Source of the DNA: Bacteroidales bacterium CF
GTDB taxonomy: Bacteria; Bacteroidota; Bacteroidia; Bacteroidales; UBA932
DNA: 64,000 nucleotides
Direction of reading: 5' to 3'
NCBI GenBank assembly: GCA_000473305.1
Contig: CP006772.1
Coordinates: 2,301,805-2,365,804, forward strand
The translations under genes were made by a program, and so were the position numbers. The notes beneath the pieces are model-generated. The model did no database searches. It saw only the letters and a list, made by a program, of their open reading frames with translations, and had not been told where the DNA came from. Of the stretch, positions 1 to 64,000 are shown piece after piece; position 1 is the first letter of the stretch; each line of letters starts with the position of its first letter.

Positions 1-393
1 ATTTTCTCCATTTTTGTGATTCTGGATTTTTGTTGCTTGGGAATAAGTGTCATATTTAATGAATTTATCCCAGACATTTTGCCAGTCTTTCTCGTTTTTT
101 AAAAGATATAATGCAGAACAATAAGTTCCTGCAATGTGTGGATTAAAATTGATATCACATTCAATATTAGTATTTCTTTCTGCTAAATCTTGAAAACGTC
201 CTGGAGTTTCGTCTTTTCCAACATCCATTCCTACAAATAGAATTTTATTTTTAGACAAGTTATATTTGCTTCCAATGAAGGGCATTGTTACAAATTTAAT
301 TTCTGGGTAACTGCTTAATATTCCAGTTGCCGGATTAATACCAAATTCTTTAAAAAAATTTTGATATTCAATTTCAATTTGGTCTTTATTCAT
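1..393 (-). CDS. Hypothetical protein, 3' end cut by window edge (cassette 6)
   Basis: Reading from an ATG at 391-393 towards position 1 gives 131 open codons that run off the window, so only the N-terminal part is visible. It begins MNKDQIEIEYQKFFKEFG and contains the stretch ILFVGMDVGKDETPGRF near residue 50 and NPHIAGTYCSALYLL near residue 90. I do not recognise the family with confidence. No signal peptide or membrane segment is visible, so it is probably cytoplasmic. The gene sits directly behind a cassette junction (GTTA core at 434-437, minus strand) with a 40-base leader, in the same orientation as the other cassette genes, so I take it as the cargo of the most distal cassette visible. 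The site that closes this cassette must lie outside the window. Confidence 0.6.
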   Translation of the reverse strand, partial: MNKDQIEIEYQNFFKEFGINPATGILSSYPEIKFVTMPFIGSKYNLSKNKILFVGMDVGKDETPGRFQDLAERNTNIECDINFNPHIAGTYCSALYLLKNEKDWQNVWDKFIKYDTYSQATKIQNHKNGEN

Positions 394-433
394 AGTAGTT
401 GTCTTAAATTGTGCGTTTTTTTAGCATTACCGC

Positions 434-487
434 TAACGATTCGGCGGCTGAGCCCGTTTTAATGGGCGTAGACGCCTGTTATGGGTC
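434..487 (-). repeat. attC-like cassette junction 5/6
   Basis: Short palindromic site on the minus strand: upstream core GACCCATAAC (478-487), then a stem of GGCG..GCCC pairing with CGGGC..CGCC, and downstream core starting GTTAGCGG (437 downwards). The 74 bases 440-513 are identical to 4440-4513, the equivalent site of the duplicate cassette. The upstream core is complementary to the start of cassette 5 (GTTAATGGGTC at 684 downwards) apart from one extra A. Confidence 0.65.
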
Positions 488-684
488 GGTTGCGCTATTG
501 GCTGGTTGTTTTATTTATTTTCCGTCAACTTCTATATCATTAACTCTCTCTAAAACACTCATTAACTCGGCTGCCTCTCTTTGTCTACAAATGACCGGTC
601 CTTTTTGCTCTTAGACAGACACTTTACATTCTGATCTTGCTCTTTTTCTTTTGCCGTATTGGTTCCCGTAACTGACCCATTAAC
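438..684 (-). mobile_element. Gene-less 247-bp cassette (cassette 5), duplicate of 4438-4684
   Basis: The interval between two GTTA cores is 247 bases, exactly the length of the first cassette at 4438-4684, and by eye over 90 percent identical to it. No convincing gene is present. An 18-codon frame from the ATG overlapping the core (MGQLREPIRQKKKSKIRM, minus strand) is kept in both copies. A second frame ending REAAELMSVLERVNDIEV looks like the decayed C-terminus of a protein; it is disrupted in the other copy. The differences between the copies do not favour synonymous positions in any frame, so I call it non-coding or a gene remnant. In classical integrons gene-less cassettes sometimes carry promoters or small RNAs; I see no clear promoter here. 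Confidence 0.65.
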
Positions 685-809
685 GGTGGCGGTATGAAAC
701 GTTGCCGATTGCGGGCGATTTCCTGTCAAGTTACGCAAAACTTAAAGCGGGATACAACCCTTGATTAACCTGCTACCCCGGCAATTTTTTATACCGCGTG
801 TTATGTGGC
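681..809 (-). repeat. attC-like cassette junction 4/5
   Basis: Long imperfect palindrome after the 286-aa gene. On the minus strand it starts with core GCCACATAAC (800-809), followed by an arm GCGGTATAAAAAATTGCC, an internal loop, the opposite arm reading GGCAACGTTTCATACCGCC, and the next core GTTAATGGG (684 downwards). The upstream core is complementary to the start of its own cassette (GTTATGTGGC at 1707 downwards), not to the downstream core. Confidence 0.7.
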
Positions 810-814
810 GTTTT

Positions 815-1675
815 TTATATTATTTTCCACCATTTCTTATCTTTTGTAATCTCCTTAATCAAAAGTTTTTTGTCTGGTTTCTTATTTGTCAATTCGTGTT
901 CAAATTGTCTGTCAATATCTTCAATAATATTAATCCAATCGCCTGAATACATTACTTTAAAGTCATACATCTCGTTAACTTTATAAGCCTTATCAACCTT
1001 TATGTTACCGACTATTTCAAATAAGTCAATATACTCCTTTTTAAAGTACTTTGGTAAATACCATGAGACCCTTTCATAGTTGTCCCACTTAGCATAATTT
1101 ACAATCAAAACATCTGCTTTTTCAAAATCATTCAGGTTAGGTTTCTCCTTTTGATTTATTCGTGTAGAGGCAACTAAATTGTAACCATATTTACTTTCAA
1201 AATCTGAACCTATCACCAATGCGCCGCCAAAATTGCCATTCTTTAATTTGAAAGTCAAACAATCACCCGTTTTAAATATCGGGTCTTTTGCTTTAATCTT
1301 TTTGGGAAGTCTCGCTTTCTCCTTCTCTGTCTGAATTGTAACAAGAAACTTATCAAGTACATCTTTTCTTTTCTTAATGTCTTTCTTGTCTGCACCAAGT
1401 TCTTCCCAAACTTTTAAATCTTTACCTGACTCAATAATCTCTTTGACTTTCTTATAAACTTTTTCATCAAGCGATTTAGTCTCCCATTGAGCAAGTGCTA
1501 AGGCAAACCAAAAGTTATTGCAGTCTTGTGGATTGTCAAGAACTTCTTGATAGTCGGCAAATAATTTTTTTGATATTTCTTCAGGACTTTTTCCATCATT
1601 ATATGAATCAAAAAAATCCAAGTAAATATCACTCGATGCGTCATTTCCTTTTATGCTAGTATTCCATGTACCCAT
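815..1675 (-). CDS. Hypothetical protein, DUF4259-like N-terminus (cassette 4 cargo)
   Basis: A 286-aa soluble protein without signal peptide. The opening MGTWNTSIKGNDASSD and the following stretch with NNFWFALALAQWETK resemble the MGTWG..END.A.D start of DUF4259-type proteins, which often occur as mobile cargo; this is a resemblance seen by eye, not a search result. Residues 90-130 are rich in Lys and Glu and probably helical; the C-terminal half contains a KAKDPIFKTGDCLTFKLKNG segment that looks like a small beta barrel. It is the only gene of a 1,023-bp cassette bounded by GTTA cores at 1704-1707 and 681-684. The leader from core to ATG is about 30 bases and the stop lies just before the 3' site, the compact layout typical of gene cassettes. 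Function unknown. Confidence 0.75.
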   Translation of the reverse strand: MGTWNTSIKGNDASSDIYLDFFDSYNDGKSPEEISKKLFADYQEVLDNPQDCNNFWFALALAQWETKSLDEKVYKKVKEIIESGKDLKVWEELGADKKDIKKRKDVLDKFLVTIQTEKEKARLPKKIKAKDPIFKTGDCLTFKLKNGNFGGALVIGSDFESKYGYNLVASTRINQKEKPNLNDFEKADVLIVNYAKWDNYERVSWYLPKYFKKEYIDLFEIVGNIKVDKAYKVNEMYDFKVMYSGDWINIIEDIDRQFEHELTNKKPDKKLLIKEITKDKKWWKII

Positions 1676-1703
1676 TGGTTCTGCTGTCTTTTAAAATGCC
1701 ACA

Positions 1704-1836
1704 TAACGGACGAGTGTATGTGCAGTAAGGTATTGCGGGGCAGTTTCCTGTCCAACGACACGAAAGTTTGAGCGGGCTACAATGCTTGAAAACCCACTAA
1801 ACCCCTTATGGCATATACACTTTGTTATGTGCAGTA
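1704..1836 (-). repeat. attC-like cassette junction 3/4
   Basis: Imperfect palindrome of about 130 bp. On the minus strand: upstream core TACTGCACATAAC (1824-1836), arm GTGTATATGCCATAAGG, loop, arm CCTTACTGCACATACAC, downstream core GTTATGTGGC (1707 downwards). The upstream end is complementary in 14 of 15 positions to the start of its own cassette at 2463, whereas the two cores within the site agree only over about eight bases. Confidence 0.7.
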
Positions 1837-1839
1837 AAT

Positions 1840-2421
1840 TTATCCATTCATTACGGTGTCTGCTCGAATAATTCTTATTTCTGGATTTATTTTTTCAATA
1901 AGTTCTCTAATCAATCCAATGTCAGAATTACTCATAGCACGTCCCAATATAATTTCTTCAACTTGAACTTCTATGTAATGTCTATCTTGAACAAAAACTC
2001 TCTCTTCTTCTTCATAATTCCATACTTCAAGTTTGTGGCTCAATATTTCAATAGCTGTCTGGTCGTTAAAGTTTTGGTTACGAATAGAAACAAGACCGTT
2101 GTATTGAATTGGTCTAACAGTGTATTGAGTGTCGTCAATTCTGAGGCCAATTGCAACTCCACGTTGTCCATTTGTATAGTGAGACCACATAAGTTCATTG
2201 TTGTTTACACGAGATAAAGAACAAAGTCGTAGTTCTCCCTTTTCTTCGGCAAGTCTGTCCCGAATATTTCGGTCAAGTTCACCTGTCCTGTAATAATATT
2301 GTCCTTCCATTGGGTCATTAAGGTCTTTATACTTTGCGGCATAAAGTCTGTTTTTGAGAATAATGTCAATGAAGTTTTTAAAGTTGTCTAAGCTCCTGTA
2401 TTTGTATAAAATGTTTGTCAT
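1840..2421 (-). CDS. DUF2971 domain protein (cassette 3 cargo)
   Basis: A 193-aa cytoplasmic protein. It begins MTNILYKYRSLDNFKNFID and has LNDPMEGQ near residue 36 and LCSLSRVNNNELMWSHYTNG around residues 67-87, the characteristic conserved blocks of DUF2971 (KYRS, LNDP.E, CSLS..N..LMWSHY). The biochemical role of that family is not established; members are frequent in mobile and defence-associated contexts. The gene fills a 756-bp cassette (2463 to 1708), with a leader of about 40 bases after the GTTA core and a stop three bases from the 3' palindromic site. All cassette genes share its strand. No promoter of the Bacteroidota type is visible inside the leader, so expression may depend on read-through from upstream. 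Confidence 0.85.
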   Translation of the reverse strand: MTNILYKYRSLDNFKNFIDIILKNRLYAAKYKDLNDPMEGQYYYRTGELDRNIRDRLAEEKGELRLCSLSRVNNNELMWSHYTNGQRGVAIGLRIDDTQYTVRPIQYNGLVSIRNQNFNDQTAIEILSHKLEVWNYEEEERVFVQDRHYIEVQVEEIILGRAMSNSDIGLIRELIEKINPEIRIIRADTVMNG

Positions 2422-2459
2422 TGTTTAATCGTTACAGTGTAGTTCAATTTTATTGCACA

Positions 2460-2593
2460 TAACGTTGCGCATATGATTTGTTGGGGAGGTTCGGAGCACT
2501 TATCTTTCATGGTACACATAAACTTGAATAAAAGCAATGCCTTTGCATTTAGCTCTTCAACCCCAATAAATTATATGCGGTGTTAGCAAACGG
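2460..2593 (-). repeat. attC-like cassette junction 2/3
   Basis: Palindromic site of about 134 bp. Minus strand: upstream core GTTTGCTAAC (2582-2591 region), arm GCATATAATTTATTGGGG, a central loop of some 50 bases, arm CCCCAACAAATCATATGC, downstream core GTTATGTGC (2463 downwards). The upstream core is complementary to the beginning of its own cassette (GTTAGCAAAC at 4058 downwards) and not to the downstream core beyond GTTA. Confidence 0.7.
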
Positions 2594-2595
2594 TT

Positions 2596-4029
2596 TTAAT
2601 TATTATTCCACCAAAAGTCATAATTCACTCCATTCACGGGTATTGTAACCTGAACTTTATCAGCACTTTTATATTTTATATTTATTTGTCCAACTATCCT
2701 TTGCTCATTATCAATTGTATTTAGCTTTAAATACCCTTGATTCAAGACATTTCTAATTTGATACTGTTGATTTTGATAATCATTAATGTTTTGTTGAGCC
2801 TTTTGATGAGCTGCATAATTTGCTGCACCATCATAAGATTGCGTATTACTACGAGTAGTTGCTGAGCCATAAGTACTACTACTACCTGATACACTACCAT
2901 AAGTATTTCCGTAATAACCAGATACACTCCCATAACTGTTAGAATAACCTGATGTAGTTGATGTAGTTGATGACGATGAATAACCTGCTTGGTTTGCAGC
3001 GCTAGATTCTCCAAATGCAACCAATGCAGCATTCCATGCTTGTCTATTATTCACTTTTTTCATATATTCATTTGCAGATAGAACTTCTCCAGAAGTTTTA
3101 GTTCCGCTTTTTATCAATATTGCGGTAATAGTTGAGGGGTCAAAATTAAACGATTTTCCTGTCAAATTTTCAATAGCAACATAAGCAACGTAATATTTAC
3201 CATAGGTTCTTTCAATAGACAAATGCATAGTTACAGATATTCCATTATGAACGTAGTATTGGAAAGCCTTGCCGTCTTTATAATAAGTTTTACTAAGTTT
3301 ATCTACATCTGTTTCAGAAAGGATTTCACCAGTTTTTGAATAAGTGTATACAATTCCTTTCCATTTAGAATTTTTATCATCATATCTATCAATATATAAT
3401 GCCTCACCTTTACCTTGTAACTCTCCTGTTATATAATAATCTTTAACTAAACCTGAAATATTGCCATTACTATCTAAATTTATTATTCTATAAAAAGCGG
3501 CAGCTCCTCTTGTTTTAACACCTTTCCATTTACTATCAAAATACAAAGTATCAGAAGTTTTCGAACTAGAAATTATTTTTTCTGGTTTAGTATTAGAATT
3601 ATTTGAATTACTAATATCAACTCCGTAAAAATTCCATGTACCAGAAATACCTTCGATTAAATCAAATTTCGTAATCGATTTAGGTAAAGGTTCAAAAATA
3701 GCTGAGAAAACTACGTGTTTATTCGGGTACGCAATAGTTACAGCATCCTTATTTGCAATCCCTTCTGTACTAAGCAAGAGAAATTTTATTCCATTGGCTT
3801 GAATATAATAAGCACCATCAGAATTTGGTGGACTTAAATAAATATAAATTCCCTCAGATTCAGTCCTAGTATATTCAAACTCTATAATAGTGCTGGATGA
3901 GTTTCTTTCGACTTTTTTAATTTTTAGGTTTTTTTCGCTCTGGCTATTAATATTTGGATAATAAGTTTGAGCATTGATAAATTGTGACATTGAAAAATAA
4001 ATCACAAAAAAAACAATCATTTTATTCAT
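2596..4029 (-). CDS. Secreted hypothetical protein with Ser/Tyr/Gly-rich segment (cassette 2 cargo)
   Basis: A 477-aa protein starting with a signal peptide (MNKMIVFFVIYFSMSQFINA, then QTYYPN), so it is probably exported to the periplasm or outer membrane. Residues 150-270 contain repeated short G-x-x-x-Y-Y motifs of the kind seen in toxin-antidote or MORN-type repeats (for example YYITGELQGKGEALY). A low-complexity stretch at about residues 350-400 is built of Ser, Tyr, Gly and Thr (SNSYGSVSGYYGNTYGSVSG). The final part ends in a small beta-rich segment. I do not know the function. It is the largest cassette cargo in the array (cassette 4058 to 2464). The ATG follows the GTTA core by about 30 bases. 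A signal-peptide protein as cassette cargo is common in integrons. Confidence 0.75.
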   Translation of the reverse strand: MNKMIVFFVIYFSMSQFINAQTYYPNINSQSEKNLKIKKVERNSSSTIIEFEYTRTESEGIYIYLSPPNSDGAYYIQANGIKFLLLSTEGIANKDAVTIAYPNKHVVFSAIFEPLPKSITKFDLIEGISGTWNFYGVDISNSNNSNTKPEKIISSSKTSDTLYFDSKWKGVKTRGAAAFYRIINLDSNGNISGLVKDYYITGELQGKGEALYIDRYDDKNSKWKGIVYTYSKTGEILSETDVDKLSKTYYKDGKAFQYYVHNGISVTMHLSIERTYGKYYVAYVAIENLTGKSFNFDPSTITAILIKSGTKTSGEVLSANEYMKKVNNRQAWNAALVAFGESSAANQAGYSSSSTTSTTSGYSNSYGSVSGYYGNTYGSVSGSSSTYGSATTRSNTQSYDGAANYAAHQKAQQNINDYQNQQYQIRNVLNQGYLKLNTIDNEQRIVGQINIKYKSADKVQVTIPVNGVNYDFWWNNN

Positions 4030-4054
4030 AGTTTTTATTTTTTAAACTGTTTGC

Positions 4055-4145
4055 TAACGGACCGCGGGTATAGTACGGCCACCCTGTCCTCTTGCAAACC
4101 CATTGCCTCCGGTGGCTGAACTATACCTGGTGTTATAACCAGCTG
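4055..4145 (-). repeat. attC-like cassette junction 1/2
   Basis: Compact palindromic site of 91 bp. Minus strand: CAGCTGGTTATAAC (4132-4145), arm GGTATAGTTCAGCCACC, loop, arm GGTGGCCGTACTATACC, downstream core GTTAGCAAACAG (4058 downwards). The arms pair almost completely, with a short bulge, as in the stem of a folded attC. The upstream core is complementary to the start of its own cassette (GTTATAACCA at 4437 downwards). Confidence 0.75.
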
Positions 4146-4437
4146 CGATTTCAGTACAAGATCAAATCGCCTTTGGCTCATGGTTTTGCCTCATAAAGAT
4201 AAAAACTTTATTTTTTAATTCAATCACAGATTATCCTAAATATCAACGAACAAACCCAATATTTACACTAAGGGTTAAATCAAATCTGCATTGGATTGCA
4301 AAACCTGTGACAAAGGCGCGGTAATATTATTGAAATTAGAAAAGAGACTTCGAAACTTAAATACACCCTCTTAAAGCAAAAATCAGATAATCGGCACACA
4401 TTTCAGCCTTTACAACTTTTCTTTAGTTGGTTATAAC
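4059..4437 (-). mobile_element. Gene-less 379-bp cassette (cassette 1)
   Basis: Interval between GTTA cores at 4434-4437 and 4055-4058. On the minus strand only very short frames are present (14 codons from an ATG near 4400; a few others), none with a recognisable product, so I see no gene. It is A+T rich between its ends. It has the same terminal architecture as the gene-bearing cassettes: its first ten bases GTTATAACCA are complementary to the bases before its 3' site. Confidence 0.6.
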
Positions 4438-4487
4438 GTTTCGGCGGCTGAGCCCGTTTTAATGGGCGTAGACGCCTGTTATGGGTC
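4434..4487 (-). repeat. attC-like cassette junction 0/1
   Basis: Short site: minus strand GACCCATAAC (4478-4487), GGCG..GCCC/CGGGC..CGCC stem, then core GTTATAACC (4437 downwards). Bases 4440-4513 are identical to 440-513, so the 3' end of this cassette is the best conserved part of the duplicated unit. Confidence 0.65.
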
Positions 4488-4684
4488 GGTTGCGCTATTG
4501 GCTGGTTGTTCTATTTATTTTCTTTAACTTCTATATCATTAACTCTCTCTAAAAATACTCATCAACTCGGCTGCCTTTCTTCTTATGCAAATGACCGGTA
4601 CTTTTTGCTCTTAGACAGATACTTTATATTCTGATCTTCTCTCTTTTCTTCTGCCGTATTGGTTCCCGCAACTGACCCATTAAC
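4438..4684 (-). mobile_element. First, gene-less 247-bp cassette (cassette 0) next to the recombinase
   Basis: Occupies the position next to the recombinase gene, where the newest cassette would be in an integron. It matches 438-684 over its full length with about twenty differences, concentrated in its middle. It keeps an 18-codon frame (MGQLREPIRQKKREKIRI) that starts within the core, but has no recognisable gene. Its recurrence four cassettes further on means that the same element was inserted twice or the intervening block was gained between two copies. Confidence 0.65.
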
Positions 4685-4841
4685 TTGTTTATGTATTCAT
4701 CAAAGTGGAATCAGGGAGGGGGAGCAAAGGGGGCTTGGAACGGGTTTGTTGAATAATATAAATTCAGTCGGCTGGTGGTTGTATTGTTAATTTATTTAAT
4801 TTTTATGTAGTCTAATTCTTATGTTTATTATGAGGTTTAAC
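4681..4841 (-). other. Candidate attI-like integration site and leader behind the recombinase gene
   Basis: About 157 bases separate the recombinase stop codon from the first GTTA core (TAAC at 4681-4684 on the plus strand). This stretch has no gene and no pairing partner for the core, as in an attI site, which carries only one simple half. Minus-strand sequence at the junction reads ATACATAAACAAGTTAATGG. I see no clear TTG/TAnnTTTG promoter in it. Confidence 0.45.
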
Positions 4842-5693
4842 TCATAAATCAAAGTCGTCGGTTGGGTTTTTGATCTTCTGGAGGCCGGTCATGCTAACCC
4901 ATGTGTAAATTTCGGTTGTCTTGCTGCTTTTATGCCCTAACAACTCCTGAATGTACCTCAAACTTACTCCCGCCTCTAACAGATGTGTGGCATAACTGTG
5001 TCGCAGACAATGCAGTGTAAAATTATGATTTTTAATTATTTTACCCAAATATTTATGAAAAATATTCTCTATGCTTGTTTCGCTGTATTGTTCTCCCGGA
5101 GATTGGCCCTCGATGAGATAAATTTTAGGTCTGTACATTTTGTAATATCTAATGATCATATCCATAAGCTTGTCGCTCAGTGGCAACACCCTGTCTTTCT
5201 GGCCTTTTCCATTAATAACAGTCAATGTCTTGCGCTTGGAATCTAAATCCATGAGTTTCAGGTTTAGTATTTCACTCCGTCGTAAACCACAGGCATATAC
5301 AAGGGTGAGAGCTGTCTTGTGTTTGAAGTTGGGTATTGAGACAAGCATTTTCTCAACTACTTGCTTAGAGATGACTTTCGGAAGCGGACGGTATTTTCTG
5401 GGTCTTTCAATCTCTTCAATTGACAGTTGTCTTTTCTCAACCTTTTGATAATAGAGCTTAATGGCATTTATTACCTGATTTTGGTAAGAGGCTGAATAGC
5501 CGTGCCTAAGGATGTAGTTCTTATTAAATAATACTAAATCTGAATTTGTAATATCTCCCGGATTTTTATCTGCAAAATAATTAAGGAATACATTTATTGC
5601 ATTTAAATACACTTCAATTGTCCGGGTGCTGTATCTGCAACCCTTGAGCCATGCCTCAAAAAAGGCTACATCTTTTCTGTTCGTTCTCTCCAT
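4842..5693 (-). CDS. Tyrosine recombinase of the cassette array (XerC/D-like, integron-integrase-like context)
   Basis: A 283-aa tyrosine recombinase from the ATG at 5691-5693; an upstream TTG at 5708 would add five residues. It has an N-terminal SAM-like DNA-binding domain (about 1-100) and a catalytic domain with the full set of residues: Arg138 in ACGLRRSEIL, Lys in NGKGQKDRVLPL, His228 and Arg231 in HCLRHSY, His254 in LLGHKSSKTTEIYTW and Tyr263 as nucleophile. The C-terminus (LQKIKNPTDDFDL) resembles the short tail of integron integrases and of the large Bacteroidota recombinase group with RPKxYL.EGQ (here RPKIYLIEGQ). Between the catalytic Lys and the HxxR box there are only about 55 residues; IntI1 has some 45 more, including its diagnostic extra helix, which is missing here. 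The gene is transcribed towards and on the same strand as the cassettes. I infer that it excises and inserts them. Confidence 0.9.
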   Translation of the reverse strand: MERTNRKDVAFFEAWLKGCRYSTRTIEVYLNAINVFLNYFADKNPGDITNSDLVLFNKNYILRHGYSASYQNQVINAIKLYYQKVEKRQLSIEEIERPRKYRPLPKVISKQVVEKMLVSIPNFKHKTALTLVYACGLRRSEILNLKLMDLDSKRKTLTVINGKGQKDRVLPLSDKLMDMIIRYYKMYRPKIYLIEGQSPGEQYSETSIENIFHKYLGKIIKNHNFTLHCLRHSYATHLLEAGVSLRYIQELLGHKSSKTTEIYTWVSMTGLQKIKNPTDDFDL

Positions 5694-5744
5694 ATCTCTC
5701 TCCTCCAATTTTTTATAAAATTATAAAAAAAATCAGAAAGGCTG

Positions 5745-5757
5745 TCGCATTATGCGA
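5745..5757. repeat. 13-bp palindrome between fic and the recombinase gene
   Basis: TCGCAT-T-ATGCGA lies in the 87-bp gap between the Fic stop codon and the recombinase start. On the minus strand it could form a small hairpin with a T-rich tract some 15 bases later, or be an operator in front of the recombinase. I cannot decide between the two. Confidence 0.3.
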
Positions 5758-5780
5758 TATCCTTATAAAAAGTGGTTCTG

Positions 5781-6860
5781 TTATCTTCGTGCCAGTAATT
5801 CAAATAGCTTCTCATTTACATAGTAATTCCCGGTTCCGATTCTCTCTTTTCTCAGTAATCCGTCTTCTGCCAGTTTGTTCAAATAATTTGCGGCAGTTAT
5901 TCTGGAGACAGTCAAGTCATTTACGATAAATTCTATTTTTGTGTATGGATGTTTGAAAAGGTTATTCAACAAATCCTGGCTATAGAATTTGTAATTGTCT
6001 CTCAGTTTGTATTTATACTCTGACATCAATTCTCTTATTTGATAAATCAGGTTTATCGTCTCTCTTGAAGTTATTTCTATGCCCCGGATTATGAATAATA
6101 TCCATTCCTCCCAATTCTCATCATCTCTAACTTGCTGCAAACAACGATAATAATCTGTTTTATTGTGGATTATGTAATTGCTCAAGTATAAAATAGGCAA
6201 ATTTTGTAAGCCCTCAAGAATCAGATACAAGATGTTGATTATTCTACCGGTCCTGCCATTTCCGTCATAAAAAGGGTGGATACTTTCAAACTGAAAATGG
6301 ATTATTGCCAATTTTACAAGAGGATCATAATCACACATTGATTTATCATTGATGAAATTTTCCAGATTTGTCATCAATCTTTTTATTTCATCAATGTTTT
6401 GAGGAGGGGTATAGACTACTTCTCCCGTTGTTGAGTTTTTCAGAGATGTTCCGGGTAATTTCCTGAAACCGGCATTATTCCTTTCCAGTTCTTCCTGAAT
6501 CTTTATTACAATGTTGCTTGTTATCAGTTTCTTGCTTTTTACTAACTCAAACCCCTTTTTTAAAGCTGAAACATAATTTTGGACCTCTTTTGCTTCCAGA
6601 GATTTGAAAGAGTCAAAATTTAATTCGGTCTTATACAAATCATCGTGAGTTGTAATAATGTTCTCTATGGCAGAACTATCTTTTGCCTCTTGTAATCCTA
6701 GTGTATTGACCAAAATTATCTGATTTGGGATTGTTGACGCAACTCCTTTTAATTCAGCCAATGCTGCATGGGCAGATGGTAAACTCTTTAATATGGTCTT
6801 ACTTTCAACATCTATTGAGAGTGGAAGTTCCTTTAATCTCCAATTACTTTCACTGGTCAT
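5781..6860 (-). CDS. Fic family protein (AMPylase-type) with N-terminal inhibitory motif and C-terminal winged helix
   Basis: A 359-aa protein. The catalytic Fic motif HPFYDGNGRTGR sits at residues 195-206, with the conserved His and the GNGR phosphate-binding loop intact, which predicts nucleotide transfer (usually AMP from ATP) onto a hydroxyl of a target protein. An SSAIEN sequence at residues 62-67 fits the (S/T)xxxE(G/N) inhibitory helix, here N-terminal to the Fic core (class II Fic), so activity is probably kept in check in cis. The last 60 residues (IEFIVNDLTVSRITAANYL) look like a winged helix-turn-helix, typical of this Fic subgroup. Two copies of TTTCTTTACAAAG lie upstream (about 6880 and 6920) and a -7-like TATCTTTG at 6888-6895, minus strand, suggests a promoter with possible self-control. 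It lies between the recombinase and tRNA-Met. Confidence 0.9.
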   Translation of the reverse strand: MTSESNWRLKELPLSIDVESKTILKSLPSAHAALAELKGVASTIPNQIILVNTLGLQEAKDSSAIENIITTHDDLYKTELNFDSFKSLEAKEVQNYVSALKKGFELVKSKKLITSNIVIKIQEELERNNAGFRKLPGTSLKNSTTGEVVYTPPQNIDEIKRLMTNLENFINDKSMCDYDPLVKLAIIHFQFESIHPFYDGNGRTGRIINILYLILEGLQNLPILYLSNYIIHNKTDYYRCLQQVRDDENWEEWILFIIRGIEITSRETINLIYQIRELMSEYKYKLRDNYKFYSQDLLNNLFKHPYTKIEFIVNDLTVSRITAANYLNKLAEDGLLRKERIGTGNYYVNEKLFELLARR

Positions 6861-7237
6861 TATGTAAAGATTTTTCGGTTTTCTTTACAAAGATAGTTTA
6901 TTATGTATAAAAAAATTATTTTTCTTTACAAAGTTTGAGGTATGTATTTGACTTTAAGCATTTCTAAAAATGAGTTTTTTCGACTTGAAAGATGTCGAAT
7001 TTCAAGTAATTGACAATGTGGTAGATACCTCAAACTGCGCCAAAGTCCCTTCTCTGCGCGGTGCAGGATTACGTCGCTGCGCTCCGTGATCCTGGAACGG
7101 TCGGCAAAACAGCCCGAGAGAGGAGAACCCCAGGGCTTCGCCCCGTGGTTTTTTTGTTTTTGTCCGATTCAGAGCAAGCTCTGATCGGAGCAAAACAAAA
7201 AACCCCTTGCCGTTTGGCAAGGGGTTCTCCTTTCTCG
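6861..7237. other. Gene-less 377-bp spacer, G+C-rich hairpin region in its right half
   Basis: 6861-7010 is A+T rich and carries the fic promoter region. From about 7030 to 7230 the sequence is much richer in G+C than its surroundings and consists of several inverted repeats (for example TCAGAGCaaGCTCTGA near 7170 and GGGCTTCGCCC near 7132). An open frame crosses it and the tRNA, which I do not believe to be a gene. Confidence 0.5.
7193..7227 (-). terminator. Rho-independent terminator behind tRNA-Met
   Basis: On the minus strand AACCCCTTGCC-AAAC-GGCAAGGGGTT forms a perfect 11-bp stem immediately followed by TTTTTTGTTTT. It begins about ten bases past the tRNA 3' end and would end its transcript. 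Confidence 0.85.
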
Positions 7238-7311
7238 TAGCGCGACCCAGGATTGAACTGGGGACCTCATGATTATGAATCATGCGCTCTAACCAGCTGA
7301 GCTATCGCGCC
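7238..7311 (-). tRNA. tRNA-Met (anticodon CAT)
   Basis: A 74-nt tRNA on the minus strand. The acceptor stem pairs GGCGCGA with TCGCGCT (one G-U pair), the D arm is AGCTCAGCTGGTTAGAGC, the anticodon stem CATGA/TCATG encloses the loop TTCATAA with anticodon CAT, and the T arm carries GTTCAAT. CCA is not encoded. The first pair is G-U, not an initiator-type mismatch, so it is the elongator tRNA-Met; a lysidine-modified tRNA-Ile cannot be ruled out from sequence alone. It has its own promoter and terminator. Its 3' end faces the accessory region at 1-6860. Confidence 0.95.
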
Positions 7312-7324
7312 GGGAATTGAGGTG

Positions 7325-7354
7325 CAAAAGTAATATAAAATTGTGATGTTGCAA
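7325..7354 (-). promoter_or_regulatory. Bacteroidota-type promoter of tRNA-Met
   Basis: On the minus strand TTG (7352-7354), 19 bases, TACTTTTG (7325-7332): a full match to the TTG / TAnnTTTG consensus, ending 13 bases before the tRNA 5' end. Confidence 0.8.
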
Positions 7355-7445
7355 ATAGTTTTTCGGGAAAAACATTCTATACATTTATACCGGGGTTTTG
7401 AGATTTTTTGCTTAACTTTAGAAATCAACCAAATCATTTTGCGTG

Positions 7446-8939
7446 ATGGCTATGAATATTAAGAGGCTTTTCGGTGTGTTTTTCACTATAATTATTATTC
7501 TGTTAACCGGAATGGGGGTGATATCGATTTTAATATTAAACACCCAGAAAGACGGTTACAGTAATCAAGATGCTCGTGTTCAAGTCTGGGCCGCCGCTTC
7601 TGAACTTAGGGTAAGTTCTGAAAACCTGACTCAGTACGCAAGGGCATACGTATCTACAAGAGATTCCGCCTGGCTGTACAAATATTATGATGCACTTGAA
7701 AAAAGAAGCGGTAAGATTCCGAGAGAAAATGGAAGAGCGATATCTTTACTTGACAGTATTGCAAAAATAAAGATCCCCGAGGCAGAGTTTGCGTTACTCA
7801 AGGAGTCGGAACATAGATCAAATGACCTTTCAATTGTTGAAATTGCAGCAATGAATGCAGCCCGCGGATTATATCCCGACAAGACTCTTAAATATACGGT
7901 TAAGGGGAAGGTTGATCTGGAGTATGCGAACGATTTATTGTACAGTGACAAATACAGGAGTGACAAGAAACTGGTGATGGATCCTATTGACGAGTTCCTT
8001 TCTCTCCTGAAGAAAAGGGCTATATCCAGTGTGGATTACTATAATTCCAAAATCACATATTATACCACGATTGAGTTGACTTTAGCAATTCTGGTTGGGT
8101 TATTCTCACTAGCCTCATTCATAATATTGAGAGGGAGACTGATCAAAAAAATGGAGGAGTGCAACACCAGCAACATTAGGCTTAAAGAGGCAGAGAGTGT
8201 ATTGAAGATACAGAACGAGGAGCTTGACAAACTGAATGCCTCAAAGGATAAATTCTTCTCAATCATAGCCCATGATTTAAGGGGCCCTGTAGGTATTCTT
8301 ATGAACTTTGCGGAGTTGCTTGAGGAGAAGATAAAGGAAAAGGATTATACCGACATAGAGGTTTTCACCAAAAATCTAAGTCAATCATCCATCTCTGTCA
8401 ATGAATTACTTAACAACCTGTTGAACTGGGCAAGAGCACAGAACCCTAATATTAAAGCAAGTATAAGTGAGTTTGACCCAATGCCTGTAATCAGGAAGAA
8501 TATAGAACTGTGTGCAATGCTTGCCAGGGAGAAAGACATTGAGATGACTCTGGAGAACACAGACAATCTATTAGTAATAGCTGATCCGGATCAAATAAGC
8601 CTTGTATTCAGGAACATCCTCTGGAACGCAATAAAGTTCACTCCAAAAAACGGCAAGATATCTATAAATGTTACAGGAATGAATGCCGGCGGAAAATATA
8701 TTGCAAAGATCTCTTTCACTGACACAGGTGTGGGCATGAATCAATCCCAGGTTGAAAAACTATTCCGGATAGATAGCATCTCAACGACAAGAGGCACTGC
8801 CGGAGAGCATGGTACAGGCCTGGGTCTCATTCTGTGCAAGGATTATATTGAACTGAACCAAGGGAAGATAACTGTTGACAGCCGATTAAATACAGGCACT
8901 ACTTTTACGGTTTATCTGCCTAGCAAGACTGTTGCATAG
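7446..8939 (+). CDS. Membrane-bound sensor histidine kinase
   Basis: About 497 aa from the ATG at 7446; a GTG at 7443 and a second ATG at 7452 are alternatives. Residues 5-30 form a membrane helix, followed by an external sensing domain of about 170 residues that is largely helical, then a second membrane helix (TTIELTLAILVGLFSLASF) near residue 210 and a coiled coil. The HisKA box FFSIIAHDLRGPVG has the phosphorylated His near residue 275; the ATPase domain shows the N box (NILWNAIKFTPKNG), DTGVGM and GTGLGLILCKDYI. No receiver domain is attached and no response regulator gene is adjacent, so the partner is elsewhere. The last 28 bases overlap the 3' end of ispF on the opposite strand. Confidence 0.92.
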   Translation: MAMNIKRLFGVFFTIIIILLTGMGVISILILNTQKDGYSNQDARVQVWAAASELRVSSENLTQYARAYVSTRDSAWLYKYYDALEKRSGKIPRENGRAISLLDSIAKIKIPEAEFALLKESEHRSNDLSIVEIAAMNAARGLYPDKTLKYTVKGKVDLEYANDLLYSDKYRSDKKLVMDPIDEFLSLLKKRAISSVDYYNSKITYYTTIELTLAILVGLFSLASFIILRGRLIKKMEECNTSNIRLKEAESVLKIQNEELDKLNASKDKFFSIIAHDLRGPVGILMNFAELLEEKIKEKDYTDIEVFTKNLSQSSISVNELLNNLLNWARAQNPNIKASISEFDPMPVIRKNIELCAMLAREKDIEMTLENTDNLLVIADPDQISLVFRNILWNAIKFTPKNGKISINVTGMNAGGKYIAKISFTDTGVGMNQSQVEKLFRIDSISTTRGTAGEHGTGLGLILCKDYIELNQGKITVDSRLNTGTTFTVYLPSKTVA

Positions 8940-9388
8940 GCCGCAATGCCCTCCTCTCTGCCTACAAACCCGAGTTTCTCGGTAGTTGTTGCCTTAACAG
9001 ATATCGCGGAGATGTCTGAGGCCAAGATGCCGGCAATAGTTTCGCGCATAAGCCCTATATGACCTGCCAGTTTCGGTTTCTGCAACATTATTGTGATGTC
9101 TGCATTTACAAGATGGTATCCTTTTTCGACAACCATATCATAGACCCTTCTCAAGAGAATCTTGCTGTCTATCCCCTTGAACTCACCAGAGGTGTCCGGG
9201 AAATGTTTGCCGATATCTCCAAGTGCAAGCGCTCCCAGAAGAGCATCACACAAGGCATGTACCGGTGTGTCGCCGTCCGAGTGTGCCACGCATCCTTTCT
9301 CATGTTCGATGCGTATTCCGCACACCCACAAGGGCAGCCCCTCTGCAAGGGCATGAACATCATAGCCGTTTCCGATTCTAAAATCCAT
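8912..9388 (-). CDS. ispF: 2-C-methyl-D-erythritol 2,4-cyclodiphosphate synthase
   Basis: The 158-aa length and the sequence are typical of IspF, which forms the cyclic diphosphate in the MEP pathway for isoprenoids. The zinc ligands are in GYDVHAL (Asp, His near residue 10) and the later His in VAHSDGD; HALCDALLGALALGDIGKHF and the C-terminal ISVKATTTEKLGFVGREEGI are family signatures. IspF is a cytosolic homotrimer with active sites between subunits. The gene stands alone, convergent with the histidine kinase gene and overlapping it by 28 bases, and diverges from the mutL operon. Confidence 0.97.
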   Translation of the reverse strand: MDFRIGNGYDVHALAEGLPLWVCGIRIEHEKGCVAHSDGDTPVHALCDALLGALALGDIGKHFPDTSGEFKGIDSKILLRRVYDMVVEKGYHLVNADITIMLQKPKLAGHIGLMRETIAGILASDISAISVKATTTEKLGFVGREEGIAAYATVLLGR

Positions 9389-9424
9389 GGCGTAAAGTTA
9401 TAATAATTTTACTACTTAATTTGT

Positions 9425-9432
9425 TATCTTTG
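9425..9432 (+). promoter_or_regulatory. -7 promoter element of the mutL operon
   Basis: TATCTTTG matches the Bacteroidota -7 consensus TAnnTTTG. No TTG is found at 19-21 bases upstream, so only this half is supported. A start of transcription near 9440 would suit the ATG at 9469. Confidence 0.5.
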
Positions 9433-9468
9433 TCCTCAGAATCTCCATTAAAGGAGCATAAAACAATT

Positions 9469-9786
9469 ATGGGATTATCATTTAACTTATTCAAATCTAC
9501 ACCGCACAGGGTTTTTCATTATGAACCCCGATACTACGACCCGAAAAAGGAGGCAATGGAGGAGAGGTATGCAAGGTTAAACGATGATGGAAAGAGCAAG
9601 GAGGATAAATACATACCCGGAAAATTCATCCGTACGCATATGCGTAACAATATGTACAAAAACAAGAAAGATGTAACAAAAGTCCTGTTCATAAGGATTA
9701 TAGTACTCGCCACTCTTGTGATTCTACTTATGGCGGCGTTTTATCTAACCGATGGTCTGGCATTCTTACTTACTCCTGCCAAATAA
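9469..9786 (+). CDS. Small membrane protein of unknown function, first gene of the mutL operon
   Basis: I take the ATG at 9469 (105 aa), preceded by AAGGAG at 9451-9456. The N-terminal 75 residues are highly charged (FHYEPRYYDPKKEAMEERYA), and residues 75-98 form one membrane helix (LFIRIIVLATLVILLMAAFY). The charged part is probably cytoplasmic. The stop codon overlaps the mutL start (TAATG), so the two are co-translated. Short proteins of this type, with a PRYYDP motif, often precede mutL in Bacteroidota; their role is unknown. Confidence 0.8.
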   Translation: MGLSFNLFKSTPHRVFHYEPRYYDPKKEAMEERYARLNDDGKSKEDKYIPGKFIRTHMRNNMYKNKKDVTKVLFIRIIVLATLVILLMAAFYLTDGLAFLLTPAK

Positions 9787-11567
9787 TGCTACACATCCTT
9801 CCCGGCCATATTTCTAATCTTATTGCTGCGGGAGAGGTTGTTCAAAGACCTGCCTCCGTGGTTAAGGAGATGGTGGAGAATGCCGTGGATGCCGGAGCAA
9901 CATCCGTTCAGGTTATTATTAAAGACGCGGGAAGAACTCTCATACAGATTATCGACGATGGTTGTGGAATGACTGCAGAGGAGGCCAGAATGGCTTTTCT
10001 CAGGCATGCTACTTCCAAAATAAACGAGATTGAAGATCTCAACAGGTTAAACACATACGGATTCAGAGGCGAGGCTCTCGCATCAATTGCAGCTGTTGCT
10101 GAGGTAACTCTCAAAACAAGACAAGACTCGAACGAGACCGGATATGAGGTCAAGTTTGCCGAATCGAAGCTAATATCAGAGAATGAAGTATCTGCACCGG
10201 CAGGGAGTAATTTTATTGTAAGGAATATTTTTTACAATGTCCCTGCAAGGAGAAAATTCCTTAAGTCGGATGCCACCGAATTCCGACAGATTACACAAGA
10301 GTTCTCAAGGGTTGCGTTTACAAGACCGGAGCTTGCATTCCGCCTTGTTCACAACGACATTGAAGTCTACAATCTTGCCACGGCCAACCTGAAAAAAAGG
10401 ATTCTCGACATTGCCGGGAAAGATATGGGAAAGGAGCTTGTCCACATAAATCTAGACAGCCAGATAGTTAAGATTTCCGGGTTTGTCGGAAAGCCTGAAG
10501 ACTCAAGAAAAACCCCGGGCAATCAATATTTTTTTGTCAACAACAGATATTTCCGTTCTCCATATTTCCAGAAAGCAGTAATTAAGGCATACGAGAATCT
10601 GATTCAGGAGGGCACGCTTCCTTCATTTTACATATTCTTTGACACAGACCCCGGGAAGATAGACATAAATATACATCCGGCTAAGACAGAGGTGAAGTTT
10701 GAGGATGAGTATGCGATATACGACATGTTGCATGCGGTTGTCAGGGAGTCTCTCGGACGGAACTCATTTATGCCGAGTATAGATTTTGACCAGGAGGGTG
10801 CTCCCGAAATACCGGCGGTGAATTACAAATATTACGCGCCACCGCCCAAGATAGATTATGACCCTCTCTTCAATCCGTTTGATGAGGAGTTCAGTACAAG
10901 ACGCGGGTTTGAGGAGAAGAGGTATTCTGCTCCGGAAGAGAGATCTGACATTGGCAATATGCCGCTTATCTCGGAATCCTCAATTCCTGACAAACCTGTA
11001 ATTCAGGTTTCCGGACGATATATAGTAACTGCCATCAAGTCAGGTTTGCTGATTGTAAATATCAAGCGAGCAAGGGAACGTATTTTCTACGAGAAGTACC
11101 TTGACTCGCTTGAAAACTACTCAACTATATCTATCAGGACTCTTTTCCCAAAATCTCTCGAGCTGGACGAAAACACATACAGCACAATCCTGGAGAATGC
11201 TGAGACACTTAGAAACCTGGGCTTTGACATAAGGCCCAAGGAGGGTGGTTTCTTCAGAAACATGGTGGAGGTACTCGGATTGCCTGAGGATATCTCAGAC
11301 AGCACAGAAAATTTAATGACACTTATTGATCAGCTAATGTACGATCTGACGGAACTTGGACGCGGACAGGAGGAGAGTGCCAAGGGGGCCTATGCTGCCA
11401 CTCTGGCAAGATCTGCCGCAATCTGCGGGAGGGAGCAATTGAACAACCAGCAGGCACAGATGTTGATAGATACATTATTTGCCTGCAAGGAGCCATCATT
11501 GACACCGTCGGGTAAACCTTGCTCGGTCATTGTGCCCACAACAGAGATTGACAAACGATTTATTTAA
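9786..11567 (+). CDS. mutL: DNA mismatch repair protein MutL with degenerate endonuclease motif
   Basis: 593 aa. The GHKL ATPase domain is intact: KEMVENAVDAGA, DDGCGMT and GFRGEALASI in the first 100 residues. MutL couples mismatch recognition by MutS to downstream strand removal. The C-terminal dimerisation domain (about 405-593) starts with VSGRYIVTAIKSGLLIVN. At the place where Bacteroidota MutL usually has DQHRAH.R, this protein reads NIKRARERIFYE (near residue 424), so the Asp, Gln and His of the DQHA(X)2E(X)4E nuclease motif are lost, and the later CPHGRP-type motif is LTPSGKP. The protein probably cannot nick DNA itself, or the active site has changed. It shares an operon with the preceding small membrane protein and the rhomboid gene 12 bases on. 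Confidence 0.96.
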   Translation: MLHILPGHISNLIAAGEVVQRPASVVKEMVENAVDAGATSVQVIIKDAGRTLIQIIDDGCGMTAEEARMAFLRHATSKINEIEDLNRLNTYGFRGEALASIAAVAEVTLKTRQDSNETGYEVKFAESKLISENEVSAPAGSNFIVRNIFYNVPARRKFLKSDATEFRQITQEFSRVAFTRPELAFRLVHNDIEVYNLATANLKKRILDIAGKDMGKELVHINLDSQIVKISGFVGKPEDSRKTPGNQYFFVNNRYFRSPYFQKAVIKAYENLIQEGTLPSFYIFFDTDPGKIDINIHPAKTEVKFEDEYAIYDMLHAVVRESLGRNSFMPSIDFDQEGAPEIPAVNYKYYAPPPKIDYDPLFNPFDEEFSTRRGFEEKRYSAPEERSDIGNMPLISESSIPDKPVIQVSGRYIVTAIKSGLLIVNIKRARERIFYEKYLDSLENYSTISIRTLFPKSLELDENTYSTILENAETLRNLGFDIRPKEGGFFRNMVEVLGLPEDISDSTENLMTLIDQLMYDLTELGRGQEESAKGAYAATLARSAAICGREQLNNQQAQMLIDTLFACKEPSLTPSGKPCSVIVPTTEIDKRFI

Positions 11568-11579
11568 CACAACAAAAAG

Positions 11580-12263
11580 ATGTATATCAACAACAGAGGA
11601 TCCGGATTTCTCGGAGGGATGACACCGGTTGTAAAAAACCTGGTGATAATCAACACCATCATGTTGCTTATCACTATGTTCACAGGCAACTTCATGTACG
11701 AGAAGTTCTCACTTTTCTACTTCGGATCTCCGCTTTTCAAACCCTACCAGCTTGTCACACACATGTTCATGCACGGGGGATTCTTTCACCTTTTCTTTAA
11801 CATGTACTCTCTGATCTTCTTTGGAATAATACTAGAGCAGGTCTGGGGAAGCAAGAAATTTTTCCTTTACTACATGGTTACAGGGCTGGGAGCGGCTTTT
11901 CTCCACTCCTTGGTGCTATATTTGGATGCATCTTCATTGCTTTCAGCTGCAGAGGCCGGCAGTATGGCTGCAGCAGAGAAGTACCGGATATTAATCTCAA
12001 CTCCTACAGTCGGTGCCTCCGGTGCTATTTACGGAGTTCTTCTCGCATACGGAATGCTCTTCCCTAACAATACCCTGCAATTGATATTCCCGCCGATTGC
12101 GCTTAAGGCCAAATGGTTCGTAATCATATTTGGCGCAATTGAGCTTTTGTTGGGAATATCCAACACCGGAGGAAATGTGGCACACTTTGCCCATCTTGGC
12201 GGTATGATTTTCGGTTACTTCCTGATTGTATACTGGAAGAAAAACAATAGAATGTACTTCTGA
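11580..12263 (+). CDS. Rhomboid family intramembrane serine protease
   Basis: 227 aa with six predicted membrane segments. The rhomboid signatures are present: HMFMHGGFFHLFFNMYSL in the second segment, the catalytic serine in VGASGAIYGVLLAYG (near residue 145) and the partner histidine in VAHFAHLGGMIFGY (near residue 204). Rhomboids cleave membrane proteins within the bilayer; the substrate here is unknown. A 30-residue insertion rich in Ala and Ser lies between the central helices (around DASSLLSAAEAGSMAAAE). The stop overlaps the next start (TGATG), so it is translated together with the phosphatase-family gene. Confidence 0.95.
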   Translation: MYINNRGSGFLGGMTPVVKNLVIINTIMLLITMFTGNFMYEKFSLFYFGSPLFKPYQLVTHMFMHGGFFHLFFNMYSLIFFGIILEQVWGSKKFFLYYMVTGLGAAFLHSLVLYLDASSLLSAAEAGSMAAAEKYRILISTPTVGASGAIYGVLLAYGMLFPNNTLQLIFPPIALKAKWFVIIFGAIELLLGISNTGGNVAHFAHLGGMIFGYFLIVYWKKNNRMYF

Positions 12264-13348
12264 TGTCAAAAAAGAGAAAAAAGAGAAAGGGTTCTCCCTG
12301 GCCGATAGCGTTTCTTTTCAGGGTTTTTCTGCTAATTTCTGCAGCCTCTCTTGTATTGTCCTATGTGTCTATCCTTATTAATCCTGTCAACTCGGTAATT
12401 CCGCTCTTCTTCGGGCTTTACTTCATACCGCTTGTTATGATTAATATCGTGGTGCTTGTTTTTGCTGTTTACCGGAGACGCACCATAGCCTGGATAACAT
12501 TCATAGTGCTTACTCCTTCTATTCTCTTTGCGGACCTTTTTGTAAAATGGGGAAAACCGGAAGAGGGAAAACAGGGAAATTCCCTGACCATCTGCACATA
12601 TAATGTAGGCCTGTTTGCGCAGGAGCCCGGAAACTCAAGATTTGACCAGCTTTCAAGGGTTGCCCGCTATTTAGGTCAGGAAAAACCGGCGGTGGTTTGC
12701 CTGCAGGAGTTTTATGTGAAGGACACATCAGTGATACGAGACATATTCCCTCAATATCCTTACAGACAGGAACATCTCTTCAGGTCAGGTGACGGTGGAC
12801 GTTTCGGGAACATTACCCTGAGCAAGTACCCTATCGTTTCGGGCGATGACATTACTTTTAAACGAAGCACGAATCTATGCCTCTACTCTGACATCGATTT
12901 CTATGGCAAGATGATAAGAATCTACAACACCCACCTTGAATCTCACTCGATATCATTTACAGGGCTTATCAAGAAGATGAGCAACAGCGAGAAGGTTTCG
13001 GAGGAGATTATGAACGTTCACGAGAAGCTTGCAAACACATTCAAAAAGAGGGGAAGGCAGGTTGACACAATAGCAAGACATCTGTCAGGAAGTGATTACC
13101 CTGCAATCATTTGCGGCGACTTTAATGACACACCCATGTCGTACACATATCACATTCTCATGAAGGACAAAAAGGACAGTTTCCGCGAAAGCGGCAAGGG
13201 TTTCAGTTCATCATACTCCTATATGTGGCCTTTGTTGAGAATCGACTATATTCTATATCCCGAAAACTTCTGGAGTATGAGCCACACGACTCAGAAGGTT
13301 TCTTATTCAGACCATTATCCTGTTTTTTCAGAAATAATTATACCATAA
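12263..13348 (+). CDS. Endonuclease/exonuclease/phosphatase family protein with N-terminal membrane segments
   Basis: 361 aa. Residues 1-95 contain a Lys/Arg-rich start and two or three hydrophobic helices, so the protein is anchored in the inner membrane. The rest is an EEP-fold domain: TYNVGLF, VVCLQEFY (metal-binding Glu), NTHLESHS, ICGDFNDTP (Asp and Asn of the active site) and the final SDHYPVFSEI (His). Members hydrolyse phosphodiesters in nucleic acids, lipids or sugars; the substrate cannot be read from the sequence. It overlaps the rhomboid gene by one base and is followed directly by the Sua5/YrdC gene. Confidence 0.93.
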   Translation: MSKKRKKRKGSPWPIAFLFRVFLLISAASLVLSYVSILINPVNSVIPLFFGLYFIPLVMINIVVLVFAVYRRRTIAWITFIVLTPSILFADLFVKWGKPEEGKQGNSLTICTYNVGLFAQEPGNSRFDQLSRVARYLGQEKPAVVCLQEFYVKDTSVIRDIFPQYPYRQEHLFRSGDGGRFGNITLSKYPIVSGDDITFKRSTNLCLYSDIDFYGKMIRIYNTHLESHSISFTGLIKKMSNSEKVSEEIMNVHEKLANTFKKRGRQVDTIARHLSGSDYPAIICGDFNDTPMSYTYHILMKDKKDSFRESGKGFSSSYSYMWPLLRIDYILYPENFWSMSHTTQKVSYSDHYPVFSEIIIP

Positions 13349-13918
13349 ATGGAAATTAAGACAGCAATTGACCAAGCCATTACAGTTTTAAAGAGTGGTG
13401 GGGTGATACTCTATCCCACAGATACTGTATGGGGTCTGGGCTGCGATGCCACAAATGCCCAGGCCGTTGAGAAAATTTACAAGATCAAACAAAGGGCAGA
13501 CAATAAAAGCCTTATCACACTAGTTGACGGTGAAGATATGCTGTGCAGGTATATCAGGGAGATTCCCCAGATTGCACTCCAATTACTCGATGTTGCCGAC
13601 CAGCCTCTGACCATCATATATCCGGGAGCAATAGGCCTTGCAAAAAATGTGGTTGCAGAAGACAACACAGCAGCCATAAGAATACCTCATCACGAATTCT
13701 GCAGTCAGCTTATTTACAAATTCCGTAAACCGATTGTCTCTACCTCTGCCAATATCTCCGGAGAGAAGGCCCCTGCATTTTATCTGGATATAGCAAAGGA
13801 GATAATATCTGCGGTAGATTGGGTAGCTGACCCTGTTTTTGAAGCGGACTCAACAGGCAAGCCATCCTCAATCATCAAGCTTGGTCTTGGCGGAGAGGTG
13901 GAGGTTATAAGAAAATAG
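13349..13918 (+). CDS. L-threonylcarbamoyladenylate synthase (Sua5/YciO/YrdC family)
   Basis: 189 aa. The YrdC signature is clear: GGVILYPTDTVWGLGCDATN near the N-terminus with KIKQR, then PLTIIYPG and PIVSTSANISGEKAP. These enzymes make threonylcarbamoyl-AMP from threonine, bicarbonate and ATP for the t6A37 modification of tRNAs that read ANN codons. It lacks the Sua5 C-terminal domain, as is usual for the short TsaC-type form. tsaE of the same pathway lies at 21534-21950. The start codon abuts the previous stop. The end is convergent with rsmE, four bases away. Confidence 0.94.
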   Translation: MEIKTAIDQAITVLKSGGVILYPTDTVWGLGCDATNAQAVEKIYKIKQRADNKSLITLVDGEDMLCRYIREIPQIALQLLDVADQPLTIIYPGAIGLAKNVVAEDNTAAIRIPHHEFCSQLIYKFRKPIVSTSANISGEKAPAFYLDIAKEIISAVDWVADPVFEADSTGKPSSIIKLGLGGEVEVIRK

Positions 13919-13921
13919 ATC

Positions 13922-14635
13922 TCAGAAATTTGAAGTAAGAAGATATGTTGCAGTCACTATGGTGAGTGCGGCTGTCTCTGTCCTTAATCTGGACTCTCCG
14001 AGAGATATCGGTATGAATCCGTTTTTCATTGCAAGTTCGACCTCTGAGGCAGAGAAATCGCCTTCGGGCCCGATCATTATCAGAAAACGGCAATCCTTCG
14101 GCAACACCGATGTAATATTTTGTCTTACACCTTCGTTGCAATGTGCAATAAGTTTTATACCGTCAAATCCGGCATTCTCCTTTATAAAATCCTTGACAGA
14201 AATAACCGGGTTCAATGCAGGAATTTTAGCTTTAAGAGATTGCTTGACAGCTGAGAGAATTATCCTCTCTCCCCTCTCCGGTTTAAAGACTTTTCTCTCG
14301 GAATGCTCTCCTATTATCGGGGTAAGTTCGTCTATTCCTATCTCTGTGGCCTTCTCCATAAACCACTCATATCGTTCCAGATTCTTTGTGGGTGCTACGG
14401 CTATATGAAGGAAGTAATCTCTTTTGGCATAATCGGGTGTGTGACCTGTTATCTGCACATTGCACTCACCCGATGTGATTCCGGTTATCTTTCCTGAGTA
14501 TAGGCCTCCATTGCCGTCTATAAATGAGATAGTATCTCCCTCCTTGTGGCGGAGCACTTTCACACAATGCCGGAACTCGTCTCCGGAAATGGTCGCAGCA
14601 GTGTCATTGATGATATTTGCAAAAAACAGTTCCAT
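13922..14635 (-). CDS. rsmE: 16S rRNA (uracil(1498)-N(3))-methyltransferase RsmE
   Basis: About 237 aa from the ATG at 14633-14635; the frame stays open 25 codons further but that stretch is not family-like and would overlap the divergent gene. It has an N-terminal PUA-like domain (FRHCVKVLRHKEGDTISFID) and the SPOUT methyltransferase fold with the trefoil-knot motifs MIGPEGDFSASEVELA and SLGESRLRTETAAL. RsmE methylates U1498 in 16S rRNA of the assembled small subunit, using S-adenosylmethionine. Single gene, convergent with the YrdC gene and divergent from the membrane acyltransferase gene. Confidence 0.95.
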   Translation of the reverse strand: MELFFANIINDTAATISGDEFRHCVKVLRHKEGDTISFIDGNGGLYSGKITGITSGECNVQITGHTPDYAKRDYFLHIAVAPTKNLERYEWFMEKATEIGIDELTPIIGEHSERKVFKPERGERIILSAVKQSLKAKIPALNPVISVKDFIKENAGFDGIKLIAHCNEGVRQNITSVLPKDCRFLIMIGPEGDFSASEVELAMKNGFIPISLGESRLRTETAALTIVTATYLLTSNF

Positions 14636-14689
14636 ATTTTGTGCAAATATATTATAAAAAGCTATTTTTGCCTGTAAAGAACTTAAAAA

Positions 14690-15880
14690 ATGACAACTTC
14701 GACAACCCAAAGGTACACTGCACTGGATGTCCTTAGAGGAATGACCGTTGCAGGAATGATATTAGTGAACAATCCCGGTTCATGGGGTAAGATTTTCCCT
14801 CCTTTAAGACATGCCGAGTGGGTTGGCTGCACACCAACCGATCTCGTTTTCCCTTTCTTCCTTTTTATTGTAGGGGCAGCTCTCGCCTTTTCGTTTGCTA
14901 AATATAACGATACCCTGAATAAGTCATCTGTAAAAAAACTGGTAAAGCGTTCCATGCTGATTTTCCTTACAGGACTTGCACTCAATGCCTTTCCTTTCTA
15001 CCCGACCTCACCTGATCCTCAATTGAGCTTCGGGGCAAACTATATGGACTACCTTGGGCATATCAGGATTTTCGGGGTACTACAGAGGATTGCTATGTGC
15101 TATCTGGTCGGAGGGTTCGTTGCTCTATGGCTTCATAGTCCGAAGAAAATAGCTATCGGGATGGTGGCACTCATTGCTGCACATTGGGCCATACTTTGGA
15201 ATCTTGGAGGTTACGAGCCTTACTCTCTTAAGGAGAATATTTCAGGCCCTATTGATGTGATGCTTGTCGGAGTCAACCACGTTTATAAGGGATTCGGAAT
15301 TCCTTTTGACCCTGAAGGTGTTCTCGGCGTGCTGTCCGGTTCTGTCACAGTTCTTCTGGGCTATCTGATTGGTGGCATTATTCGTAAAAGTAAAGAGAAG
15401 ATAGATGCCGTAGGTCAGCTCTATACCATTGGTCTCTTATCACTTGGCCTCGGAGTTGTATTAGGCATATTCATCCCTATAATTAAGGCGCTGTGGACTC
15501 CTTCGTATGTATTCTACGCCGGCGGGTGGTCTATCCTGATGCTTGCCCTCTTCATATATTTCATTGATATAAAAGGCAAGGAGAAGTTCTTTTACCCCTT
15601 CAGGGCTCTCGGACTTAATCCTCTCTTCGCATTTGTCATGGCAGGGGTTTTCTCAAAGGTGCTCGGCCGTGTAATTAAATGGTCCGTTATGGCTTTACAA
15701 GATGACGGGACTGTAAAGGAGGTGACAATGACTGCCTCAAAATGGATTTACCAGAACTGCTGCGTCTCCATACTGGGGCATAACGAATGGGGCTCATTAA
15801 TGTATGCACTGATGTATGTGGCTGTTTTCACCGCTATGGCAATCTTCCTCTACAAGAAGAAAATTGTTATAAAACTCTGA
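14690..15880 (+). CDS. Membrane acyltransferase-like protein (DUF5009 / NagX, HGSNAT-like)
   Basis: 396 aa with about ten membrane helices. The start RYTALDVLRGMTVAGMILVN followed by NNPGSWG and HAEWVGCTPTDLVFPFFLFIVG are the hallmarks of the DUF5009/NagX family, related to human heparan-alpha-glucosaminide N-acetyltransferase. The conserved His in the HAEW motif is the position that in HGSNAT takes up acetyl groups. The likely role is transfer of acetyl groups to sugars across the inner membrane, or uptake of amino sugars; which one cannot be told here. It is followed after 18 bases by a phosphoesterase gene, probably in one transcript. Confidence 0.9.
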   Translation: MTTSTTQRYTALDVLRGMTVAGMILVNNPGSWGKIFPPLRHAEWVGCTPTDLVFPFFLFIVGAALAFSFAKYNDTLNKSSVKKLVKRSMLIFLTGLALNAFPFYPTSPDPQLSFGANYMDYLGHIRIFGVLQRIAMCYLVGGFVALWLHSPKKIAIGMVALIAAHWAILWNLGGYEPYSLKENISGPIDVMLVGVNHVYKGFGIPFDPEGVLGVLSGSVTVLLGYLIGGIIRKSKEKIDAVGQLYTIGLLSLGLGVVLGIFIPIIKALWTPSYVFYAGGWSILMLALFIYFIDIKGKEKFFYPFRALGLNPLFAFVMAGVFSKVLGRVIKWSVMALQDDGTVKEVTMTASKWIYQNCCVSILGHNEWGSLMYALMYVAVFTAMAIFLYKKKIVIKL

Positions 15881-15898
15881 CACTTTAAGATACAAAAT

Positions 15899-16423
15899 AT
15901 GGTCCGGATAGGTCTGCTCTCAGACACGCATGGTGTGTTTGACGAGCCTCTCAGTAATTTTTTCTCTGATGTGGATGAGATATGGCATGCAGGGGACTTC
16001 GGAAACATCAGAGTATCTGATGGGATATCTGCTTTCAAGCCTCTGAAAGGAGTGTACGGCAATTGTGACGGCACTGATGTACGTCTTGTTCATCCATACA
16101 TTCAGATAATGGAGGTTGAAGGGTTGAAGTTTCTTATGACCCATATAGGAGGGCATCCGGGTTACTATCCTCAAAATGTTCTGCGGTTACTGACAGCACA
16201 CAGACCTAATGTATTTATATGCGGACACTCTCATATTCTCAGAGTGCTTAACGATAAACAGAAGGGGTTTATAATGATGAATCCCGGAGCTGCCGGGATA
16301 TATGGAATTCACAATGTAAGAACCGCTTTACGGTTCCGCGTTGAGAACGGTGCCCTATATGATCTGGAGGTTGGTGAATGGCCAAAAACTTCAATATTTC
16401 ACTCTGAATACAATTCGGTATAA
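15899..16423 (+). CDS. Metallophosphoesterase, YfcE/MJ0936 family
   Basis: 174 aa, cytoplasmic. The dinuclear metal site is complete: LLSDTHG (Asp, His), HAGDFGN, GVYGNCDG, THIGGHPG and ICGHSHI. This length and motif order belong to the YfcE-type phosphodiesterases, which split simple phosphodiester substrates with Mn or other divalent metals; the physiological substrate is generally unknown. It lies 18 bases after the acyltransferase gene on the same strand. Confidence 0.94.
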   Translation: MVRIGLLSDTHGVFDEPLSNFFSDVDEIWHAGDFGNIRVSDGISAFKPLKGVYGNCDGTDVRLVHPYIQIMEVEGLKFLMTHIGGHPGYYPQNVLRLLTAHRPNVFICGHSHILRVLNDKQKGFIMMNPGAAGIYGIHNVRTALRFRVENGALYDLEVGEWPKTSIFHSEYNSV

Positions 16424-16494
16424 TTATATTTTATTCACTATCAGCCGTTTATAAATTTTTACCCTGAACGGGTGTATCTTATTGCATTTTCTAT

Positions 16495-16502
16495 TAGTTT
16501 TG
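16495..16502 (+). promoter_or_regulatory. -7 element upstream of the porin gene
   Basis: TAGTTTTG fits TAnnTTTG, 27 bases before the ATG at 16530. No matching TTG at the usual distance. Confidence 0.4.
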
Positions 16503-16529
16503 TTTTGAAACTAAAAACCAAAAACCAAA

Positions 16530-17876
16530 ATGAAAATTAGAAAGATCACACTGTTCATACTAGCCAACTTTATTGGCCTTTCGCTTTTTGCGGACGGATA
16601 TCAGCTTAACACACAGAGTGCCCGTCAGCTTGGACTTGGACATCAAGGTACTGCATTCAAACTCGGAGCTGAAAGCATGCTTTTCAACCCGGCAGGACTC
16701 TCATTCATGAATAGCCGCTTTGATATATCTTTAGGTGCGACAGGAGTAGTGTCAAAGGTAAAATACACCAACACTACCGGGACATATAACACTGAGACAG
16801 ACAATCCATTCGGCACACCTGTCTTCGGGTACATCGGTTACAAGATATCTCCGAAATTCGCCGCAGGTGTAAGCCTTACCAACCCTGCCGGAAACAATCT
16901 TTTTTGGCCGGACAACTGGTCAGGATCACACCTTGTACAGAATATTTCACTTGCAGCATTTTCTCTTCAGCCGACTCTCTCATACAAGATAAGTGAGAAA
17001 CTCAGTATCGGTGCCGGTTTTATGATTAACTGGGGTAATTTTGAATTGAATAAAGGTATTATGCCTGTCGGTTATCTCAACAATTTTATCAATTTAGTGC
17101 CTCAGCAGTACCGCTCAATCATAACAAACACCCTTACATACTCGCCTATGCAGATTAATCTTAAGGGTGATGCCAAGACCGCATATGGTTATAACATCGG
17201 TATCCTGTACAGTCCAACAGAGAAACTCACAATCGGTATCTCATACAGGTCAAAGATAAAGATGAAGGTAGAAGAGGGTACAGCATCGATTACATATGCG
17301 ACAACTGAATTAGGAACGCTTCTCGGATTGCTGGCTCAGGCAAGCCCAACTATCGCAGGCGCCAGAGCTCTTGATGGACAGAAGGTAAAAGCAGAACTTC
17401 CAATTCCTTCAAACCTCAACGTTGGCGCATCATACAAATTCACAGAAAAGCTGCTTTTATCTGCTGAACTGCAGTATGTAGGCTGGAAAGCTTATGACAC
17501 ACTCAGGATTCAGTTCCCTGCACTCGGTGCTGCCGGAAAACAGTATTTAGCGAAAAATTTCAGCAACTCAATGGTTTACAAACTTGGCGGAGAGTACCAA
17601 TGTAGCAGCAAGTTTGCTTACCGCCTCGGATTTATCTATGACACTACACCTGTTGATACAGAAAACTATGGTCCGGAGACTCCTGCATCAAATAAAATCA
17701 GCTTTACTACCGGTTTCACATACAAGCCTATCGACATCTTGGCTATTGACTTCGGGTTCCAGTATCTTAACGGAATAAAGATCAGCGGCAAGCACCCTAC
17801 CACATTCGGAAGCTTTGAGGGTGATTACAAAACCACAGCGTTCCTGCCTTCATTGGGAGTACATATTAACTTCTAA
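16530..17876 (+). CDS. Outer-membrane FadL/OmpP1/TodX family transporter
   Basis: 448 aa with a signal peptide (KITLFILANFIGLSLFADG). The mature part starts YQLNTQSARQLGLGHQGTAF, matching the N-terminal hatch of FadL-type proteins, with AESMLFNPAGLSFM shortly after. Alternating hydrophobic strands follow to the C-terminus, ending in a final strand with phenylalanine (LGVHINF), as required for insertion by the BAM machinery. The family forms 14-stranded barrels that pass long-chain fatty acids or other hydrophobic compounds through the outer membrane. It appears to be a single-gene unit with its own promoter. Confidence 0.93.
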   Translation: MKIRKITLFILANFIGLSLFADGYQLNTQSARQLGLGHQGTAFKLGAESMLFNPAGLSFMNSRFDISLGATGVVSKVKYTNTTGTYNTETDNPFGTPVFGYIGYKISPKFAAGVSLTNPAGNNLFWPDNWSGSHLVQNISLAAFSLQPTLSYKISEKLSIGAGFMINWGNFELNKGIMPVGYLNNFINLVPQQYRSIITNTLTYSPMQINLKGDAKTAYGYNIGILYSPTEKLTIGISYRSKIKMKVEEGTASITYATTELGTLLGLLAQASPTIAGARALDGQKVKAELPIPSNLNVGASYKFTEKLLLSAELQYVGWKAYDTLRIQFPALGAAGKQYLAKNFSNSMVYKLGGEYQCSSKFAYRLGFIYDTTPVDTENYGPETPASNKISFTTGFTYKPIDILAIDFGFQYLNGIKISGKHPTTFGSFEGDYKTTAFLPSLGVHINF

Positions 17877-17884
17877 AAAATGCT

Positions 17885-17892
17885 TACTTTTG
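17885..17892 (+). promoter_or_regulatory. -7 element of the selenium operon
   Basis: TACTTTTG fits the Bacteroidota -7 consensus and ends 16 bases before the mnmH start codon. No clear TTG at 19-21 bases. Confidence 0.45.
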
Positions 17893-17908
17893 CGTAGGAC
17901 ATACAGCT

Positions 17909-18943
17909 ATGCAGAAGCAGACATCAGTAGAGCAATTTCTTGAGAGAGCAGAGTCTCTCCCTATAATAGATGTAAGGTCCCCGGGAGAATATGAGCATGC
18001 TCACATTCCCGGGGCTCTTAGTTTACCGCTATTTTCAGATTTGGAACGTGCGGAAGTAGGAACAATCTACAAACAACGAAGTCGTGTACAAGCTGTGCAA
18101 AAAGGGCTGGAGTTTGTCGGGCCGAAATTGAAGGAGTTTACAAAATTCGCACTGAAGCTAAACTCAAAGGAGATTCTCATACACTGCTGGAGAGGTGGTA
18201 TGCGCTCCTCGGCAATGGCATGGCTCCTCGGAACTGTAGACATTGACTGCACACTCCTTACCGGCGGGTATAAAGCTTACCGTAATTACGTTCTAAGCAC
18301 ATTTGAACAACCATACAAGATTATACTCCTCGGAGGCTATACAGGTTCCGGAAAAACTGAGATTCTTGGTGCTCTCCATGATTCGGGTGAACAAGTTATA
18401 GATCTGGAAGGAATTGCAAACCACAAAGGTTCGGCATTTGGATCATTGGGGCAGGATGTTCAGCCCTCAACCGAACAATTTGAAAATATTTTATCAGGCA
18501 TACTGCGAAAAATGGACCCGGAGAGGGTTATCTGGGTGGAGGACGAGAGCAGGAACGTAGGGAAGATTCCTATTCCTCAGGGGTTCTGGAATCAGATGAG
18601 AAAATCCTCTCTTATCAGGATTGACACATCTTATGAGGTAAGGCTGGAGAGATTGATGAGAGATTACGCCTGCTTTGACACTGAGGAGCTGGCCCCGGTA
18701 ATAAAAAAAATAGAGAAAAGACTCGGATATGACAGATGTAAGAGAGCAGTTGAGGCATGTAATAATGGTGATCTTGAAACGGCAGCAAGAATATGCCTTG
18801 ACTATTACGACGCCTGCTATTCTGACCAGCTGAGGGAGAGGTTTGGAGAAGTTCCTTCTGCGACACCGTCACTATCCGTAGAGACACTTGATGTTTCGAC
18901 TATAATAGACAAATTGAAAAAAACATACTATGAGCACTCGTGA
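17909..18943 (+). CDS. mnmH: tRNA 2-selenouridine synthase
   Basis: 344 aa. The N-terminal rhodanese domain has its active Cys93 in ILIHCWRGGMRSSAMAWLLG, and a P-loop NTPase domain follows with GGYTGSGKT at about 142-150. The enzyme (MnmH/SelU) replaces sulfur by selenium at the wobble 2-thiouridine of tRNAs for Lys, Glu and Gln, through a geranylated intermediate, with selenophosphate as donor. The two genes that follow fit this: a YedF-like protein and selD, each overlapping the one before, so all three are translated together. Confidence 0.96.
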   Translation: MQKQTSVEQFLERAESLPIIDVRSPGEYEHAHIPGALSLPLFSDLERAEVGTIYKQRSRVQAVQKGLEFVGPKLKEFTKFALKLNSKEILIHCWRGGMRSSAMAWLLGTVDIDCTLLTGGYKAYRNYVLSTFEQPYKIILLGGYTGSGKTEILGALHDSGEQVIDLEGIANHKGSAFGSLGQDVQPSTEQFENILSGILRKMDPERVIWVEDESRNVGKIPIPQGFWNQMRKSSLIRIDTSYEVRLERLMRDYACFDTEELAPVIKKIEKRLGYDRCKRAVEACNNGDLETAARICLDYYDACYSDQLRERFGEVPSATPSLSVETLDVSTIIDKLKKTYYEHS

Positions 18944-19286
18944 CATAAACAGCAAGATAGCGGTTGTCATTAACAAGAACGGTATGGGAACTGCTCCTGA
19001 GGAGCTGGCTCATACTTTGATTAAGAACTATCTGACCATTATTAACAGCGAAGAGAGAATTCCGTCGTATATCTGTTTTTACGGCGACGGTGTCAAACTT
19101 GCTTGTGAAGGGTCGCATGTGCTTGAGGAGCTTAAAGCTATCGAGGAGAAAGGGTGCAAGCTTGTTATTTGCAAGACCTGCCTTATATACAACAATCTGC
19201 TTGAAAGCATAAAAGCAGGAACAATCGGGACAATGCTTGACATCATCGACATCCAGCACAACTGCACAAAAATCATCACATTATGA
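18930..19286 (+). CDS. DsrE/YedF-like selenium metabolism protein
   Basis: 118 aa. The protein reads like the C-terminal DsrE-type domain of YedF: KIAVVINKNGMGTAPEELAH at the start, then CFYGDGVKLACEGS and the CKTCLIYN motif near residue 90, corresponding to the conserved Cys-x-x-Cys of this group. The N-terminal TusA-like domain of full-length YedF is absent. A role in binding or passing sulfur or selenium is proposed for the family but not proven. The gene overlaps mnmH by 14 bases and selD by four (ATGA), so it belongs firmly to the selenium operon. Confidence 0.85.
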   Translation: MSTRDINSKIAVVINKNGMGTAPEELAHTLIKNYLTIINSEERIPSYICFYGDGVKLACEGSHVLEELKAIEEKGCKLVICKTCLIYNNLLESIKAGTIGTMLDIIDIQHNCTKIITL

Positions 19287-20341
19287 GTACTCCGGACCAA
19301 TCAGAAAAGATACGCCTGACGCAGTTCAGCCCGGGTGCAGGTTGCGGTTGCAAGATTGCCCCTAAGGTGCTGGAGGAGATCCTTCAGAAAAGCAAGTCCG
19401 GTATAACATTCGACAAACTTCTTGTGGGTAATGACAGCAAGGATGATGCTGCTGTTTTTGACATAGGTGGCGGGCGCTCTGTTATTTCAACCACGGACTT
19501 CTTCACTCCTATAGTGGACGATCCGTTCAACTTTGGGAAAATCTCTGCTACAAATGCAATCTCAGATATTTATGCCATGGGGGGAGAACCTTTGATGGCA
19601 ATAGCAATCCTGGGATGGCCCCTGGAGAAGCTTCCCGCATCAGTTGCAGGAGAGGTGGTCTCCGGAGCCCGGACCGTATGTGAATCTGCAGGCATTCCTC
19701 TTGCCGGCGGCCACAGCATAAGCTGCGCGGACCCGATATTCGGTCTTGCCGTTACCGGAATAATTGAGACATCAAAGGTAAAACGCAATGACAGAGGGGC
19801 CGCCGGCTCGGTAATATTCCTCACCAAGCCTTTGGGAATCGGTCTGGTAAGCAGTGCAGAGAAATTCAATGTTGTAAGGGAGGCGGACAGGATTGCAGCT
19901 CTTGATCTTATGACAACCCTGAATGTGGCCGGAAAGAGTCTCGCCGACATTGAGGGCGTTGTTGCCATGACCGATGTCACCGGTTTCGGACTGCTCGGCC
20001 ATGCAATTGAGATGGCCGAAGGAAGCGGGCTGAAGGCAGTCATAGATTACAATCTCATACCAAAAATAGAGGGCGTGGATTATTATATTGAACAAGAGTG
20101 CATGCCCGGAGGAACATACAGAAACTTTGCCAGTTACGGAGAGAAGGTCTCTCCTATTTCTGAAAAGGTCAAGGCATTGCTCTGCGACCCTCAGACCAGC
20201 GGTGGGCTGTTAGTGGCCGTAAGGCCTGAAGCCGTAGCTGAAGTAGAAGCTCTATCTGCTGAAAAGGGTTTCCCTCTTTTCAGAATAGGAACTCTTGAAG
20301 TTAAAAACGGAGAACATTTTGCTGAAATCATCAACACCTGA
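19283..20341 (+). CDS. selD: Selenide, water dikinase
   Basis: 352 aa. The N-terminal active-site loop FSPGAGCGCKIAP carries Cys21 and Lys24, equal to Cys17 and Lys20 of E. coli SelD; the Cys is coded as TGC and not as selenocysteine. Further family blocks are DDAAVFDI, TDFFTP, AISDIYAMGG, LAGGHSI and CDPQTSGGLL. It makes selenophosphate from selenide and ATP. In this operon the product most directly feeds mnmH; selA, selB and tRNA-Sec are not in the window, so use in selenoproteins is open. Confidence 0.97.
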   Translation: MSTPDQSEKIRLTQFSPGAGCGCKIAPKVLEEILQKSKSGITFDKLLVGNDSKDDAAVFDIGGGRSVISTTDFFTPIVDDPFNFGKISATNAISDIYAMGGEPLMAIAILGWPLEKLPASVAGEVVSGARTVCESAGIPLAGGHSISCADPIFGLAVTGIIETSKVKRNDRGAAGSVIFLTKPLGIGLVSSAEKFNVVREADRIAALDLMTTLNVAGKSLADIEGVVAMTDVTGFGLLGHAIEMAEGSGLKAVIDYNLIPKIEGVDYYIEQECMPGGTYRNFASYGEKVSPISEKVKALLCDPQTSGGLLVAVRPEAVAEVEALSAEKGFPLFRIGTLEVKNGEHFAEIINT

Positions 20342-20346
20342 ATAAT

Positions 20347-21516
20347 ATGAAAAAATTTATTTTAACCAGCCTGATCGTAGCTCTTGCAGCAGTTATGCAG
20401 GCACAGACAATCAAGACCGGTGCCGAGTCTCTGGATGAGTACCTTCCTCTGCTTAAGGGTAAGAGGGTTGCTGTTCTCTCCAATCAGACCGGAATTATCG
20501 GGAACACCCATATTGTCGACTCTCTGGTTTCCCTTAAGGTAAACATAGTTGCCATTTTTTCCCCTGAACACGGTTTTCGCGGAGATGCCGATGCAGGTGA
20601 ACATGTATCAAGCTCAGTGGACAAGAAGACCGGAATACCTATCAGGTCACTCTATGACGGGGACATAAAAAAAGCCTCTACTGAGTTCATGAAGGATATT
20701 GATGTACTGGTTTTTGACCTGCAGGATGTTGGAGTCAGATTCTACACATATGTGACCACAATGGCCCGCATGATGGAGACATGTGCTGAAACCGGGAAAA
20801 AGATGATAATCCTTGACCGTCCGAACCCAATCGGATTTTATGTTGACGGGCCGATACTCGATATGAAGTACAAGTCAGGCGTGGGTTGGTTGCCTATTCC
20901 TACCGTTCACGGTATGACATTCGGTGAACTTGCCGGCATGATCAATGGTGAGAAATGGCTGACCAACGGTATCCAGTGCGATGTGACAGTTATCAAGTGT
21001 AAGAACTACACTCATGCTTCAATGTACACTCTTCCCGTGAAACCTTCGCCAAACCTCCCTGATATGCGTTCGATATATCTCTACCCTTCTACTTGTTATT
21101 TCGAAGCGACTCCTGTAAGTCTTGGAAGAGGTACCGAACATCCTTTCCAGATGTACGGACATCCAAACATGAAGGGGTATGATTATAAGTTCACTCCAAG
21201 GAGTGTTCCGGGAGCCAAGACTCCTCCTCAGCTCAACAGAGAGTGCTATGGTGTGGATCTTACCAAAGAACCATCAATAGAAGAGATAAACAAGAAGGGT
21301 ATCAATCTGGAATATGTAATAGATGCATACAGGAATCTCAATCTTGACGATTTCTTCTTCCGCTCGTTCTTTGAACTTCTGACCGGGCGTGATTATATTA
21401 GGAAAATGATAAAGGCAGGCAAATCAGCCGATGAGATAAAGGCTATGTGGGCTGATGATGTTGCCAAGTTCAAGGTGCAGCGCAAACCTTATCTGCTTTA
21501 TCCAGATAATCAATAA
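20347..21516 (+). CDS. DUF1343 protein, exo-beta-N-acetylmuramidase NamZ-like
   Basis: 389 aa with a signal peptide (MKKFILTSLIVALAAVMQAQ). Conserved DUF1343 blocks are AVLSNQTGI, FSPEHGFRGDADAGE, GIPIRSLYDG, LVFDLQDVGVRFYTY, ILDRPNPIG, PTVHGMTFGELA and SLGRGTEHPFQ. A characterised member, NamZ, removes terminal N-acetylmuramic acid from peptidoglycan fragments, so a role in cell-wall turnover in the periplasm is likely. It starts five bases after selD, but its function does not match selenium metabolism; the proximity may only reflect dense packing. Confidence 0.92.
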   Translation: MKKFILTSLIVALAAVMQAQTIKTGAESLDEYLPLLKGKRVAVLSNQTGIIGNTHIVDSLVSLKVNIVAIFSPEHGFRGDADAGEHVSSSVDKKTGIPIRSLYDGDIKKASTEFMKDIDVLVFDLQDVGVRFYTYVTTMARMMETCAETGKKMIILDRPNPIGFYVDGPILDMKYKSGVGWLPIPTVHGMTFGELAGMINGEKWLTNGIQCDVTVIKCKNYTHASMYTLPVKPSPNLPDMRSIYLYPSTCYFEATPVSLGRGTEHPFQMYGHPNMKGYDYKFTPRSVPGAKTPPQLNRECYGVDLTKEPSIEEINKKGINLEYVIDAYRNLNLDDFFFRSFFELLTGRDYIRKMIKAGKSADEIKAMWADDVAKFKVQRKPYLLYPDNQ

Positions 21517-21533
21517 TTAAAAGACACCCCGAT

Positions 21534-21950
21534 TTAGAAGGATATCTCACGGCTATCGTCAGGAAGAACTTTAATGTAAACCCTCAGAGTCTCCTCGGGA
21601 AGAAGTTTCTCGATTTTCTCGGGCCACTCAATCAGACATAGCCGGCCACTATCAACAAACTCGTCGAAGCCTATATCATAGGCTTCTTCGAGTTTGTCTA
21701 TTCTATAGAAGTCAAAGTGGTAAACGGGTTCACCCTCCTTTGTCCTGTATTCGTTTATGATTGTAAATGTCGGGCTGTTTACACTGTCCGGAACACCCAG
21801 GACATTGCATATAGCTTTGGTAAAAGTGGTCTTTCCTGCGCCCATCGCCCCGTAAAAGGCAATCACGGTGTTGTTTCCCCTTAGCTTCAGGAACTCCTTC
21901 GCAGCCCTCTCTATATCATTCAGGCCATGTATCAATATTCTGTTTTCCAT
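21534..21950 (-). CDS. tsaE: tRNA threonylcarbamoyladenosine biosynthesis protein TsaE
   Basis: 138 aa. Walker A in FYGAMGAGKTTFTKAI (residues 31-46), then SPTFTIINEY and HFDFYRID, the standard TsaE blocks. TsaE is the ATPase that works with TsaB and TsaD to attach the threonylcarbamoyl group to A37 of tRNA. A -7 box TATCTTTG lies at 21955-21962 on the minus strand, just five bases from the start codon, so the transcript is probably nearly leaderless. Convergent with the NamZ-like gene. Confidence 0.96.
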   Translation of the reverse strand: MENRILIHGLNDIERAAKEFLKLRGNNTVIAFYGAMGAGKTTFTKAICNVLGVPDSVNSPTFTIINEYRTKEGEPVYHFDFYRIDKLEEAYDIGFDEFVDSGRLCLIEWPEKIEKLLPEETLRVYIKVLPDDSREISF

Positions 21951-21998
21951 GGCCCAAAGATATAAAAACTCCTTTTTTATAGAAAATTCATTCGGATT

Positions 21999-23138
21999 TT
22001 AGTTTCTCCTGTCTGGCAATGCCCAGAATTTGTCAGGATTGTTTGTCTTGTATGTGATGTATTGCAAACCTGTCTTCTCGTTTTTTTCAACGACCTTCTG
22101 TGGCTCTTGCTCAATACCGTCCAGAGGAAGAAGCTCAACATACTCTACCACTTTACCGGGCTTATTTGTCTCCATATTAAAACAGCTTACAGCCGGCGAA
22201 GACATTCGATATAGATTCTTTGCCATATACTTGTACACATAATACTCGGGATCAATCTTCTCTCCGTTCCAGTTTACACCCTCATAGACAATAATTGGCT
22301 TGTTTTTCACAAGATTTTCCCTGACTTCGGCTATGCCAAGAATTACTCCACCTTCGCCCATCAGATATACATCAAATGTTGGGTCCACCCAGATCCATTT
22401 GTTCAGATCCTTACTGAAAACAGAGTTAATGACATGACAATCGTCAAATTTTGTCTCCTTAGGCATACATGTCACAATTCTTGACTGTATTCCCATTGAA
22501 AGATAGCACTCATTAAGTATGGTCGCCATCATCCTGCAGTTAACACCCCTTCCCTGAGTCTTGCAGATATTGATAAGATCAATGGCGTTCCTCGACTCGG
22601 GATTTGTGCTGTTGCCGTCATGTTTCACCACATTGTGCGCCCAGTGAAGAAGGTTGAATATTTTCGACAGCTCCCTTCCTTTTCCTGCAATTGAATCCAG
22701 ATTAAGCTCTTTTCTCAATCTTACAAGATTCGGATCATCTGCTGAACCGTAGCAGAATTTAGGTATCTCTCTTCTGTCCGACCTTTTATATGCCTTTGCA
22801 GCTTTCAATTTATCAAGATATGACGGCATATATTCAATCCTTGTCATAGCAGAATCCTTACCATTGACAAGAATCACAAAATCGTAACGGCCAACTTTAG
22901 GATCAATGCTAAAAGATATTGAATCTATATCTGTATAGAAAGTTACCCTCTTTGCAGAGCTTTTATATACATCAAGTTTTTCCTGAGGGACAATTCTCCA
23001 TGCACTCTTTCTGAGCATGCCATCATCCTTAATATCCACAACAAATGAATTTGATCTGACCACCGGAAGTTTCTCCTTGGAAATTCCTGACTGTGCAACA
23101 AAAAACAGCATTAGCAAAATAAAAGACAAACGTTTCAT
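21999..23138 (-). CDS. Secreted transglutaminase-like protein
   Basis: 379 aa with a signal peptide (MKRLSFILLMLFFVAQSGIS). The transglutaminase-like core lies at about 185-265 with the expected triad: Cys in GVNCRMMATILNEC, His in DDCHVINSVF and Asp in WIWVDPTFD. Such domains in Bacteroidota are generally cysteine peptidases or have unknown substrates. Regions before and after are not recognised. It is likely periplasmic or surface-exposed. It is a single gene on the minus strand next to tsaE, 48 bases upstream of that gene. Confidence 0.85.
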   Translation of the reverse strand: MKRLSFILLMLFFVAQSGISKEKLPVVRSNSFVVDIKDDGMLRKSAWRIVPQEKLDVYKSSAKRVTFYTDIDSISFSIDPKVGRYDFVILVNGKDSAMTRIEYMPSYLDKLKAAKAYKRSDRREIPKFCYGSADDPNLVRLRKELNLDSIAGKGRELSKIFNLLHWAHNVVKHDGNSTNPESRNAIDLINICKTQGRGVNCRMMATILNECYLSMGIQSRIVTCMPKETKFDDCHVINSVFSKDLNKWIWVDPTFDVYLMGEGGVILGIAEVRENLVKNKPIIVYEGVNWNGEKIDPEYYVYKYMAKNLYRMSSPAVSCFNMETNKPGKVVEYVELLPLDGIEQEPQKVVEKNEKTGLQYITYKTNNPDKFWALPDRRN

Positions 23139-23314
23139 AACCTAAAATTTTAAATTTTTAAACTTCACATATTAGACGCACAACTCTTCGGAATATTGCA
23201 ATTAGTGGCACTAATTTTTCTATTTTATTGATTTTCTGATACATGAAAATAATATTCTGATTTCATGGCATGATTTTAGATCAGCCATTAAGAAACCACC
23301 ATAAAATCAAGATT

Positions 23315-24592
23315 ATGAAGAGTCTAAAAAACGAAAGCCTAAACTTGCGGCTATTTATTTCCCTGTTTTTAACTCCTCTTTTCCTCTGTCTCTCTCTCAC
23401 CGCCGGCCATTCTCAAGAAAAACGGGAACTGAAGGCTGCAGTAGTAGAACACAAGATTAATGATCCTAAAAAGGTTATGAAGATATTATCTACCAACTTC
23501 AGCAAACAATACTCTAAACAACACGAAATTTCCAAAATGGAATCATATCGAGCTGTCAAGACAAATGGAAAATTTATTGATCTCAAGGCCGGAAAAGGAT
23601 TCTGTCTCTCAAGAAAATTTGACCCTAAAAGTAAGTACGGAAGGGATTTTACATTTTTCTTTATAGATCAATACGCCTCTAAATCTTTTACTTCCGATGG
23701 AAATGGAATTATAGAGTCCGAATATATTTCCGCAAAATATCCATTATGTTACGATAACTACATGAATTTTGACATAAGTGTAGTAATCAAGAATATGATT
23801 TATTTCTCTCCATTAAACAGCCAATATTACAAGCATTTTGAATACTCTTTCTCGAAAGAATCCGGAGTTATACATTTCAAATCAATTGAGAGTAAAATTC
23901 CAAAACAATGTAAGCTGAGGTGTGAGGGAGATTTGTTCTATAATCTTGAGACAATGACTGTCAAGCGAATGACCTTCACATCATTTGACTCTTTTGTCTG
24001 GGTTCAAAGTGGAAGTTTTGCACACTCAAGTTCTGTTATTGCAGATTTTGATTATGGTAACAGCCCCTATTTAAAATCTGTCTTATATATGAGAAAATGG
24101 GACAGGGAAGCAACAGATAAAATAAGATTTTTATTTCCTCCTACCAGAAGAAATCCATTAAAAAACAACCTTGAAGAGTATTATTTTGCAAATTTCGAAG
24201 CTCCTAAATATTACATGAATAACAACATGCAAGTCCTGGACCATGTGACATATCAGCGCAGACCGGATTTAGATACCATTTTCAACAGATTATCTATGTA
24301 TTTCATGACTCAGGAATTATCTCCATACACCCCGGAATTATGGAATAATATCTCCTCCTCCAAAGTCGGAGAATTTCCTCTCCTCCAAGCCATTAATGAG
24401 CTTAACTCAAAATGCCCAATGAAAGAGCAGGTATCCAGATTCCTGAATCACAAACCCACAAATGAGGATTTCAAGCGACTTATCGCCATGGGCGAAGGGT
24501 CGTATGACAAGTACCTTCCGAACTATGATATTTTCTTGTCGTACTATAAAGAGATAAGTCAGAAAATGCGGGGGCTTTACAATGCGAAATAA
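23315..24592 (+). CDS. Secreted protein of unknown function
   Basis: About 425 aa from the ATG at 23315 (a frame start 15 codons earlier gives an N-terminus unlike a signal peptide). Residues 9-35 form a signal peptide (FISLFLTPLFLCLSLTAGHS). The mature protein, starting QEKRELKAAVVEHKINDPKK, has no domain I can name; the layout of alternating polar strands resembles the carboxypeptidase-regulatory-like outer-membrane-associated proteins of Bacteroidota, but without a TonB plug. Convergent with the small SecB-like gene, 12 bases away. Confidence 0.75.
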   Translation: MKSLKNESLNLRLFISLFLTPLFLCLSLTAGHSQEKRELKAAVVEHKINDPKKVMKILSTNFSKQYSKQHEISKMESYRAVKTNGKFIDLKAGKGFCLSRKFDPKSKYGRDFTFFFIDQYASKSFTSDGNGIIESEYISAKYPLCYDNYMNFDISVVIKNMIYFSPLNSQYYKHFEYSFSKESGVIHFKSIESKIPKQCKLRCEGDLFYNLETMTVKRMTFTSFDSFVWVQSGSFAHSSSVIADFDYGNSPYLKSVLYMRKWDREATDKIRFLFPPTRRNPLKNNLEEYYFANFEAPKYYMNNNMQVLDHVTYQRRPDLDTIFNRLSMYFMTQELSPYTPELWNNISSSKVGEFPLLQAINELNSKCPMKEQVSRFLNHKPTNEDFKRLIAMGEGSYDKYLPNYDIFLSYYKEISQKMRGLYNAK

Positions 24593-24604
24593 GCTACCGA
24601 AAAA

Positions 24605-25021
24605 TTAATTTGAAATCTCCTGTAAATCCATATCTGACTTAATTGCTTCGACAAGATTTATTGGAGGAAGTATAATTGAACAGAGAACTGTGCCTTCGGT
24701 TTTTGCGTGGATTATTCCACGGGCAGTACCTACTGTTATTGTGGCCATAAAGCGGAGGAATTCCAGAGGGACTTTTTTCTGCTCCTTAATAAAATCTACT
24801 CCTTCAGACGCAATATCGAAATAACATGTTAATTCCAATATCATAATCAGTTGTCCCCTTTGAAAAAAATGAATTGCCGAGGTACATCTGATATTGGTCA
24901 TATCAGACCTTATATCGAAATTATAGCTTGTTTGGATGTCAACATCTTTCCCGTTAATAAATTTTTCGGGAAATAAGGCAAACTGCTTTGTTTCAATTTT
25001 GATGATTCTATATGGTATCAT
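24605..25021 (-). CDS. SecB-like chaperone, third gene of a candidate toxin-antitoxin-chaperone module
   Basis: 138 aa, cytoplasmic. The pattern of alternating strands and the segment LEFLRFMATITVGTARGIIH followed by ILPPINLVEAI resembles the C-terminal half of SecB (LLFPYARE...RGTFP...L.P.NF), and the position directly behind an HTH gene matches TAC systems, in which a dedicated SecB-like chaperone protects the antitoxin. The identification rests on motif resemblance by eye. Its ATG overlaps the stop of the HTH gene, so the two are coupled. Alternative: an unrelated small regulator-associated protein. Confidence 0.6.
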   Translation of the reverse strand: MIPYRIIKIETKQFALFPEKFINGKDVDIQTSYNFDIRSDMTNIRCTSAIHFFQRGQLIMILELTCYFDIASEGVDFIKEQKKVPLEFLRFMATITVGTARGIIHAKTEGTVLCSIILPPINLVEAIKSDMDLQEISN

Positions 25022-25395
25022 TATGCAGCTAGTGGATTACTTTGACTATTCTTTTGATTTGAAACGGATTCCTTACAAAAGGTAAATGTTGCTCCGGTTG
25101 TGGAGTGGCTTTCGTATGTGTTATTGATTTTAATGTACTGATTCAAATCTTCAAACTCGATCTTTGGTGCCTTGCCTATTGCCAGAGATAAATCTACCAG
25201 TTTACTCATTTTATGGTCAAAATTACCATTGAGTAATTGTGAGACATATCCTTTGGTGCAGCCTAAATAATTGGCTAGTTGGGTATTATTCATACCTGTT
25301 TTCTTTTTGAAAATATCAAGTTCACGGAACAAATCTATCTGGAGTTTTGCAATCCAGTAACCCTTACTTCTTAAAAGGTCTGCTCTTGTTTTCAT
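25021..25395 (-). CDS. XRE-family HTH protein (antitoxin-like)
   Basis: 124 aa. A helix-turn-helix of the Xre/HTH_3 type lies at about 35-80 (NNTQLANYLGCTKGYVSQLL). The N-terminal 30 residues are an extra helix (YWIAKLQIDLFRELDIF), and the C-terminal 40 residues (from NQYIKINNT) are polar and probably disordered, in the place where TAC antitoxins have their chaperone-addiction tail. It overlaps the 77-aa gene before it by four bases and the SecB-like gene after it by one. The perfect palindrome in the promoter (25640-25661) is the likely operator for this protein. Confidence 0.8.
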   Translation of the reverse strand: MKTRADLLRSKGYWIAKLQIDLFRELDIFKKKTGMNNTQLANYLGCTKGYVSQLLNGNFDHKMSKLVDLSLAIGKAPKIEFEDLNQYIKINNTYESHSTTGATFTFCKESVSNQKNSQSNPLAA

Positions 25396-25625
25396 TTATT
25401 TTTTTTTGAAAAATTTATGTATTCTTTCTTTAATTCTCTGAATTTTGATACCGGTAACGATCTACAATTAGCAACTTCCTCCATATAGTAATAAATACTA
25501 TCCATTTCACACTTGTAGATATCTTCCAATGATTCCTCAAACTCATCTAAGAGCGATTTGCCATCAACAATTAATTTGTTGAAATCTTGCGTGCCATTAA
25601 TGACATCTATTTTTTTGGATTGCAA
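25392..25625 (-). CDS. Small acidic protein, first gene of the HTH/SecB-like module
   Basis: Up to 77 aa, start uncertain. The open frame can begin only at a TTG (25623-25625), which lies inside the predicted -7 box; there is no in-frame ATG before the one at codon 41 (MDSIYYYMEEV). The sequence from KKIDVINGTQDF onward is protein-like and mostly helical, with acidic stretches (LLDEFEESLEDIYK) and a basic end. It has no RelE/HigB motif. By position it would be the toxin of a toxin-antitoxin-chaperone set, but nothing in the sequence proves toxicity. Confidence 0.5.
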   Translation of the reverse strand: MQSKKIDVINGTQDFNKLIVDGKSLLDEFEESLEDIYKCEMDSIYYYMEEVANCRSLPVSKFRELKKEYINFSKKNK

Positions 25626-25653
25626 AGGTATGCATAAATAAGTTTAGTTGCAA
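25623..25653 (-). promoter_or_regulatory. Promoter of the HTH/SecB-like module
   Basis: Minus strand: TTG (25651-25653), 20 bases, TACCTTTG (25623-25630). The -33 TTG lies in the centre of a perfect palindrome, so a repressor bound there would block RNA polymerase. Confidence 0.7.
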
Positions 25654-25661
25654 CTAAACTT
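25640..25661. promoter_or_regulatory. Perfect 22-bp palindrome, probable operator
   Basis: AAGTTTAGTTG followed by its exact complement CAACTAAACTT. It covers the -33 element of the module promoter. The XRE-type protein of the same operon is the obvious candidate to bind it. Confidence 0.7.
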
Positions 25662-25785
25662 TTGCTTAACATTAAATACACTAAATGTAATTATTAACTA
25701 CTATATATTTTTATATCAATTAGATAGAAAACAATGTTGTGTTTATATAATACTCCCCACATTTAAACCCCCATAGACCCACTTT

Positions 25786-25914
25786 CCACTCTTCACTCTT
25801 CACTCTTCACTAACCCACTTTTCACTTATCACTAACCCACTCTTCACTAACCCACTTTTCACTTATCACTAACCCACTTATCACTTTTCACTAACCCACT
25901 CTTCACTTCCCCCC
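25786..25914. repeat. Heptamer-type low-complexity repeat (TTCACTC/AACCCAC units)
   Basis: About 130 bases made of seven-base units such as TTCACTC, TTTCACT, TATCACT and AACCCAC, some in longer repeats of two to three units. The tract fills the gap up to the comM stop codon. A similar tract lies at 43435-43528. The rest of the gap (25662-25785) is A+T rich with nothing recognisable. Confidence 0.7.
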
Positions 25915-27423
25915 TCACCTGTACTGTATCGCCTCGGCCAGGTGTATAGCTGTGATGTGTTCTGATTTGTCAAGATCGGCAATTGTGCGGGCAACCTTCA
26001 GGATTTTGTGGTAGCCGCGGGCTGAGAGGTTGAGTTTGTTGATTGCGGTTGAAAGTAAGTGCTGCTCTGCCGGGCCGAGCCGACAATATTTCCTGATATC
26101 TGCGGTGTTCATCTGGGAATTTGTATTTATTCGTCCCTTGAAGCGCTCATTTTGCAGCAATCGCACGGCAGTCACCCGCTCCTTGATGTCCGAAGTAGGC
26201 TCGGCCCTCTCATCGTTTAGTAGCCTCTCTCCGGGTATAGGGTTAATCTCTATCCGCATATCTATCCTGTCCATCATCGGCCCCGAAATCCTCGCCAGAT
26301 AGCGATTGACCGCATAAGGGGTGCAGGTACACCTGTCCCCCGGCTGCCCGAAGAAACCGCAGGGACATGGGTTCATGGAGGCGATGAACATAAAATTACA
26401 AGGGTAGACATATTTGTACTTTAACCTTGAGATGGATATCTCTCTCTCCTCCATGGGCTGTCTGAGAACCTCCAGGACAGATCGCGGAAATTCCGGTAGC
26501 TCGTCAAGATAGAGCACGCCGTTGTGGGCGAGTGAGACCTCGCCCGGCAAGGCCGATGCACCACCCCCCGTCATTGCATAGATTGAGGTTGAGTGGTGCG
26601 GGGAGCGGAAGGGGCGCTCTCGGATAAGCCCCTTGAAGGAGTGTCCGCTCCCCGCCACCGAGTAAATTATGCTTGTTTCCAAGGACTCGTCGCGATTCAT
26701 GGGGGGCAAAATGCCGGCTAGAGCCTTGGCCATTAAACTCTTTCCGGAACCGGGAGCCCCGCACAGAAGTATATTGTGCCCACCTCCAGCAGCAATCTCA
26801 AGCCCCCTTTTCGCAGCCTCCTGACCTTTAATATCTGCAAAATCGGGAATGTTTTTCAACTCCCGGCGGCTGTCGTTTAAATATTCATCTCTGTATGTCA
26901 CCGGGTCCAAAAATGACTCTCCGCACAGAAGTGTCACCACATCCAGAATAGAGGCTGCGCCATAAACCTCTATCCCCTCGACAGCCGCCGCCTCGTAAGC
27001 AGAATCCTCCGGAAATATGCAATATCTGAAACCCTCTCTCCTGGCTGCCAGCGCTATCGGCAAAGCTCCCGGCACCGGCCTGAGCTTGCCATCCAGCGCA
27101 AGTTCCCCTACAATCATAAATTGAGAGAGTGCCCTGAAATGATACTGTTCAGATGCAGCCAGTATTCCAATAGCAAGAGCAAGGTCAAAACCAGTCCCCT
27201 CTTTCCTGATATCTCCGGGAGCCAGGTTGATGATAATCTTTTTCCCCGGCAAATGACATCCTATAGTACCTAATGCTGCCTCTATCCTCTGTTGACTCTC
27301 CCTGACAGAGTTGTCCGGCAAGCCTACAAGAAAAAAACTAATCCCTTGTGAAACCTCAACCTCAACCTCAACCGTAACAGCTTCAATCCCCCGGCAGAAA
27401 CTGCAAAAAGTCTTGCAAAGCAT
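25915..27423 (-). CDS. comM: YifB/ComM-type Mg chelatase-like AAA+ ATPase
   Basis: 502 aa from the ATG at 27421-27423, matching the usual family start (ML.KT...G); the frame extends 11 codons upstream. It has an N-terminal Lon-substrate-like domain (GLPDNSVRESQQRIEAAL, INLAPGDIRKEGTGFDLALA), Walker A GAPGSGKSLMAKALAG (about 215-230), the FRSPHHSTS and LFLDE-type block (VLYLDELPEF), and a C-terminal zinc-binding MNPCPCGFFG...CTC segment. ComM is a hexameric helicase that speeds branch migration during recombination of incoming single-stranded DNA in natural transformation. It stands alone and diverges from aroB. Confidence 0.95.
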   Translation of the reverse strand: MLCKTFCSFCRGIEAVTVEVEVEVSQGISFFLVGLPDNSVRESQQRIEAALGTIGCHLPGKKIIINLAPGDIRKEGTGFDLALAIGILAASEQYHFRALSQFMIVGELALDGKLRPVPGALPIALAARREGFRYCIFPEDSAYEAAAVEGIEVYGAASILDVVTLLCGESFLDPVTYRDEYLNDSRRELKNIPDFADIKGQEAAKRGLEIAAGGGHNILLCGAPGSGKSLMAKALAGILPPMNRDESLETSIIYSVAGSGHSFKGLIRERPFRSPHHSTSIYAMTGGGASALPGEVSLAHNGVLYLDELPEFPRSVLEVLRQPMEEREISISRLKYKYVYPCNFMFIASMNPCPCGFFGQPGDRCTCTPYAVNRYLARISGPMMDRIDMRIEINPIPGERLLNDERAEPTSDIKERVTAVRLLQNERFKGRINTNSQMNTADIRKYCRLGPAEQHLLSTAINKLNLSARGYHKILKVARTIADLDKSEHITAIHLAEAIQYR

Positions 27424-27543
27424 TTTTTCTTTAAATTTATAACAAAGATTTTTCATCTTAAGTAGCCTGATGTGCAGATTATTATATTTAAAACAAAATA
27501 TATCTGATACTGACTTTTCAATAATTTGTTAATTTTGTGAAAT

Positions 27544-28548
27544 ATGGAAAATTGTGCGCTTAACCTAAACTACTGCGCCGGTATAAATTGTATAGAATCT
27601 TTCATTCCCAAGGATTGCAGGGTTATAACAATTATCGACGCTAATATTGCGGAGAGGTATGGAAAATACTTCCCCCAACCTCAGATTTCCGTGGTAGCTT
27701 CAGAGGAGAACAAAAGCCTTCAGAATGTCGAAAGGCTATCGTTACAACTTCTGGATATGGGTGCAGACAGGAGCTCATTCCTGCTTGCCGTCGGCGGCGG
27801 AATTATATCGGACCTGACAGGGTTCATAGGGTCTGTCTATATGAGAGGAATCAAGTTTGCCTATGTCCCGACAACATTACTGGCTCAGGCTGATGCAGCT
27901 ATTGGTGGCAAGACTGCCGTAAATTTAGGTGGATACAAGAATATTCTCGGTGTGGTCAATCAGCCCACCTACACGCTCTTCTGTCCCGATTTTCTTGATA
28001 CTTTGCCTGCTAAAGAGATGCTTGCCGGCACATCTGAACTTCTCAAAACCTTTCTGCTAAATGACAGGGAGAACTACTTCAACTGTCTCGGGGAGATTCG
28101 TGCTCACGGACTCAATGCCCGGACTCTATGGCCCTACATAAAAAAATGCAGCGCAATAAAAGCCTCGATTGTTGAACAAGACCCATATGACAATGGTATC
28201 CGTAAGACTCTTAACCTTGGACACACTTTTGCCCACGCACTCGAAAAATCGACCGGAATTCATCATGGGGAGGCTGTTTCAATCGGCATTGTCCTTGCCG
28301 CAAAATTATCCGTTAAGACGGGCCTTTTGAACCATGACGAGGCAATTACAATTGAATCAGATTTCAGAGATTTAGGTTTGGCTGTTAAATCACCGGTCAA
28401 AATCTCCGAGCTAGCGGAAATCATGTGCAAGGATAAAAAGAGATCCGGAGATTCTATTGATTTCATATTACTTGAAAGAATTGGTAAAGCAATGATATTT
28501 ACAATAAAAGTTAAAGATCTGGAGGGTCTTATTAATGATTTGTCTTAG
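27544..28548 (+). CDS. aroB: 3-dehydroquinate synthase
   Basis: 334 aa. NAD-binding and active-site blocks are present: SEENKSLQNVERL, GGGIISDLTGFIGSVYMRG, PTTLLAQADAAIGGKTAVN and KNILGVVNQP. Metal ligands are the Glu in SELLKTF and the His residues in NLGHTFAHALE and HHGEAVSIG. The enzyme closes the ring in the second step of the shikimate pathway. It is the first gene of aroB-aroDA-aroC and overlaps the next gene by 14 bases. A TAATTTTG box at 27530-27537 could be its -7 element, giving an almost leaderless mRNA. Confidence 0.97.
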   Translation: MENCALNLNYCAGINCIESFIPKDCRVITIIDANIAERYGKYFPQPQISVVASEENKSLQNVERLSLQLLDMGADRSSFLLAVGGGIISDLTGFIGSVYMRGIKFAYVPTTLLAQADAAIGGKTAVNLGGYKNILGVVNQPTYTLFCPDFLDTLPAKEMLAGTSELLKTFLLNDRENYFNCLGEIRAHGLNARTLWPYIKKCSAIKASIVEQDPYDNGIRKTLNLGHTFAHALEKSTGIHHGEAVSIGIVLAAKLSVKTGLLNHDEAITIESDFRDLGLAVKSPVKISELAEIMCKDKKRSGDSIDFILLERIGKAMIFTIKVKDLEGLINDLS

Positions 28549-30592
28549 TATAAGGGAAAAGGGGCTCAATAATGTGCAGGACGCTCTGACTAAGGCACAT
28601 TTTGCAGAGATACGCCTTGATCACACTGATCTGACTCGTGAAGAGACAGTAAATGTTTTTCGTTCGAAAAAAGACCTGATAGCTACATGCCGACTGAGCC
28701 AGCAAGATGTAGATGTATGCAGGAAAAGACTTTCCTGGGCAATTATGGCAAGCCGCACAAAAAAATCTGTTGGTAAAAGATACCTCGACATAGAGTACGA
28801 CGCCCCCGCAGAGTACCGTGATGATATAATAGACACAGCCCGCAAGAGAGGTTTTAAAATAATCCTCTCTTACCATAATCACAAGAATACAGATAGTTAC
28901 GAAAGACTATGTGAGATTTATGAGAGTTGCAGGGATTTGGGAGCAGACATCATAAAGCTAATAACAACAGCTCAAACAATCCATGAGTGCACAAGAGTAC
29001 TAAGACTTTACAAAGACTACAAAGGGGTTCCACTAGTTGCTTTCTGCATGGGAGAGACTGCAAGTTTTACTCGGATTCTCTCGCTTCACCTTGGCGCTCC
29101 GTTCGGATATGTCTCACTTACAAGCGGAGCGGAAAGCGCTGCCGGACAGTATACAATTACTGAAGCTGAGAGCTTTATGAACAAAAAGAGTTACCCTAAC
29201 AAAGTAAGCGGTAAATCTCTTTTAGAGACTGTAGTGGCACCTGCTTCAAAAAGCCATACACAGAGAGCTATACTTGCAGCAGCATGGGCAAAAGGAAAGA
29301 CAGTACTTTATGGTTACACTCCGTGCGCCGACAGTGAAGCTGCACTTGGTGTAATCAAGGATTTAGGTGTAAAAGTCAAGGTAGAGAAATGCAAGTTCTT
29401 AAGGCAAAAAGTAGAGGTTACCAGCCCCGGAATAGAAGAGATCAATCGACAACTTTCAAAAGCAGATCTTTTCTCCCGTTCTGCCAAAAGTCTTGAACTC
29501 TCGGTCGGGGAGTCAGGATTGCTGGGCAGGTTGCTAATCCCGTCTGCAGGACATTTCCTGAGTAAGGAGGGCAAAGGGGTACAATCAGTAAAAATTTCCG
29601 GTAAAGGAAGCATCAACAATCGTGTTATTTTCTATCCGGCCACCGACCCTTTCTCTGAAATCGGGCTCAGTATCGAGTCAAACAATGACAAACTTCCTGC
29701 GATTATCCGGGGTTCAATGAAGGAGGGAAATATTCAGCTTCTGGGCAGCGGGGGGTCACAACTTCTCTCAGGCCTCCTGATGTCATTGCCTATATGTGAA
29801 AAAAACAGCACTATAGAGGTTAAGGAACCGACCAGTACACCATATGTAGACCTCACAATACAAACACTCAAGGATTTCGGGGTAACTGTTACAAATCATG
29901 ATTTCCACGAGTTTAAGATCCCCGGAAAACAAAGGTATAAAGCAAGGCCTTTTTACCCTATCGAGGGTGACTGGAGCGGAGCTTCGATGCTCTTTGTTGC
30001 CGGTGCCATAACTAAGGGCATTACAATCACCAACCTTCCCGTAAACTCCAAACAGGCTGACGAGAAAATTATTCCGATACTCAGGAGTTGCGGTGTGGAG
30101 ATTAACATAGTCGAATACCCCAAATATCTTGTGATGTGCGGGGATATACCATGCGCATTCAAGGAGGACAACACAAAGGAGGTTATTCTCGGTTCAAAGA
30201 TAGAGCTCATAAAACCTAAGAACCAGCTGTTACCTTTTGAATTTGATGCCACTAATGCTCCGGATCTCTTTCCTTCACTGGTTGTGCTTGCACTCAACTG
30301 TTCAGGAGAGAGCAGAATTAAAGGTATCAAGAGGCTCTCCAACAAAGAGAGTAACAGGGCTGAAAGTCTGTACACAGAGTTTACAAAATTGGGCGCAGAC
30401 ATAGAATTAGACGGCGATTGGATGATCGTACGAGGCAAAGAACTTCACGGAGGACTATGCTCTTCTCATAACGACCATAGGATTGCCATGGCAATCATAA
30501 CAGCAGCTCTTAAGATAAAAGAGAATGTCTATGTAGATGATCTTAATTGCATTTCCAAATCATTTCCGGATTTTCTTAAAAATTTCAAATAA
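28535..30592 (+). CDS. aroDA: Fused 3-dehydroquinate dehydratase (type I) and EPSP synthase
   Basis: 685 aa. Residues 1-215 are a type I dehydroquinase: EIRLDH, DLIATCR, LDIEYDAP, the catalytic His in LSYHNHKNT (114/116) and the Schiff-base Lys141 in ADIIKLITT. Residues 225-685 are EPSP synthase: VVAPASKSHTQRAILAAA with Lys239, GESGLLGRLLIPSAGH, the PEP-binding SGGSQLLSGLLMSLP block and the final SHNDHRIAMAI. The chain thus carries steps 3 and 6 of the shikimate pathway, with an overlap into aroB and aroC nine bases on. The shikimate dehydrogenase and kinase genes are not in the window. Usual Bacteroidota have separate aroA and aroD/aroQ genes. The PEP loop is divergent from E. coli AroA. Confidence 0.95.
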   Translation: MICLSIREKGLNNVQDALTKAHFAEIRLDHTDLTREETVNVFRSKKDLIATCRLSQQDVDVCRKRLSWAIMASRTKKSVGKRYLDIEYDAPAEYRDDIIDTARKRGFKIILSYHNHKNTDSYERLCEIYESCRDLGADIIKLITTAQTIHECTRVLRLYKDYKGVPLVAFCMGETASFTRILSLHLGAPFGYVSLTSGAESAAGQYTITEAESFMNKKSYPNKVSGKSLLETVVAPASKSHTQRAILAAAWAKGKTVLYGYTPCADSEAALGVIKDLGVKVKVEKCKFLRQKVEVTSPGIEEINRQLSKADLFSRSAKSLELSVGESGLLGRLLIPSAGHFLSKEGKGVQSVKISGKGSINNRVIFYPATDPFSEIGLSIESNNDKLPAIIRGSMKEGNIQLLGSGGSQLLSGLLMSLPICEKNSTIEVKEPTSTPYVDLTIQTLKDFGVTVTNHDFHEFKIPGKQRYKARPFYPIEGDWSGASMLFVAGAITKGITITNLPVNSKQADEKIIPILRSCGVEINIVEYPKYLVMCGDIPCAFKEDNTKEVILGSKIELIKPKNQLLPFEFDATNAPDLFPSLVVLALNCSGESRIKGIKRLSNKESNRAESLYTEFTKLGADIELDGDWMIVRGKELHGGLCSSHNDHRIAMAIITAALKIKENVYVDDLNCISKSFPDFLKNFK

Positions 30593-30600
30593 TTTTAGAA

Positions 30601-31563
30601 ATGAATAATTTCGGCAGGAACTTCAGAATCTCCATCTTCGGAGAGTCACACGGGCCAAAGATAGGATTGGTTATAGATGGTACTCCTTCAGGAATACCTC
30701 TGTCCGGAGAGGATTTTGTATCTGATCTTTCACGGAGGAGAAGCGGGAAACCGGGGACAACGCCAAGAGTGGAGGGAGATCTGCCGGAAATCGTCAGTGG
30801 CGTTTATAACGGTTATACAACCGGGGCACCTATATGCATACTATTCAGTAATGACAACACCAGATCTGCAGATTATATTGAACTGGCAGACAAACCAAGA
30901 CCGGGCCACGCCGATTTTGTATCAATGCTCAAAAGAGGGGGATATGTTGATCCGCGAGGAGGTGGTCACCATTCTGGCAGAATAACCTTGACTATGGTTA
31001 CTGCCGGTGTAATTGCAAAAAAGATACTGGGGAACATCTCTATTGAAGCGAAGCTAATCCGTGTCGGCGGGAAGGAGAGTTGGGACGATTTGCTTGAAAA
31101 GACAAGGGAAGAGGGTGATTCTCTGGGAGGAATTGTCGAATGTACAGCCAAAAATATGCCGGTCGGCCTCGGAGAGCCATTTTTCGACTCTTTGGAGTCA
31201 CTTCTCTCGCATGCAATCTTCTCCATCCCCGGAATCCGCGGGATTGAATTTGGCGACGGATTTGCCGCCTCTGCGATGAAGGGGTCCGATCACAATGACC
31301 CGATTATCGACAGCAATGGAAAAACCTCCAAAAATGGAGCGGGGGGCATAAACGGTGGCATATCGAACGGAAACGATCTCTTGTTCAGAGTTGCCGTAAA
31401 ACCAACATCAAGTATTTCAAAAAGTCAACAAACATTTAACTTCTCGACCGGCAAGGTGGAGGAGCTTCAAATAGCAGGCAGACACGACACCTGTTTCGCC
31501 CTAAGGGTGCCGGTTGTCGTTGAGGCTGCCACAGCAATAGTCCTGGCCGATCTTATACTTTAA
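30601..31563 (+). CDS. aroC: Chorismate synthase (short form)
   Basis: 320 aa, about 40 shorter than the common form. The signatures are intact: FGESHGPKIGLVIDGTPSG with the first active His, DLSRRRSGKPGTTPRVEGD, RPGHADF, DPRGGGHHSGRIT, GISNGNDLLFRVAVKPT and GRHDTC. It uses reduced FMN to remove phosphate from EPSP and give chorismate, the last common step to the aromatic amino acids. The shortening is mostly in loops in the middle part, where the Bacteroides protein has longer segments. It closes the aroB-aroDA-aroC operon and is convergent with the next gene, one base apart. Confidence 0.96.
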   Translation: MNNFGRNFRISIFGESHGPKIGLVIDGTPSGIPLSGEDFVSDLSRRRSGKPGTTPRVEGDLPEIVSGVYNGYTTGAPICILFSNDNTRSADYIELADKPRPGHADFVSMLKRGGYVDPRGGGHHSGRITLTMVTAGVIAKKILGNISIEAKLIRVGGKESWDDLLEKTREEGDSLGGIVECTAKNMPVGLGEPFFDSLESLLSHAIFSIPGIRGIEFGDGFAASAMKGSDHNDPIIDSNGKTSKNGAGGINGGISNGNDLLFRVAVKPTSSISKSQQTFNFSTGKVEELQIAGRHDTCFALRVPVVVEAATAIVLADLIL

Positions 31564-31564
31564 C

Positions 31565-32686
31565 CTATAAAGCCTTTAGATAGCAACGCCTTGTCATATA
31601 TGGCCTTGCAGGATAATAATCAAATATATTCTGTACAGCCGTGTTGTTTTCAAGTTGTGGATTGGCGATGACCCTCTTTGTCCCAAGTTTTATAAAATTG
31701 GTATTCAGGTGATCAAAGATAACAGCATTGAGACCTTTATTATGATATGACGGAATGATTCCAATCATAAGCATATCAATCAGTTCGTATCTTTTGAGCG
31801 CTTTCAACAGATAGAGAAATCCAAAAGGGAGTATTTTACCGCGCGACTTCTTAAGGGCTTGAGAAAGACTCGGCATTGTTACAGCAAATCCCACAACCTT
31901 ATCCTCTCTGTCTAGAAGTATGCACACTAGATCAAAATTTATAAGCGGTATATACTGCTTGACATAGGAGTCAATCTGCGCATCTGTGAGAGGAGAAAAA
32001 CCATATAGTGGCATGAATGCCTCATTTAGTGCCTCAAACAGACCACGGCCATATCTCTTTAACTCCCTTTTTGAAGAAGGTCTGAGAATTCTCACGTTAT
32101 ACCTGTCCCTGACAATTTCAGAATATCGTCTAAGCTTTTCCGGAACTTCTTCAGGAACAACAAACTCTCTCTGTTCCCAGTCTATATCTTTGCAATAACC
32201 GAGTTTTTCAAGATGTTCTCCATAATATGGATAATTATAAAGTGTCGTTAGAGATCCCATTTTGTCAAACCCGTCAACAAGCAGTCCCTCTCTGTCCATG
32301 TCAGTAAAACCAAATGGTCCGTTAACAGCCTTGAGTCCTCTCTCTGAAGCAATCTCCTCAACTTTTCCCATCAATGCTGCCGACACTTCAGCATCATCTA
32401 TGAAATCAAGCCAGCCGAAACGCATGTTTTCCTGGTTCCAGCTTTTATTAGCATTGTGATTGATTATTGCCGCAACTCTGCCGACTATCCTTCCATCTTT
32501 ATAAGCGAGAAAATAGAAGGCTTCACAGAATTCAAAAGCGGGGTTACTCTTTTTTGATAGAGTAGCACATTCGTCTAAATATAAAGGATTTACCCAGTTA
32601 TTGCAACCTTGGTATAGTGTTTCTGGAAAAGAGATGAATTTTCTCAACTCTCTCCGGGAGTTCACCTCCCTTATCGTCACAGCCAT
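31565..32686 (-). CDS. GNAT-like acetyltransferase family protein
   Basis: 373 aa, cytoplasmic. It contains two regions with the GNAT look: AYKDGRIVGRVAAIINHNAN at about 60-80 and a C-terminal part with LDREDKVVGFAVTMPS and IIPSYHNKGLNAVIFDHL, the latter in the place of the acetyl-CoA binding motif. PFGFTDMDREGLLVDGFD is a strongly conserved block of this Bacteroidota group (YghO-like). The substrate is unknown. The gene lies between the serine hydrolase gene upstream and aroC, with which it is convergent. Confidence 0.8.
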   Translation of the reverse strand: MAVTIREVNSRRELRKFISFPETLYQGCNNWVNPLYLDECATLSKKSNPAFEFCEAFYFLAYKDGRIVGRVAAIINHNANKSWNQENMRFGWLDFIDDAEVSAALMGKVEEIASERGLKAVNGPFGFTDMDREGLLVDGFDKMGSLTTLYNYPYYGEHLEKLGYCKDIDWEQREFVVPEEVPEKLRRYSEIVRDRYNVRILRPSSKRELKRYGRGLFEALNEAFMPLYGFSPLTDAQIDSYVKQYIPLINFDLVCILLDREDKVVGFAVTMPSLSQALKKSRGKILPFGFLYLLKALKRYELIDMLMIGIIPSYHNKGLNAVIFDHLNTNFIKLGTKRVIANPQLENNTAVQNIFDYYPARPYMTRRCYLKAL

Positions 32687-32704
32687 TTTCAGTGTTGTCC
32701 GCGC

Positions 32705-33901
32705 CTACTTGACAACAGATCCCGCAACGGCATTTGCAACAAGAGCTCTTAACCTTACAACACTGCCCTTATCCTCAGGGTGCACTCTGTTGGTAAGAAG
32801 TATTACGGCAACTTTCTCAACCGGATCAATAATTATTGAAGTACCTGTGTAGCCTGTATGTCCGAATATCTTGCCCTGATGGAAAAGATTTCCATTGTTT
32901 GAAGCATACGGAGAGTAGTTGTCCCAACCGAGTGAACGACCTAATGACTCAAATCCGGCAGGAACTGTCCTCATTGTCTCTACAGTAAGTTTGCCAAGAA
33001 TCCTGCGTCCGTTGTACTCTCCTCCATTCATGAGAGCAGCTGCTATCACGGCCATATCTTCAGCATTGGAGAACAGACCAGCATTGCCGGAATTACCCAT
33101 ATTGAAAATTCTTGCGAGAGGATCGTGAACCTTTCCTAAAAGGACAGAACCGTCTTTTTGCTTCTCTGTAGGAGCAATCATTGGATAGAAAGACTCATCG
33201 GGAATGTAGAATGTGTGCTTCAAACCTAAAACGTCAAATACATTTTTTTGCGCATAATCACACAACTTCATACCTGTAACATTCTGAAGAACATTCTGGA
33301 GAGTAATGAAATTAAGGCAGCTATACTGAAATTGAGTTGTCGGTTTGAAATCTCGCTTGCAAGTTGCGATGTAATTCATCAAAATTTCCGGACTCGGGGT
33401 ACCGAATTTTTTTGTCAGCTCATCTACATTTGCGTATGGCGGAAGACCTGAAGAATGAGTTAGCAGATCGATTATTCTGATATCTATGGCCTTTCCTGTC
33501 AGAGTGTCAAGATAACCCTGAAAACCATTTATATACATAGAAACATTATCAGTCAATCTTATACGTCCCTGCTCAATAAGCTGCATGAACGAGAGTGTTG
33601 TCCCCAGGGATTTACTTACTGAAGCAAGATCAAAAATTGTGGTTGTCTCCATCTTTTCCACAGAGGGATATACTGATTTGTTACCATATGCCTTAATGTA
33701 AGCCATACGGTCGTTTTTGACAATCGCAAGAACAGCTCCGGGTATTTCACCTTTACTTATTGATTCATTGATAATACGGTCGGCATTCTGCAAACGGGTT
33801 ACGTCAAATCCGGCCTTCTCCGGGGAAATTCTTGCCAACGGCTGTGCCATTGTTCCGAGAGAGATAATCAGGACTAATGCTAAAAGAAGAGATCTTTTCA
33901 T
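32705..33901 (-). CDS. Secreted serine hydrolase, beta-lactamase/penicillin-binding-like family
   Basis: 398 aa with a signal peptide (MKRSLLLALVLIISLGTMAQ). The class C-type SxxK is SVSK within FDLASVSKSLGTTLSFMQL; the YxN counterpart is YSC in FQYSCLNF, so the tyrosine is kept but the Asn is replaced; the third motif is HTGYTGTS in the place of KTG. This resembles esterase- or D-aminopeptidase-like members more than true beta-lactamases. It acts in the periplasm on an unknown substrate. A TACTTTTG box at 33925-33932 (minus) suggests its own promoter between it and the ribosomal terminator. Confidence 0.9.
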   Translation of the reverse strand: MKRSLLLALVLIISLGTMAQPLARISPEKAGFDVTRLQNADRIINESISKGEIPGAVLAIVKNDRMAYIKAYGNKSVYPSVEKMETTTIFDLASVSKSLGTTLSFMQLIEQGRIRLTDNVSMYINGFQGYLDTLTGKAIDIRIIDLLTHSSGLPPYANVDELTKKFGTPSPEILMNYIATCKRDFKPTTQFQYSCLNFITLQNVLQNVTGMKLCDYAQKNVFDVLGLKHTFYIPDESFYPMIAPTEKQKDGSVLLGKVHDPLARIFNMGNSGNAGLFSNAEDMAVIAAALMNGGEYNGRRILGKLTVETMRTVPAGFESLGRSLGWDNYSPYASNNGNLFHQGKIFGHTGYTGTSIIIDPVEKVAVILLTNRVHPEDKGSVVRLRALVANAVAGSVVK

Positions 33902-33967
33902 TTTTCACAAGTTTATGTTCTATGCAAAAGTAAAAATTTGCTTTGTATTTATGCTAAATACTACAAA

Positions 33968-33999
33968 TAAAAAATCCGTCTGAAATATTCCGGACGGAT
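33968..33999 (-). terminator. Rho-independent terminator of the ribosomal operon
   Basis: Minus strand: ATCCGTC, 12-base loop, GACGGAT, then TTTTTATTTG. It lies 20 bases behind the rpsC stop codon and shows that the operon ends here. Confidence 0.8.
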
Positions 34000-34018
34000 C
34001 TTTTAATATATAGAACTC

Positions 34019-34861
34019 TTAGTTTTCTGACTGACCCTGAGGACGGCCGTTTCCGCGAGGACCTTTTCCTCTCTGTCCGCCTCTGCGGTCATCACCGCCA
34101 CGGCCACCACCTCTGCGGTCATCACCACCCGGACGGCCACCTCTGCGCTCACGACGCTCAGGACGGCCACCGCCCTGCTGACCACCCTGACCAGCTGCAT
34201 TTGCTGCTACGCCGACATTCGGAGATAGGTCTCTCTTACCGTATACCTCACCGTTACATATCCACACTTTCACTCCGAGAACACCCACTTTAGTGTTTGC
34301 CTCAGCGTGAGCGTAGTCGATATCTGCACGGAATGTATGAAGTGGAGTACGTCCCTCTTTGTAAAGCTCTCTTCTTGCCATCTCAGCTCCGCCAAGACGA
34401 CCGCTGATGAGAACTTTGATACCTTCAGAACCCATTCTCATGGTTGAAGCCATAGCCATCTTTATTGCACGACGGTATGAAACACGTCCCTCTACCTGGC
34501 GGGCAATATTGTTTGCTACTATATTGGCATCAATCTCAGGACGCTTTACCTCAAAGATATTGATCTGAACCTCTTTATTAGAGATTTTCTTTAACTCCTC
34601 TTTCAGTTTGTCAACTTCCTGACCACCCTTTCCGATAATGATACCCGGACGGGCAGTGTGAATTGTTACTGTGATAAGCTTGAGAGTCCTTTCAATAACT
34701 ATTCTTGAAAGGCTGGCTTTAGACAAACGAGCATTTAAGTACTCGCGTATCTTGGCATCTTCGAAGATTTTGCCAGCATAATCTGTTCCACCGTACCAGT
34801 TAGAGTCCCAGCCACGGATAATGCCAAGTCTGTTGGCTATAGGATTTGTTTTTTGTCCCAT
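34019..34861 (-). CDS. rpsC: 30S ribosomal protein S3 with long RGG-rich C-terminal tail
   Basis: 280 aa. Residues 1-210 are a normal S3: [20 protein letters not shown], the KH domain with [14 protein letters not shown], and [21 protein letters not shown]3 sits in the head of the 30S subunit at the mRNA entry channel. From about residue 225 the chain continues for 50-60 residues of Gly, Arg, Gln and Asp with RGG-type repeats ([20 protein letters not shown]), longer than the short tail of typical Bacteroides S3 (about 244 aa). The stretch uses ordinary codons and ends in a clean stop. It is the last gene of the operon, followed by a terminator; rplP does not follow. Confidence 0.97.
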
Positions 34862-34862
34862 C

Positions 34863-35285
34863 TTATTGCTCCTCTTTTACGGTTTTAGTTTTCTTGTCAA
34901 GGACTATGGTAACGTGGTTAGAACGTTTGCGGATTCTGGCAGCCCTTCCCTGAGGTGCTGTGCGGATACGCTTCAATGAGCGACCCTGGCCAACCATAAT
35001 TGTTTTAACTATTACATTGCCACTTTCTAATTCTTTACGATCTGATTCGTTTTTAACTTCCCAGTTTGCAATAGCAGAACGGAGGAGTTTCTCCAGACGT
35101 GTAGCTGCTTCTCTTTTTGTATATTTCAAAATATCCAAAGCACGGTTTACTTCAAGACCTCTGATATTATCTGCAACTAAACGCATCTTACGAGGTGAAG
35201 TCGGAACATCATTCAGCTTAGCAACAGCTGTCTGTTTCCTTATCTCTTTATGCCTTTCGGCTGACTCTTTTTTTCGAGCTCCCAT
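34863..35285 (-). CDS. rplV: 50S ribosomal protein L22
   Basis: 140 aa. The core from [20 protein letters not shown] to [14 protein letters not shown] is the L22 fold; [11 protein letters not shown] and the beta-hairpin segment that lines the exit tunnel ([19 protein letters not shown] region) are present. The first 20 residues are a Lys/Arg/Glu-rich extension. One base separates it from rpsC. Confidence 0.97.
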
Positions 35286-35314
35286 TATTGTGATTTTCTT
35301 TTACACATTAATTA

Positions 35315-35578
35315 TTAACGATTACCCGAGTGACCTTTGAAGGTGCGTGTGGGTGCAAATTCACCGAGCTTGTGTCCAACCATGTTTTCAGTAACGTAAA
35401 CAGGAATAAACTTGTTTCCATTATGAACAGCAATAGTGTGACCTACAAAATCAGGTGATATCATGCTTGCGCGTGACCAAGTTTTGATTACCTCTTTCTT
35501 GCCAGCTTCATTCATGGCAAGTACTCTTTTCTCGAGACTAGCCTCAATGTAAGGCCCTTTCTTTAATGAACGACTCAT
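35315..35578 (-). CDS. rpsS: 30S ribosomal protein S19
   Basis: 87 aa. Typical start [20 protein letters not shown], then [19 protein letters not shown] and [18 protein letters not shown]19 forms a complex with S13 in the head of the small subunit. It lies 29 bases ahead of rplV. Confidence 0.98.
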
Positions 35579-35599
35579 AATTCTATTCAGTTAATTCCG

Positions 35600-36424
35600 T
35601 TATTTTTTCCTTCTTTCAATGATAAACTTCTTAGTCGTTTTCTTAGGATTACGGGTCTTGTAACCTTTAGCAAGCAAGCCTTTCCTTGAACGTGGGTGTC
35701 CGCCGGATGCTCTACCTTCACCACCACCCATAGGGTGATCGACAGGGTTCATAACAACACCTCTGTTCCGAGGTCTGCGTCCTAGCCAACGTTTACGTCC
35801 GGCCTTACCGTCCGACTCTAAGTTGTGATCTGGATTTGACACTGTTCCAACAGTAGCGCGGCAGGCAACAAGTACCATCCTTGTCTCACCTGAAGGGAGT
35901 TTAAGGATTGCGTGGTTACCCTCACGAGCTGTAAGCTGAGCATAAGTTCCGGCACTGCGGGCCATTGCGGCTCCCTGACCTGGACGAAGTTCAATGTTGT
36001 GAATAAGTGTTCCTAGTGGAATTTCTGACAGAGGAAGAGTGTTCCCTAATTCAGGAGCTATACCTGAGCCCGATGCTATTACCTGGCCTACTTTAAGTCC
36101 GTTGGGAGCTATTATATAGCGTTTTTCTCCATCTGCGTAAACAACCAATGCGATACGAGCACTTCTGTTCGGATCATATTCGATTGTCTTTACTGTTGCA
36201 GTATAATTATCTTTATCGCGTAAAAAGTCGATGACACGATACATTCTTTTGTGTCCGCCACCGATATAACGCATTGTCATCTTACCTTGAGCATTTCTAC
36301 CACCTGTCTTGCGAATAGGCTCTAGAAGCGATTTTTCCGGTGTAGTGCAGGTGATTTCTGTAAATGCGCTTATCGCTTTATGTCTTGTTCCCGGAGTTGC
36401 CGGTTTAAATTTGCGTATTGCCAT
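35600..36424 (-). CDS. rplB: 50S ribosomal protein L2
   Basis: 274 aa, normal length. [37 protein letters not shown] and the highly conserved [20 protein letters not shown] (residues about 216-235, with the His needed for peptidyl transfer) are all present. L2 is a primary 23S rRNA binding protein at the subunit interface. Five bases separate it from rplW. Confidence 0.98.
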
Positions 36425-36429
36425 TGGTC

Positions 36430-36720
36430 TTAAATATTACTGTAGAAATCAATCTTATCTTCACCGGCCAGTGTTACAAACGCTTTTTTATAGTGATTTG
36501 CGCGGCCTGACAATAAACCCGCCTTTGTGAAGCGGCTCTTGCGTTTTCCGTGGTATCTCGCAGTATTTACTTCCAATACTTTAACACCATACATCTCCTC
36601 AACCGCTGCTTTGATCTCTAACTTATTAGAGGCAGGGTCAACAATAAAACCGTAACGATTCAACTTCTCGCCCTGAATCGTCATTCTTTCTGTTACTATA
36701 GGCTTAATTAAAATTCCCAT
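36430..36720 (-). CDS. rplW: 50S ribosomal protein L23
   Basis: 96 aa. Blocks [30 protein letters not shown] and [11 protein letters not shown] are typical. L23 lies at the exit of the peptide tunnel and docks trigger factor and SRP. Positioned 13 bases behind rplD. Confidence 0.97.
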
Positions 36721-36733
36721 CGCTCTTTACGGT

Positions 36734-37357
36734 TTAGTTTCGTCCTTGCATGATATCCTGTACACCGTCAACCATAATAAGGGTTGTAGCGTTTACAAGA
36801 TCGTATGTGTTGATCTCAGAAACTGAGATTACTTTCACATTCGGCAGATTGCGTGACGATAAGTAAATATTATTTGAATTTTCAGGAAGCACAAAAAGAA
36901 TCTTTCTGTCATTAACCTTGAGATTTTTGATAATCTTAAGCATATCCTTTGTCTTAGGAGCTTCCAAAACGAATGGCTCAACAAGTGTGAGTGCCTGTTC
37001 CTTAACTTTGTATGAAAGTGCAGAGAAACGGGCAAGTTGTTTTAATTTCTTATTGAGCTTAAAGCTGTAATCGCGTGGTTTAGGACCAAACACTCTACCA
37101 CCACCTACGTAGGTTGGAGATTTGATACTACCATGACGAGCACCGCCTGAACCTTTCTGGCGAACGATTTTCTTGGTACTGTAGGCTACTTCCCATTTCT
37201 CTTTTGATTTATGGGTTCCCTGACGCTGATTTGCAAGGTATTGCTTAACATCAAGATAAATAGCGTGATCATTCGGCTCAACGCCAAATACTGCCGAATC
37301 AAGAGTCACCTTTTTTCCTGACTCTGTTCCATCTATTTTATAAACTGATAATTCCAT
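36734..37357 (-). CDS. rplD: 50S ribosomal protein L4
   Basis: 207 aa. The extended loop that reaches the peptide tunnel is recognisable in [19 protein letters not shown] followed by [16 protein letters not shown]. In E. coli L4 also represses its own operon by binding the S10 leader; whether that holds here is unknown, but a hairpin lies in the leader in front of rplC. Six bases behind rplC. Confidence 0.97.
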
Positions 37358-37363
37358 AGACTC

Positions 37364-37990
37364 TTATTCCTCCACGATTACATAAGAACCTTTGGCACCA
37401 GGGATAGAACCCTTAACAATCACGAGATTGTTTTCAGGAATCACCTTAATAATCCTAAGATTCAGAATTTTTACCTGATCACCGCCCATACGACCGGCCA
37501 ATCTTTTTCCTTTAAATACGCGAGAAGGCCATGAAGATGCACCCATAGAACCGGGAGCACGAAGTCTGTTGTGCTGACCATGAGTCTGGCCGCCAACTCC
37601 TGCGAAACCATGACGTTTCACAACGCCCTGAAAGCCTTTTCCTTTTGATATTCCAGTTACATCTACCCATTCCAGCTGATCGTGAAATACATCTGTTACG
37701 GTAACGGTGTCACCTAGCTGAAGCTCTTTGATGAAATCGTTTCCGAATTCAACGAGCTTGCGTTTAGGTGTGGTTTGTGCCTTTTTAAAGTGACCCATAA
37801 GGCCACCGCTGGTGTGTTTTTCTTTTTGTTCGTCATAGGCAAGTTGTACAGCGGCATAACCATCTTTCTCTACTGTACGGATTTGCGTAACAACACACGG
37901 ACCAGCCTCAATAACGGTGCATGGGATGTTTTTCCCATCGGCACCGAAAACGGAAGTCATTCCGATTTTTTTTCCAATTAATCCAGGCAT
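37364..37990 (-). CDS. rplC: 50S ribosomal protein L3, first gene of the operon
   Basis: 208 aa. [15 protein letters not shown], then [20 protein letters not shown] and the central [20 protein letters not shown] loop, which reaches the peptidyl transferase centre, are present. In most Bacteroidota rpsJ stands directly in front of rplC. Here the 100 bases before the start contain instead a full promoter and a leader hairpin, and beyond that the 3' end of an unrelated lipoprotein gene, so this is the first gene of the transcript. Confidence 0.97.
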
Positions 37991-38027
37991 TGGTTGTTAA
38001 TTTGGTGTTTTATAATAAATTATACTA

Positions 38028-38047
38028 TCCCGCACAAAATTTGCGGG
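38028..38047 (-). promoter_or_regulatory. Hairpin in the leader of the rplC operon
   Basis: Minus strand CCCGCA-AATTTTG-TGCGGG, immediately after the predicted transcription start. It has no T run behind it, so it is not a simple terminator; a role in mRNA stability or feedback control is possible. Confidence 0.5.
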
Positions 38048-38050
38048 CTG

Positions 38051-38080
38051 CAAAGATACGATAAAATATTGTAAATGCAA
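38051..38080 (-). promoter_or_regulatory. Promoter of the rplC-rpsC operon
   Basis: Minus strand: TTG (38078-38080), 19 bases, TATCTTTG (38051-38058), an exact match to the Bacteroidota consensus. Its -33 end lies just inside the stop region of the neighbouring gene (38093). It shows that the ribosomal operon starts at rplC. Confidence 0.8.
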
Positions 38081-38092
38081 GAGGCAGAGTCA

Positions 38093-39232
38093 CTATTTTA
38101 TCCTTGCAAGAAGCTCTTTTTTCCTTGGTGAATCCTTTAACTGATAAACAAAATAACGTGCATCCAGAGAGTCTGACCTGGACCGGCTCTTTTCATATTT
38201 CCCCACATAATATGAGGCCATCTGATACAAGTACCTCCTGCAATCAATATTGATCATCAATCCGCCCTTGGAGTCAGCATATGACAATCCCGATACTTCA
38301 TTATTTGATGAGATCTCTGTAACACAATTTTTTTTCAACCCTTTTATATTTATGGTTATTGACGGCAAATAGAAATATTGCCCCATAGGGATCTTCACGT
38401 GCAGAATAAGCTTATCCCAGTCGATTGTTTTTGAAATATTTGTGTTTAAACGATAATAATTATACTCGCAATACTCTTCAAGAGAGGGCACCCATATCGA
38501 ATCATTTCCATCCTTTCCATATGTATTATTCAACCACAATAACCCGTTAGCCCAATCATCACCGGTTTCATGAACTCCGACATGTATTGCACGCCTCTCT
38601 TTATATGGTAATGCAAATTGTGCATTTATCGGTTCTTGAAAATCTGAAGCCTGATAAAAGCCTCTGTTTAAAAGAAGTCCATTTGTACAGCAATTAAGTT
38701 TACATGGATATAGTTCTATAGTTCCTGTCTGGGCAGTCATTATCTGAATAGGGTTATATAATAAGGCCGCTTCTACGTATGTCTTATTTCCGTCCGGTTC
38801 GGCAAGGGTCTTACAGCCTCTTCCGAAAAGTGAATCAAGAATTATGTTTTGAGCCAATGCATAATGCATTAAAACAGTGTCAACATTATTTGCATTTGAT
38901 GTTTTTACATCATGAAAGGCAATTCCCACTCCATAATTAAGCATCTCTCTTAAATCATCCCACATAAGCCCTCCTCGTTCTTTGAATTGGTCATTATTAG
39001 GAATACTGCTCAAACGTTTTACATCTATATCGCTTTTCATAAATTCCAACTCTGGCGCAATTGTGGTTGTAAAATGAAACCGAACCTCATTGCCGGCACC
39101 ATCAGTAGAACCCAGCGTATTACCAAGCATGTGGGTGTCTGTTGGAAAAACGCCGGCATTTAAATGTTTGAGACTATAAAAACAGTCAGTAGAAAGTGGC
39201 CTGCCATTAATAGCAGCCCATGTTGCACAAAA
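38093..39232 (-). pseudogene. 3' part of a lipoprotein gene split by IS66
   Basis: The open frame does not begin at the first ATG (39128-39130) but runs without stop up to the left end of the IS66 element: codons before it read ATWAAINGRPLSTDCFYSL and are plainly coding. Together with 41813-42099 it forms one gene of 472 codons when the element and one copy of the 8-bp duplication are removed. The fragment contains FHFTTTIAPELEFM and a C-terminal beta-rich part (LHVKIPMGQYFYLPSITINI). I do not recognise the family. A deacetylase-like fold was considered because of TQDDC in the other half and HDVKTSN here, but is not supported strongly. Confidence 0.85.
39225..39232. repeat. Target-site duplication of IS66, left copy
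   Basis: GCACAAAA, identical to 41813-41820. Eight base pairs is the size made by IS66-family elements. Confidence 0.9.
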
Positions 39233-39296
39233 GTAAGTATTCGAGCGAATACATATTGTAACGGTATTCCATAGGTTTTACCTTTGGGCAAAAACT

Positions 39297-39665
39297 ATGA
39301 GAAAATATTCAACCCGCATGCAAGAGTCAAAATTCAAAGAGATTTACATGGAATATAAGGCCAGCGGACTTACTAAGGAGGATTTTTGCAAAACATACGG
39401 ATATACCAAGTCCTCGTTTTATTATTGGTTACGAAAATGGGGAGACGGATCAGACATCAGGGGGCATAAGAGCACATCTCATTTATCACCAATAATGCTC
39501 ATAGGCAATACAGCAAATGAGGTAGGTCAGGATATCGTTAGTCCGGAACAGCCAGGCATCAGGTCATCGATGGAGTTGGAGATAGTCCACCCTACTGGTC
39601 TGCAGATAAAGATGCGGGGAATCATTGACCTTGATGTTTTCAAGACATTACTAAATCAGTTTTAG
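39297..39665 (+). CDS. IS66 accessory protein TnpA
   Basis: 122 aa. An HTH of the transposase_8 kind is visible in FKEIYMEYKASGLTKEDFCK and YTKSSFYYWLRKWG. The C-terminal half (MELEIVHPTGLQIKMRG) is typical of the first IS66 gene. The protein is needed along with TnpB for transposition of IS66 but its exact role is not settled. It is followed by tnpB after three bases. Confidence 0.9.
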   Translation: MRKYSTRMQESKFKEIYMEYKASGLTKEDFCKTYGYTKSSFYYWLRKWGDGSDIRGHKSTSHLSPIMLIGNTANEVGQDIVSPEQPGIRSSMELEIVHPTGLQIKMRGIIDLDVFKTLLNQF

Positions 39666-39668
39666 TCT

Positions 39669-40028
39669 ATGTTCAGCCTTAATGATTCAATGCGCTACTA
39701 CCTTTGTCCAGGCGCAACGGATATGAGGAAATCATTCTACACTCTCAGTGGTGTTGTCAAGAACAACATGAAACAGGATGTTCGTAGTGGAGATGTTTAT
39801 ATTTTTATTAATAAGAAAAAGGACACCATCAAACTACTCCATGCAGAGCGTGGTGGTCTTGTCCTGTACATAAAGAAGCTGGAACAAGGGACTTTTTTAC
39901 TACCAAATTATGACAATGAGAGTAACTCATTTCCCATGGAGTGGAAGGACCTTGTCATGATGGTCGAGGGTATAAAAGAGGATGTTTTCTCACGAAGGAA
40001 AAGGCTTAAAATACTATCATCTTTTTAA
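39669..40028 (+). CDS. IS66 accessory protein TnpB (Orf2)
   Basis: 119 aa. The family signature is clear: YLCPGATDMRKSFYTLSGVV near the start, then VYIFINKKKDTIKLLHAERG and LYIKKLEQGTFLLP. IS66_Orf2 proteins of this length are always found between the small HTH protein and the transposase. The gene ends 70 bases before the transposase start. Confidence 0.95.
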   Translation: MFSLNDSMRYYLCPGATDMRKSFYTLSGVVKNNMKQDVRSGDVYIFINKKKDTIKLLHAERGGLVLYIKKLEQGTFLLPNYDNESNSFPMEWKDLVMMVEGIKEDVFSRRKRLKILSSF

Positions 40029-40098
40029 CTAAAAAACACTTATTTTACTTGCTTATTAAGCTGATATTTACTACTTTTATATATACAAAAAGCAGTAA

Positions 40099-41676
40099 GT
40101 GGACCAATCAATTTCATCATTAATAAGTATGCTGGAAGCATCTCTCGAGAGGGAGAAGCAAAAGGACCAACAATTGGCTGAGTTGCAAAAACAGCTCAAT
40201 GAACTCCTTTCCCAACTGGCATGGTTCAAACGTAAGATGTTCGGTTCAATAAGCGAAAAATATCCTAATATCACCCCTCTTCCAGGCCTTTTTGCCGAGC
40301 TTTCAGACCAAATCGACTCCCTGGCTGACAGCAAAGCAAGTGAACAGGAGCTTGAACAAGTAATGATACAGCAGAAGGTCAAACCTCGCAAACCGAGACA
40401 AGAATCAATGGAAGGGTTGCCGGTTGTCGAAAGCGTGATTGAACCCAATGACATAGATTTGACCAAATACAGGAGGATCGGAGAAGAGCATACCAAAGTC
40501 ATAGAATTTGAGCCGGGCAAACTGTTTGTACTGGACATCGTACGGCCAAAATACGCTTTAATAAACCAAACCAACACTGTCGGGGACATGCCTGCCATTA
40601 TTATAGCCCCGATGCCATTGCTCCCAATATACAAAGGATCGGCGGGGTCCACCTTGATTGCAGAGTTGTTGTTGCAAAAGTATGTCCACCACCTTCCTTT
40701 TTACAGACAAACCAAACAGTTCAAGGAACTAGGCCTTAAGCTATCTGCAACCACAATAAACGACTGGTTTGCCTCTTCCTGTGGCCTGATCAAACCCTTG
40801 TATGAAAAAATCAGGGAAAGGGTGCTGTCTTCTAATTACCTACAGGCGGACGAAACCACGTTGCCTGTAATAAACCGGGAAAAGAAGAAAGCCGACAAGG
40901 AGTATCTTTGGATGGCACGGGCGGTGAAAGAAAAACTCCTGTTTTTTGATTACCGGGACGGTTCCCGCTCCGCTAAAGTTGTCCGCGAAATCTTCAAGGA
41001 CTTCAAAGGTACACTCCAGACAGATGGCTATTGCGCATACGAGATTTTTGACAAGAATCCTTCCGTAACGCTCATTAACTGCTGGGCACACTGTCGTCGA
41101 AATTATGAATCTTCGTTAGTAGAGAACAAAACACTGGCCCAGTACGCATTGGGGCAGATACAACTGCTGTACAAACTTGAAAGGGTCTTCAAAGATAAGC
41201 AATACTCCCCTGTCCAGATAGAAGCAGAAAGGCAAAGGTTGGCCTTGCCCATAATAAGGAATCTGGAAAAATGGATAGAGCAAAACTATAAGACGGTACT
41301 GCCAAAAAGCAAGATAGGTAAGGCGATGTCATACAATTACAGCAGAATCCAGGGGCTTAGCAGGTATATTTATGACGGCAACCTGAAAATAGACAACAAT
41401 CCGGCAGAAAATGCAATCAGACCGGTTACCGTTTCACGGAAAAATTTTCTTTTTTGCGGGAATCACAATGCGGCTTTTAATGCAGCCATGATTTTTACTC
41501 TCACAGGATGTTGCAGGGAACAAAACATTAATACCCGGCATTACCTTATAGATGTCTTGAACCAATTACCCTATGTCCTTGACAAAAAAGAGAGCCTTGA
41601 TTCACTGATGCCCGACAAATGGATCGAGCAACATCCAGAATCACTAATGAGTCCTGATTCGTCTAAAATGGATTGA
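40099..41676 (+). CDS. IS66 transposase TnpC
   Basis: 525 aa with a GTG start. An N-terminal leucine-zipper-like coiled coil (about 10-60) precedes the DNA-binding and zinc-finger-like segment. The DDE catalytic residues are in LQADETTLPV (first Asp), TLQTDGYCAYEIF (second Asp) and DNNPAENAIRPVTVSRKNFL (Glu). The C-terminal IS66 domain is complete (FCGNHNAAFNAAMIFTL). All motifs are intact. DDE transposases of this family cut and join DNA ends with two metal ions, giving the 8-bp target duplication seen at both ends. Confidence 0.95.
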   Translation: MDQSISSLISMLEASLEREKQKDQQLAELQKQLNELLSQLAWFKRKMFGSISEKYPNITPLPGLFAELSDQIDSLADSKASEQELEQVMIQQKVKPRKPRQESMEGLPVVESVIEPNDIDLTKYRRIGEEHTKVIEFEPGKLFVLDIVRPKYALINQTNTVGDMPAIIIAPMPLLPIYKGSAGSTLIAELLLQKYVHHLPFYRQTKQFKELGLKLSATTINDWFASSCGLIKPLYEKIRERVLSSNYLQADETTLPVINREKKKADKEYLWMARAVKEKLLFFDYRDGSRSAKVVREIFKDFKGTLQTDGYCAYEIFDKNPSVTLINCWAHCRRNYESSLVENKTLAQYALGQIQLLYKLERVFKDKQYSPVQIEAERQRLALPIIRNLEKWIEQNYKTVLPKSKIGKAMSYNYSRIQGLSRYIYDGNLKIDNNPAENAIRPVTVSRKNFLFCGNHNAAFNAAMIFTLTGCCREQNINTRHYLIDVLNQLPYVLDKKESLDSLMPDKWIEQHPESLMSPDSSKMD

Positions 41677-41812
41677 ACGTAGTTTTACACAGTAACTCAA
41701 CATCCTTTTTATCTAACAGTTAGCTTTTGACCAAGATGGGCTAAATTGTCCAAACTCTGCAAGAACGTTTGTTTTGTAGAAATAGGAAAGAGGGGTTTTG
41801 TCGAATGCTTAC

Positions 41813-41820
41813 GCACAAAA
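41813..41820. repeat. Target-site duplication of IS66, right copy
   Basis: GCACAAAA, identical to 39225-39232. Confidence 0.9.
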
Positions 41821-42099
41821 AGCAGTTTGTTTACAATCATCCTGTGTAAGAAAAAACAAAAGCGACTTATTGTATTTGAGAGGCGGTATCTCAAATTCAA
41901 GATTTTCAAGTGATACGGATCCATCCGTCTCAATGACTATCTCCGCTAAAATAAAACGATTCTCTAAAGCAAAAGGATAAATGTAACCTTCATAGGTGTC
42001 CTCCTCTATATCAATATCTGCATCCGGGAATTTAAGACAAGATGCGACTAATACAAGAAGGAGCGCTCCTATTAACAATCTAACTCTATGTAATACCAT
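41813..42099 (-). pseudogene. 5' part of the lipoprotein gene split by IS66
   Basis: From the ATG at 42097-42099 the frame encodes MVLHRVRLLIGALLLVLVAS followed by Cys, a lipoprotein signal peptide, so the intact product was lipid-anchored. It continues through EDTYEGYIYPFALENRF to SLLFFLTQDDCKQTAFCA and meets the IS66 right end. Deleting the element joins TAFCA in frame to TWAAINGRPLST of the 3' part. A -7 box TATATTTG at 42127-42134 (minus) lies upstream, which favours the start at 42099 over an ATG at 42129. The truncated reading frame still has a stop just past the junction, so a short lipoprotein might be made, without function. Confidence 0.85.
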
Positions 42100-42176
42100 A
42101 TATGCCAGACAATTGATTTGTCGTAGCAAATATAAATCATTTTAATCAGATTGTAACATTATTTGTTAAATTTCAA

Positions 42177-43418
42177 CTATCTAACGTTATTCAAGGAGTT
42201 CCTGATATCTTCGAAAAGTGTGTCCGGGCTTTCAAGACCGACGGATAAACGTATGCATTTCTGAGAGATGTTCATGGCAGCTCTTTGCTCATCGTTGAAA
42301 GTACCGAAGATGGTACTTGCAGGATGTATGGCAAGTGATTTGTTGTCAAACAGATTTGTGGCACGCCTTATCACTTTCAGGTTATTTATAAACCTGAATG
42401 CTGCCTCTCTCGAGGAGAGGTCAAATGTAAACATTGCCCCCGGATACTCTCCGAATTGTTCGAGGCTGATATTGTAGAAAGGATTATCTTTCAAAGCAGT
42501 ATAATTCACCTTCTCAATCTGAGGGAGTTTTGACATTCGTTCAGCCAGCTCCCTACAGGTTGCAGCCTGTCTAGTATAGCGCACATCCATTGTTTCAAGG
42601 CCCAAAGTCTGCATATAGGCTACCTGTGGTGTCATATAAGCACCAAGGTTTCTTAAAATCTCTTTTTTAAGTTTAAAGGTAAATGACTTACTACCGGCAG
42701 TGGCAGAAAGTTCTCCAAGTTTTGGAGAACGGCTGTAGTCAACCGTCCCGTAGTCGAGAATAAGTCCTCCCAATGAGGTAGCTCCTCCGGAAATATATTT
42801 TGTACTTGAAATAATTTCAATATTCACTCCGGATTCAGATGCTGAAAAGACATTAAATGGTATTGCCGTAGTGTCCGCAACCAAAGGAATCCCATGTTTC
42901 CCAGCTATTGTCGACAGACTCTTCAGATTGGCGACCTCCAGTTGAGGGTTAGTAATCACCTCCAAAAAAAGGAGTGCAGTGTTTTTATCAATATTCCGTT
43001 CTACCTCATCTGCATTTGTCATATCACAGAATCTTGTCTCAACTCCGTAATATGCCAATGTAAATTTAAAAAAGGAGTATGTATTTCCGAAAAGGTGCGG
43101 TGAAGTGACAATATTACAACCGGACCAGGCTAAAGCCATTACAGCATTGCTGATTGCCGCCATTCCGGAGTTGACAGCCGTAACACTCATCGCTTTTGTG
43201 ACCTCCTGAACTCTCTGCTCAAAATATTGAACAGTAGGATTTGTCAACCTTGAATATACATGATCCGGAGTCCTCCCGCAAAAAGCCTCCTCCATATCCT
43301 CTGCACAGCTGAACTCATAAGCTGCCGTATTATAAACAGGCATAGACAAAGAGTTATATGCATCGCCTTTCTCAAATTGTTTATGCAGGACACTAGCTGC
43401 AAAATCTAAATTTTCCAT
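42177..43418 (-). CDS. PLP-dependent trans-sulfuration enzyme (cystathionine gamma-synthase/O-acetylhomoserine sulfhydrylase family)
   Basis: 413 aa. Family blocks are YNTAAYEFSCAEDMEEAF, YSRLTNPTVQYFEQRV, AVNSGMAAISNAVMAL and SPHLFGNTYSFF; the PLP-binding lysine is in IISSTKYISGGATSLGG (near residue 205). The C-terminal domain ends with the usual IRLSVGLESPDTLFEDI. These enzymes act on activated homoserine with cysteine or sulfide; the overall look (aspartate-rich MTNADEVERNI and the long C-terminal loop) suggests the MetY-type, but substrate choice cannot be fixed by eye. Next gene on the same strand is a PatB-type lyase, so the pair probably serves methionine/cysteine interconversion. Confidence 0.9.
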   Translation of the reverse strand: MENLDFAASVLHKQFEKGDAYNSLSMPVYNTAAYEFSCAEDMEEAFCGRTPDHVYSRLTNPTVQYFEQRVQEVTKAMSVTAVNSGMAAISNAVMALAWSGCNIVTSPHLFGNTYSFFKFTLAYYGVETRFCDMTNADEVERNIDKNTALLFLEVITNPQLEVANLKSLSTIAGKHGIPLVADTTAIPFNVFSASESGVNIEIISSTKYISGGATSLGGLILDYGTVDYSRSPKLGELSATAGSKSFTFKLKKEILRNLGAYMTPQVAYMQTLGLETMDVRYTRQAATCRELAERMSKLPQIEKVNYTALKDNPFYNISLEQFGEYPGAMFTFDLSSREAAFRFINNLKVIRRATNLFDNKSLAIHPASTIFGTFNDEQRAAMNISQKCIRLSVGLESPDTLFEDIRNSLNNVR

Positions 43419-43434
43419 ATCTAAATAAATTATT

Positions 43435-43528
43435 CACTCTTAACTTTATCACTCATCACTTTATCACTCATCACTTTTCACTCATCACTCATCACTCATC
43501 ACTTTTCACTTTTCACTTTTCACTTTTC
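43435..43528. repeat. Heptamer repeat tract (TCACTCA/TCACTTT)
   Basis: About thirteen seven-base units TCACT(C/T)(A/T) in a row with two shifts, between the two PLP enzyme genes; it reaches the end of the PatB-like gene. Related to the tract at 25786-25914. Confidence 0.8.
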
Positions 43529-44694
43529 ACTTTAAAATAAGCCCCTTCAAGCTGCAACAGTGCCTTTTCAAGCACACTCCTGGGACAAGCCACATTCATT
43601 CTCATAAATCCCACCCCCTCTTTCCCAAAAATTGAACCATCGTTGAGAGCAAGATGCGCCCCGTCAACAAAAAAATCAACCAACGCAGGTTGATCCAGCC
43701 CCAACTCCCTGCAATCCAGAAAAACAAGATAGGAGGCCTCAGGTCTTATGGGCTTAATCTTAGGCATCTTCTCCGAACAGAATTTTATCAGGTAATCTAT
43801 ATTGCCGGTTACATAATCAAGCATCTGCTCCAGCCACTCAGTACCGTTACTGTATGCCGAAATTGTCCCGATAAAGGCAAATACGTGACCAAGATCCAAT
43901 TCGCTCGCCTCCATATATCTCTTGAATTTCTCCAGTATTTGCCTGTTTTCAATTACCACATAAGAGCTTGCCAGTCCCGGCATATTAAAAGCTTTGCTTG
44001 GTGACATGAATGTCACAGAGTTCATCTTTGCCTTTTCTGAGACTGTTGCAAAAGGTATATGTCTCCTTCCGGGAAATGTCAAATCTGCATGTATCTCATC
44101 AGAAAAAACCAATGTTCCGCTTTCATGACATATTTCAGCTATCTTCTCCAGCTCCTCCTCTCTCCACACTCTGCCCCCGGGGTTATGAGGATTACACATG
44201 ATAAAGACTTTACAACCCTGAATGTCTTTCCGGAATTTATCAAAATCTATATCAATCTTCCCATTCTTTATCTCCAGCGGGGAAAAGATTACCTCTCTGT
44301 TGTTTTTCTTTGTGATAAGAAAGAACGGGTGGTAAACCGGAGGCAATACCATAACCATTTCGCCCTCATTTGTGAGTGCCTGAAGTGCAAAAGCCAGCCC
44401 CTGGACAATACCCGGGGAGAATGTCAGCATCTCTGCATTCACATGCCATCCAAAACGCATATTCAGCCAGTTAATAATAGAACCGCTCCAGTTATCAGGG
44501 ACACTCGTATATCCGAGAATGCCGTTATCACAACGTTTCCTGATAGTATCGACAATATAGGGAGGAGTTCTGAAATCCATATCGGCTACCCACATTGGAA
44601 TGAGATCCTCTCTTCCCCATCTCTGTTTCAATGCCTCTAGCTTAAGAGCATCGCTGTTCCTTCGGTCTATGACCTCATCAAAATTGTATTTCAT
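43513..44694 (-). CDS. MalY/PatB family aminotransferase (cystathionine beta-lyase)
   Basis: 393 aa. Start MKYNFDEVIDRRNSDALK and PMWVADMDFRTPPYI are typical of the PatB group; the PLP lysine lies in MSPSKAFNMPGLASSY (near residue 233), and IMCNPHNPGGRVW, FSDEIHADL are standard fold-I contacts. Members cleave cystathionine to homocysteine, ammonia and pyruvate. The last few codons lie in the heptamer repeat, so the C-terminus reads FKVKSEK and the tail may be a consequence of repeat expansion. Confidence 0.93.
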   Translation of the reverse strand: MKYNFDEVIDRRNSDALKLEALKQRWGREDLIPMWVADMDFRTPPYIVDTIRKRCDNGILGYTSVPDNWSGSIINWLNMRFGWHVNAEMLTFSPGIVQGLAFALQALTNEGEMVMVLPPVYHPFFLITKKNNREVIFSPLEIKNGKIDIDFDKFRKDIQGCKVFIMCNPHNPGGRVWREEELEKIAEICHESGTLVFSDEIHADLTFPGRRHIPFATVSEKAKMNSVTFMSPSKAFNMPGLASSYVVIENRQILEKFKRYMEASELDLGHVFAFIGTISAYSNGTEWLEQMLDYVTGNIDYLIKFCSEKMPKIKPIRPEASYLVFLDCRELGLDQPALVDFFVDGAHLALNDGSIFGKEGVGFMRMNVACPRSVLEKALLQLEGAYFKVKSEK

Positions 44695-44719
44695 TTTTCT
44701 GATTAGTTTTACTCCCTGA

Positions 44720-45298
44720 TTAACTCATCAAAGAGTGGAGATTTGAGACAATAAGCTTGACAGCGATGGCCAGCAGTATTATCCCGAAAAACTTACGCAT
44801 GACATATATCCCGCCCTTGCCCACTTTTCTGGATATCAGGTCGATATTGCTCAGCACAAAATATACTATGACTATGTTTATAAAAAGGGCAATTATGATA
44901 TTGACGACGTCGTATTCTGCCCGTAACGAGAGTATTGTGGTAAATGAAGCTGCACCAGCAATAAGAGGGAAGACAATGGGAACAATGGTGGCAGAATTTG
45001 TCGGGCCATCGTCTTTGAAAATCTGTATTCCGAATATCATCTCGACAGCCAGAACAAGCAGAACGAGAGCTCCTGCAACAGCAAAAGATGAGATATCTAC
45101 TCCGAAGAGTCCTAACATTGCCTGTCCCAGAAAGAGAAAGGCGACCATAATCGTGAAAGATATCCACGATGCATTGAAGGGACTGAATTTCTTGTTTTTC
45201 TCCTTCATCCCTATAATAATAGGCACAGAGCCAAGAATATCAATCACGGCAAACATTACGATAAACGCACTAAAAATCTCTTTAAAATCAATACCCAT
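44720..45298 (-). CDS. MarC family membrane protein
   Basis: 192 aa with six membrane helices. The N-terminal FIVMFAVIDILGSVPIIIG and the later VPIVFPLIAGAASFTTILSL match the MarC/UPF0056 pattern (D..G..P and P..AGP). Inner-membrane proteins of unknown transport function; the former link to antibiotic resistance has not held up. The start overlaps the end of the response regulator gene by 11 bases, so the genes are co-transcribed. Confidence 0.92.
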   Translation of the reverse strand: MGIDFKEIFSAFIVMFAVIDILGSVPIIIGMKEKNKKFSPFNASWISFTIMVAFLFLGQAMLGLFGVDISSFAVAGALVLLVLAVEMIFGIQIFKDDGPTNSATIVPIVFPLIAGAASFTTILSLRAEYDVVNIIIALFINIVIVYFVLSNIDLISRKVGKGGIYVMRKFFGIILLAIAVKLIVSNLHSLMS

Positions 45299-45683
45299 TT
45301 TGAATATTAATAAATTTCCTGAGTGTCATCAGAAATATCTCTTTGTTTATAGGTTTAGCCAGATAATCATCAAAAACATCCCTGAATTTTTCTCGCTCGT
45401 GCTCAAGCGCATAAGCTGATTGTGCAATTATCGGAATTTTTGGCGAGAATTCCTTAATTTTTTGAGCAGCGGTGTAACCGTCTATAACAGGCATTTTGAT
45501 ATCCATTAGTACAAGAGTCACATTTTCGTTCTCACGGCAAATGTCAATAGCCGCCTGTCCATCTTTAGCCTGAATGTGCTTCAAACCTAGCTTGTTGAGC
45601 AATTCATCGAGGTATAGGTAATTATACTCCTCATCTTCGGCAACTAGTATCAAACTGTTACTCTCCATATTTTTGTTTTCCAT
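45288..45683 (-). CDS. Single-domain response regulator
   Basis: 131 aa, receiver domain only. LVAEDEEYNYLYL gives the acidic pair, the phosphorylated Asp is in LVLMDIKMPVIDGY (near residue 60), Ser/Thr in IIAQSAYAL and the Lys in DYLAKPINKEIF. Without an output domain it acts through protein contacts, most simply with the PAS histidine kinase encoded nine bases upstream. Confidence 0.94.
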   Translation of the reverse strand: MENKNMESNSLILVAEDEEYNYLYLDELLNKLGLKHIQAKDGQAAIDICRENENVTLVLMDIKMPVIDGYTAAQKIKEFSPKIPIIAQSAYALEHEREKFRDVFDDYLAKPINKEIFLMTLRKFINIQNGY

Positions 45684-45691
45684 GGTTTTCC

Positions 45692-46912
45692 CTAATATAT
45701 TGGTTTATATGGTATTTCTAAATAAAAAACTGATCCTTCACCTGCTACAGACTCTACCTTAATCCTGCCACCCATTATGTCTGCAAATGCTTTTGCTATT
45801 GAGAGTCCCAGACCCATCCCTCCATTAAGTGTGCCTGATTTATCGTCTATTTTCCTGAACTTCTCGAATATTATCTGCTGACGCTCTTTCTCTATTCCTA
45901 TTCCAGTGTCCTTGACAAAAAATGACAAAAATTCACCCTTTTCTCCTGACTTAAGGTCATATCCAAATGTAACACTGCCTCTATGAGTATATTTCAACGC
46001 ATTTGAGATCAGATTGGAAATTATTTGGTGCAACTTAAGCAAATCGGTGTACACTTCTGCATTGTCATCAGCAAATCCCTTCTGATGCCTTAGTTCCAAT
46101 CCCTTCAAGTCGGCCTCCGCTTTAAAAGTTGCAAAGAGATTGTCTATTAACTCATTAAGATTAGTCTTATTCTCTCTTAACTTAATATGCCTAGTCTCAA
46201 TTGAAGATATGGTCAAAATATCATTCACAACGTGGAGAAGTTGATTAGAACTCCTTAATATGATTGATATAAAATCTTTTCTTCTATCTGGTTCGAGTTC
46301 GCTTTCGTCCAGTAAACCGGAAAACCCCATTATTGCATTTAAAGGAGTCCGGATCTCATGCGAAATATTCTGAAGGAAAGCGGTCATCAGCCTCTCACCC
46401 TCCTCTGCCTTCTCCTTTGCCTTTACAAGTTGATTCTCAAATTTAGCCCTCTCAGTAAAGTCTCTGATCACAGCAACAATAAGAGGCCTTCCATACCATA
46501 CTGTCTTGTTCATTGAAACCTGAACATGGATTTTACTTTCAGAGCCAATGGGCGTAAGGATTGTGGAGATAACCTTAGGCATCCCTCCCATCACCTCTTT
46601 CCAGATTCCCAGCATTTTAATTTTATCCTGCTCATCGGGGAAAAGTTCAGATACGTTTATGTCTGACTCTCTACCCAAATCCTCTCCGGTGTTGATTATT
46701 CCCGACATCTGCCTGTTGTGAAAATAGACAAATCCATTTTCATCATGAAGCACTATACCATCTTCTACATTGTCGAATATTGATTTCAGATTTTTATATG
46801 AGGTCTCCAGTTCAGAAAGCTTTTCCTGAAGTTCCGGGTAATAGCTCTTTTTAAAAGAGTTCTCTCCCAGCCCTATTATCTGATTTCTTTGTTCCCTCCA
46901 GTCGTCTCTCAT
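45692..46912 (-). CDS. PAS-domain sensor histidine kinase, cytoplasmic
   Basis: 406 aa. Coiled coil (about 20-45), PAS domain at about 45-150 (IFDNVEDGIVLHDENGFVYF), then HisKA with His in ISHEIRTPLNAIMGFSGLL (near residue 187) and the HATPase with NLISNALKYTHRGSV, DTGIGIE and GGMGLGLSIAKAF. No membrane segment, so it senses an intracellular signal. The response regulator follows after nine bases, giving a two-gene phosphorelay, and the alcohol dehydrogenase gene precedes by three bases. Confidence 0.94.
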   Translation of the reverse strand: MRDDWREQRNQIIGLGENSFKKSYYPELQEKLSELETSYKNLKSIFDNVEDGIVLHDENGFVYFHNRQMSGIINTGEDLGRESDINVSELFPDEQDKIKMLGIWKEVMGGMPKVISTILTPIGSESKIHVQVSMNKTVWYGRPLIVAVIRDFTERAKFENQLVKAKEKAEEGERLMTAFLQNISHEIRTPLNAIMGFSGLLDESELEPDRRKDFISIILRSSNQLLHVVNDILTISSIETRHIKLRENKTNLNELIDNLFATFKAEADLKGLELRHQKGFADDNAEVYTDLLKLHQIISNLISNALKYTHRGSVTFGYDLKSGEKGEFLSFFVKDTGIGIEKERQQIIFEKFRKIDDKSGTLNGGMGLGLSIAKAFADIMGGRIKVESVAGEGSVFYLEIPYKPIY

Positions 46913-46915
46913 ATA

Positions 46916-48091
46916 TTACAGAGCCTCATTATATATAGTCACAAGGTCACCCAACACCGGCATGCGAGGATTTGTCGCATTGCACGGATCGTTAATTGCC
47001 TTGGCAGCCAGCACTTTTGTCACATCTGTGGTAACACCCTTGTCTTTCAGAGTATTGTTTATTGAAATATCCGATTTTAGTCGTATCAAGTAATCTATCA
47101 GAGTTTTTTTCACATCCTCTTCTCTTTTACCTTTTACTTCCAGTCCGAGGACTTCTGCAATAGTTCTGTATTTCTCAGGCGAGGCGGAGAAATTATAGTC
47201 AACGACATGTGGTAGGAGTATAGCATTACACTCTCCGTGCGGCAGGTCCAGATAACCGCCAAGGCTATGTGCAAGAGAGTGTACGCAGCCTAGGCTCGCA
47301 TTGGAAAAAGCAAGACCTGCATAAAGGCTGCCAAGCATGGTCTTTCCCCTGGCCTGAATATCGTTGGGAAATTTTATTGATTCAACCAACTCCTGGTTTA
47401 TAAGTCTGATCGCTTCAAGTGCAAAAAGATCAGTGAAGGAGGAGCTTGCATTGGAAACATATGCCTCAAATGCATGGCAAAGAGCATCCATCCCGGTACA
47501 AGCCGTGAGGTAATTATCCATAGTAAGCAGAATTTTCGGATCAATAAGGGCAAGATCCGGAACAAGCGCCTTGCTGATAATTGCCATTTTATATTTTTGC
47601 GAGATATTGTTTATTATAGCAAACTGCGAAACATCCGCAGAAGTCCCGGCTGTGGTTGGTATGCATATCAGCGGAGGCATAGGTTTCCCTATTCTGTCTA
47701 TACCTTCAAATTGATCTATCGGCTTGTTGTTCGCCACTACAATACCTATTCCTTTTGCACAATCCATAACACTACCACCTCCGAGAGCAAGGATAAGGTT
47801 GCAGTTGTTCTCATGATAGAGGGCTGTACCATTCATTACTTCAAAATCCCGGGGATTGGGAGATATGGCATCGAATATTACATAGTCAACACCTTCAAAT
47901 CTGAGCTGTTCTTCAAGCTCATCCACCCAACCTGCTTTTCTGATACCCTTGTCTGTAGCGACAAATACCTTCATGGCACCCAGCTTCTTACAGTATTTGG
48001 CCGAAAGGAGTCTTGCGTCTGTCCCGAAAATATATTCGGGGGCAACAAACTTTCGAAGGTCTAAGAGGAGGGGTTGTTGGCTTTCAAACAT
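46916..48091 (-). CDS. Iron-containing alcohol dehydrogenase
   Basis: 391 aa from the ATG at 48089-48091; the frame extends upstream 16 codons, but these do not look family-like. NAD(P) binding GGGSVMDCAKGIG near residue 95 and metal-binding blocks DALCHAFEAYVS and HSLAHSLGGYLDLPHGECNA are intact. Group III dehydrogenases reduce aldehydes or oxidise short alcohols with Fe or Zn. Its substrate is open. It heads the operon with the PAS kinase and its regulator. Confidence 0.93.
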   Translation of the reverse strand: MFESQQPLLLDLRKFVAPEYIFGTDARLLSAKYCKKLGAMKVFVATDKGIRKAGWVDELEEQLRFEGVDYVIFDAISPNPRDFEVMNGTALYHENNCNLILALGGGSVMDCAKGIGIVVANNKPIDQFEGIDRIGKPMPPLICIPTTAGTSADVSQFAIINNISQKYKMAIISKALVPDLALIDPKILLTMDNYLTACTGMDALCHAFEAYVSNASSSFTDLFALEAIRLINQELVESIKFPNDIQARGKTMLGSLYAGLAFSNASLGCVHSLAHSLGGYLDLPHGECNAILLPHVVDYNFSASPEKYRTIAEVLGLEVKGKREEDVKKTLIDYLIRLKSDISINNTLKDKGVTTDVTKVLAAKAINDPCNATNPRMPVLGDLVTIYNEAL

Positions 48092-48200
48092 AGTGACTGT
48101 TATATAACATAAAGATAGGTAAAAATGGAAACTTTGCAAAAGTTCGGACTTGTGGCTCTGACATATGCCTCAAATACAATGATTTTCCGAAAAGGTCTTC

Positions 48201-48260
48201 GATAGCCGCTTTTATATTGCGATAGCCGCTTTTATATTGCGATAGCCGCTTTTATACTGC
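48201..48260. repeat. Three tandem copies of a 20-bp unit
   Basis: Unit GATAGCCGCTTTTATATTGC in direct tandem; the third copy has one change (ATACTGC). There are no spacers, so this is not a CRISPR. Confidence 0.9.
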
Positions 48261-48269
48261 AGAGTTATA
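48252..48269. repeat. 18-bp direct repeat, left copy
   Basis: TTATACTGCAGAGTTATA is identical to 48765-48782. The two copies, 513 bp apart, frame a palindrome and a small open reading frame at the border of the defence island. Confidence 0.6.
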
Positions 48270-48344
48270 CCGTCTCAGGGCAGTCCATCCTCACTCGCGA
48301 TGCTCGCTCCGGCTGAAAATTGCCCTGATCCGGCATACCTCTGC
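48259..48344. repeat. 86-bp imperfect palindrome
   Basis: Left arm 48259-48283 and right arm 48320-48344 pair at 20 of 25 positions; the loop contains a further small inverted repeat (CGCGATGCTCGC). It resembles a mobile or REP-like palindrome rather than a terminator because there is no T run. Confidence 0.6.
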
Positions 48345-48479
48345 TACTTGTAAGCGGCTAACAAGAACAACTGGATGATTCTTGTTTTGGTAAATACTCA
48401 CAAAATCACTAAAAATCCAAAGTCTTTTTCGTCTTCATGTCTGCAAATGCTATCTTCTTCTAATCTGAAGGTCCTTATT

Positions 48480-48671
48480 CTAAAGCTCATGCCTTTGCTG
48501 TAAAAGATGGTCCAGATATTTTTCTGCTTCTGTCTGAGTTAGACACTTAATTGTTTGCATTGCCTCAAGCCATTCGTCCCGAGTGCATTTTTCCAGTTTC
48601 TTATTGTTTGTCGCCTCCCATTCCAGGACTCTCTTTTTGACTTCTTGGTTTCTATCACTGCTACTATCCAT
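48480..48671 (-). CDS. Small hypothetical protein
   Basis: 63 aa from the ATG at 48669-48671 (the frame is open 12 codons upstream). Charged and helical (RNQEVKKRVLEWEATNNKK, then TRDEWLEAMQTIKCLTQTEA). No known family. It is flanked by the 18-bp direct repeats 48252-48269 and 48765-48782 and has no operon partner. May be real, because it has a clear helical pattern, but evidence is weak. Confidence 0.35.
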   Translation of the reverse strand: MDSSSDRNQEVKKRVLEWEATNNKKLEKCTRDEWLEAMQTIKCLTQTEAEKYLDHLLQQRHEL

Positions 48672-48981
48672 ATTTATTGTTTTATTCCTTTTTAAAGGTA
48701 CATACAAACGCTAAATACCTGACAATAAAACAGTCTATCATTGACTCGTTCTAAGTCACAGCTATTATACTGCAGAGTTATAACAAATGGCCGGGAAACA
48801 AAAACGCAACCATGTTGCTGATTAGCTAATTTGATTGCATTTGCATGTTTCTTTCTGGAAAAATTTGTGTTCGGGACGAGAATCGAATTAACACTGTATC
48901 TATCTTATTTACTATTGTTTAGTGTCATCTGAGGCGTAATAAAAGTGTAAATAATAACAAATTAATCATTTAAACTCCATT
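48672..48981. other. Intergenic spacer before the defence island
   Basis: 310 bases without a gene. Holds the right 18-bp repeat (48765-48782). A short stretch at 48868-48889 resembles the T arm and 3' end of a tRNA on the minus strand, possibly an old attachment site, but the fold is not complete. Confidence 0.4.
48765..48782. repeat. 18-bp direct repeat, right copy
   Basis: Identical to 48252-48269. Confidence 0.6.
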
Positions 48982-49656
48982 TTAAAAATCAACCTCTAAC
49001 AAATGGCCTTTTGATTTTAACCAGTCTTTTGCCTTTTGATAATCCGGAACTTGTATTGAAAGAATATTCCAAAATATTGGAGTGTGATTACATTCAATTA
49101 AATGAATGAGTTCATGAACAACAATATATCTGACAACAAACATAGGGGCTTTGATAATTCTCCAGTTGAAATTAATATTATTCTTTGGCGTACATGACCC
49201 CCAACGATATTTCATTTCGGATATTTTACATTCTTTAAACTTGACTCCCAGATTTTTCGCATACTCTAAGGCAAGAGGCTGAATTTTTTCGATAGCTTTA
49301 ATTTTATACCATTGCTTAAACAAGTCATTCGCGATGGCTTGATTTTTTTTTGAAATTTTAAATTGCTTGTCTAATTCAATCCCTTCAATTTCAGCATCGA
49401 CAATTAATAATTGATAGTTTTTGCCCAAATACATTAATGCCTCGCCAGATACAAACTCTTTTGCAGAAGCAACAGCAGGGTATTTTTGTACATGCATTAG
49501 TTTCCCCATAATCCAGTCCTTTTTAGAGCTGACAATCTCTCTGATTTTATCCTCAGAAAGATTAGCTGGTGCATGTACAATTACTTGCCTATCACGTTCA
49601 ACAGTAATGTTTAGTGTTTTGCGGTTGCTGTATTTTATCAAATATTCAATCTGCAT
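48982..49656 (-). CDS. YgjP/SprT-type zinc metallopeptidase
   Basis: 224 aa. The zinc-binding site is VVHELIHLIECNH (about residue 180), with another His later (FWNILS preceded by HTPIF). RWGSCTPKNNINFNWRI is the conserved substrate-side block of the YgjP (M48-like, DUF45) family. Such genes often stand next to hsdR in type I restriction loci; their role in them is unproven. The start overlaps the hsdR stop in a TAATG, so it is coupled with it. It is the last gene of the defence operon. Confidence 0.93.
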   Translation of the reverse strand: MQIEYLIKYSNRKTLNITVERDRQVIVHAPANLSEDKIREIVSSKKDWIMGKLMHVQKYPAVASAKEFVSGEALMYLGKNYQLLIVDAEIEGIELDKQFKISKKNQAIANDLFKQWYKIKAIEKIQPLALEYAKNLGVKFKECKISEMKYRWGSCTPKNNINFNWRIIKAPMFVVRYIVVHELIHLIECNHTPIFWNILSIQVPDYQKAKDWLKSKGHLLEVDF

Positions 49657-52600
49657 TAGTCTAGAATCATTTTAAAATGATTGGCTTTGGCCAATTCCAT
49701 AATTCTTGAAATAAGCTCTTTGTATTTAGAGGTTATTTGAGGATAAATAACAAATTCAGGCGATAGCAAGAGCTTTTGCAGCTCTGCCCTCAGTTTGTTT
49801 TGTGCAGGGATACTATCCCAGAATCCGGTTAATTTAATCTCGTTGATTACCAAATTGCACACATGTTGTGTGATATTTACATTTTGAGAAATTTCATCTT
49901 CTGACAATTCACGATTATCGAAAAGTTCAGCCTTAAATATGCGAAAAACAGGCATTTGCTTCTTTCTATCCAAACCATAGGTTTGCTCTTTTTCTCTATT
50001 TTTGATTTTTTCGCGAAGTTTTTCTAACTCTTCATAGATCTTCTTCCAATTGCCTTTGAAGTTTTTCAGGATTTCTTCTAATGCCTGCGAAAACGAAGCG
50101 AACAGTTCTGGGTCTTCATCAATATTTATATCAATATAGTGTCTCACAGCATGTTCCACCTCAGCAGCTTTTGTTTTTTCTCTTTGTTTCGTATTTACAT
50201 TTTTCTGAAAATCGTCTGCTATAATTGAAATCGGAGCTACTGACTGGTCAATTCCTTTTGAAATTAAAAACTCATCGGCAATAGCCCGAAGTTTTAGCGG
50301 AATACCTTTCATACTAAAACGCTGATCTCTGAAATGTTTCTCAGCCAAAGCATTTATTTCGGTGAATGACTTCCAATCAACAAAGAAGTCTAAGGCTTCT
50401 TTACGAGGTAGTACATTATTGAAACCTGAAGTAAGTTTCCGATACAAACTCATATATTCAAAGCGAATATCTTCATCATAGAGCAAATCGAAGAAAGCAT
50501 CCACATCTGAAAGGTCAGTTAATCCATGTTGAGCTAAGAAATTCCAAATAGCTTCATGAGCTTTGGTTAATTCATTCAGTTCTAATTCATCATTAGCAAT
50601 ACAGGCAAGAATGTTATCAATTTCATCAGCATCAACAGCGGCTTCACGTTCATCATAATATTCAATAGCCCTTTTCAGGTGGTGACCAACCCCAACAAAA
50701 TCAACAATAAGCCCTTTTTCTTTACCTTCTGAACCAACCCTGTTAACACGGGCAATTGTTTGTAAGAGGTTGTGAGCAACAATTACACGGTCTAAATAAA
50801 GTACTTGTTCAATAGGAGCATCGAAGCCAGTAAGTAACATATTGTTCACGATAATGATACCGACATTACCATTTATCGAATTATCTTCCTCGTCTGTTTT
50901 TTCAAATGGAAGTTTAAATCTCTTAATTGCTTTTTTATGATACTCTCTGTTTGTATATGCTTTAATTTCAAGTTCGTCGTTATGACTGCCTGAAATTACA
51001 ACTGCTGTTTCTAATTTTTCAAGTTGAGCTATATTCACCAGCATTGGATTGTCATACTTCAGTTCCCTTATTTTGATATGAATGGCTTCATCAATTGCAG
51101 TTTTGTAGCGAACTGCTGCAATGCGGGAGTTTGCAACAATCTGAGCTTTAAATCCACCAGTAAAGATTTGCTCTACATAGTGTTCAACCATTATCTTAGC
51201 CTTATCCCTTATGGTTTTAATATTATCGAGATAGGCGTCTCTTGATCCAAATCCAAGAATTTGAAGGCGTTCGGTGAGATTATAGTCACTGAATACATCC
51301 TCAAATTTTTTATCCATCGCTTTTTTGTCTTCAACCTCTGCATTATGAGTAAAACCCTCATAGACAATTTCGAGGGTAACACCATCGTCAATTGATTGAC
51401 GCATCGTGTATTTATCTATGTAATCTTTGTATTTCTTTTCAGTTTTTGCAGTAGGAGTGCCGGTAAAACCAATTGAAGTTGCATTTGGCATGGCTCGCTC
51501 CAAGTTGGCCGCCAATAAGGAATACTGAGAGCGGTGCGCCTCATCAGTCATTATAAGTATATTAGTACTGTTATTTAATTCAGGAAAAAGTTGTAAGCCA
51601 TCCAAATCTCCGTTTTCCTGAAATTTGTGAATCATAGCCATTACTAAATCAGAATTATCATTTCTCAACAATTCTTTTAAACTACGACCATCGGGTGTGG
51701 GACTAGGATTAATAAAACTAGCAGTTTTAATTGCAAACCCAATGCTGTTAGCGGTACCTGATAATTGATCTTCGAGCTGAGTACGGTCTGTGACAAACAC
51801 AATTTTCCATGGCATCAGGGCTGTTTGCAATTTCATTTCTCGAACGAGAAACATCATGGTGAGAGATTTACCTGAGCCTTGCGTATGCCATATTATACCA
51901 CCTCTTTCAATTTTATTTTGTCCTTCAATCAGTCTTTTTGTGGCAAGTTTTACCGCTCTGAACTGTTGATACCTACCGACTATTTTAATTTTCTTGCCCT
52001 TGTCGTTTATAGAAAACACGGTAAATACCCGTAAAATATCCAATAGATTGCGCGGGTCTAACATACCGGCAACCAAACGTTGCTGATCGTTAGGTGAAGA
52101 TTGACCATGTTCCAATTCATTAAGCGTTTTGGGATAAGGGTCAGTCCACCGATAAAAGTGCTTAGGAATATGAGTTGTAATTGTACCAAACTTAGCTTCG
52201 GAACGGCATGTGGTAATAATGAATTGATTATAAAAGAACAATTCTTTATTTCCTTCACCACTATCGCCTCTTTGCTCGGAATAACGCAGGAGTTGGTCAA
52301 TGGCTTCCGGTATGGGTTCTTTTACTTTGGGTGATTTAGCTTCAATAACAACCAAAGGCAATCCATTTACAAATAGTACTATGTCGGGGATAATATGATG
52401 GTCAGTTCCCGGAATAGAAACTTTGAATTGAGAAATCGCTGTGAATGTATTATTTTCGGGATTATCAAAGTCAATATACCTGACTGTTGGACTTTTTTCT
52501 CCTGTTATTTCGTTTTTCGATACGGTCGTGTTTTCGAGCAACAGGTCGAGCACCTTTTGATTGTTTTCGATTAAACTATTGTGATCAAAAGTTCTTATTT

Positions 52601-52877
52601 TACGGACTACTTCATCTATTTGCAAATCAGTTAGAAAAGGATTGATTCTTTTTAACGACTCCATAAATTTATGCAACAATACAACCTCCGAGAACGAACC
52701 ACGGAAACTCTGCTCAGGTATTTGTTGCATACTTAGCTCAATAACCTGATTCAGGTTTTGATTCCAACCTAATCCGCGAAGTTGTTCCATAAAGGGTAGT
52801 TCAACGCTGCAGTATTCGTCTAACTTCAATGTTTTTCCGAGTTCACCTCTGTATTTAATGTCGTTGTTGAGTATCAT
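49656..52877 (-). CDS. hsdR: Type I restriction endonuclease R subunit
   Basis: 1,073 aa, usual size. The N-terminal nuclease of the PD-(D/E)XK kind is visible in PDIVLFVNGLPLVVIEAKS (about 162-180). The helicase motor follows: Walker A with TQGSGKSLTMMFL (about 330), DEAHRSQYS (about 440), the SF2 motif GFTGTP and VLYLDRVIVAHNLLQTIARVNR (motif VI, with Arg). A C-terminal helical part binds the methylase core. HsdR translocates DNA from the target site and cuts after collision. It begins two bases after the helicase gene. Confidence 0.97.
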   Translation of the reverse strand: MILNNDIKYRGELGKTLKLDEYCSVELPFMEQLRGLGWNQNLNQVIELSMQQIPEQSFRGSFSEVVLLHKFMESLKRINPFLTDLQIDEVVRKIRTFDHNSLIENNQKVLDLLLENTTVSKNEITGEKSPTVRYIDFDNPENNTFTAISQFKVSIPGTDHHIIPDIVLFVNGLPLVVIEAKSPKVKEPIPEAIDQLLRYSEQRGDSGEGNKELFFYNQFIITTCRSEAKFGTITTHIPKHFYRWTDPYPKTLNELEHGQSSPNDQQRLVAGMLDPRNLLDILRVFTVFSINDKGKKIKIVGRYQQFRAVKLATKRLIEGQNKIERGGIIWHTQGSGKSLTMMFLVREMKLQTALMPWKIVFVTDRTQLEDQLSGTANSIGFAIKTASFINPSPTPDGRSLKELLRNDNSDLVMAMIHKFQENGDLDGLQLFPELNNSTNILIMTDEAHRSQYSLLAANLERAMPNATSIGFTGTPTAKTEKKYKDYIDKYTMRQSIDDGVTLEIVYEGFTHNAEVEDKKAMDKKFEDVFSDYNLTERLQILGFGSRDAYLDNIKTIRDKAKIMVEHYVEQIFTGGFKAQIVANSRIAAVRYKTAIDEAIHIKIRELKYDNPMLVNIAQLEKLETAVVISGSHNDELEIKAYTNREYHKKAIKRFKLPFEKTDEEDNSINGNVGIIIVNNMLLTGFDAPIEQVLYLDRVIVAHNLLQTIARVNRVGSEGKEKGLIVDFVGVGHHLKRAIEYYDEREAAVDADEIDNILACIANDELELNELTKAHEAIWNFLAQHGLTDLSDVDAFFDLLYDEDIRFEYMSLYRKLTSGFNNVLPRKEALDFFVDWKSFTEINALAEKHFRDQRFSMKGIPLKLRAIADEFLISKGIDQSVAPISIIADDFQKNVNTKQREKTKAAEVEHAVRHYIDINIDEDPELFASFSQALEEILKNFKGNWKKIYEELEKLREKIKNREKEQTYGLDRKKQMPVFRIFKAELFDNRELSEDEISQNVNITQHVCNLVINEIKLTGFWDSIPAQNKLRAELQKLLLSPEFVIYPQITSKYKELISRIMELAKANHFKMILD

Positions 52878-52879
52878 AT

Positions 52880-55800
52880 TTATATATTGAATATTTTCCT
52901 AATTATTTCGTCAATCTCTTTAACTGATATTGCACCCCTAATACTGCCATCTTCCACTTTAAAGGCTTTATCTTCAGTAATTATCAATGTGCCATTTTTT
53001 CCTCCTCCTTGTTCGGACGGTAAAATATTATTGTCAACGTACCATTGATACTTTTCTTCCCAACGCTGTTTGTATTCAGAATCGAATAACATTCCGCAAT
53101 GCTCCCAATAATAAACTTCTCCTGAATCTTCATTTTCAATCGTAAAATCAGGGAGCTTTTCTACTTCTTTGATAACAAGTTTCTTCTCATAAATCGGATT
53201 TAGCTTTTTGTCTATTAACCTCTGATATATAAGCAATTCACTTTTTGAACGAAGCATTTTACCATCGCTTGCCTGGTGTATCAGATTTTTCTCTAAATAA
53301 TGACCATCAACCTCAACTAATTCCGGTTTTGCAAAAAGATTTGTAATACGTCTTAATGTATCTGATTTCAAAGGGGATGCCAATTCTTTAATATCGAAAG
53401 TATTTCCCTGAAATAAAATGATTACTTTTTCTTTTTGGCGAGTGAGTGCAGTATAAAGCATTTCTCTCGATAATAAAAAACAGGGATTGGGCACAACAAA
53501 AAATACTTTACCAAATTCACTTCCCTGAGATTTATGAACTGTAAGTGCATAAGCTAATTCCAATGGATTGTTTGCTTCTTCGGCAAACTCCCCGGACTTA
53601 AAGGTGTATTTGTATCCCTTCTGTGAGGTAAATTCAATCTCTGTGTTCTTAGGTTTTCCCTTGAAGGTCATTTTTGGTGTTTTGAATTGGCCAATAACCA
53701 TTCCTAACTCCCCATTGGCAATATAGTTTAAGGCATTGTCACCCGGCCAAACATCCGTTCTCCTTGCATTGTACAGGTTTATTATTTTGTCACCATAAAC
53801 AATCTCTTCCAATCCGATAGGGAAAGGTATCTTTCCATATCTATCTCTAGCATATCTTACTTTATCTTCTCTAAAAAGTTTGTGGATTTTCCTGTTTATA
53901 GCCCTAACACCAAAAACCTTTTCCCTTATTGGGGAAAGAATCTGCCAGCTTTCAGCAGAATTTACCGCTTCTTTGAAATTAAAGAAACGTCCATCTTTTG
54001 ACCCAAGTGATTGATTAAAAGCCTGAACATTTTCGATAGAGCCTAAATCTAACTCATCAACCAGCACTTTCGGAAATAATGTATCAAAATCGGTTTCAGT
54101 TTGCCAATGTTCAACCCGTAAATATTTTGAATTGGGTTGGGTTAGAATTTGATTGATAATACTATCCGCCCCCGGTTCTAAAGACTCACCGCTAAACCAT
54201 TCTGCCAATTGTAAATCCTCTCTTTTTGAACCTCCCTGTCGTCTTTTAATTGTCAGTTCTGCATATCCTTTACCTACCCTTGGAAAGGAAGTTTCAATAC
54301 CATCAGGCTTAAGATGCTGGATTATATCAACAAATGGTCTGCCAGCACCAATAGGTGGAAGTTGACGGTGGTCGCCAACTAAAATAAATCGCTTGACACC
54401 TTTGATACATTCTAATGTAGTAGCAAGCATTTCTTCGGTAAGCATTGAAGCTTCATCCAGAATTACGGTGTCATATTTTTCTTCACAATATCGGTTTGAA
54501 AATACATATTGTTGAATTTCTCCATTGTACCTGCCGTAGGCTGATAAGAATTGAGCCAGTGTTTTTGCAGTTACCTGTATGTTTTTGGCAACTTCCTCCA
54601 TTCTCACTCTTGCCTTACCTGTTGGAGCTAAAAAAAGTACTCCGTTATTTTCGACTTCCTTTTGTCTTGCTAAAATGGTTAGAAGAGTAGTTTTACCAGT
54701 ACCTGCAGGGCCAATTAATACGGAAAATCGGCTTTCAGCAATTTCTTTCAGTGAGGTGGCTTTTTCCTCCCTTGCTTTTTGTTCCTGCTCATCAGGTGTA
54801 CCTTTTGTGAAAGCATTATCCAATAATAAATGCCAGTCTGCACTTAATTCCAGTCTGTTGCCGTTAACCCTATCTGTAATTTTCTGTTTAATTATTTCTC
54901 TGGCTGTAGCCAGTCTTGACAACTGATAAGCAGCCTCTTCATTATTCATTTCGACTAAAGAGATACTGCCTTCGAAACACTCATCTGCTAATTCATAATA
55001 ATCACTATTAATCGGGCATGCTGGTCTTATGGATAGATTACGAATTTGTTTGATTATTTCTTTCCGAGGGAACAAAGTATGCCCTGTCTGTGCAGCCCAT
55101 TCCAATTGCTGAATAGTTAATGCCCTTATTCGGTGAATGTCAAATGGGTCATCAAATACTAAGCGGTCCGGCAGTAAATTATTCGGAGCATTTTTAATGT
55201 ACAAACCTAAGTCTATGGTGCTTAAAGCGACTGGCATTAAAGTAAAGCGTAAATCCTCGAATATCAGATATGGATTTTCGAGGTACGCTTTATCCGTTCT
55301 GCTGATACCTAGCTTTTCTCTTTCTTCTTCAATATAAAGAGCTTTAGCCTGCTCTATACTTAAATCGAAACGACTTAGCAGATATAACAAATTGATTCGT
55401 GTTTTATCCAATTTGCCATTTAAGCGTTGATAGAGTTTTTTAGTATTGGAAGGTATCAGGGAGTTAACCTTATCAGATAGTATGCCTTTGGGGTCTTCTA
55501 AAGCTTTTTCAAACAAGTTCCAGGGATTCTCGTTTTCATCTTTCAGTTGATTAATGATTTCGGCAGCAACAAAATAGCCTTTCTCGACACCAAACGCACA
55601 AAGAGCTGATCCCATACCCGGATATACACCCCTCAGTTTTTCTAACTGTGCTATTTCATTATGAATCCATTGAATGTGTTGTTGGTGATTATTACCTATA
55701 CCCAATGCTTCCGCTTTTTCTAAAGACTTAATGCACTCCAACAATACCCTGATAGCACTGTCATTGCTTACATGTTCAGTGCCATAGGAAAACTCAAACC

Positions 55801-56620
55801 GCTTATCGTTGGGGACAATGACTGCCAATTCAGCAATATCAAAATCGGGATTTTCAACCTGATATTTGATTGCTTCGTGATAAGGTAGCAGGAATCCTTC
55901 TTTGCCATTCGGTCGAACAGAATGCAGCACCATATGTTCCCAGTAGGCTGCACCAAATCGACTATTGCTCCCCTCATACGCTTCGGAGGGAATTATCTTT
56001 TTGATTTTACCAACACCTGCCAATACTCTACCGGATTCTTCCACAAAAGGGACTTGTTTGGCATAGAAGAAAATCAGCGAAGTTTCTTCCTGCAAGTGTT
56101 CAAAGAAACAATTTAGTAAGGCTTTTTGGTTGTTGATTTCCTGCACCCAGTTACCACTACCACCATCATTAGACCAATCGAGCGAAGGTTCCCGTGCTTC
56201 ATCATAATTTAAGTCGTACATATCCGCTTTTTCTTTTGCATTTTCGTTGAGCATCCAATTGTATGGTACCGCAACAGCTGAAAAGGAAGGGAAAGTAATA
56301 CGCGTATCTTTTAAGTGACCGTGGGTTGTAGGCGAACTTTCGGCATAGGGGTGGTGTAGGGTTTTATTAATAGCGAATGGAGCCATAAAAGTGCCTCGTT
56401 CACCAATACACACCGGAAATTGATTCTCGTCTAAATCGTTTAGTGATTTACCGGCACACTTGTTTTCTAATTCGTCATTTCGATTGAGTGCACAATTCTT
56501 TAGCACTAAACACGCCCCGTTAGTATTCGGGTTATTACAAACAGTACCATCCCAAGCATTATCGTGCCAGGGAACTCGAACGGATAAATGTTTTAATATA
56601 TAACGGGGATTGTGTCTCAT
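52880..56620 (-). CDS. RecD-like helicase with C-terminal nuclease-like domain
   Basis: 1,246 aa. The first 600 residues have no domain I recognise. The SF1 motor begins with Walker A LIGPAGTGKTTLLTILAR (about 638), motif II VILDEASMLTEE (about 720), LVGDHRQLPPIGAGRPF, and the C-terminal 2B part with ALTVHKSQGSEFG (about 1025), as in RecD2/AAA_30 helicases. The last 125 residues read RSKSELLIYQRL, PDFTIEN and YYWEHCGML, the Glu...PD...WEH pattern of a PD-(D/E)XK-like fold found at the end of such proteins; catalytic Lys is not obvious. So it may unwind and cleave DNA. It lies between the SEFIR gene (32 bases) and hsdR (2 bases), within a restriction operon, which is unusual. Confidence 0.88.
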   Translation of the reverse strand: MRHNPRYILKHLSVRVPWHDNAWDGTVCNNPNTNGACLVLKNCALNRNDELENKCAGKSLNDLDENQFPVCIGERGTFMAPFAINKTLHHPYAESSPTTHGHLKDTRITFPSFSAVAVPYNWMLNENAKEKADMYDLNYDEAREPSLDWSNDGGSGNWVQEINNQKALLNCFFEHLQEETSLIFFYAKQVPFVEESGRVLAGVGKIKKIIPSEAYEGSNSRFGAAYWEHMVLHSVRPNGKEGFLLPYHEAIKYQVENPDFDIAELAVIVPNDKRFEFSYGTEHVSNDSAIRVLLECIKSLEKAEALGIGNNHQQHIQWIHNEIAQLEKLRGVYPGMGSALCAFGVEKGYFVAAEIINQLKDENENPWNLFEKALEDPKGILSDKVNSLIPSNTKKLYQRLNGKLDKTRINLLYLLSRFDLSIEQAKALYIEEEREKLGISRTDKAYLENPYLIFEDLRFTLMPVALSTIDLGLYIKNAPNNLLPDRLVFDDPFDIHRIRALTIQQLEWAAQTGHTLFPRKEIIKQIRNLSIRPACPINSDYYELADECFEGSISLVEMNNEEAAYQLSRLATAREIIKQKITDRVNGNRLELSADWHLLLDNAFTKGTPDEQEQKAREEKATSLKEIAESRFSVLIGPAGTGKTTLLTILARQKEVENNGVLFLAPTGKARVRMEEVAKNIQVTAKTLAQFLSAYGRYNGEIQQYVFSNRYCEEKYDTVILDEASMLTEEMLATTLECIKGVKRFILVGDHRQLPPIGAGRPFVDIIQHLKPDGIETSFPRVGKGYAELTIKRRQGGSKREDLQLAEWFSGESLEPGADSIINQILTQPNSKYLRVEHWQTETDFDTLFPKVLVDELDLGSIENVQAFNQSLGSKDGRFFNFKEAVNSAESWQILSPIREKVFGVRAINRKIHKLFREDKVRYARDRYGKIPFPIGLEEIVYGDKIINLYNARRTDVWPGDNALNYIANGELGMVIGQFKTPKMTFKGKPKNTEIEFTSQKGYKYTFKSGEFAEEANNPLELAYALTVHKSQGSEFGKVFFVVPNPCFLLSREMLYTALTRQKEKVIILFQGNTFDIKELASPLKSDTLRRITNLFAKPELVEVDGHYLEKNLIHQASDGKMLRSKSELLIYQRLIDKKLNPIYEKKLVIKEVEKLPDFTIENEDSGEVYYWEHCGMLFDSEYKQRWEEKYQWYVDNNILPSEQGGGKNGTLIITEDKAFKVEDGSIRGAISVKEIDEIIRKIFNI

Positions 56621-56652
56621 CGGTCAGTTAGTTAAATGTAATGAGTGGCAGA

Positions 56653-57852
56653 TTAATCAAATTTAGGCTTTGCACCCAAAGCAGGCTTTTTGTATTTGGG
56701 CGCATTGTGAATATCTCTCAATAATTCATGTACGAATTTATCTTCGAATTCAGCATCTTTTCTCATATCAACATATTTTCTCCCACGTAAAGCAGTCGGT
56801 ACAGATTCATTTTCGGCACCTTGGCGAATTAGAGGAATGAATTTTGACGTATTTACTCCATCAGCAAAAATTTCAGCAGTTATAATGGAATACTCATAAC
56901 CAACACCGCCTTCCGATTTTTCCGTTTTCTTTTTGTAGTTCGGAGTCATTACGCAAATAACTCTATTTGATTTTGCAATGGCTTTTTCCATGAAATTAGG
57001 CAATGGGTTGCCTAACGATCCTAAATCCCACTTATCTAAAATAACATTTACTCCATTCTCCATCAGCTTTGTGGCTAAGTTCAAAACCCACTCTTCATGT
57101 TTGTCTGTATCCCATGAATACGATATAAATACGGTTGGAGTTTCATCGTTATCTGCACCTACAGGAATAACCGGAGTTGCTTCCTCTTCTACAACATTAT
57201 CTTTGACTGCTGGGGTTGGGGCTGGAGTATCAAAGAAAGAAAAATCAAGGTCGTCTTTTTCAGTTGCTATTTGTATAGAGTCTTGTTCTATTGACAACTG
57301 AATATTGACGTATAGTTCAAAACGTTTCTCAGCATCTAAATGATCTATTAGGTCTTTGTAATAAACAGACCTGCTTGTTGATAGGTTATGTTTTCTCCTT
57401 CGTTCAATATATTCAGAATATGTAGGTGGAATATCATTGCATAAATCAAACACAAATTTGTAAAATTGAGAACCACCTATGTAGTGTATAGCTCCTTCTT
57501 GTGGTCCTATTATTCGCCACAATCTATTATATGCTTTATCCCAATCCGTTTTTTCAAATTCAGGAATAAGCCAAGGCTTTTGAGCAATTATCTCCACTTG
57601 CTCATCATCATAAATATAATCATAGCCCTTCTGAGTGAGGCGTATTGATTCTAACCCCCCTTTTTCGTAGGTGAAATAATCCAAAGCCTGCAACCCAATA
57701 AATACTTTATCGAATAGTTCTTGCTCTTTGGGGTTTAGTTTGTCAATGAGACCAAATCTAATAGTCCGAATTGTAACAACATGGTTTACCTTGCTATTTG
57801 TCTGCCTAAACTTATCAAAAATAAGCTCTGCTATTTCTCTTTCGTTTTTCAT
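56653..57852 (-). CDS. SEFIR (TIR-like) domain protein
   Basis: 399 aa, cytoplasmic. Residues about 240-375 form a SEFIR domain: TVFISYSWDTDKHEEWVLNL, LMENGVNVILDKWDLG and VICVMTPNYKKK with YEYSIITAEIF, the usual boxes of SEFIR/TIR-like adaptors. The first 200 residues include a likely winged-helix part (FGLIDKLNPKEQELFDKV) and a helical region; a Pro/Thr/Val linker (about 205-235) separates the parts. In bacterial immunity TIR and SEFIR domains can consume NAD or make nucleotide signals, or mediate contacts; which one holds here is unknown. It starts three bases after hsdS. Confidence 0.88.
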   Translation of the reverse strand: MKNEREIAELIFDKFRQTNSKVNHVVTIRTIRFGLIDKLNPKEQELFDKVFIGLQALDYFTYEKGGLESIRLTQKGYDYIYDDEQVEIIAQKPWLIPEFEKTDWDKAYNRLWRIIGPQEGAIHYIGGSQFYKFVFDLCNDIPPTYSEYIERRRKHNLSTSRSVYYKDLIDHLDAEKRFELYVNIQLSIEQDSIQIATEKDDLDFSFFDTPAPTPAVKDNVVEEEATPVIPVGADNDETPTVFISYSWDTDKHEEWVLNLATKLMENGVNVILDKWDLGSLGNPLPNFMEKAIAKSNRVICVMTPNYKKKTEKSEGGVGYEYSIITAEIFADGVNTSKFIPLIRQGAENESVPTALRGRKYVDMRKDAEFEDKFVHELLRDIHNAPKYKKPALGAKPKFD

Positions 57853-57855
57853 ATT

Positions 57856-59739
57856 TTATTCTCCAAATAATCTATAACTTTCATCAATGCCTCTTTGAAT
57901 ACTAAAGTCGTCAAAATAGTCTTTTTTAAGTTTTTCTTTCCACTCTTTATTTGTTGCAATCAAATGCTTAATTGTGGATAGGGAAACCGAAATTCCTTCC
58001 TTCTCCAAATCGCACCGAGCCATATCTATCGTCGCTATCAGTTCCAGTTGATCGACTTTTGTGTACTTGAATTGAGATAGAAGCCAATCGATATCCGATA
58101 GCATTTCCCACTTCTCGATATATGCCAGTGCTTTTTCTGTGTTTTCTCCTTTGCTAAAAACAGTACCTAAATTGTCGGTTTTAGTAGTTATGTATTTGTT
58201 GGCTTTGGCAATGGGTTCACCACCTTTGTAACGTACCTCATCTGCATACGGACCCGCTGCTTTTTTCTTGAAACAGGCAACACTTGCCTCCTGGTGACGG
58301 CGAACGAAATACAATAGCTTTTGAATTTTCTTTCTGCCCAAAGTGTATTTATCGGAATAAAATACGTTGACAATTGCTCCAATCAGCACCGCATCTTCAA
58401 TATGTTGATTATGTGCTTGCGTTTTATGCGTGCCTATATTTACATTTGAGCTTTGTTCTTTTTGCTCCTCGCAATTACTAATCCTTATTGTTCCAGTTAG
58501 TAAATCGTGCATTAACCCAAATTTCTGCAATTGAAACTTATACAGTTGTTGCTTCGTTTCATTAATTACAATCTCAATTTTATCTAATTTACTTGTAATA
58601 ATATTTCTTTCTTCGGGTTTTGGACAAAGGATATCAATATCTCTAATTTTTTGTATACCAAAAGCAGGTTGAGAAGTTGAATGAGTGGCAATTTTTACTT
58701 GCTCTATAACATAATAGGCTTCCATTGACCAATATATGAAACTTGGACATTCATATGGCTTTATGAGAATTACATTTGCACTCAAAGCAAAATTTATTTC
58801 ATTAAAAACTGGCAGAATTGTTGGTCTTCCTATTGTTCCAATTTTTCCAAATATCAAATCACCATTTTCAACCTCAAATGAGTTCTGTTGCTTAATGAGA
58901 ACATCTGCACTGACCTTTCGACTCTTTTGAATGTCAAAATTTTTATGAGTAATAAAGTCACTAATACCTAAATATGGTATTCCATTTTCGACCTCTGCCG
59001 GTGTTCTATGATCTGGTTGTGGATCAATGGCATTAATTAGTTTTCCTAACTTTATGACTTCCCACTCCGCTGGAATCCTTCCCAACGGGCTATTTTTAAA
59101 TTCATGTGTTTCTTCCGAACGGATATTGCCTTGCTCGTCAATACCACGGGTAAGCAAATCGTGCATTAAACCCTCTTTTATCTTTTTGTATTTATCGATA
59201 AGTTGCTCTGTTTGGGTTATTGCTTCATCTAATTTTGATAGAATTGAGGCAATTTTTTGTTGCTCATAGATTGAACAAGGAAGCAAGAACTCAATATTTT
59301 TTACGTGCTGATTATTAACTGCAACCTGCGTTGTTCCTTCTGCGAGATTATCTTTTTTTGTATTGAAATTCTCTGATTTTAATACTTGTAATAAATATGA
59401 ACAATCAATATTGTTTGCTTGAATTCCACAAAATCCAGTCGAAAAAATCACATTATCAATATGAAATTGATTTGTTTGAATAACTTTTAGTGTGTTTTTC
59501 ATTTTTGCAAACCATACAGAATTTGGAACAGGCTGCATATTTGCCCTTGAAGGTCTATTACGATAGGTGATTACTTGTTCAATATCTATTAACTTGTCAT
59601 TTTCAATAGAGCTTGTAGAATAGTAGTCTTTCTCATTTTCAAAAAAGGTTATACCAGAGCCCAAAATTTCAAATAAATTTTTGTTTCCAAAGTTTGTCAA
59701 TATCCAATTATCCGGAACTTGTATTTCACTGCTTTTCAT
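57856..59739 (-). CDS. hsdS: Type I restriction specificity subunit with additional SocA/Panacea-like C-terminal domain
   Basis: 627 aa, some 200 longer than usual. Two target recognition domains lie at about 1-165 and 220-385, each followed by a conserved helix; these are recognisable by the near-repeats EQQKIASILSKLDEAI (about 167) and EERNIITSKLDKIEIVIN (about 390), and LMHDLLTRGI/LMHDLLTGTI. The final 180 residues (from EDAVLIGAIVNVFYSDKY) contain KIQKLLYFVRR, AGPYADEV and KYTKVDQLELIATI, resembling DUF4065 (SocA/Panacea) domains of antitoxins. That fusion is unusual; its function could be protein contacts or control of the SEFIR partner. Starts one base after hsdM. Confidence 0.9.
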   Translation of the reverse strand: MKSSEIQVPDNWILTNFGNKNLFEILGSGITFFENEKDYYSTSSIENDKLIDIEQVITYRNRPSRANMQPVPNSVWFAKMKNTLKVIQTNQFHIDNVIFSTGFCGIQANNIDCSYLLQVLKSENFNTKKDNLAEGTTQVAVNNQHVKNIEFLLPCSIYEQQKIASILSKLDEAITQTEQLIDKYKKIKEGLMHDLLTRGIDEQGNIRSEETHEFKNSPLGRIPAEWEVIKLGKLINAIDPQPDHRTPAEVENGIPYLGISDFITHKNFDIQKSRKVSADVLIKQQNSFEVENGDLIFGKIGTIGRPTILPVFNEINFALSANVILIKPYECPSFIYWSMEAYYVIEQVKIATHSTSQPAFGIQKIRDIDILCPKPEERNIITSKLDKIEIVINETKQQLYKFQLQKFGLMHDLLTGTIRISNCEEQKEQSSNVNIGTHKTQAHNQHIEDAVLIGAIVNVFYSDKYTLGRKKIQKLLYFVRRHQEASVACFKKKAAGPYADEVRYKGGEPIAKANKYITTKTDNLGTVFSKGENTEKALAYIEKWEMLSDIDWLLSQFKYTKVDQLELIATIDMARCDLEKEGISVSLSTIKHLIATNKEWKEKLKKDYFDDFSIQRGIDESYRLFGE

Positions 59740-59740
59740 T

Positions 59741-62533
59741 TTAATCCAGATATTTTAATTGGGTTAGAAAATCATTCAAATCAGCAAGTGTTTTGTTTCT
59801 TGCTCGTTCCAACTGTTGCGAAGAGGTGAAATATTTATCGAATAAGGTTTCGTAAGCAGCAGTAAGTGTGCGGCGTTCGACAGCCAGATAGCGTTGCAGT
59901 TGCTCGTTTACCAAATCAAAGTGTTTTTTTAGTATCAGCTTTTGTGATTCTTCTTCCGTAATTACACCTCCAATAGAGTACAACAGCTTATCTACACTGC
60001 TGAGCTTCTTGTTGAGCAACTCCTTGTCATTTTTGTAGGCATTGATTTGCTTGGTTAAGGCACTCATCTTCTTTTTGTTCTCCGCAATTGCAGGAAGATC
60101 GGCTTTCTCCGTTTCGAGCAAAGGCAACTCCTGTTCAATTTTTTCGAGCAGAGCTTTGGCTTCGCTTTTCTCATCATCAGCACCGTAGCGTTTCAGAATT
60201 AGTTTTAATTCGAGCTGAGCCGTAAGTTCTTTAATTTCGGCTTTGCAGGTTTTTATTTTAGCCTCCAGTGCTTTTATTTTCGCTTCCAGTTCCTGATATG
60301 GTTTTGCTTCGGCTGGTTTCCTTTTGTCATTGGTATAGTAATTAATCTGCTCTTTGAGTTGGTCTTTTGCCAATTTAGGGGTAAGTTTTACTTCGCCATC
60401 TTCGTCATCGGCTTCGTATTCCACCAAAGCAATGGCTTCTTCTACCGCTTCGCTCAGGTCGTTTTCGAGTTGTGCCTGCAAGGTTTCTTTCTTTTCAATC
60501 TCACGCTGCTCCGGCTGAAAAAACTCTTCAATGAGGTAATTATCTTCAATAAGTGCAGGCTCCCAACCTAATTTCATTATCGTTTTGAGGTCGTATTTGA
60601 TATTGTCCCACCAATTGACAAACACCCCTGCAATTTGGTATTTATCGAGTACGCCTACTGGAACAAATTTTTCTAAAATAGAGCCCAGTAGTTGCTTGCG
60701 AACTTTGGTAAACTTGTCGCTACTTAACGATAAATATACCGCCATATCGTCCGCAACCACATTGTTTTCGGCAGGTTCTGGGGCTAATGTAGAAAAGTCG
60801 TGTTTCGCATCCTGCCACCAATCGGCTAAATGCAAACCTAACTCAGTAAGTGTATTGGTTACATTTGCATCGTCATCAATGGTTGATTTTATTTCATTTT
60901 TTGCAGATATAGCAAAATCTTTATATTGTTCATTTTTCTCTTTGAAAAACTGATTGCCGTCAAACTTAAACTTAGGGCATAAGGTGTTTTGTATCTGTTG
61001 AATTTCCACCACAGGAACACCGCCAATTAAGTGAGCTTTTACATCCTGCGGTTCTGGTGCCAGTGTGTTATCCACATAACGGCGAATTTTCAGGGTGTAG
61101 TCGTATTTGGCAATCGTTTCTTTACTCTCATCATCACTTACAATATCCACAAAACGAGAGTAACCTTTTTCTTCTTTTTTGTTGTTGAATACAAAGTCAA
61201 TCTTTTCAATATCTTCAGGGCGCAAGGTGTTCTGATTTTTCCCTTCGGCATACTCTTTATCTGCATTGATAAAGAATACTTTGTTTTTGAGACTGTCGGG
61301 TTTGTTTTTATTGAAAATCATTACACAAGCACCGATTCCCGTACCATAAAAGAGTTTTTCGGGTAAACTGATAATACCTTCAATAATGTCCGCCTTCAAC
61401 ATGCTTTCGCGGATTTCCTTTTCCTTTCCTCCACGAAACAACACACCATGAGGCATGACAACCACTACTTTCCCGGTTCTCTTACAGCTTGCCAACATGT
61501 GTTGAACGAACATCAGATCGGCTTTCTTCCCGGTTTCGGGAGCAAAGCCATGAATGAAACGTTCGGGGTGTTTCATTTCCGACCGATTGTAGTTTTGGGA
61601 GAATGGAGGATTGGCAATTACACGGTCAAACTGCATAATCTGTCCATCTTTCAAATTAAGTGGCTCTGCCAAAGTGTCGCCGTAGTCAATGGTGTATTTT
61701 GAAATGTTGTGCAGAATGATATTCATTTTGCAGATAGCGACTACCGTAGGGTCGTTTTCCTGACCAAACAGTTCCAGGTTCTGAGCATTCTGTCCCTGCT
61801 CTTCAATGTATTGGTAGGATTGAATCAGCATACCACCCGAACCAGCTGTAGGGTCATAAATTGACATTCCTGCTTCAGGTTTCAAGAGTTGAACGAGTAA
61901 TCTTACAACCAAATTTGGTGTATAGAATTGACCTCCTTTTTTGCCACCTTCTTCAGCGAAGTGTTTTAAAAGATATTCGTAGGCAGCACCTAAAAGGTCT
62001 GGGAATTCAAAGTTTTCGTTCACCAAAGCAGGAAACTCATTGAACTTATCAATGATTTTTTTGAGGTCGGCATTTTTTACAATTTGCTTTCCGTCCACCT
62101 CTTTGTTGAAGTTGATACGGTCTTTGAAAATACCGGATAATGTATCAGGATTCGCATCTTCAATAGCATCCAATGCTTTGTTAAGCATCTGTCCAATGTT
62201 GTTTTGAAGGTGCTTTATGGGTGGTTGCTCAACTCCATTTTCATCAGTGAAACCTGTATGCCATCTTGCCCGTTTGGGGACAAAAAAAGTTTCACCGTAG
62301 GTTTGTTTGTCTTCTAAGATTGTATCTAAAATCGGATTGCCTACTAAATGCTTATAGTCGCTTTTGATAAGTTGTTCACGCATTTGATCGAATACATCCG
62401 ACATACGCTTTATGAACAACATACCAAAAATATATTCTTTATATTCTGTGGCATCCATCTTACCTCTTAGGTCATCAGCCACATCCATCAACAGCCTTTC
62501 GAGTCGTTTAAGTTTTATTTTTTCTTGTCTCAT
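59741..62533 (-). CDS. hsdM: Type I restriction methylase subunit, long form with coiled-coil tail
   Basis: 930 aa. The N-terminal HsdM domain ([20 protein letters not shown]), the S-adenosylmethionine motif [10 protein letters not shown] (about 229) and catalytic NPPF in [12 protein letters not shown] (about 308) are intact, as for N6-adenine methylation. Beyond about residue 530 the chain continues with 400 residues that are rich in Lys, Glu and Ala and form long coiled coils (for example [20 protein letters not shown]). This long variant is known in Bacteroidota type I systems, but is nearly twice the length of the E. coli HsdM. It is the first gene of the operon, 37 bases behind the AbiEii-like gene. 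Confidence 0.95.
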
Positions 62534-62570
62534 TTATAGTTAGATAATTCCTGCTAGGTAATCTATTTAA

Positions 62571-63641
62571 TTAGTTTTGTGCCATTTTATATATTTCATT
62601 CCAATAAAAAAATGCTTCGATATTGGATTTCTTTAGTTTGTTGAGCTTCGTATTTAAAGGCTCTTTTATGACCGCATTACGCAAAAGATCAATGTTTTGG
62701 GGATCAAAACGAACTGCAGTTGTTACTCCATTCGCAATCAACACAGAAAGATATGCGGCTTTTGAAGCGTTGGTTATGGCACGATCGATATTGAATTTTT
62801 CGCCATGGATAAAGCTTTGTATTCTTTTTGTTCCTGTTTGAAGGAGTTTGAAAGTGTCGGGGTCTACCTGACCTCTCAAGCATATACAAAGTGAGGTTTG
62901 GAAAATATCATCAAGTACCGGAGTTGTGTTCTCAGGGTCAAGACCTCGGTATTGCAATTCTACAGAGGCAAACTTTCGGAATGTTTCGGCAACTACAGTT
63001 AAATTGGTGGTTACATCAAACAAAGAAGCAATATCAAAAAGCTGTTTTATGATTTCCATAGAGCAATCTTTATCGCCTTTGAAATAAGGAATCCCCGTAG
63101 TGTTGGGTGCAAAGGCTGTTAGTTTATCGCCCAACATATCAGCCTTACTGGGAACATTAACCATAACCGGTTCACCTTCCAACTTAAAGAAACGGCTTTG
63201 AATTGGTAGTCGCTCAATGTCTTGATAATGAATATCCTCAAACAACACATCCAGAAGAATGCATTCTGTTTCGGTGTTTGTAATGTAAGTGACCTGATAA
63301 AAAAATTTGGCATGTGTCTTTGGGGTATTGTGTGCTGAAACACGTTCCACTAATTTCACATCGTTAAAACCATATTCCTGAGCATTTTTCTTTAAATATT
63401 CTTCAATTCTTGTACCAGGAGGGCAAATGATATCAACATCAATGGAAAGTCGCTTTGCGCTATCCATGTGAAGCATTAATGCTGTACCACCCTTAAATAC
63501 AAACGGACAACCTGATAATACCAAGGATTCGAGTAGTGAAAAAGCCCTTATCGATTTCTCAATAAGTGCTATATCTGAAAATTTATTCTCAGCAGCTACT
63601 TGTGTCATCCATTCGATTGTCCGACTGTCGGGGTGAATCAT
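62571..63641 (-). CDS. AbiEii/AbiGii-type nucleotidyltransferase (toxin of a type IV pair)
   Basis: 356 aa. The nucleotidyltransferase signature is CPFVFKGGTALMLHMDSAKR followed by LSIDVDIICPP (about 42-75), with the Gly-Gly-Thr, the RxS and the DxD that bind the metal. The middle part contains KADMLGDKLTAFAPNTTGI, a conserved block of AbiEii-type proteins. In the streptococcal AbiE system this toxin is held by the AbiEi antitoxin and aborts phage growth; related enzymes add nucleotides to tRNA. It overlaps the preceding gene by four bases (ATGA), as usual for the pair. Confidence 0.9.
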   Translation of the reverse strand: MIHPDSRTIEWMTQVAAENKFSDIALIEKSIRAFSLLESLVLSGCPFVFKGGTALMLHMDSAKRLSIDVDIICPPGTRIEEYLKKNAQEYGFNDVKLVERVSAHNTPKTHAKFFYQVTYITNTETECILLDVLFEDIHYQDIERLPIQSRFFKLEGEPVMVNVPSKADMLGDKLTAFAPNTTGIPYFKGDKDCSMEIIKQLFDIASLFDVTTNLTVVAETFRKFASVELQYRGLDPENTTPVLDDIFQTSLCICLRGQVDPDTFKLLQTGTKRIQSFIHGEKFNIDRAITNASKAAYLSVLIANGVTTAVRFDPQNIDLLRNAVIKEPLNTKLNKLKKSNIEAFFYWNEIYKMAQN

Positions 63642-64000
63642 AATTTATTGGCTTTTATTAGTTGTTCGACCTCTTCCTTTCTTCCCCGGCGGGCAGCGTA
63701 GCGTAAGAGTTTGTTTTTATTTACTGGGTGTCTTTCAAAAATCGATGTATAAACATAATTAATCTCTGAACCTTGTAAAAAGGAAAACTCAACATCGCCA
63801 ACAATATCAACCAACACCTTTTCTATTGTAGGAGTATTGATTCCCTCTAGTAATTGTAATGGGGATTCAGATACTAAAGGACGAATTATTATTGCTTCGT
63901 TGGTACTTATGTATCGTTCAAAGTCTGTTGATGAAGGCAGCAAGAAAACCCGCTTCTTGTTACTAGTGTTTAGAAGATTAAATATCGACTCGGCGACTTC
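63638..64000 (-). CDS. AbiEi/DUF6577-like antitoxin, 5' end outside the window
   Basis: The frame stays open to the window edge (NLLNTSNKKRVFLLPSSTDF precedes the segment), so the start lies beyond 64000 and at least 120 residues are visible. The C-terminal part contains PTIEKVLVDIVGDVEFSFLQ, SEINYVYTSIFER and LLRYAARRGRKEEVEQL, consistent with the C-terminal domain of AbiEi-type antitoxins (DUF6577-like). It overlaps the toxin-type gene by four bases. N-terminal winged helix of AbiEi would lie outside the window. Confidence 0.75.
   Translation of the reverse strand, partial: EVAESIFNLLNTSNKKRVFLLPSSTDFERYISTNEAIIIRPLVSESPLQLLEGINTPTIEKVLVDIVGDVEFSFLQGSEINYVYTSIFERHPVNKNKLLRYAARRGRKEEVEQLIKANKL

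Follow-up and report, generated by a model that had tools for sequence, protein, structure and literature searches.

A probable integron-like gene-cassette array associated with a tyrosine recombinase outside the IntI clade in Bacteroidota

The described systems closest to the locus analyzed here are classical integrons, whose attC sites have the cores RYYYAAC/GTTRRRY; the Xer recombinases (XerA/XerC/XerD), which act at dif on chromosome dimers; and the arrays of recombinase-associated acquired interbacterial defence (rAID) of gut Bacteroidales, whose genes are T6SS orphan immunity genes. Most cassettes of classical integrons self-pair over 9-11 nt, and extrahelical bases of the attC bottom strand direct strand choice (PMC2727003, in the sections available). 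The IntI-specific additional domain sits near patch III (PMC9668308); the insert is essential for integron function, though not fully conserved in the integron-like subgroup (Smyshlyaev et al., PMC8138268). Integrons have been reported from Bacteroidota (PMC8618304, PMC9668308), and IntegronFinder 2.0 gave, apart from integrons of Chlorobi and Ignavibacteriae, one complete integron in Bacteroidetes proper, found in Salinibacter ruber (PMC9024848). For rAID, the way in which homologous genes are acquired is called not yet clear, and the word "integron" is absent from the available sections of the source (PMC12247911). A search of the open-licence PMC literature, including the available sections of all the papers cited above, found, among the papers listed, no description of the cassette system presented below.

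The window, a stretch of 64,000 nucleotides from the genome of Bacteroidales bacterium CF, carries on its minus strand six palindromic sites with a GTTA core (434-4481), and all six could be placed 3' of a tyrosine recombinase, as the first-pass annotation of this DNA had claimed (Table 1). Each site reads TAAC-palindrome-GTTA on that strand, and the sites set apart three intact genes, a fourth that the window edge truncates, and three segments without a gene; gene-less units occur in many copies within this genome. The array extends about 39 kb leftward past the window edge, at least to genome position 2,262,861. A site scan gave 24 sites in the 43-kb array (26 threshold matches on the array strand over 60 kb, two of which were removed by hand as off-pattern) vs. 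none in a control made of both strands of window positions 8001-64000 (2 x 56 kb); the opposite strand of the array returned 17 matches, because the sites are palindromes. The core NNNTAAC/GTTANNN, proposed from the window alone, describes the window sites; in relatives, GTTG starts occur alongside GTTA. A known RNA element was dropped as the identity of the sites, Rfam having returned over window positions 1-7400, with E up to 1, only a tRNA and one match below the gathering score at the same place.

Table 1. Features of the recombinase and the adjoining part of the array, in window coordinates (fold values are DNA folding energies in kcal/mol)
Feature	Position	Strand	Details
Tyrosine recombinase, proposed cassette integrase	4842..5693	-	283 aa from ATG; TTG start at 5708 possible
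attI-like region	4684..4841	-	conserved end ATAAACAA at 4685-4692; junction GTT begins 4684
Cassette A, gene-less, 207 bp, first after attI	4478..4684	-	start GTTAATGGGTCAGTTG, own 3' arm CAACCGACCCATAAC
attC-like site after cassette A, inner 40 nt	4434..4481	-	fold bottom -12.0, top -7.4
Cassette B, gene-less, 306 bp, repeated in array	4132..4437	-	own arms 12/16
attC-like site after cassette B, inner 73 nt	4055..4135	-	fold bottom -16.1, top -14.5
Cassette C	2582..4058	-	ORF 2596-4029, 477 aa; own arms 14/16
attC-like site after cassette C, inner 118 nt	2460..2585	-	fold bottom -22.6, top -19.2
Cassette D	1824..2463	-	ORF 1840-2421, 193 aa; own arms 14/16
attC-like site after cassette D, inner 116 nt	1704..1827	-	fold bottom -23.0, top -25.0
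Cassette E	800..1707	-	ORF 815-1675, 286 aa; own arms 14/16
attC-like site after cassette E, inner 115 nt	681..803	-	fold bottom -20.2, top -16.1
Cassette F, second copy of gene-less cassette A	478..684	-	
attC-like site after cassette F, inner 40 nt	434..481	-	fold bottom -13.1, top -9.0
Cassette G, cut by window edge	1..437	-	ORF 1-393; own arms 14/16

The recombinase contains the Pfam domains Phage_integrase and Phage_int_SAM_4, and its closest matches are XerA/XerC. Its best NCBIfam model is XerA (192.3 bits, cut-off 220); the IntI model integrase_gron gives 166.9 bits against a cut-off of 265, which no gene of this genome passes. Between two aligned blocks the protein has 45 residues vs. 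87 in IntI4, and this deficit of 42 bears out the shortfall of about 45 residues claimed for the insert region. None of 14 aligned relatives has an IntI insert, and the median aligned length is 280 in the recombinase family vs. 318 for 20 IntI. In the tree, 47 family rows, grouped after a quick tree had been inspected and with the bootstrap still unsettled, form one clade (98/96), and the 20 IntI rows from the same phylum form another (100/99). This core clade holds 47 of the 58 family rows; outside it fall nine rows together with G072 (41%) and G040 (37%), in both of which the attI-like end described below is absent by eye. Two other weak relatives in this genome, encoded far from the array (L003 and L004), we take for candidate Xer genes. 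With the insert absent, the score below the IntI cut-off and the clade apart from IntI, the recombinase is of a non-IntI type, as had been asserted.

Complementarity in the array is cassette-wise rather than site-wise, in agreement with the earlier observation: over the whole array of this genome, the own arms of a cassette agree at 7.1 of 11 positions beyond the core vs. 2.6 of 11 for the two arms within one site (means over 23 intervals, ungapped, compound intervals included). Cassette A, with 7/16 ungapped, regains its pairing by eye with one inserted base. Over 103 arrays (142 cassettes), own arms pair at 7.27 of 10 positions, vs. 3.44 for shuffled arms (200 shuffles, maximum 3.77) and 3.56 within sites. 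Matches at 7 or more of the 10 positions were found in 100 of the 142 cassettes, which were defined by consecutive sites; the 42 below this level (36 with one inserted base allowed) pool missed sites, insertions and decay. Such pairing does not by itself set the array apart, because most classical integron cassettes likewise self-pair (over 9-11 nt; PMC2727003, available sections).

Position 11, which played no part in any cassette selection, is A in all 100 cassettes with at least 7/10 arm matches, with a Watson-Crick partner in none and C opposite in 89; the A is also present in 106/106 cassettes when one inserted base is allowed and in 62/62 first cassettes. Three or four pair types occur at each of positions 5-9 and 12-14, so that arm sequence varies while pairing is kept. 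The cassette helix comprises the first 10 nt and three or four further pairs with the cassette's own 3' arm, around the invariant A. Of the 106 arm-verified cassettes, 9 start with GTTRRRY. Since GTTR/YAAC was the scan pattern, the R at position 4 is in part a product of the search; this pattern had been widened from GTTA/TAAC, which overlooked GTTG-type sites and made several relatives seem empty (no sense site at G022, G021 and six more, mostly on short stretches). When the cassettes were folded as simulated circles, the bottom strand gave the better fold in 111 of 117; compared with the arrangement in the array, the circle was favored in 114 of 117 (repeats of a locus kept in both counts). 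For the inner stem alone, the top strand scores better at 40 of 239 sites and equally at 25. Folding the single strands of each site, a check suggested by the first-pass annotation, favored the bottom strand at five of the six window sites, the exception being 1704-1827. The choice of the bottom strand is a folding prediction.

In 62 of 76 arrays, the recombinase stop codon is followed by an attI-like end, TATAWRNDA directly joined to the junction GTTR, and a first cassette; the search found no first cassette in the other 14, and its control matched in 5 of 44. Both position and sequence suggest that this putative attI site adjoining the recombinase is the insertion point. A search for the recombinase clade and for neighboring arrays, likewise suggested at the outset, recovered relatives from 62 of the 392 Bacteroidota genomes sampled. 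Around 80 named relatives, 137 sites lie in 307 kb downstream vs. 27 in 686 kb upstream; at least one site is present at 42 of 50 loci downstream (at least 1 kb available) vs. 21 of 77 upstream, and the downstream enrichment spans many genera. Of the 80 loci, 30 lie on a contig that ends less than 1 kb past the recombinase on the downstream side and 3 on one that ends as closely upstream, which fits, as repeat arrays would cause such breaks. The class Bacteroidia accounts for 31 sampled genomes with recombinase relatives besides this one, and for 1 of the 107 genomes in that sample that bear IntI; both enzyme types are present in 12 genomes. One contig titled Azoarcus (L095) was treated as likely mis-binned.

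The typical cassette consists of one co-oriented ORF and a palindromic site, and 99 of 117 cassette ORFs run in array direction. Ten cassette proteins, chosen by us from 109 cassettes with an ORF, gave Mrr, ADP-ribosylglycohydrolase, MFS, RES, DUF4279 and a weak UDG, with four lacking a match. In the window, the ORFs of cassettes C and E have no Pfam or NCBIfam match, that of cassette D has a weak DUF2971 match slightly below the Pfam cut-off, and that of cassette G is 231 aa long in the whole genome. Immunity domains were found in none of cassettes C-E with Pfam and NCBIfam, although the unmatched proteins could still be immunity proteins. Units recur between genomes with exact boundaries. 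G012 and G014 have one cassette in common at 98%, its ends being the attI GTT and the next GTT, and their sole other aligned stretch, upstream, is only 80% identical. Two Chryseobacterium plasmids are 95.8% identical across recombinase and attI and diverge from the base after GTT. A 1,443-bp unit common to L069 and Flavobacterium denitrificans (94.3%) is internal in one and at attI in the other, and one cassette of the Bacteroidales bacterium CF genome has a 91.8% identical counterpart in G104, a genome of another class. This exact sharing, the conserved recombinase-attI-array layout, the missing IntI insert and the separate clade support the claim of a distinct cassette-capture system of Bacteroidota.

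Based on these results, we consider it likely that the locus is an integron-like cassette array whose recombinase, of a non-IntI clade, inserts circular cassettes at the attI-like site past its own stop codon. Counting against it are the 42 cassettes below the arm threshold, the 14 arrays without a first cassette, the 21 loci with a site upstream of the recombinase, and the inner stems at which the top strand scores better or equally. The cassette circle would expose one strand, most likely the bottom one (the complement of the coding strand of the cassette genes), in which two helices would form, one between the cassette's own 5' and 3' arms and the other from the inner palindrome. The recombinase may read this folded shape rather than sequence, and the A-C mismatch, which is G-T when the bottom strand is considered, may serve as a mark of position or polarity. 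Exchange would occur within GTT against double-stranded attI, and the product would be resolved by replication, as in integrons; excision would be the reverse reaction between neighboring sites. The cassette genes are probably expressed via read-through from the recombinase side or from attI, because most of them point away from the recombinase.

The proximity of the enzyme to XerA/XerC would also suit an ordinary Xer-like reaction, in which cassettes move as double-stranded circles and the inner palindromes, which could terminate transcription, are terminators or binding sites without any single-strand fold. At a double-stranded site one would expect the sequence, not the pairing, to be conserved, so the arms, with their three or four pair types per position at 5-9 and 12-14, count against this reading, as does a mismatch at a fixed place in the arm helix; we regard it as improbable. 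Marginally less so is an ordinary integron in which IntI has merely diverged or lost its extra domain. It is contradicted by the curated score cut-off, by the residues missing relative to IntI4 and the insert likewise missing in the aligned relatives, by the two separate clades, and by the genomes that hold both enzyme types; we reject it on insert, cut-off and tree, with the reservation that the insert is not fully conserved in the integron-like subgroup (PMC8138268, available sections). Least credible, and very improbable, are immobile intervals between interspersed palindromic repeats (REP or MITE-like) lying by chance beside a recombinase. The many copies of the gene-less units in this genome, and the sites found upstream of the recombinase in some relatives too, are what such repeats would give, but the enrichment downstream across many genera, the covariation of start and end arms hundreds to thousands of bases apart, and the exact units common to different genomes led us to reject it on layout, covariation and unit sharing.

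Capture via folded single-stranded DNA, as predicted from sequence for the integron-like array that we favor, suggests that Bacteroidota likely own a second kind of integron, apparently overlooked. That this is a separately evolved, phylum-wide integron lineage with a different single-strand code (a 10-bp helix of free sequence closed by the invariant A-C mismatch), missed by finders and sharing its principle with the rAID and tet(X3) settings, is a broader reading toward which we lean slightly. If the integron-like reading is correct, a distinct cassette-capture platform, comparable to that of integrons, is present in members of this phylum, among them named isolates of Flavobacterium and Algoriphagus; folded single strands would be shown to recombine without the extra domain of IntI, an ability that either arose in another recombinase clade or was retained there; rAID arrays gain a testable mechanism for the acquisition of immunity genes; and simple sequence marks (the attI end, GTTR, and A11) become available for mining many uncharacterized cassette genes.

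The rAID immunity arrays look, from their sequences, like siblings of the present system, with a tyrosine recombinase upstream of co-oriented short genes and intergenic motifs. The present recombinase is 42% identical to one in a Parabacteroides plasmid, the rAID recombinase to which it was compared, and in the Parabacteroides array all six genes pair cassette-wise over 8-11 nt vs. 3-7 in 30 mismatched comparisons. rAID differs, however, in its shorter sites, in the junction ATTA instead of GTTA, in its content of orphan immunity genes, and in a recombinase that falls in a side group (89/66) apart from the supported clade of the present one. The L002/L042/L043 group, which we take to be IS91-associated recombinases, consists of tyrosine recombinases of similar size, and L002 even lies inside the present array, but the place of the group in the tree is on the IntI side (88/79), away from the present clade. 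With classical integrons the system shares a recombinase-proximal attI, tandem and mostly single-ORF cassettes, a GTT junction, palindromic sites of poorly conserved sequence, self-pairing cassette ends, and a bottom-strand fold predicted to be the stronger. Twenty classical IntI regions of the phylum run through the same pipeline yielded too few sites for a contrast at A11. Judged from sequence, what appears distinctive here is the enzyme clade, without the IntI insert and below the IntI cut-off; the arm of about 10 bp, after which come an invariant A facing C at position 11 and three or four more pairs; the GTTR core without RRY; and a recombinase co-directional with its cassettes, with the putative attI past its stop codon.

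The genome that holds the window (G000) is a single contig of 2.66 Mb, in which the window occupies G000:C1:2301805-2365804. All six palindromic sites proposed by the first-pass annotation were located inside the window; because of the window boundary, that annotation covered just the recombinase-proximal end of the array, which extends to the left, where copies of a gene-less 250-bp repeat reach as far as 2,271,085 and sites as far as 2,262,861. The 43 kb of array contain 24 sites after 2 matches were removed by hand, and a 56-kb control searched on either strand at the same threshold contained 0 sites. The genome contains many, often adjacent, copies of gene-less cassettes, which measure 207 and 306 bp. 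A second tyrosine recombinase (L002), which groups with the loci L042 and L043, lies within the array on the opposite strand and hints that further mobile elements may have landed there. Directly upstream of the array recombinase is a gene for a Fic-domain protein, whose SoFic-like score of 372.5 bits is below the equivalog cut-off of 550.

Features at the array locus (window positions unless marked G000:C1)
Feature	Position	Strand	Detail
Tyrosine recombinase	5693 to 4842	minus	283 aa
attI-like DNA after the recombinase	up to 4684	minus	~160 nt; end CATAAACAA
Junction GTT after the attI-like end	4684	minus	cassettes then follow
Gene-less cassettes	434-684; 4434-4684; G000:C1:2271085-2306504		
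Second tyrosine recombinase (L002)	G000:C1:2274615-2275229	opposite to array	
Fic-domain protein gene	5781-6860		

To characterize the pairing of cassette ends, 103 arrays were pooled, comprising 80 named loci (the top-ranked 80 among at least 560 relatives), 18 of 20 further regions, G000, two other sampled genomes (G010 and G015) and two plasmids; G022, G021, G012, G014, G001 and further fetched relatives were excluded from this pool. The array counts are slightly inflated, since at least two records are duplicates of one locus (L110/L244, L065/L227); cassettes were counted once each, by their arms. Positions 1-3 of the cassette are set by the search pattern; however, the outer arms provide an independent test, because sites were detected from cores and inner stems only. 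Over 142 distinct cassettes of 120-3,000 bp, the 5' start of a cassette matches its own 3' end at 7.27 of 10 positions (5-10 and 12-15), compared with a mean of 3.44 for shuffled partners (s.d. 0.13 over 200 shuffles, maximum 3.77) and 3.56 for the two arms within a site, which come from different cassettes. These values bear out the earlier proposal that complementarity is cassette-wise rather than site-wise. A total of 100 cassettes reach 7 or more of the 10 arm matches, a selection itself biased toward pairing at those ten positions; among them, pairing occurs in 92-100 cassettes at positions 5-9, in 72 at position 10 and in 89-95 at positions 12-14, with three or four pair types at each of positions 5-9, single cases aside. 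Position 11, which played no part in the selection, is unpaired in all 100; the 5' arm carries A in every case, opposite C in 89, and this A-C mismatch becomes a G-T wobble on the complementary strand. With one inserted base tolerated, 106 of the 142 cassettes pass the arm test and 36 do not; A11 is present in 106/106, and 9 of the 106 start with GTTRRRY.

Each cassette runs from a GTTR start through, usually, one ORF in the array direction to YAAC and an inner palindrome, followed by the next GTTR. Among 117 arm-verified cassettes (repeats included), the longest ORF is sense in 99 and antisense in 10, and 8 have none of at least 50 aa; the ORFs have a median length of 188 aa and a median start 42 nt past GTT. 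The inner palindrome mostly spans 116-121 nt, with others of 110-112, 72-73, 40, or at least 160 nt. Ten hand-picked cassette proteins comprise an Mrr restriction enzyme, an ADP-ribosylglycohydrolase, an MFS transporter, a RES-domain protein, a DUF4279 protein, four unknowns and a weak match to uracil-DNA-glycosylase. Folding predictions with DNA parameters make the bottom strand (the complement of the genes' coding strand) more stable than the top in 111/117 cassettes in the circle form, which itself folds better than the in-array form in 114/117. In the array state, the bottom strand is favored in 5 of the 6 folds of the window sites, and for the inner stem by itself (239 sites) it is the more stable strand in 174, ties with the top strand in 25 and is the less stable one in 40. 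We infer a single-strand mechanism, and likewise the precise cleavage position and what A11 does.

Rather than never varying as units, the intervals are shared as units between genomes, which favors the first-pass annotation. One cassette is 98% identical in the congeneric species G012 and G014, with limits at the attI GTT and the next GTT, and the sole other aligned stretch, around an upstream tRNA, is 80% identical. Two Chryseobacterium plasmids share 95.8% identity across recombinase and attI, and their first cassettes differ from the base after GTT. The loci L069 and L098 (Flavobacterium denitrificans) have 1,443 bp in common at 94.3%, a unit whose start lies at GTT behind another site in one locus and at attI in the second. 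The MFS cassette of G000 lies in a 1,253-bp stretch that recurs at 91.8% in G104, outside the class, with a GTT start in both. Of 95 shared segments, 41 of which are internal to G000 and hence lack independence, 33 start and 46 end no more than 6 nt from GTTR, and 19 do both; the background rate is 0.108 per end.

A search for first cassettes by the pairing of their own arms, confined to the 260 nt after the recombinase stop in arrays with at least 700 nt, located them in 62 of 76 arrays (two duplicate loci among the 62), compared with 5 of 44 in the control. As the first cassette lies beyond the recombinase stop, the recombinase reads towards its own array. All 62 have A immediately before GTT, A at position -8 and T at position -7, giving an attI-like consensus of TATAWRNDA followed directly by GTTR; A is also present at position 11 of all 62 first cassettes. 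In four genomes of the same genus (G001, G014, G015 and G019; loci L041, L040, L029 and L038), the recombinase matches are shortened or interrupted, yet the attI-like end and first cassette start are conserved.

The recombinase occurs at E ≤1e-58 in 62 of 392 sampled genomes of the phylum (its own, 31 of the same class and 30 beyond it); the weaker of these 62 (~40% identity) may belong to neighboring groups. For the 80 named relatives, 137 sites were scored over 307 kb of downstream DNA and 27 over 686 kb of upstream DNA. At least one site is found in 42 of 50 loci with at least 1 kb downstream; 21 of 77 loci also score upstream, so the detector has false or unrelated matches. In 30 of the 80 loci (L064-L143) the contig stops no more than 1 kb past the recombinase on the downstream side, and in 3 on the upstream side. 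Arrays may thus break assemblies, and this could partly explain why they were overlooked. IntI scores above its cut-off in 107 of the 392 genomes, 1 of them in the same class, and accompanies this recombinase in 12, including G196, G382, G255 and G392.

A Parabacteroides distasonis plasmid (L155, 5704-12797) carries a 42% identical recombinase with Tdi1 and SMI1/KNR4 immunity genes. Its layout matches the one given for rAID arrays in PMC12247911, including "conserved intergenic sequence motifs"; that paper describes the manner in which a system gains two homologous genes as not yet clear. Cassette-wise pairing spans 8-11 nt in 6/6 tested L155 genes, compared with 3-7 nt in 30 cross-comparisons; the junction in this rAID-like array is ATTA. 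From the sequence of this one record, we infer that rAID arrays are a sibling cassette system. Acinetobacter accounts for 50 of 68 plasmid records with a recombinase match. Plasmid pHH1107 (L156, 3139-5200) encodes a 44% identical recombinase annotated as TnpF, after which a cassette-like start, GTTATGTGCCATTTTT, stands just before tet(X3); the arm past tet(X3) ends in TAAC (complement GTTAGTAGCCGTTTTT), and the arms are imperfect. In this setting, tet(X3) looks like a cassette of such a system.

Anatomy and comparative sequence evidence strongly support the view that the array works like an integron. The system lies outside the IntI-defined family, because the recombinase lacks the IntI insert and falls below the model cut-off, which no gene of the G000 genome passes, and the cores depart from the classical consensus; the non-IntI recombinase and non-classical core of the first-pass annotation both stand. 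In classical integrons intI is usually divergent from its array, whereas here the recombinase points into its array.
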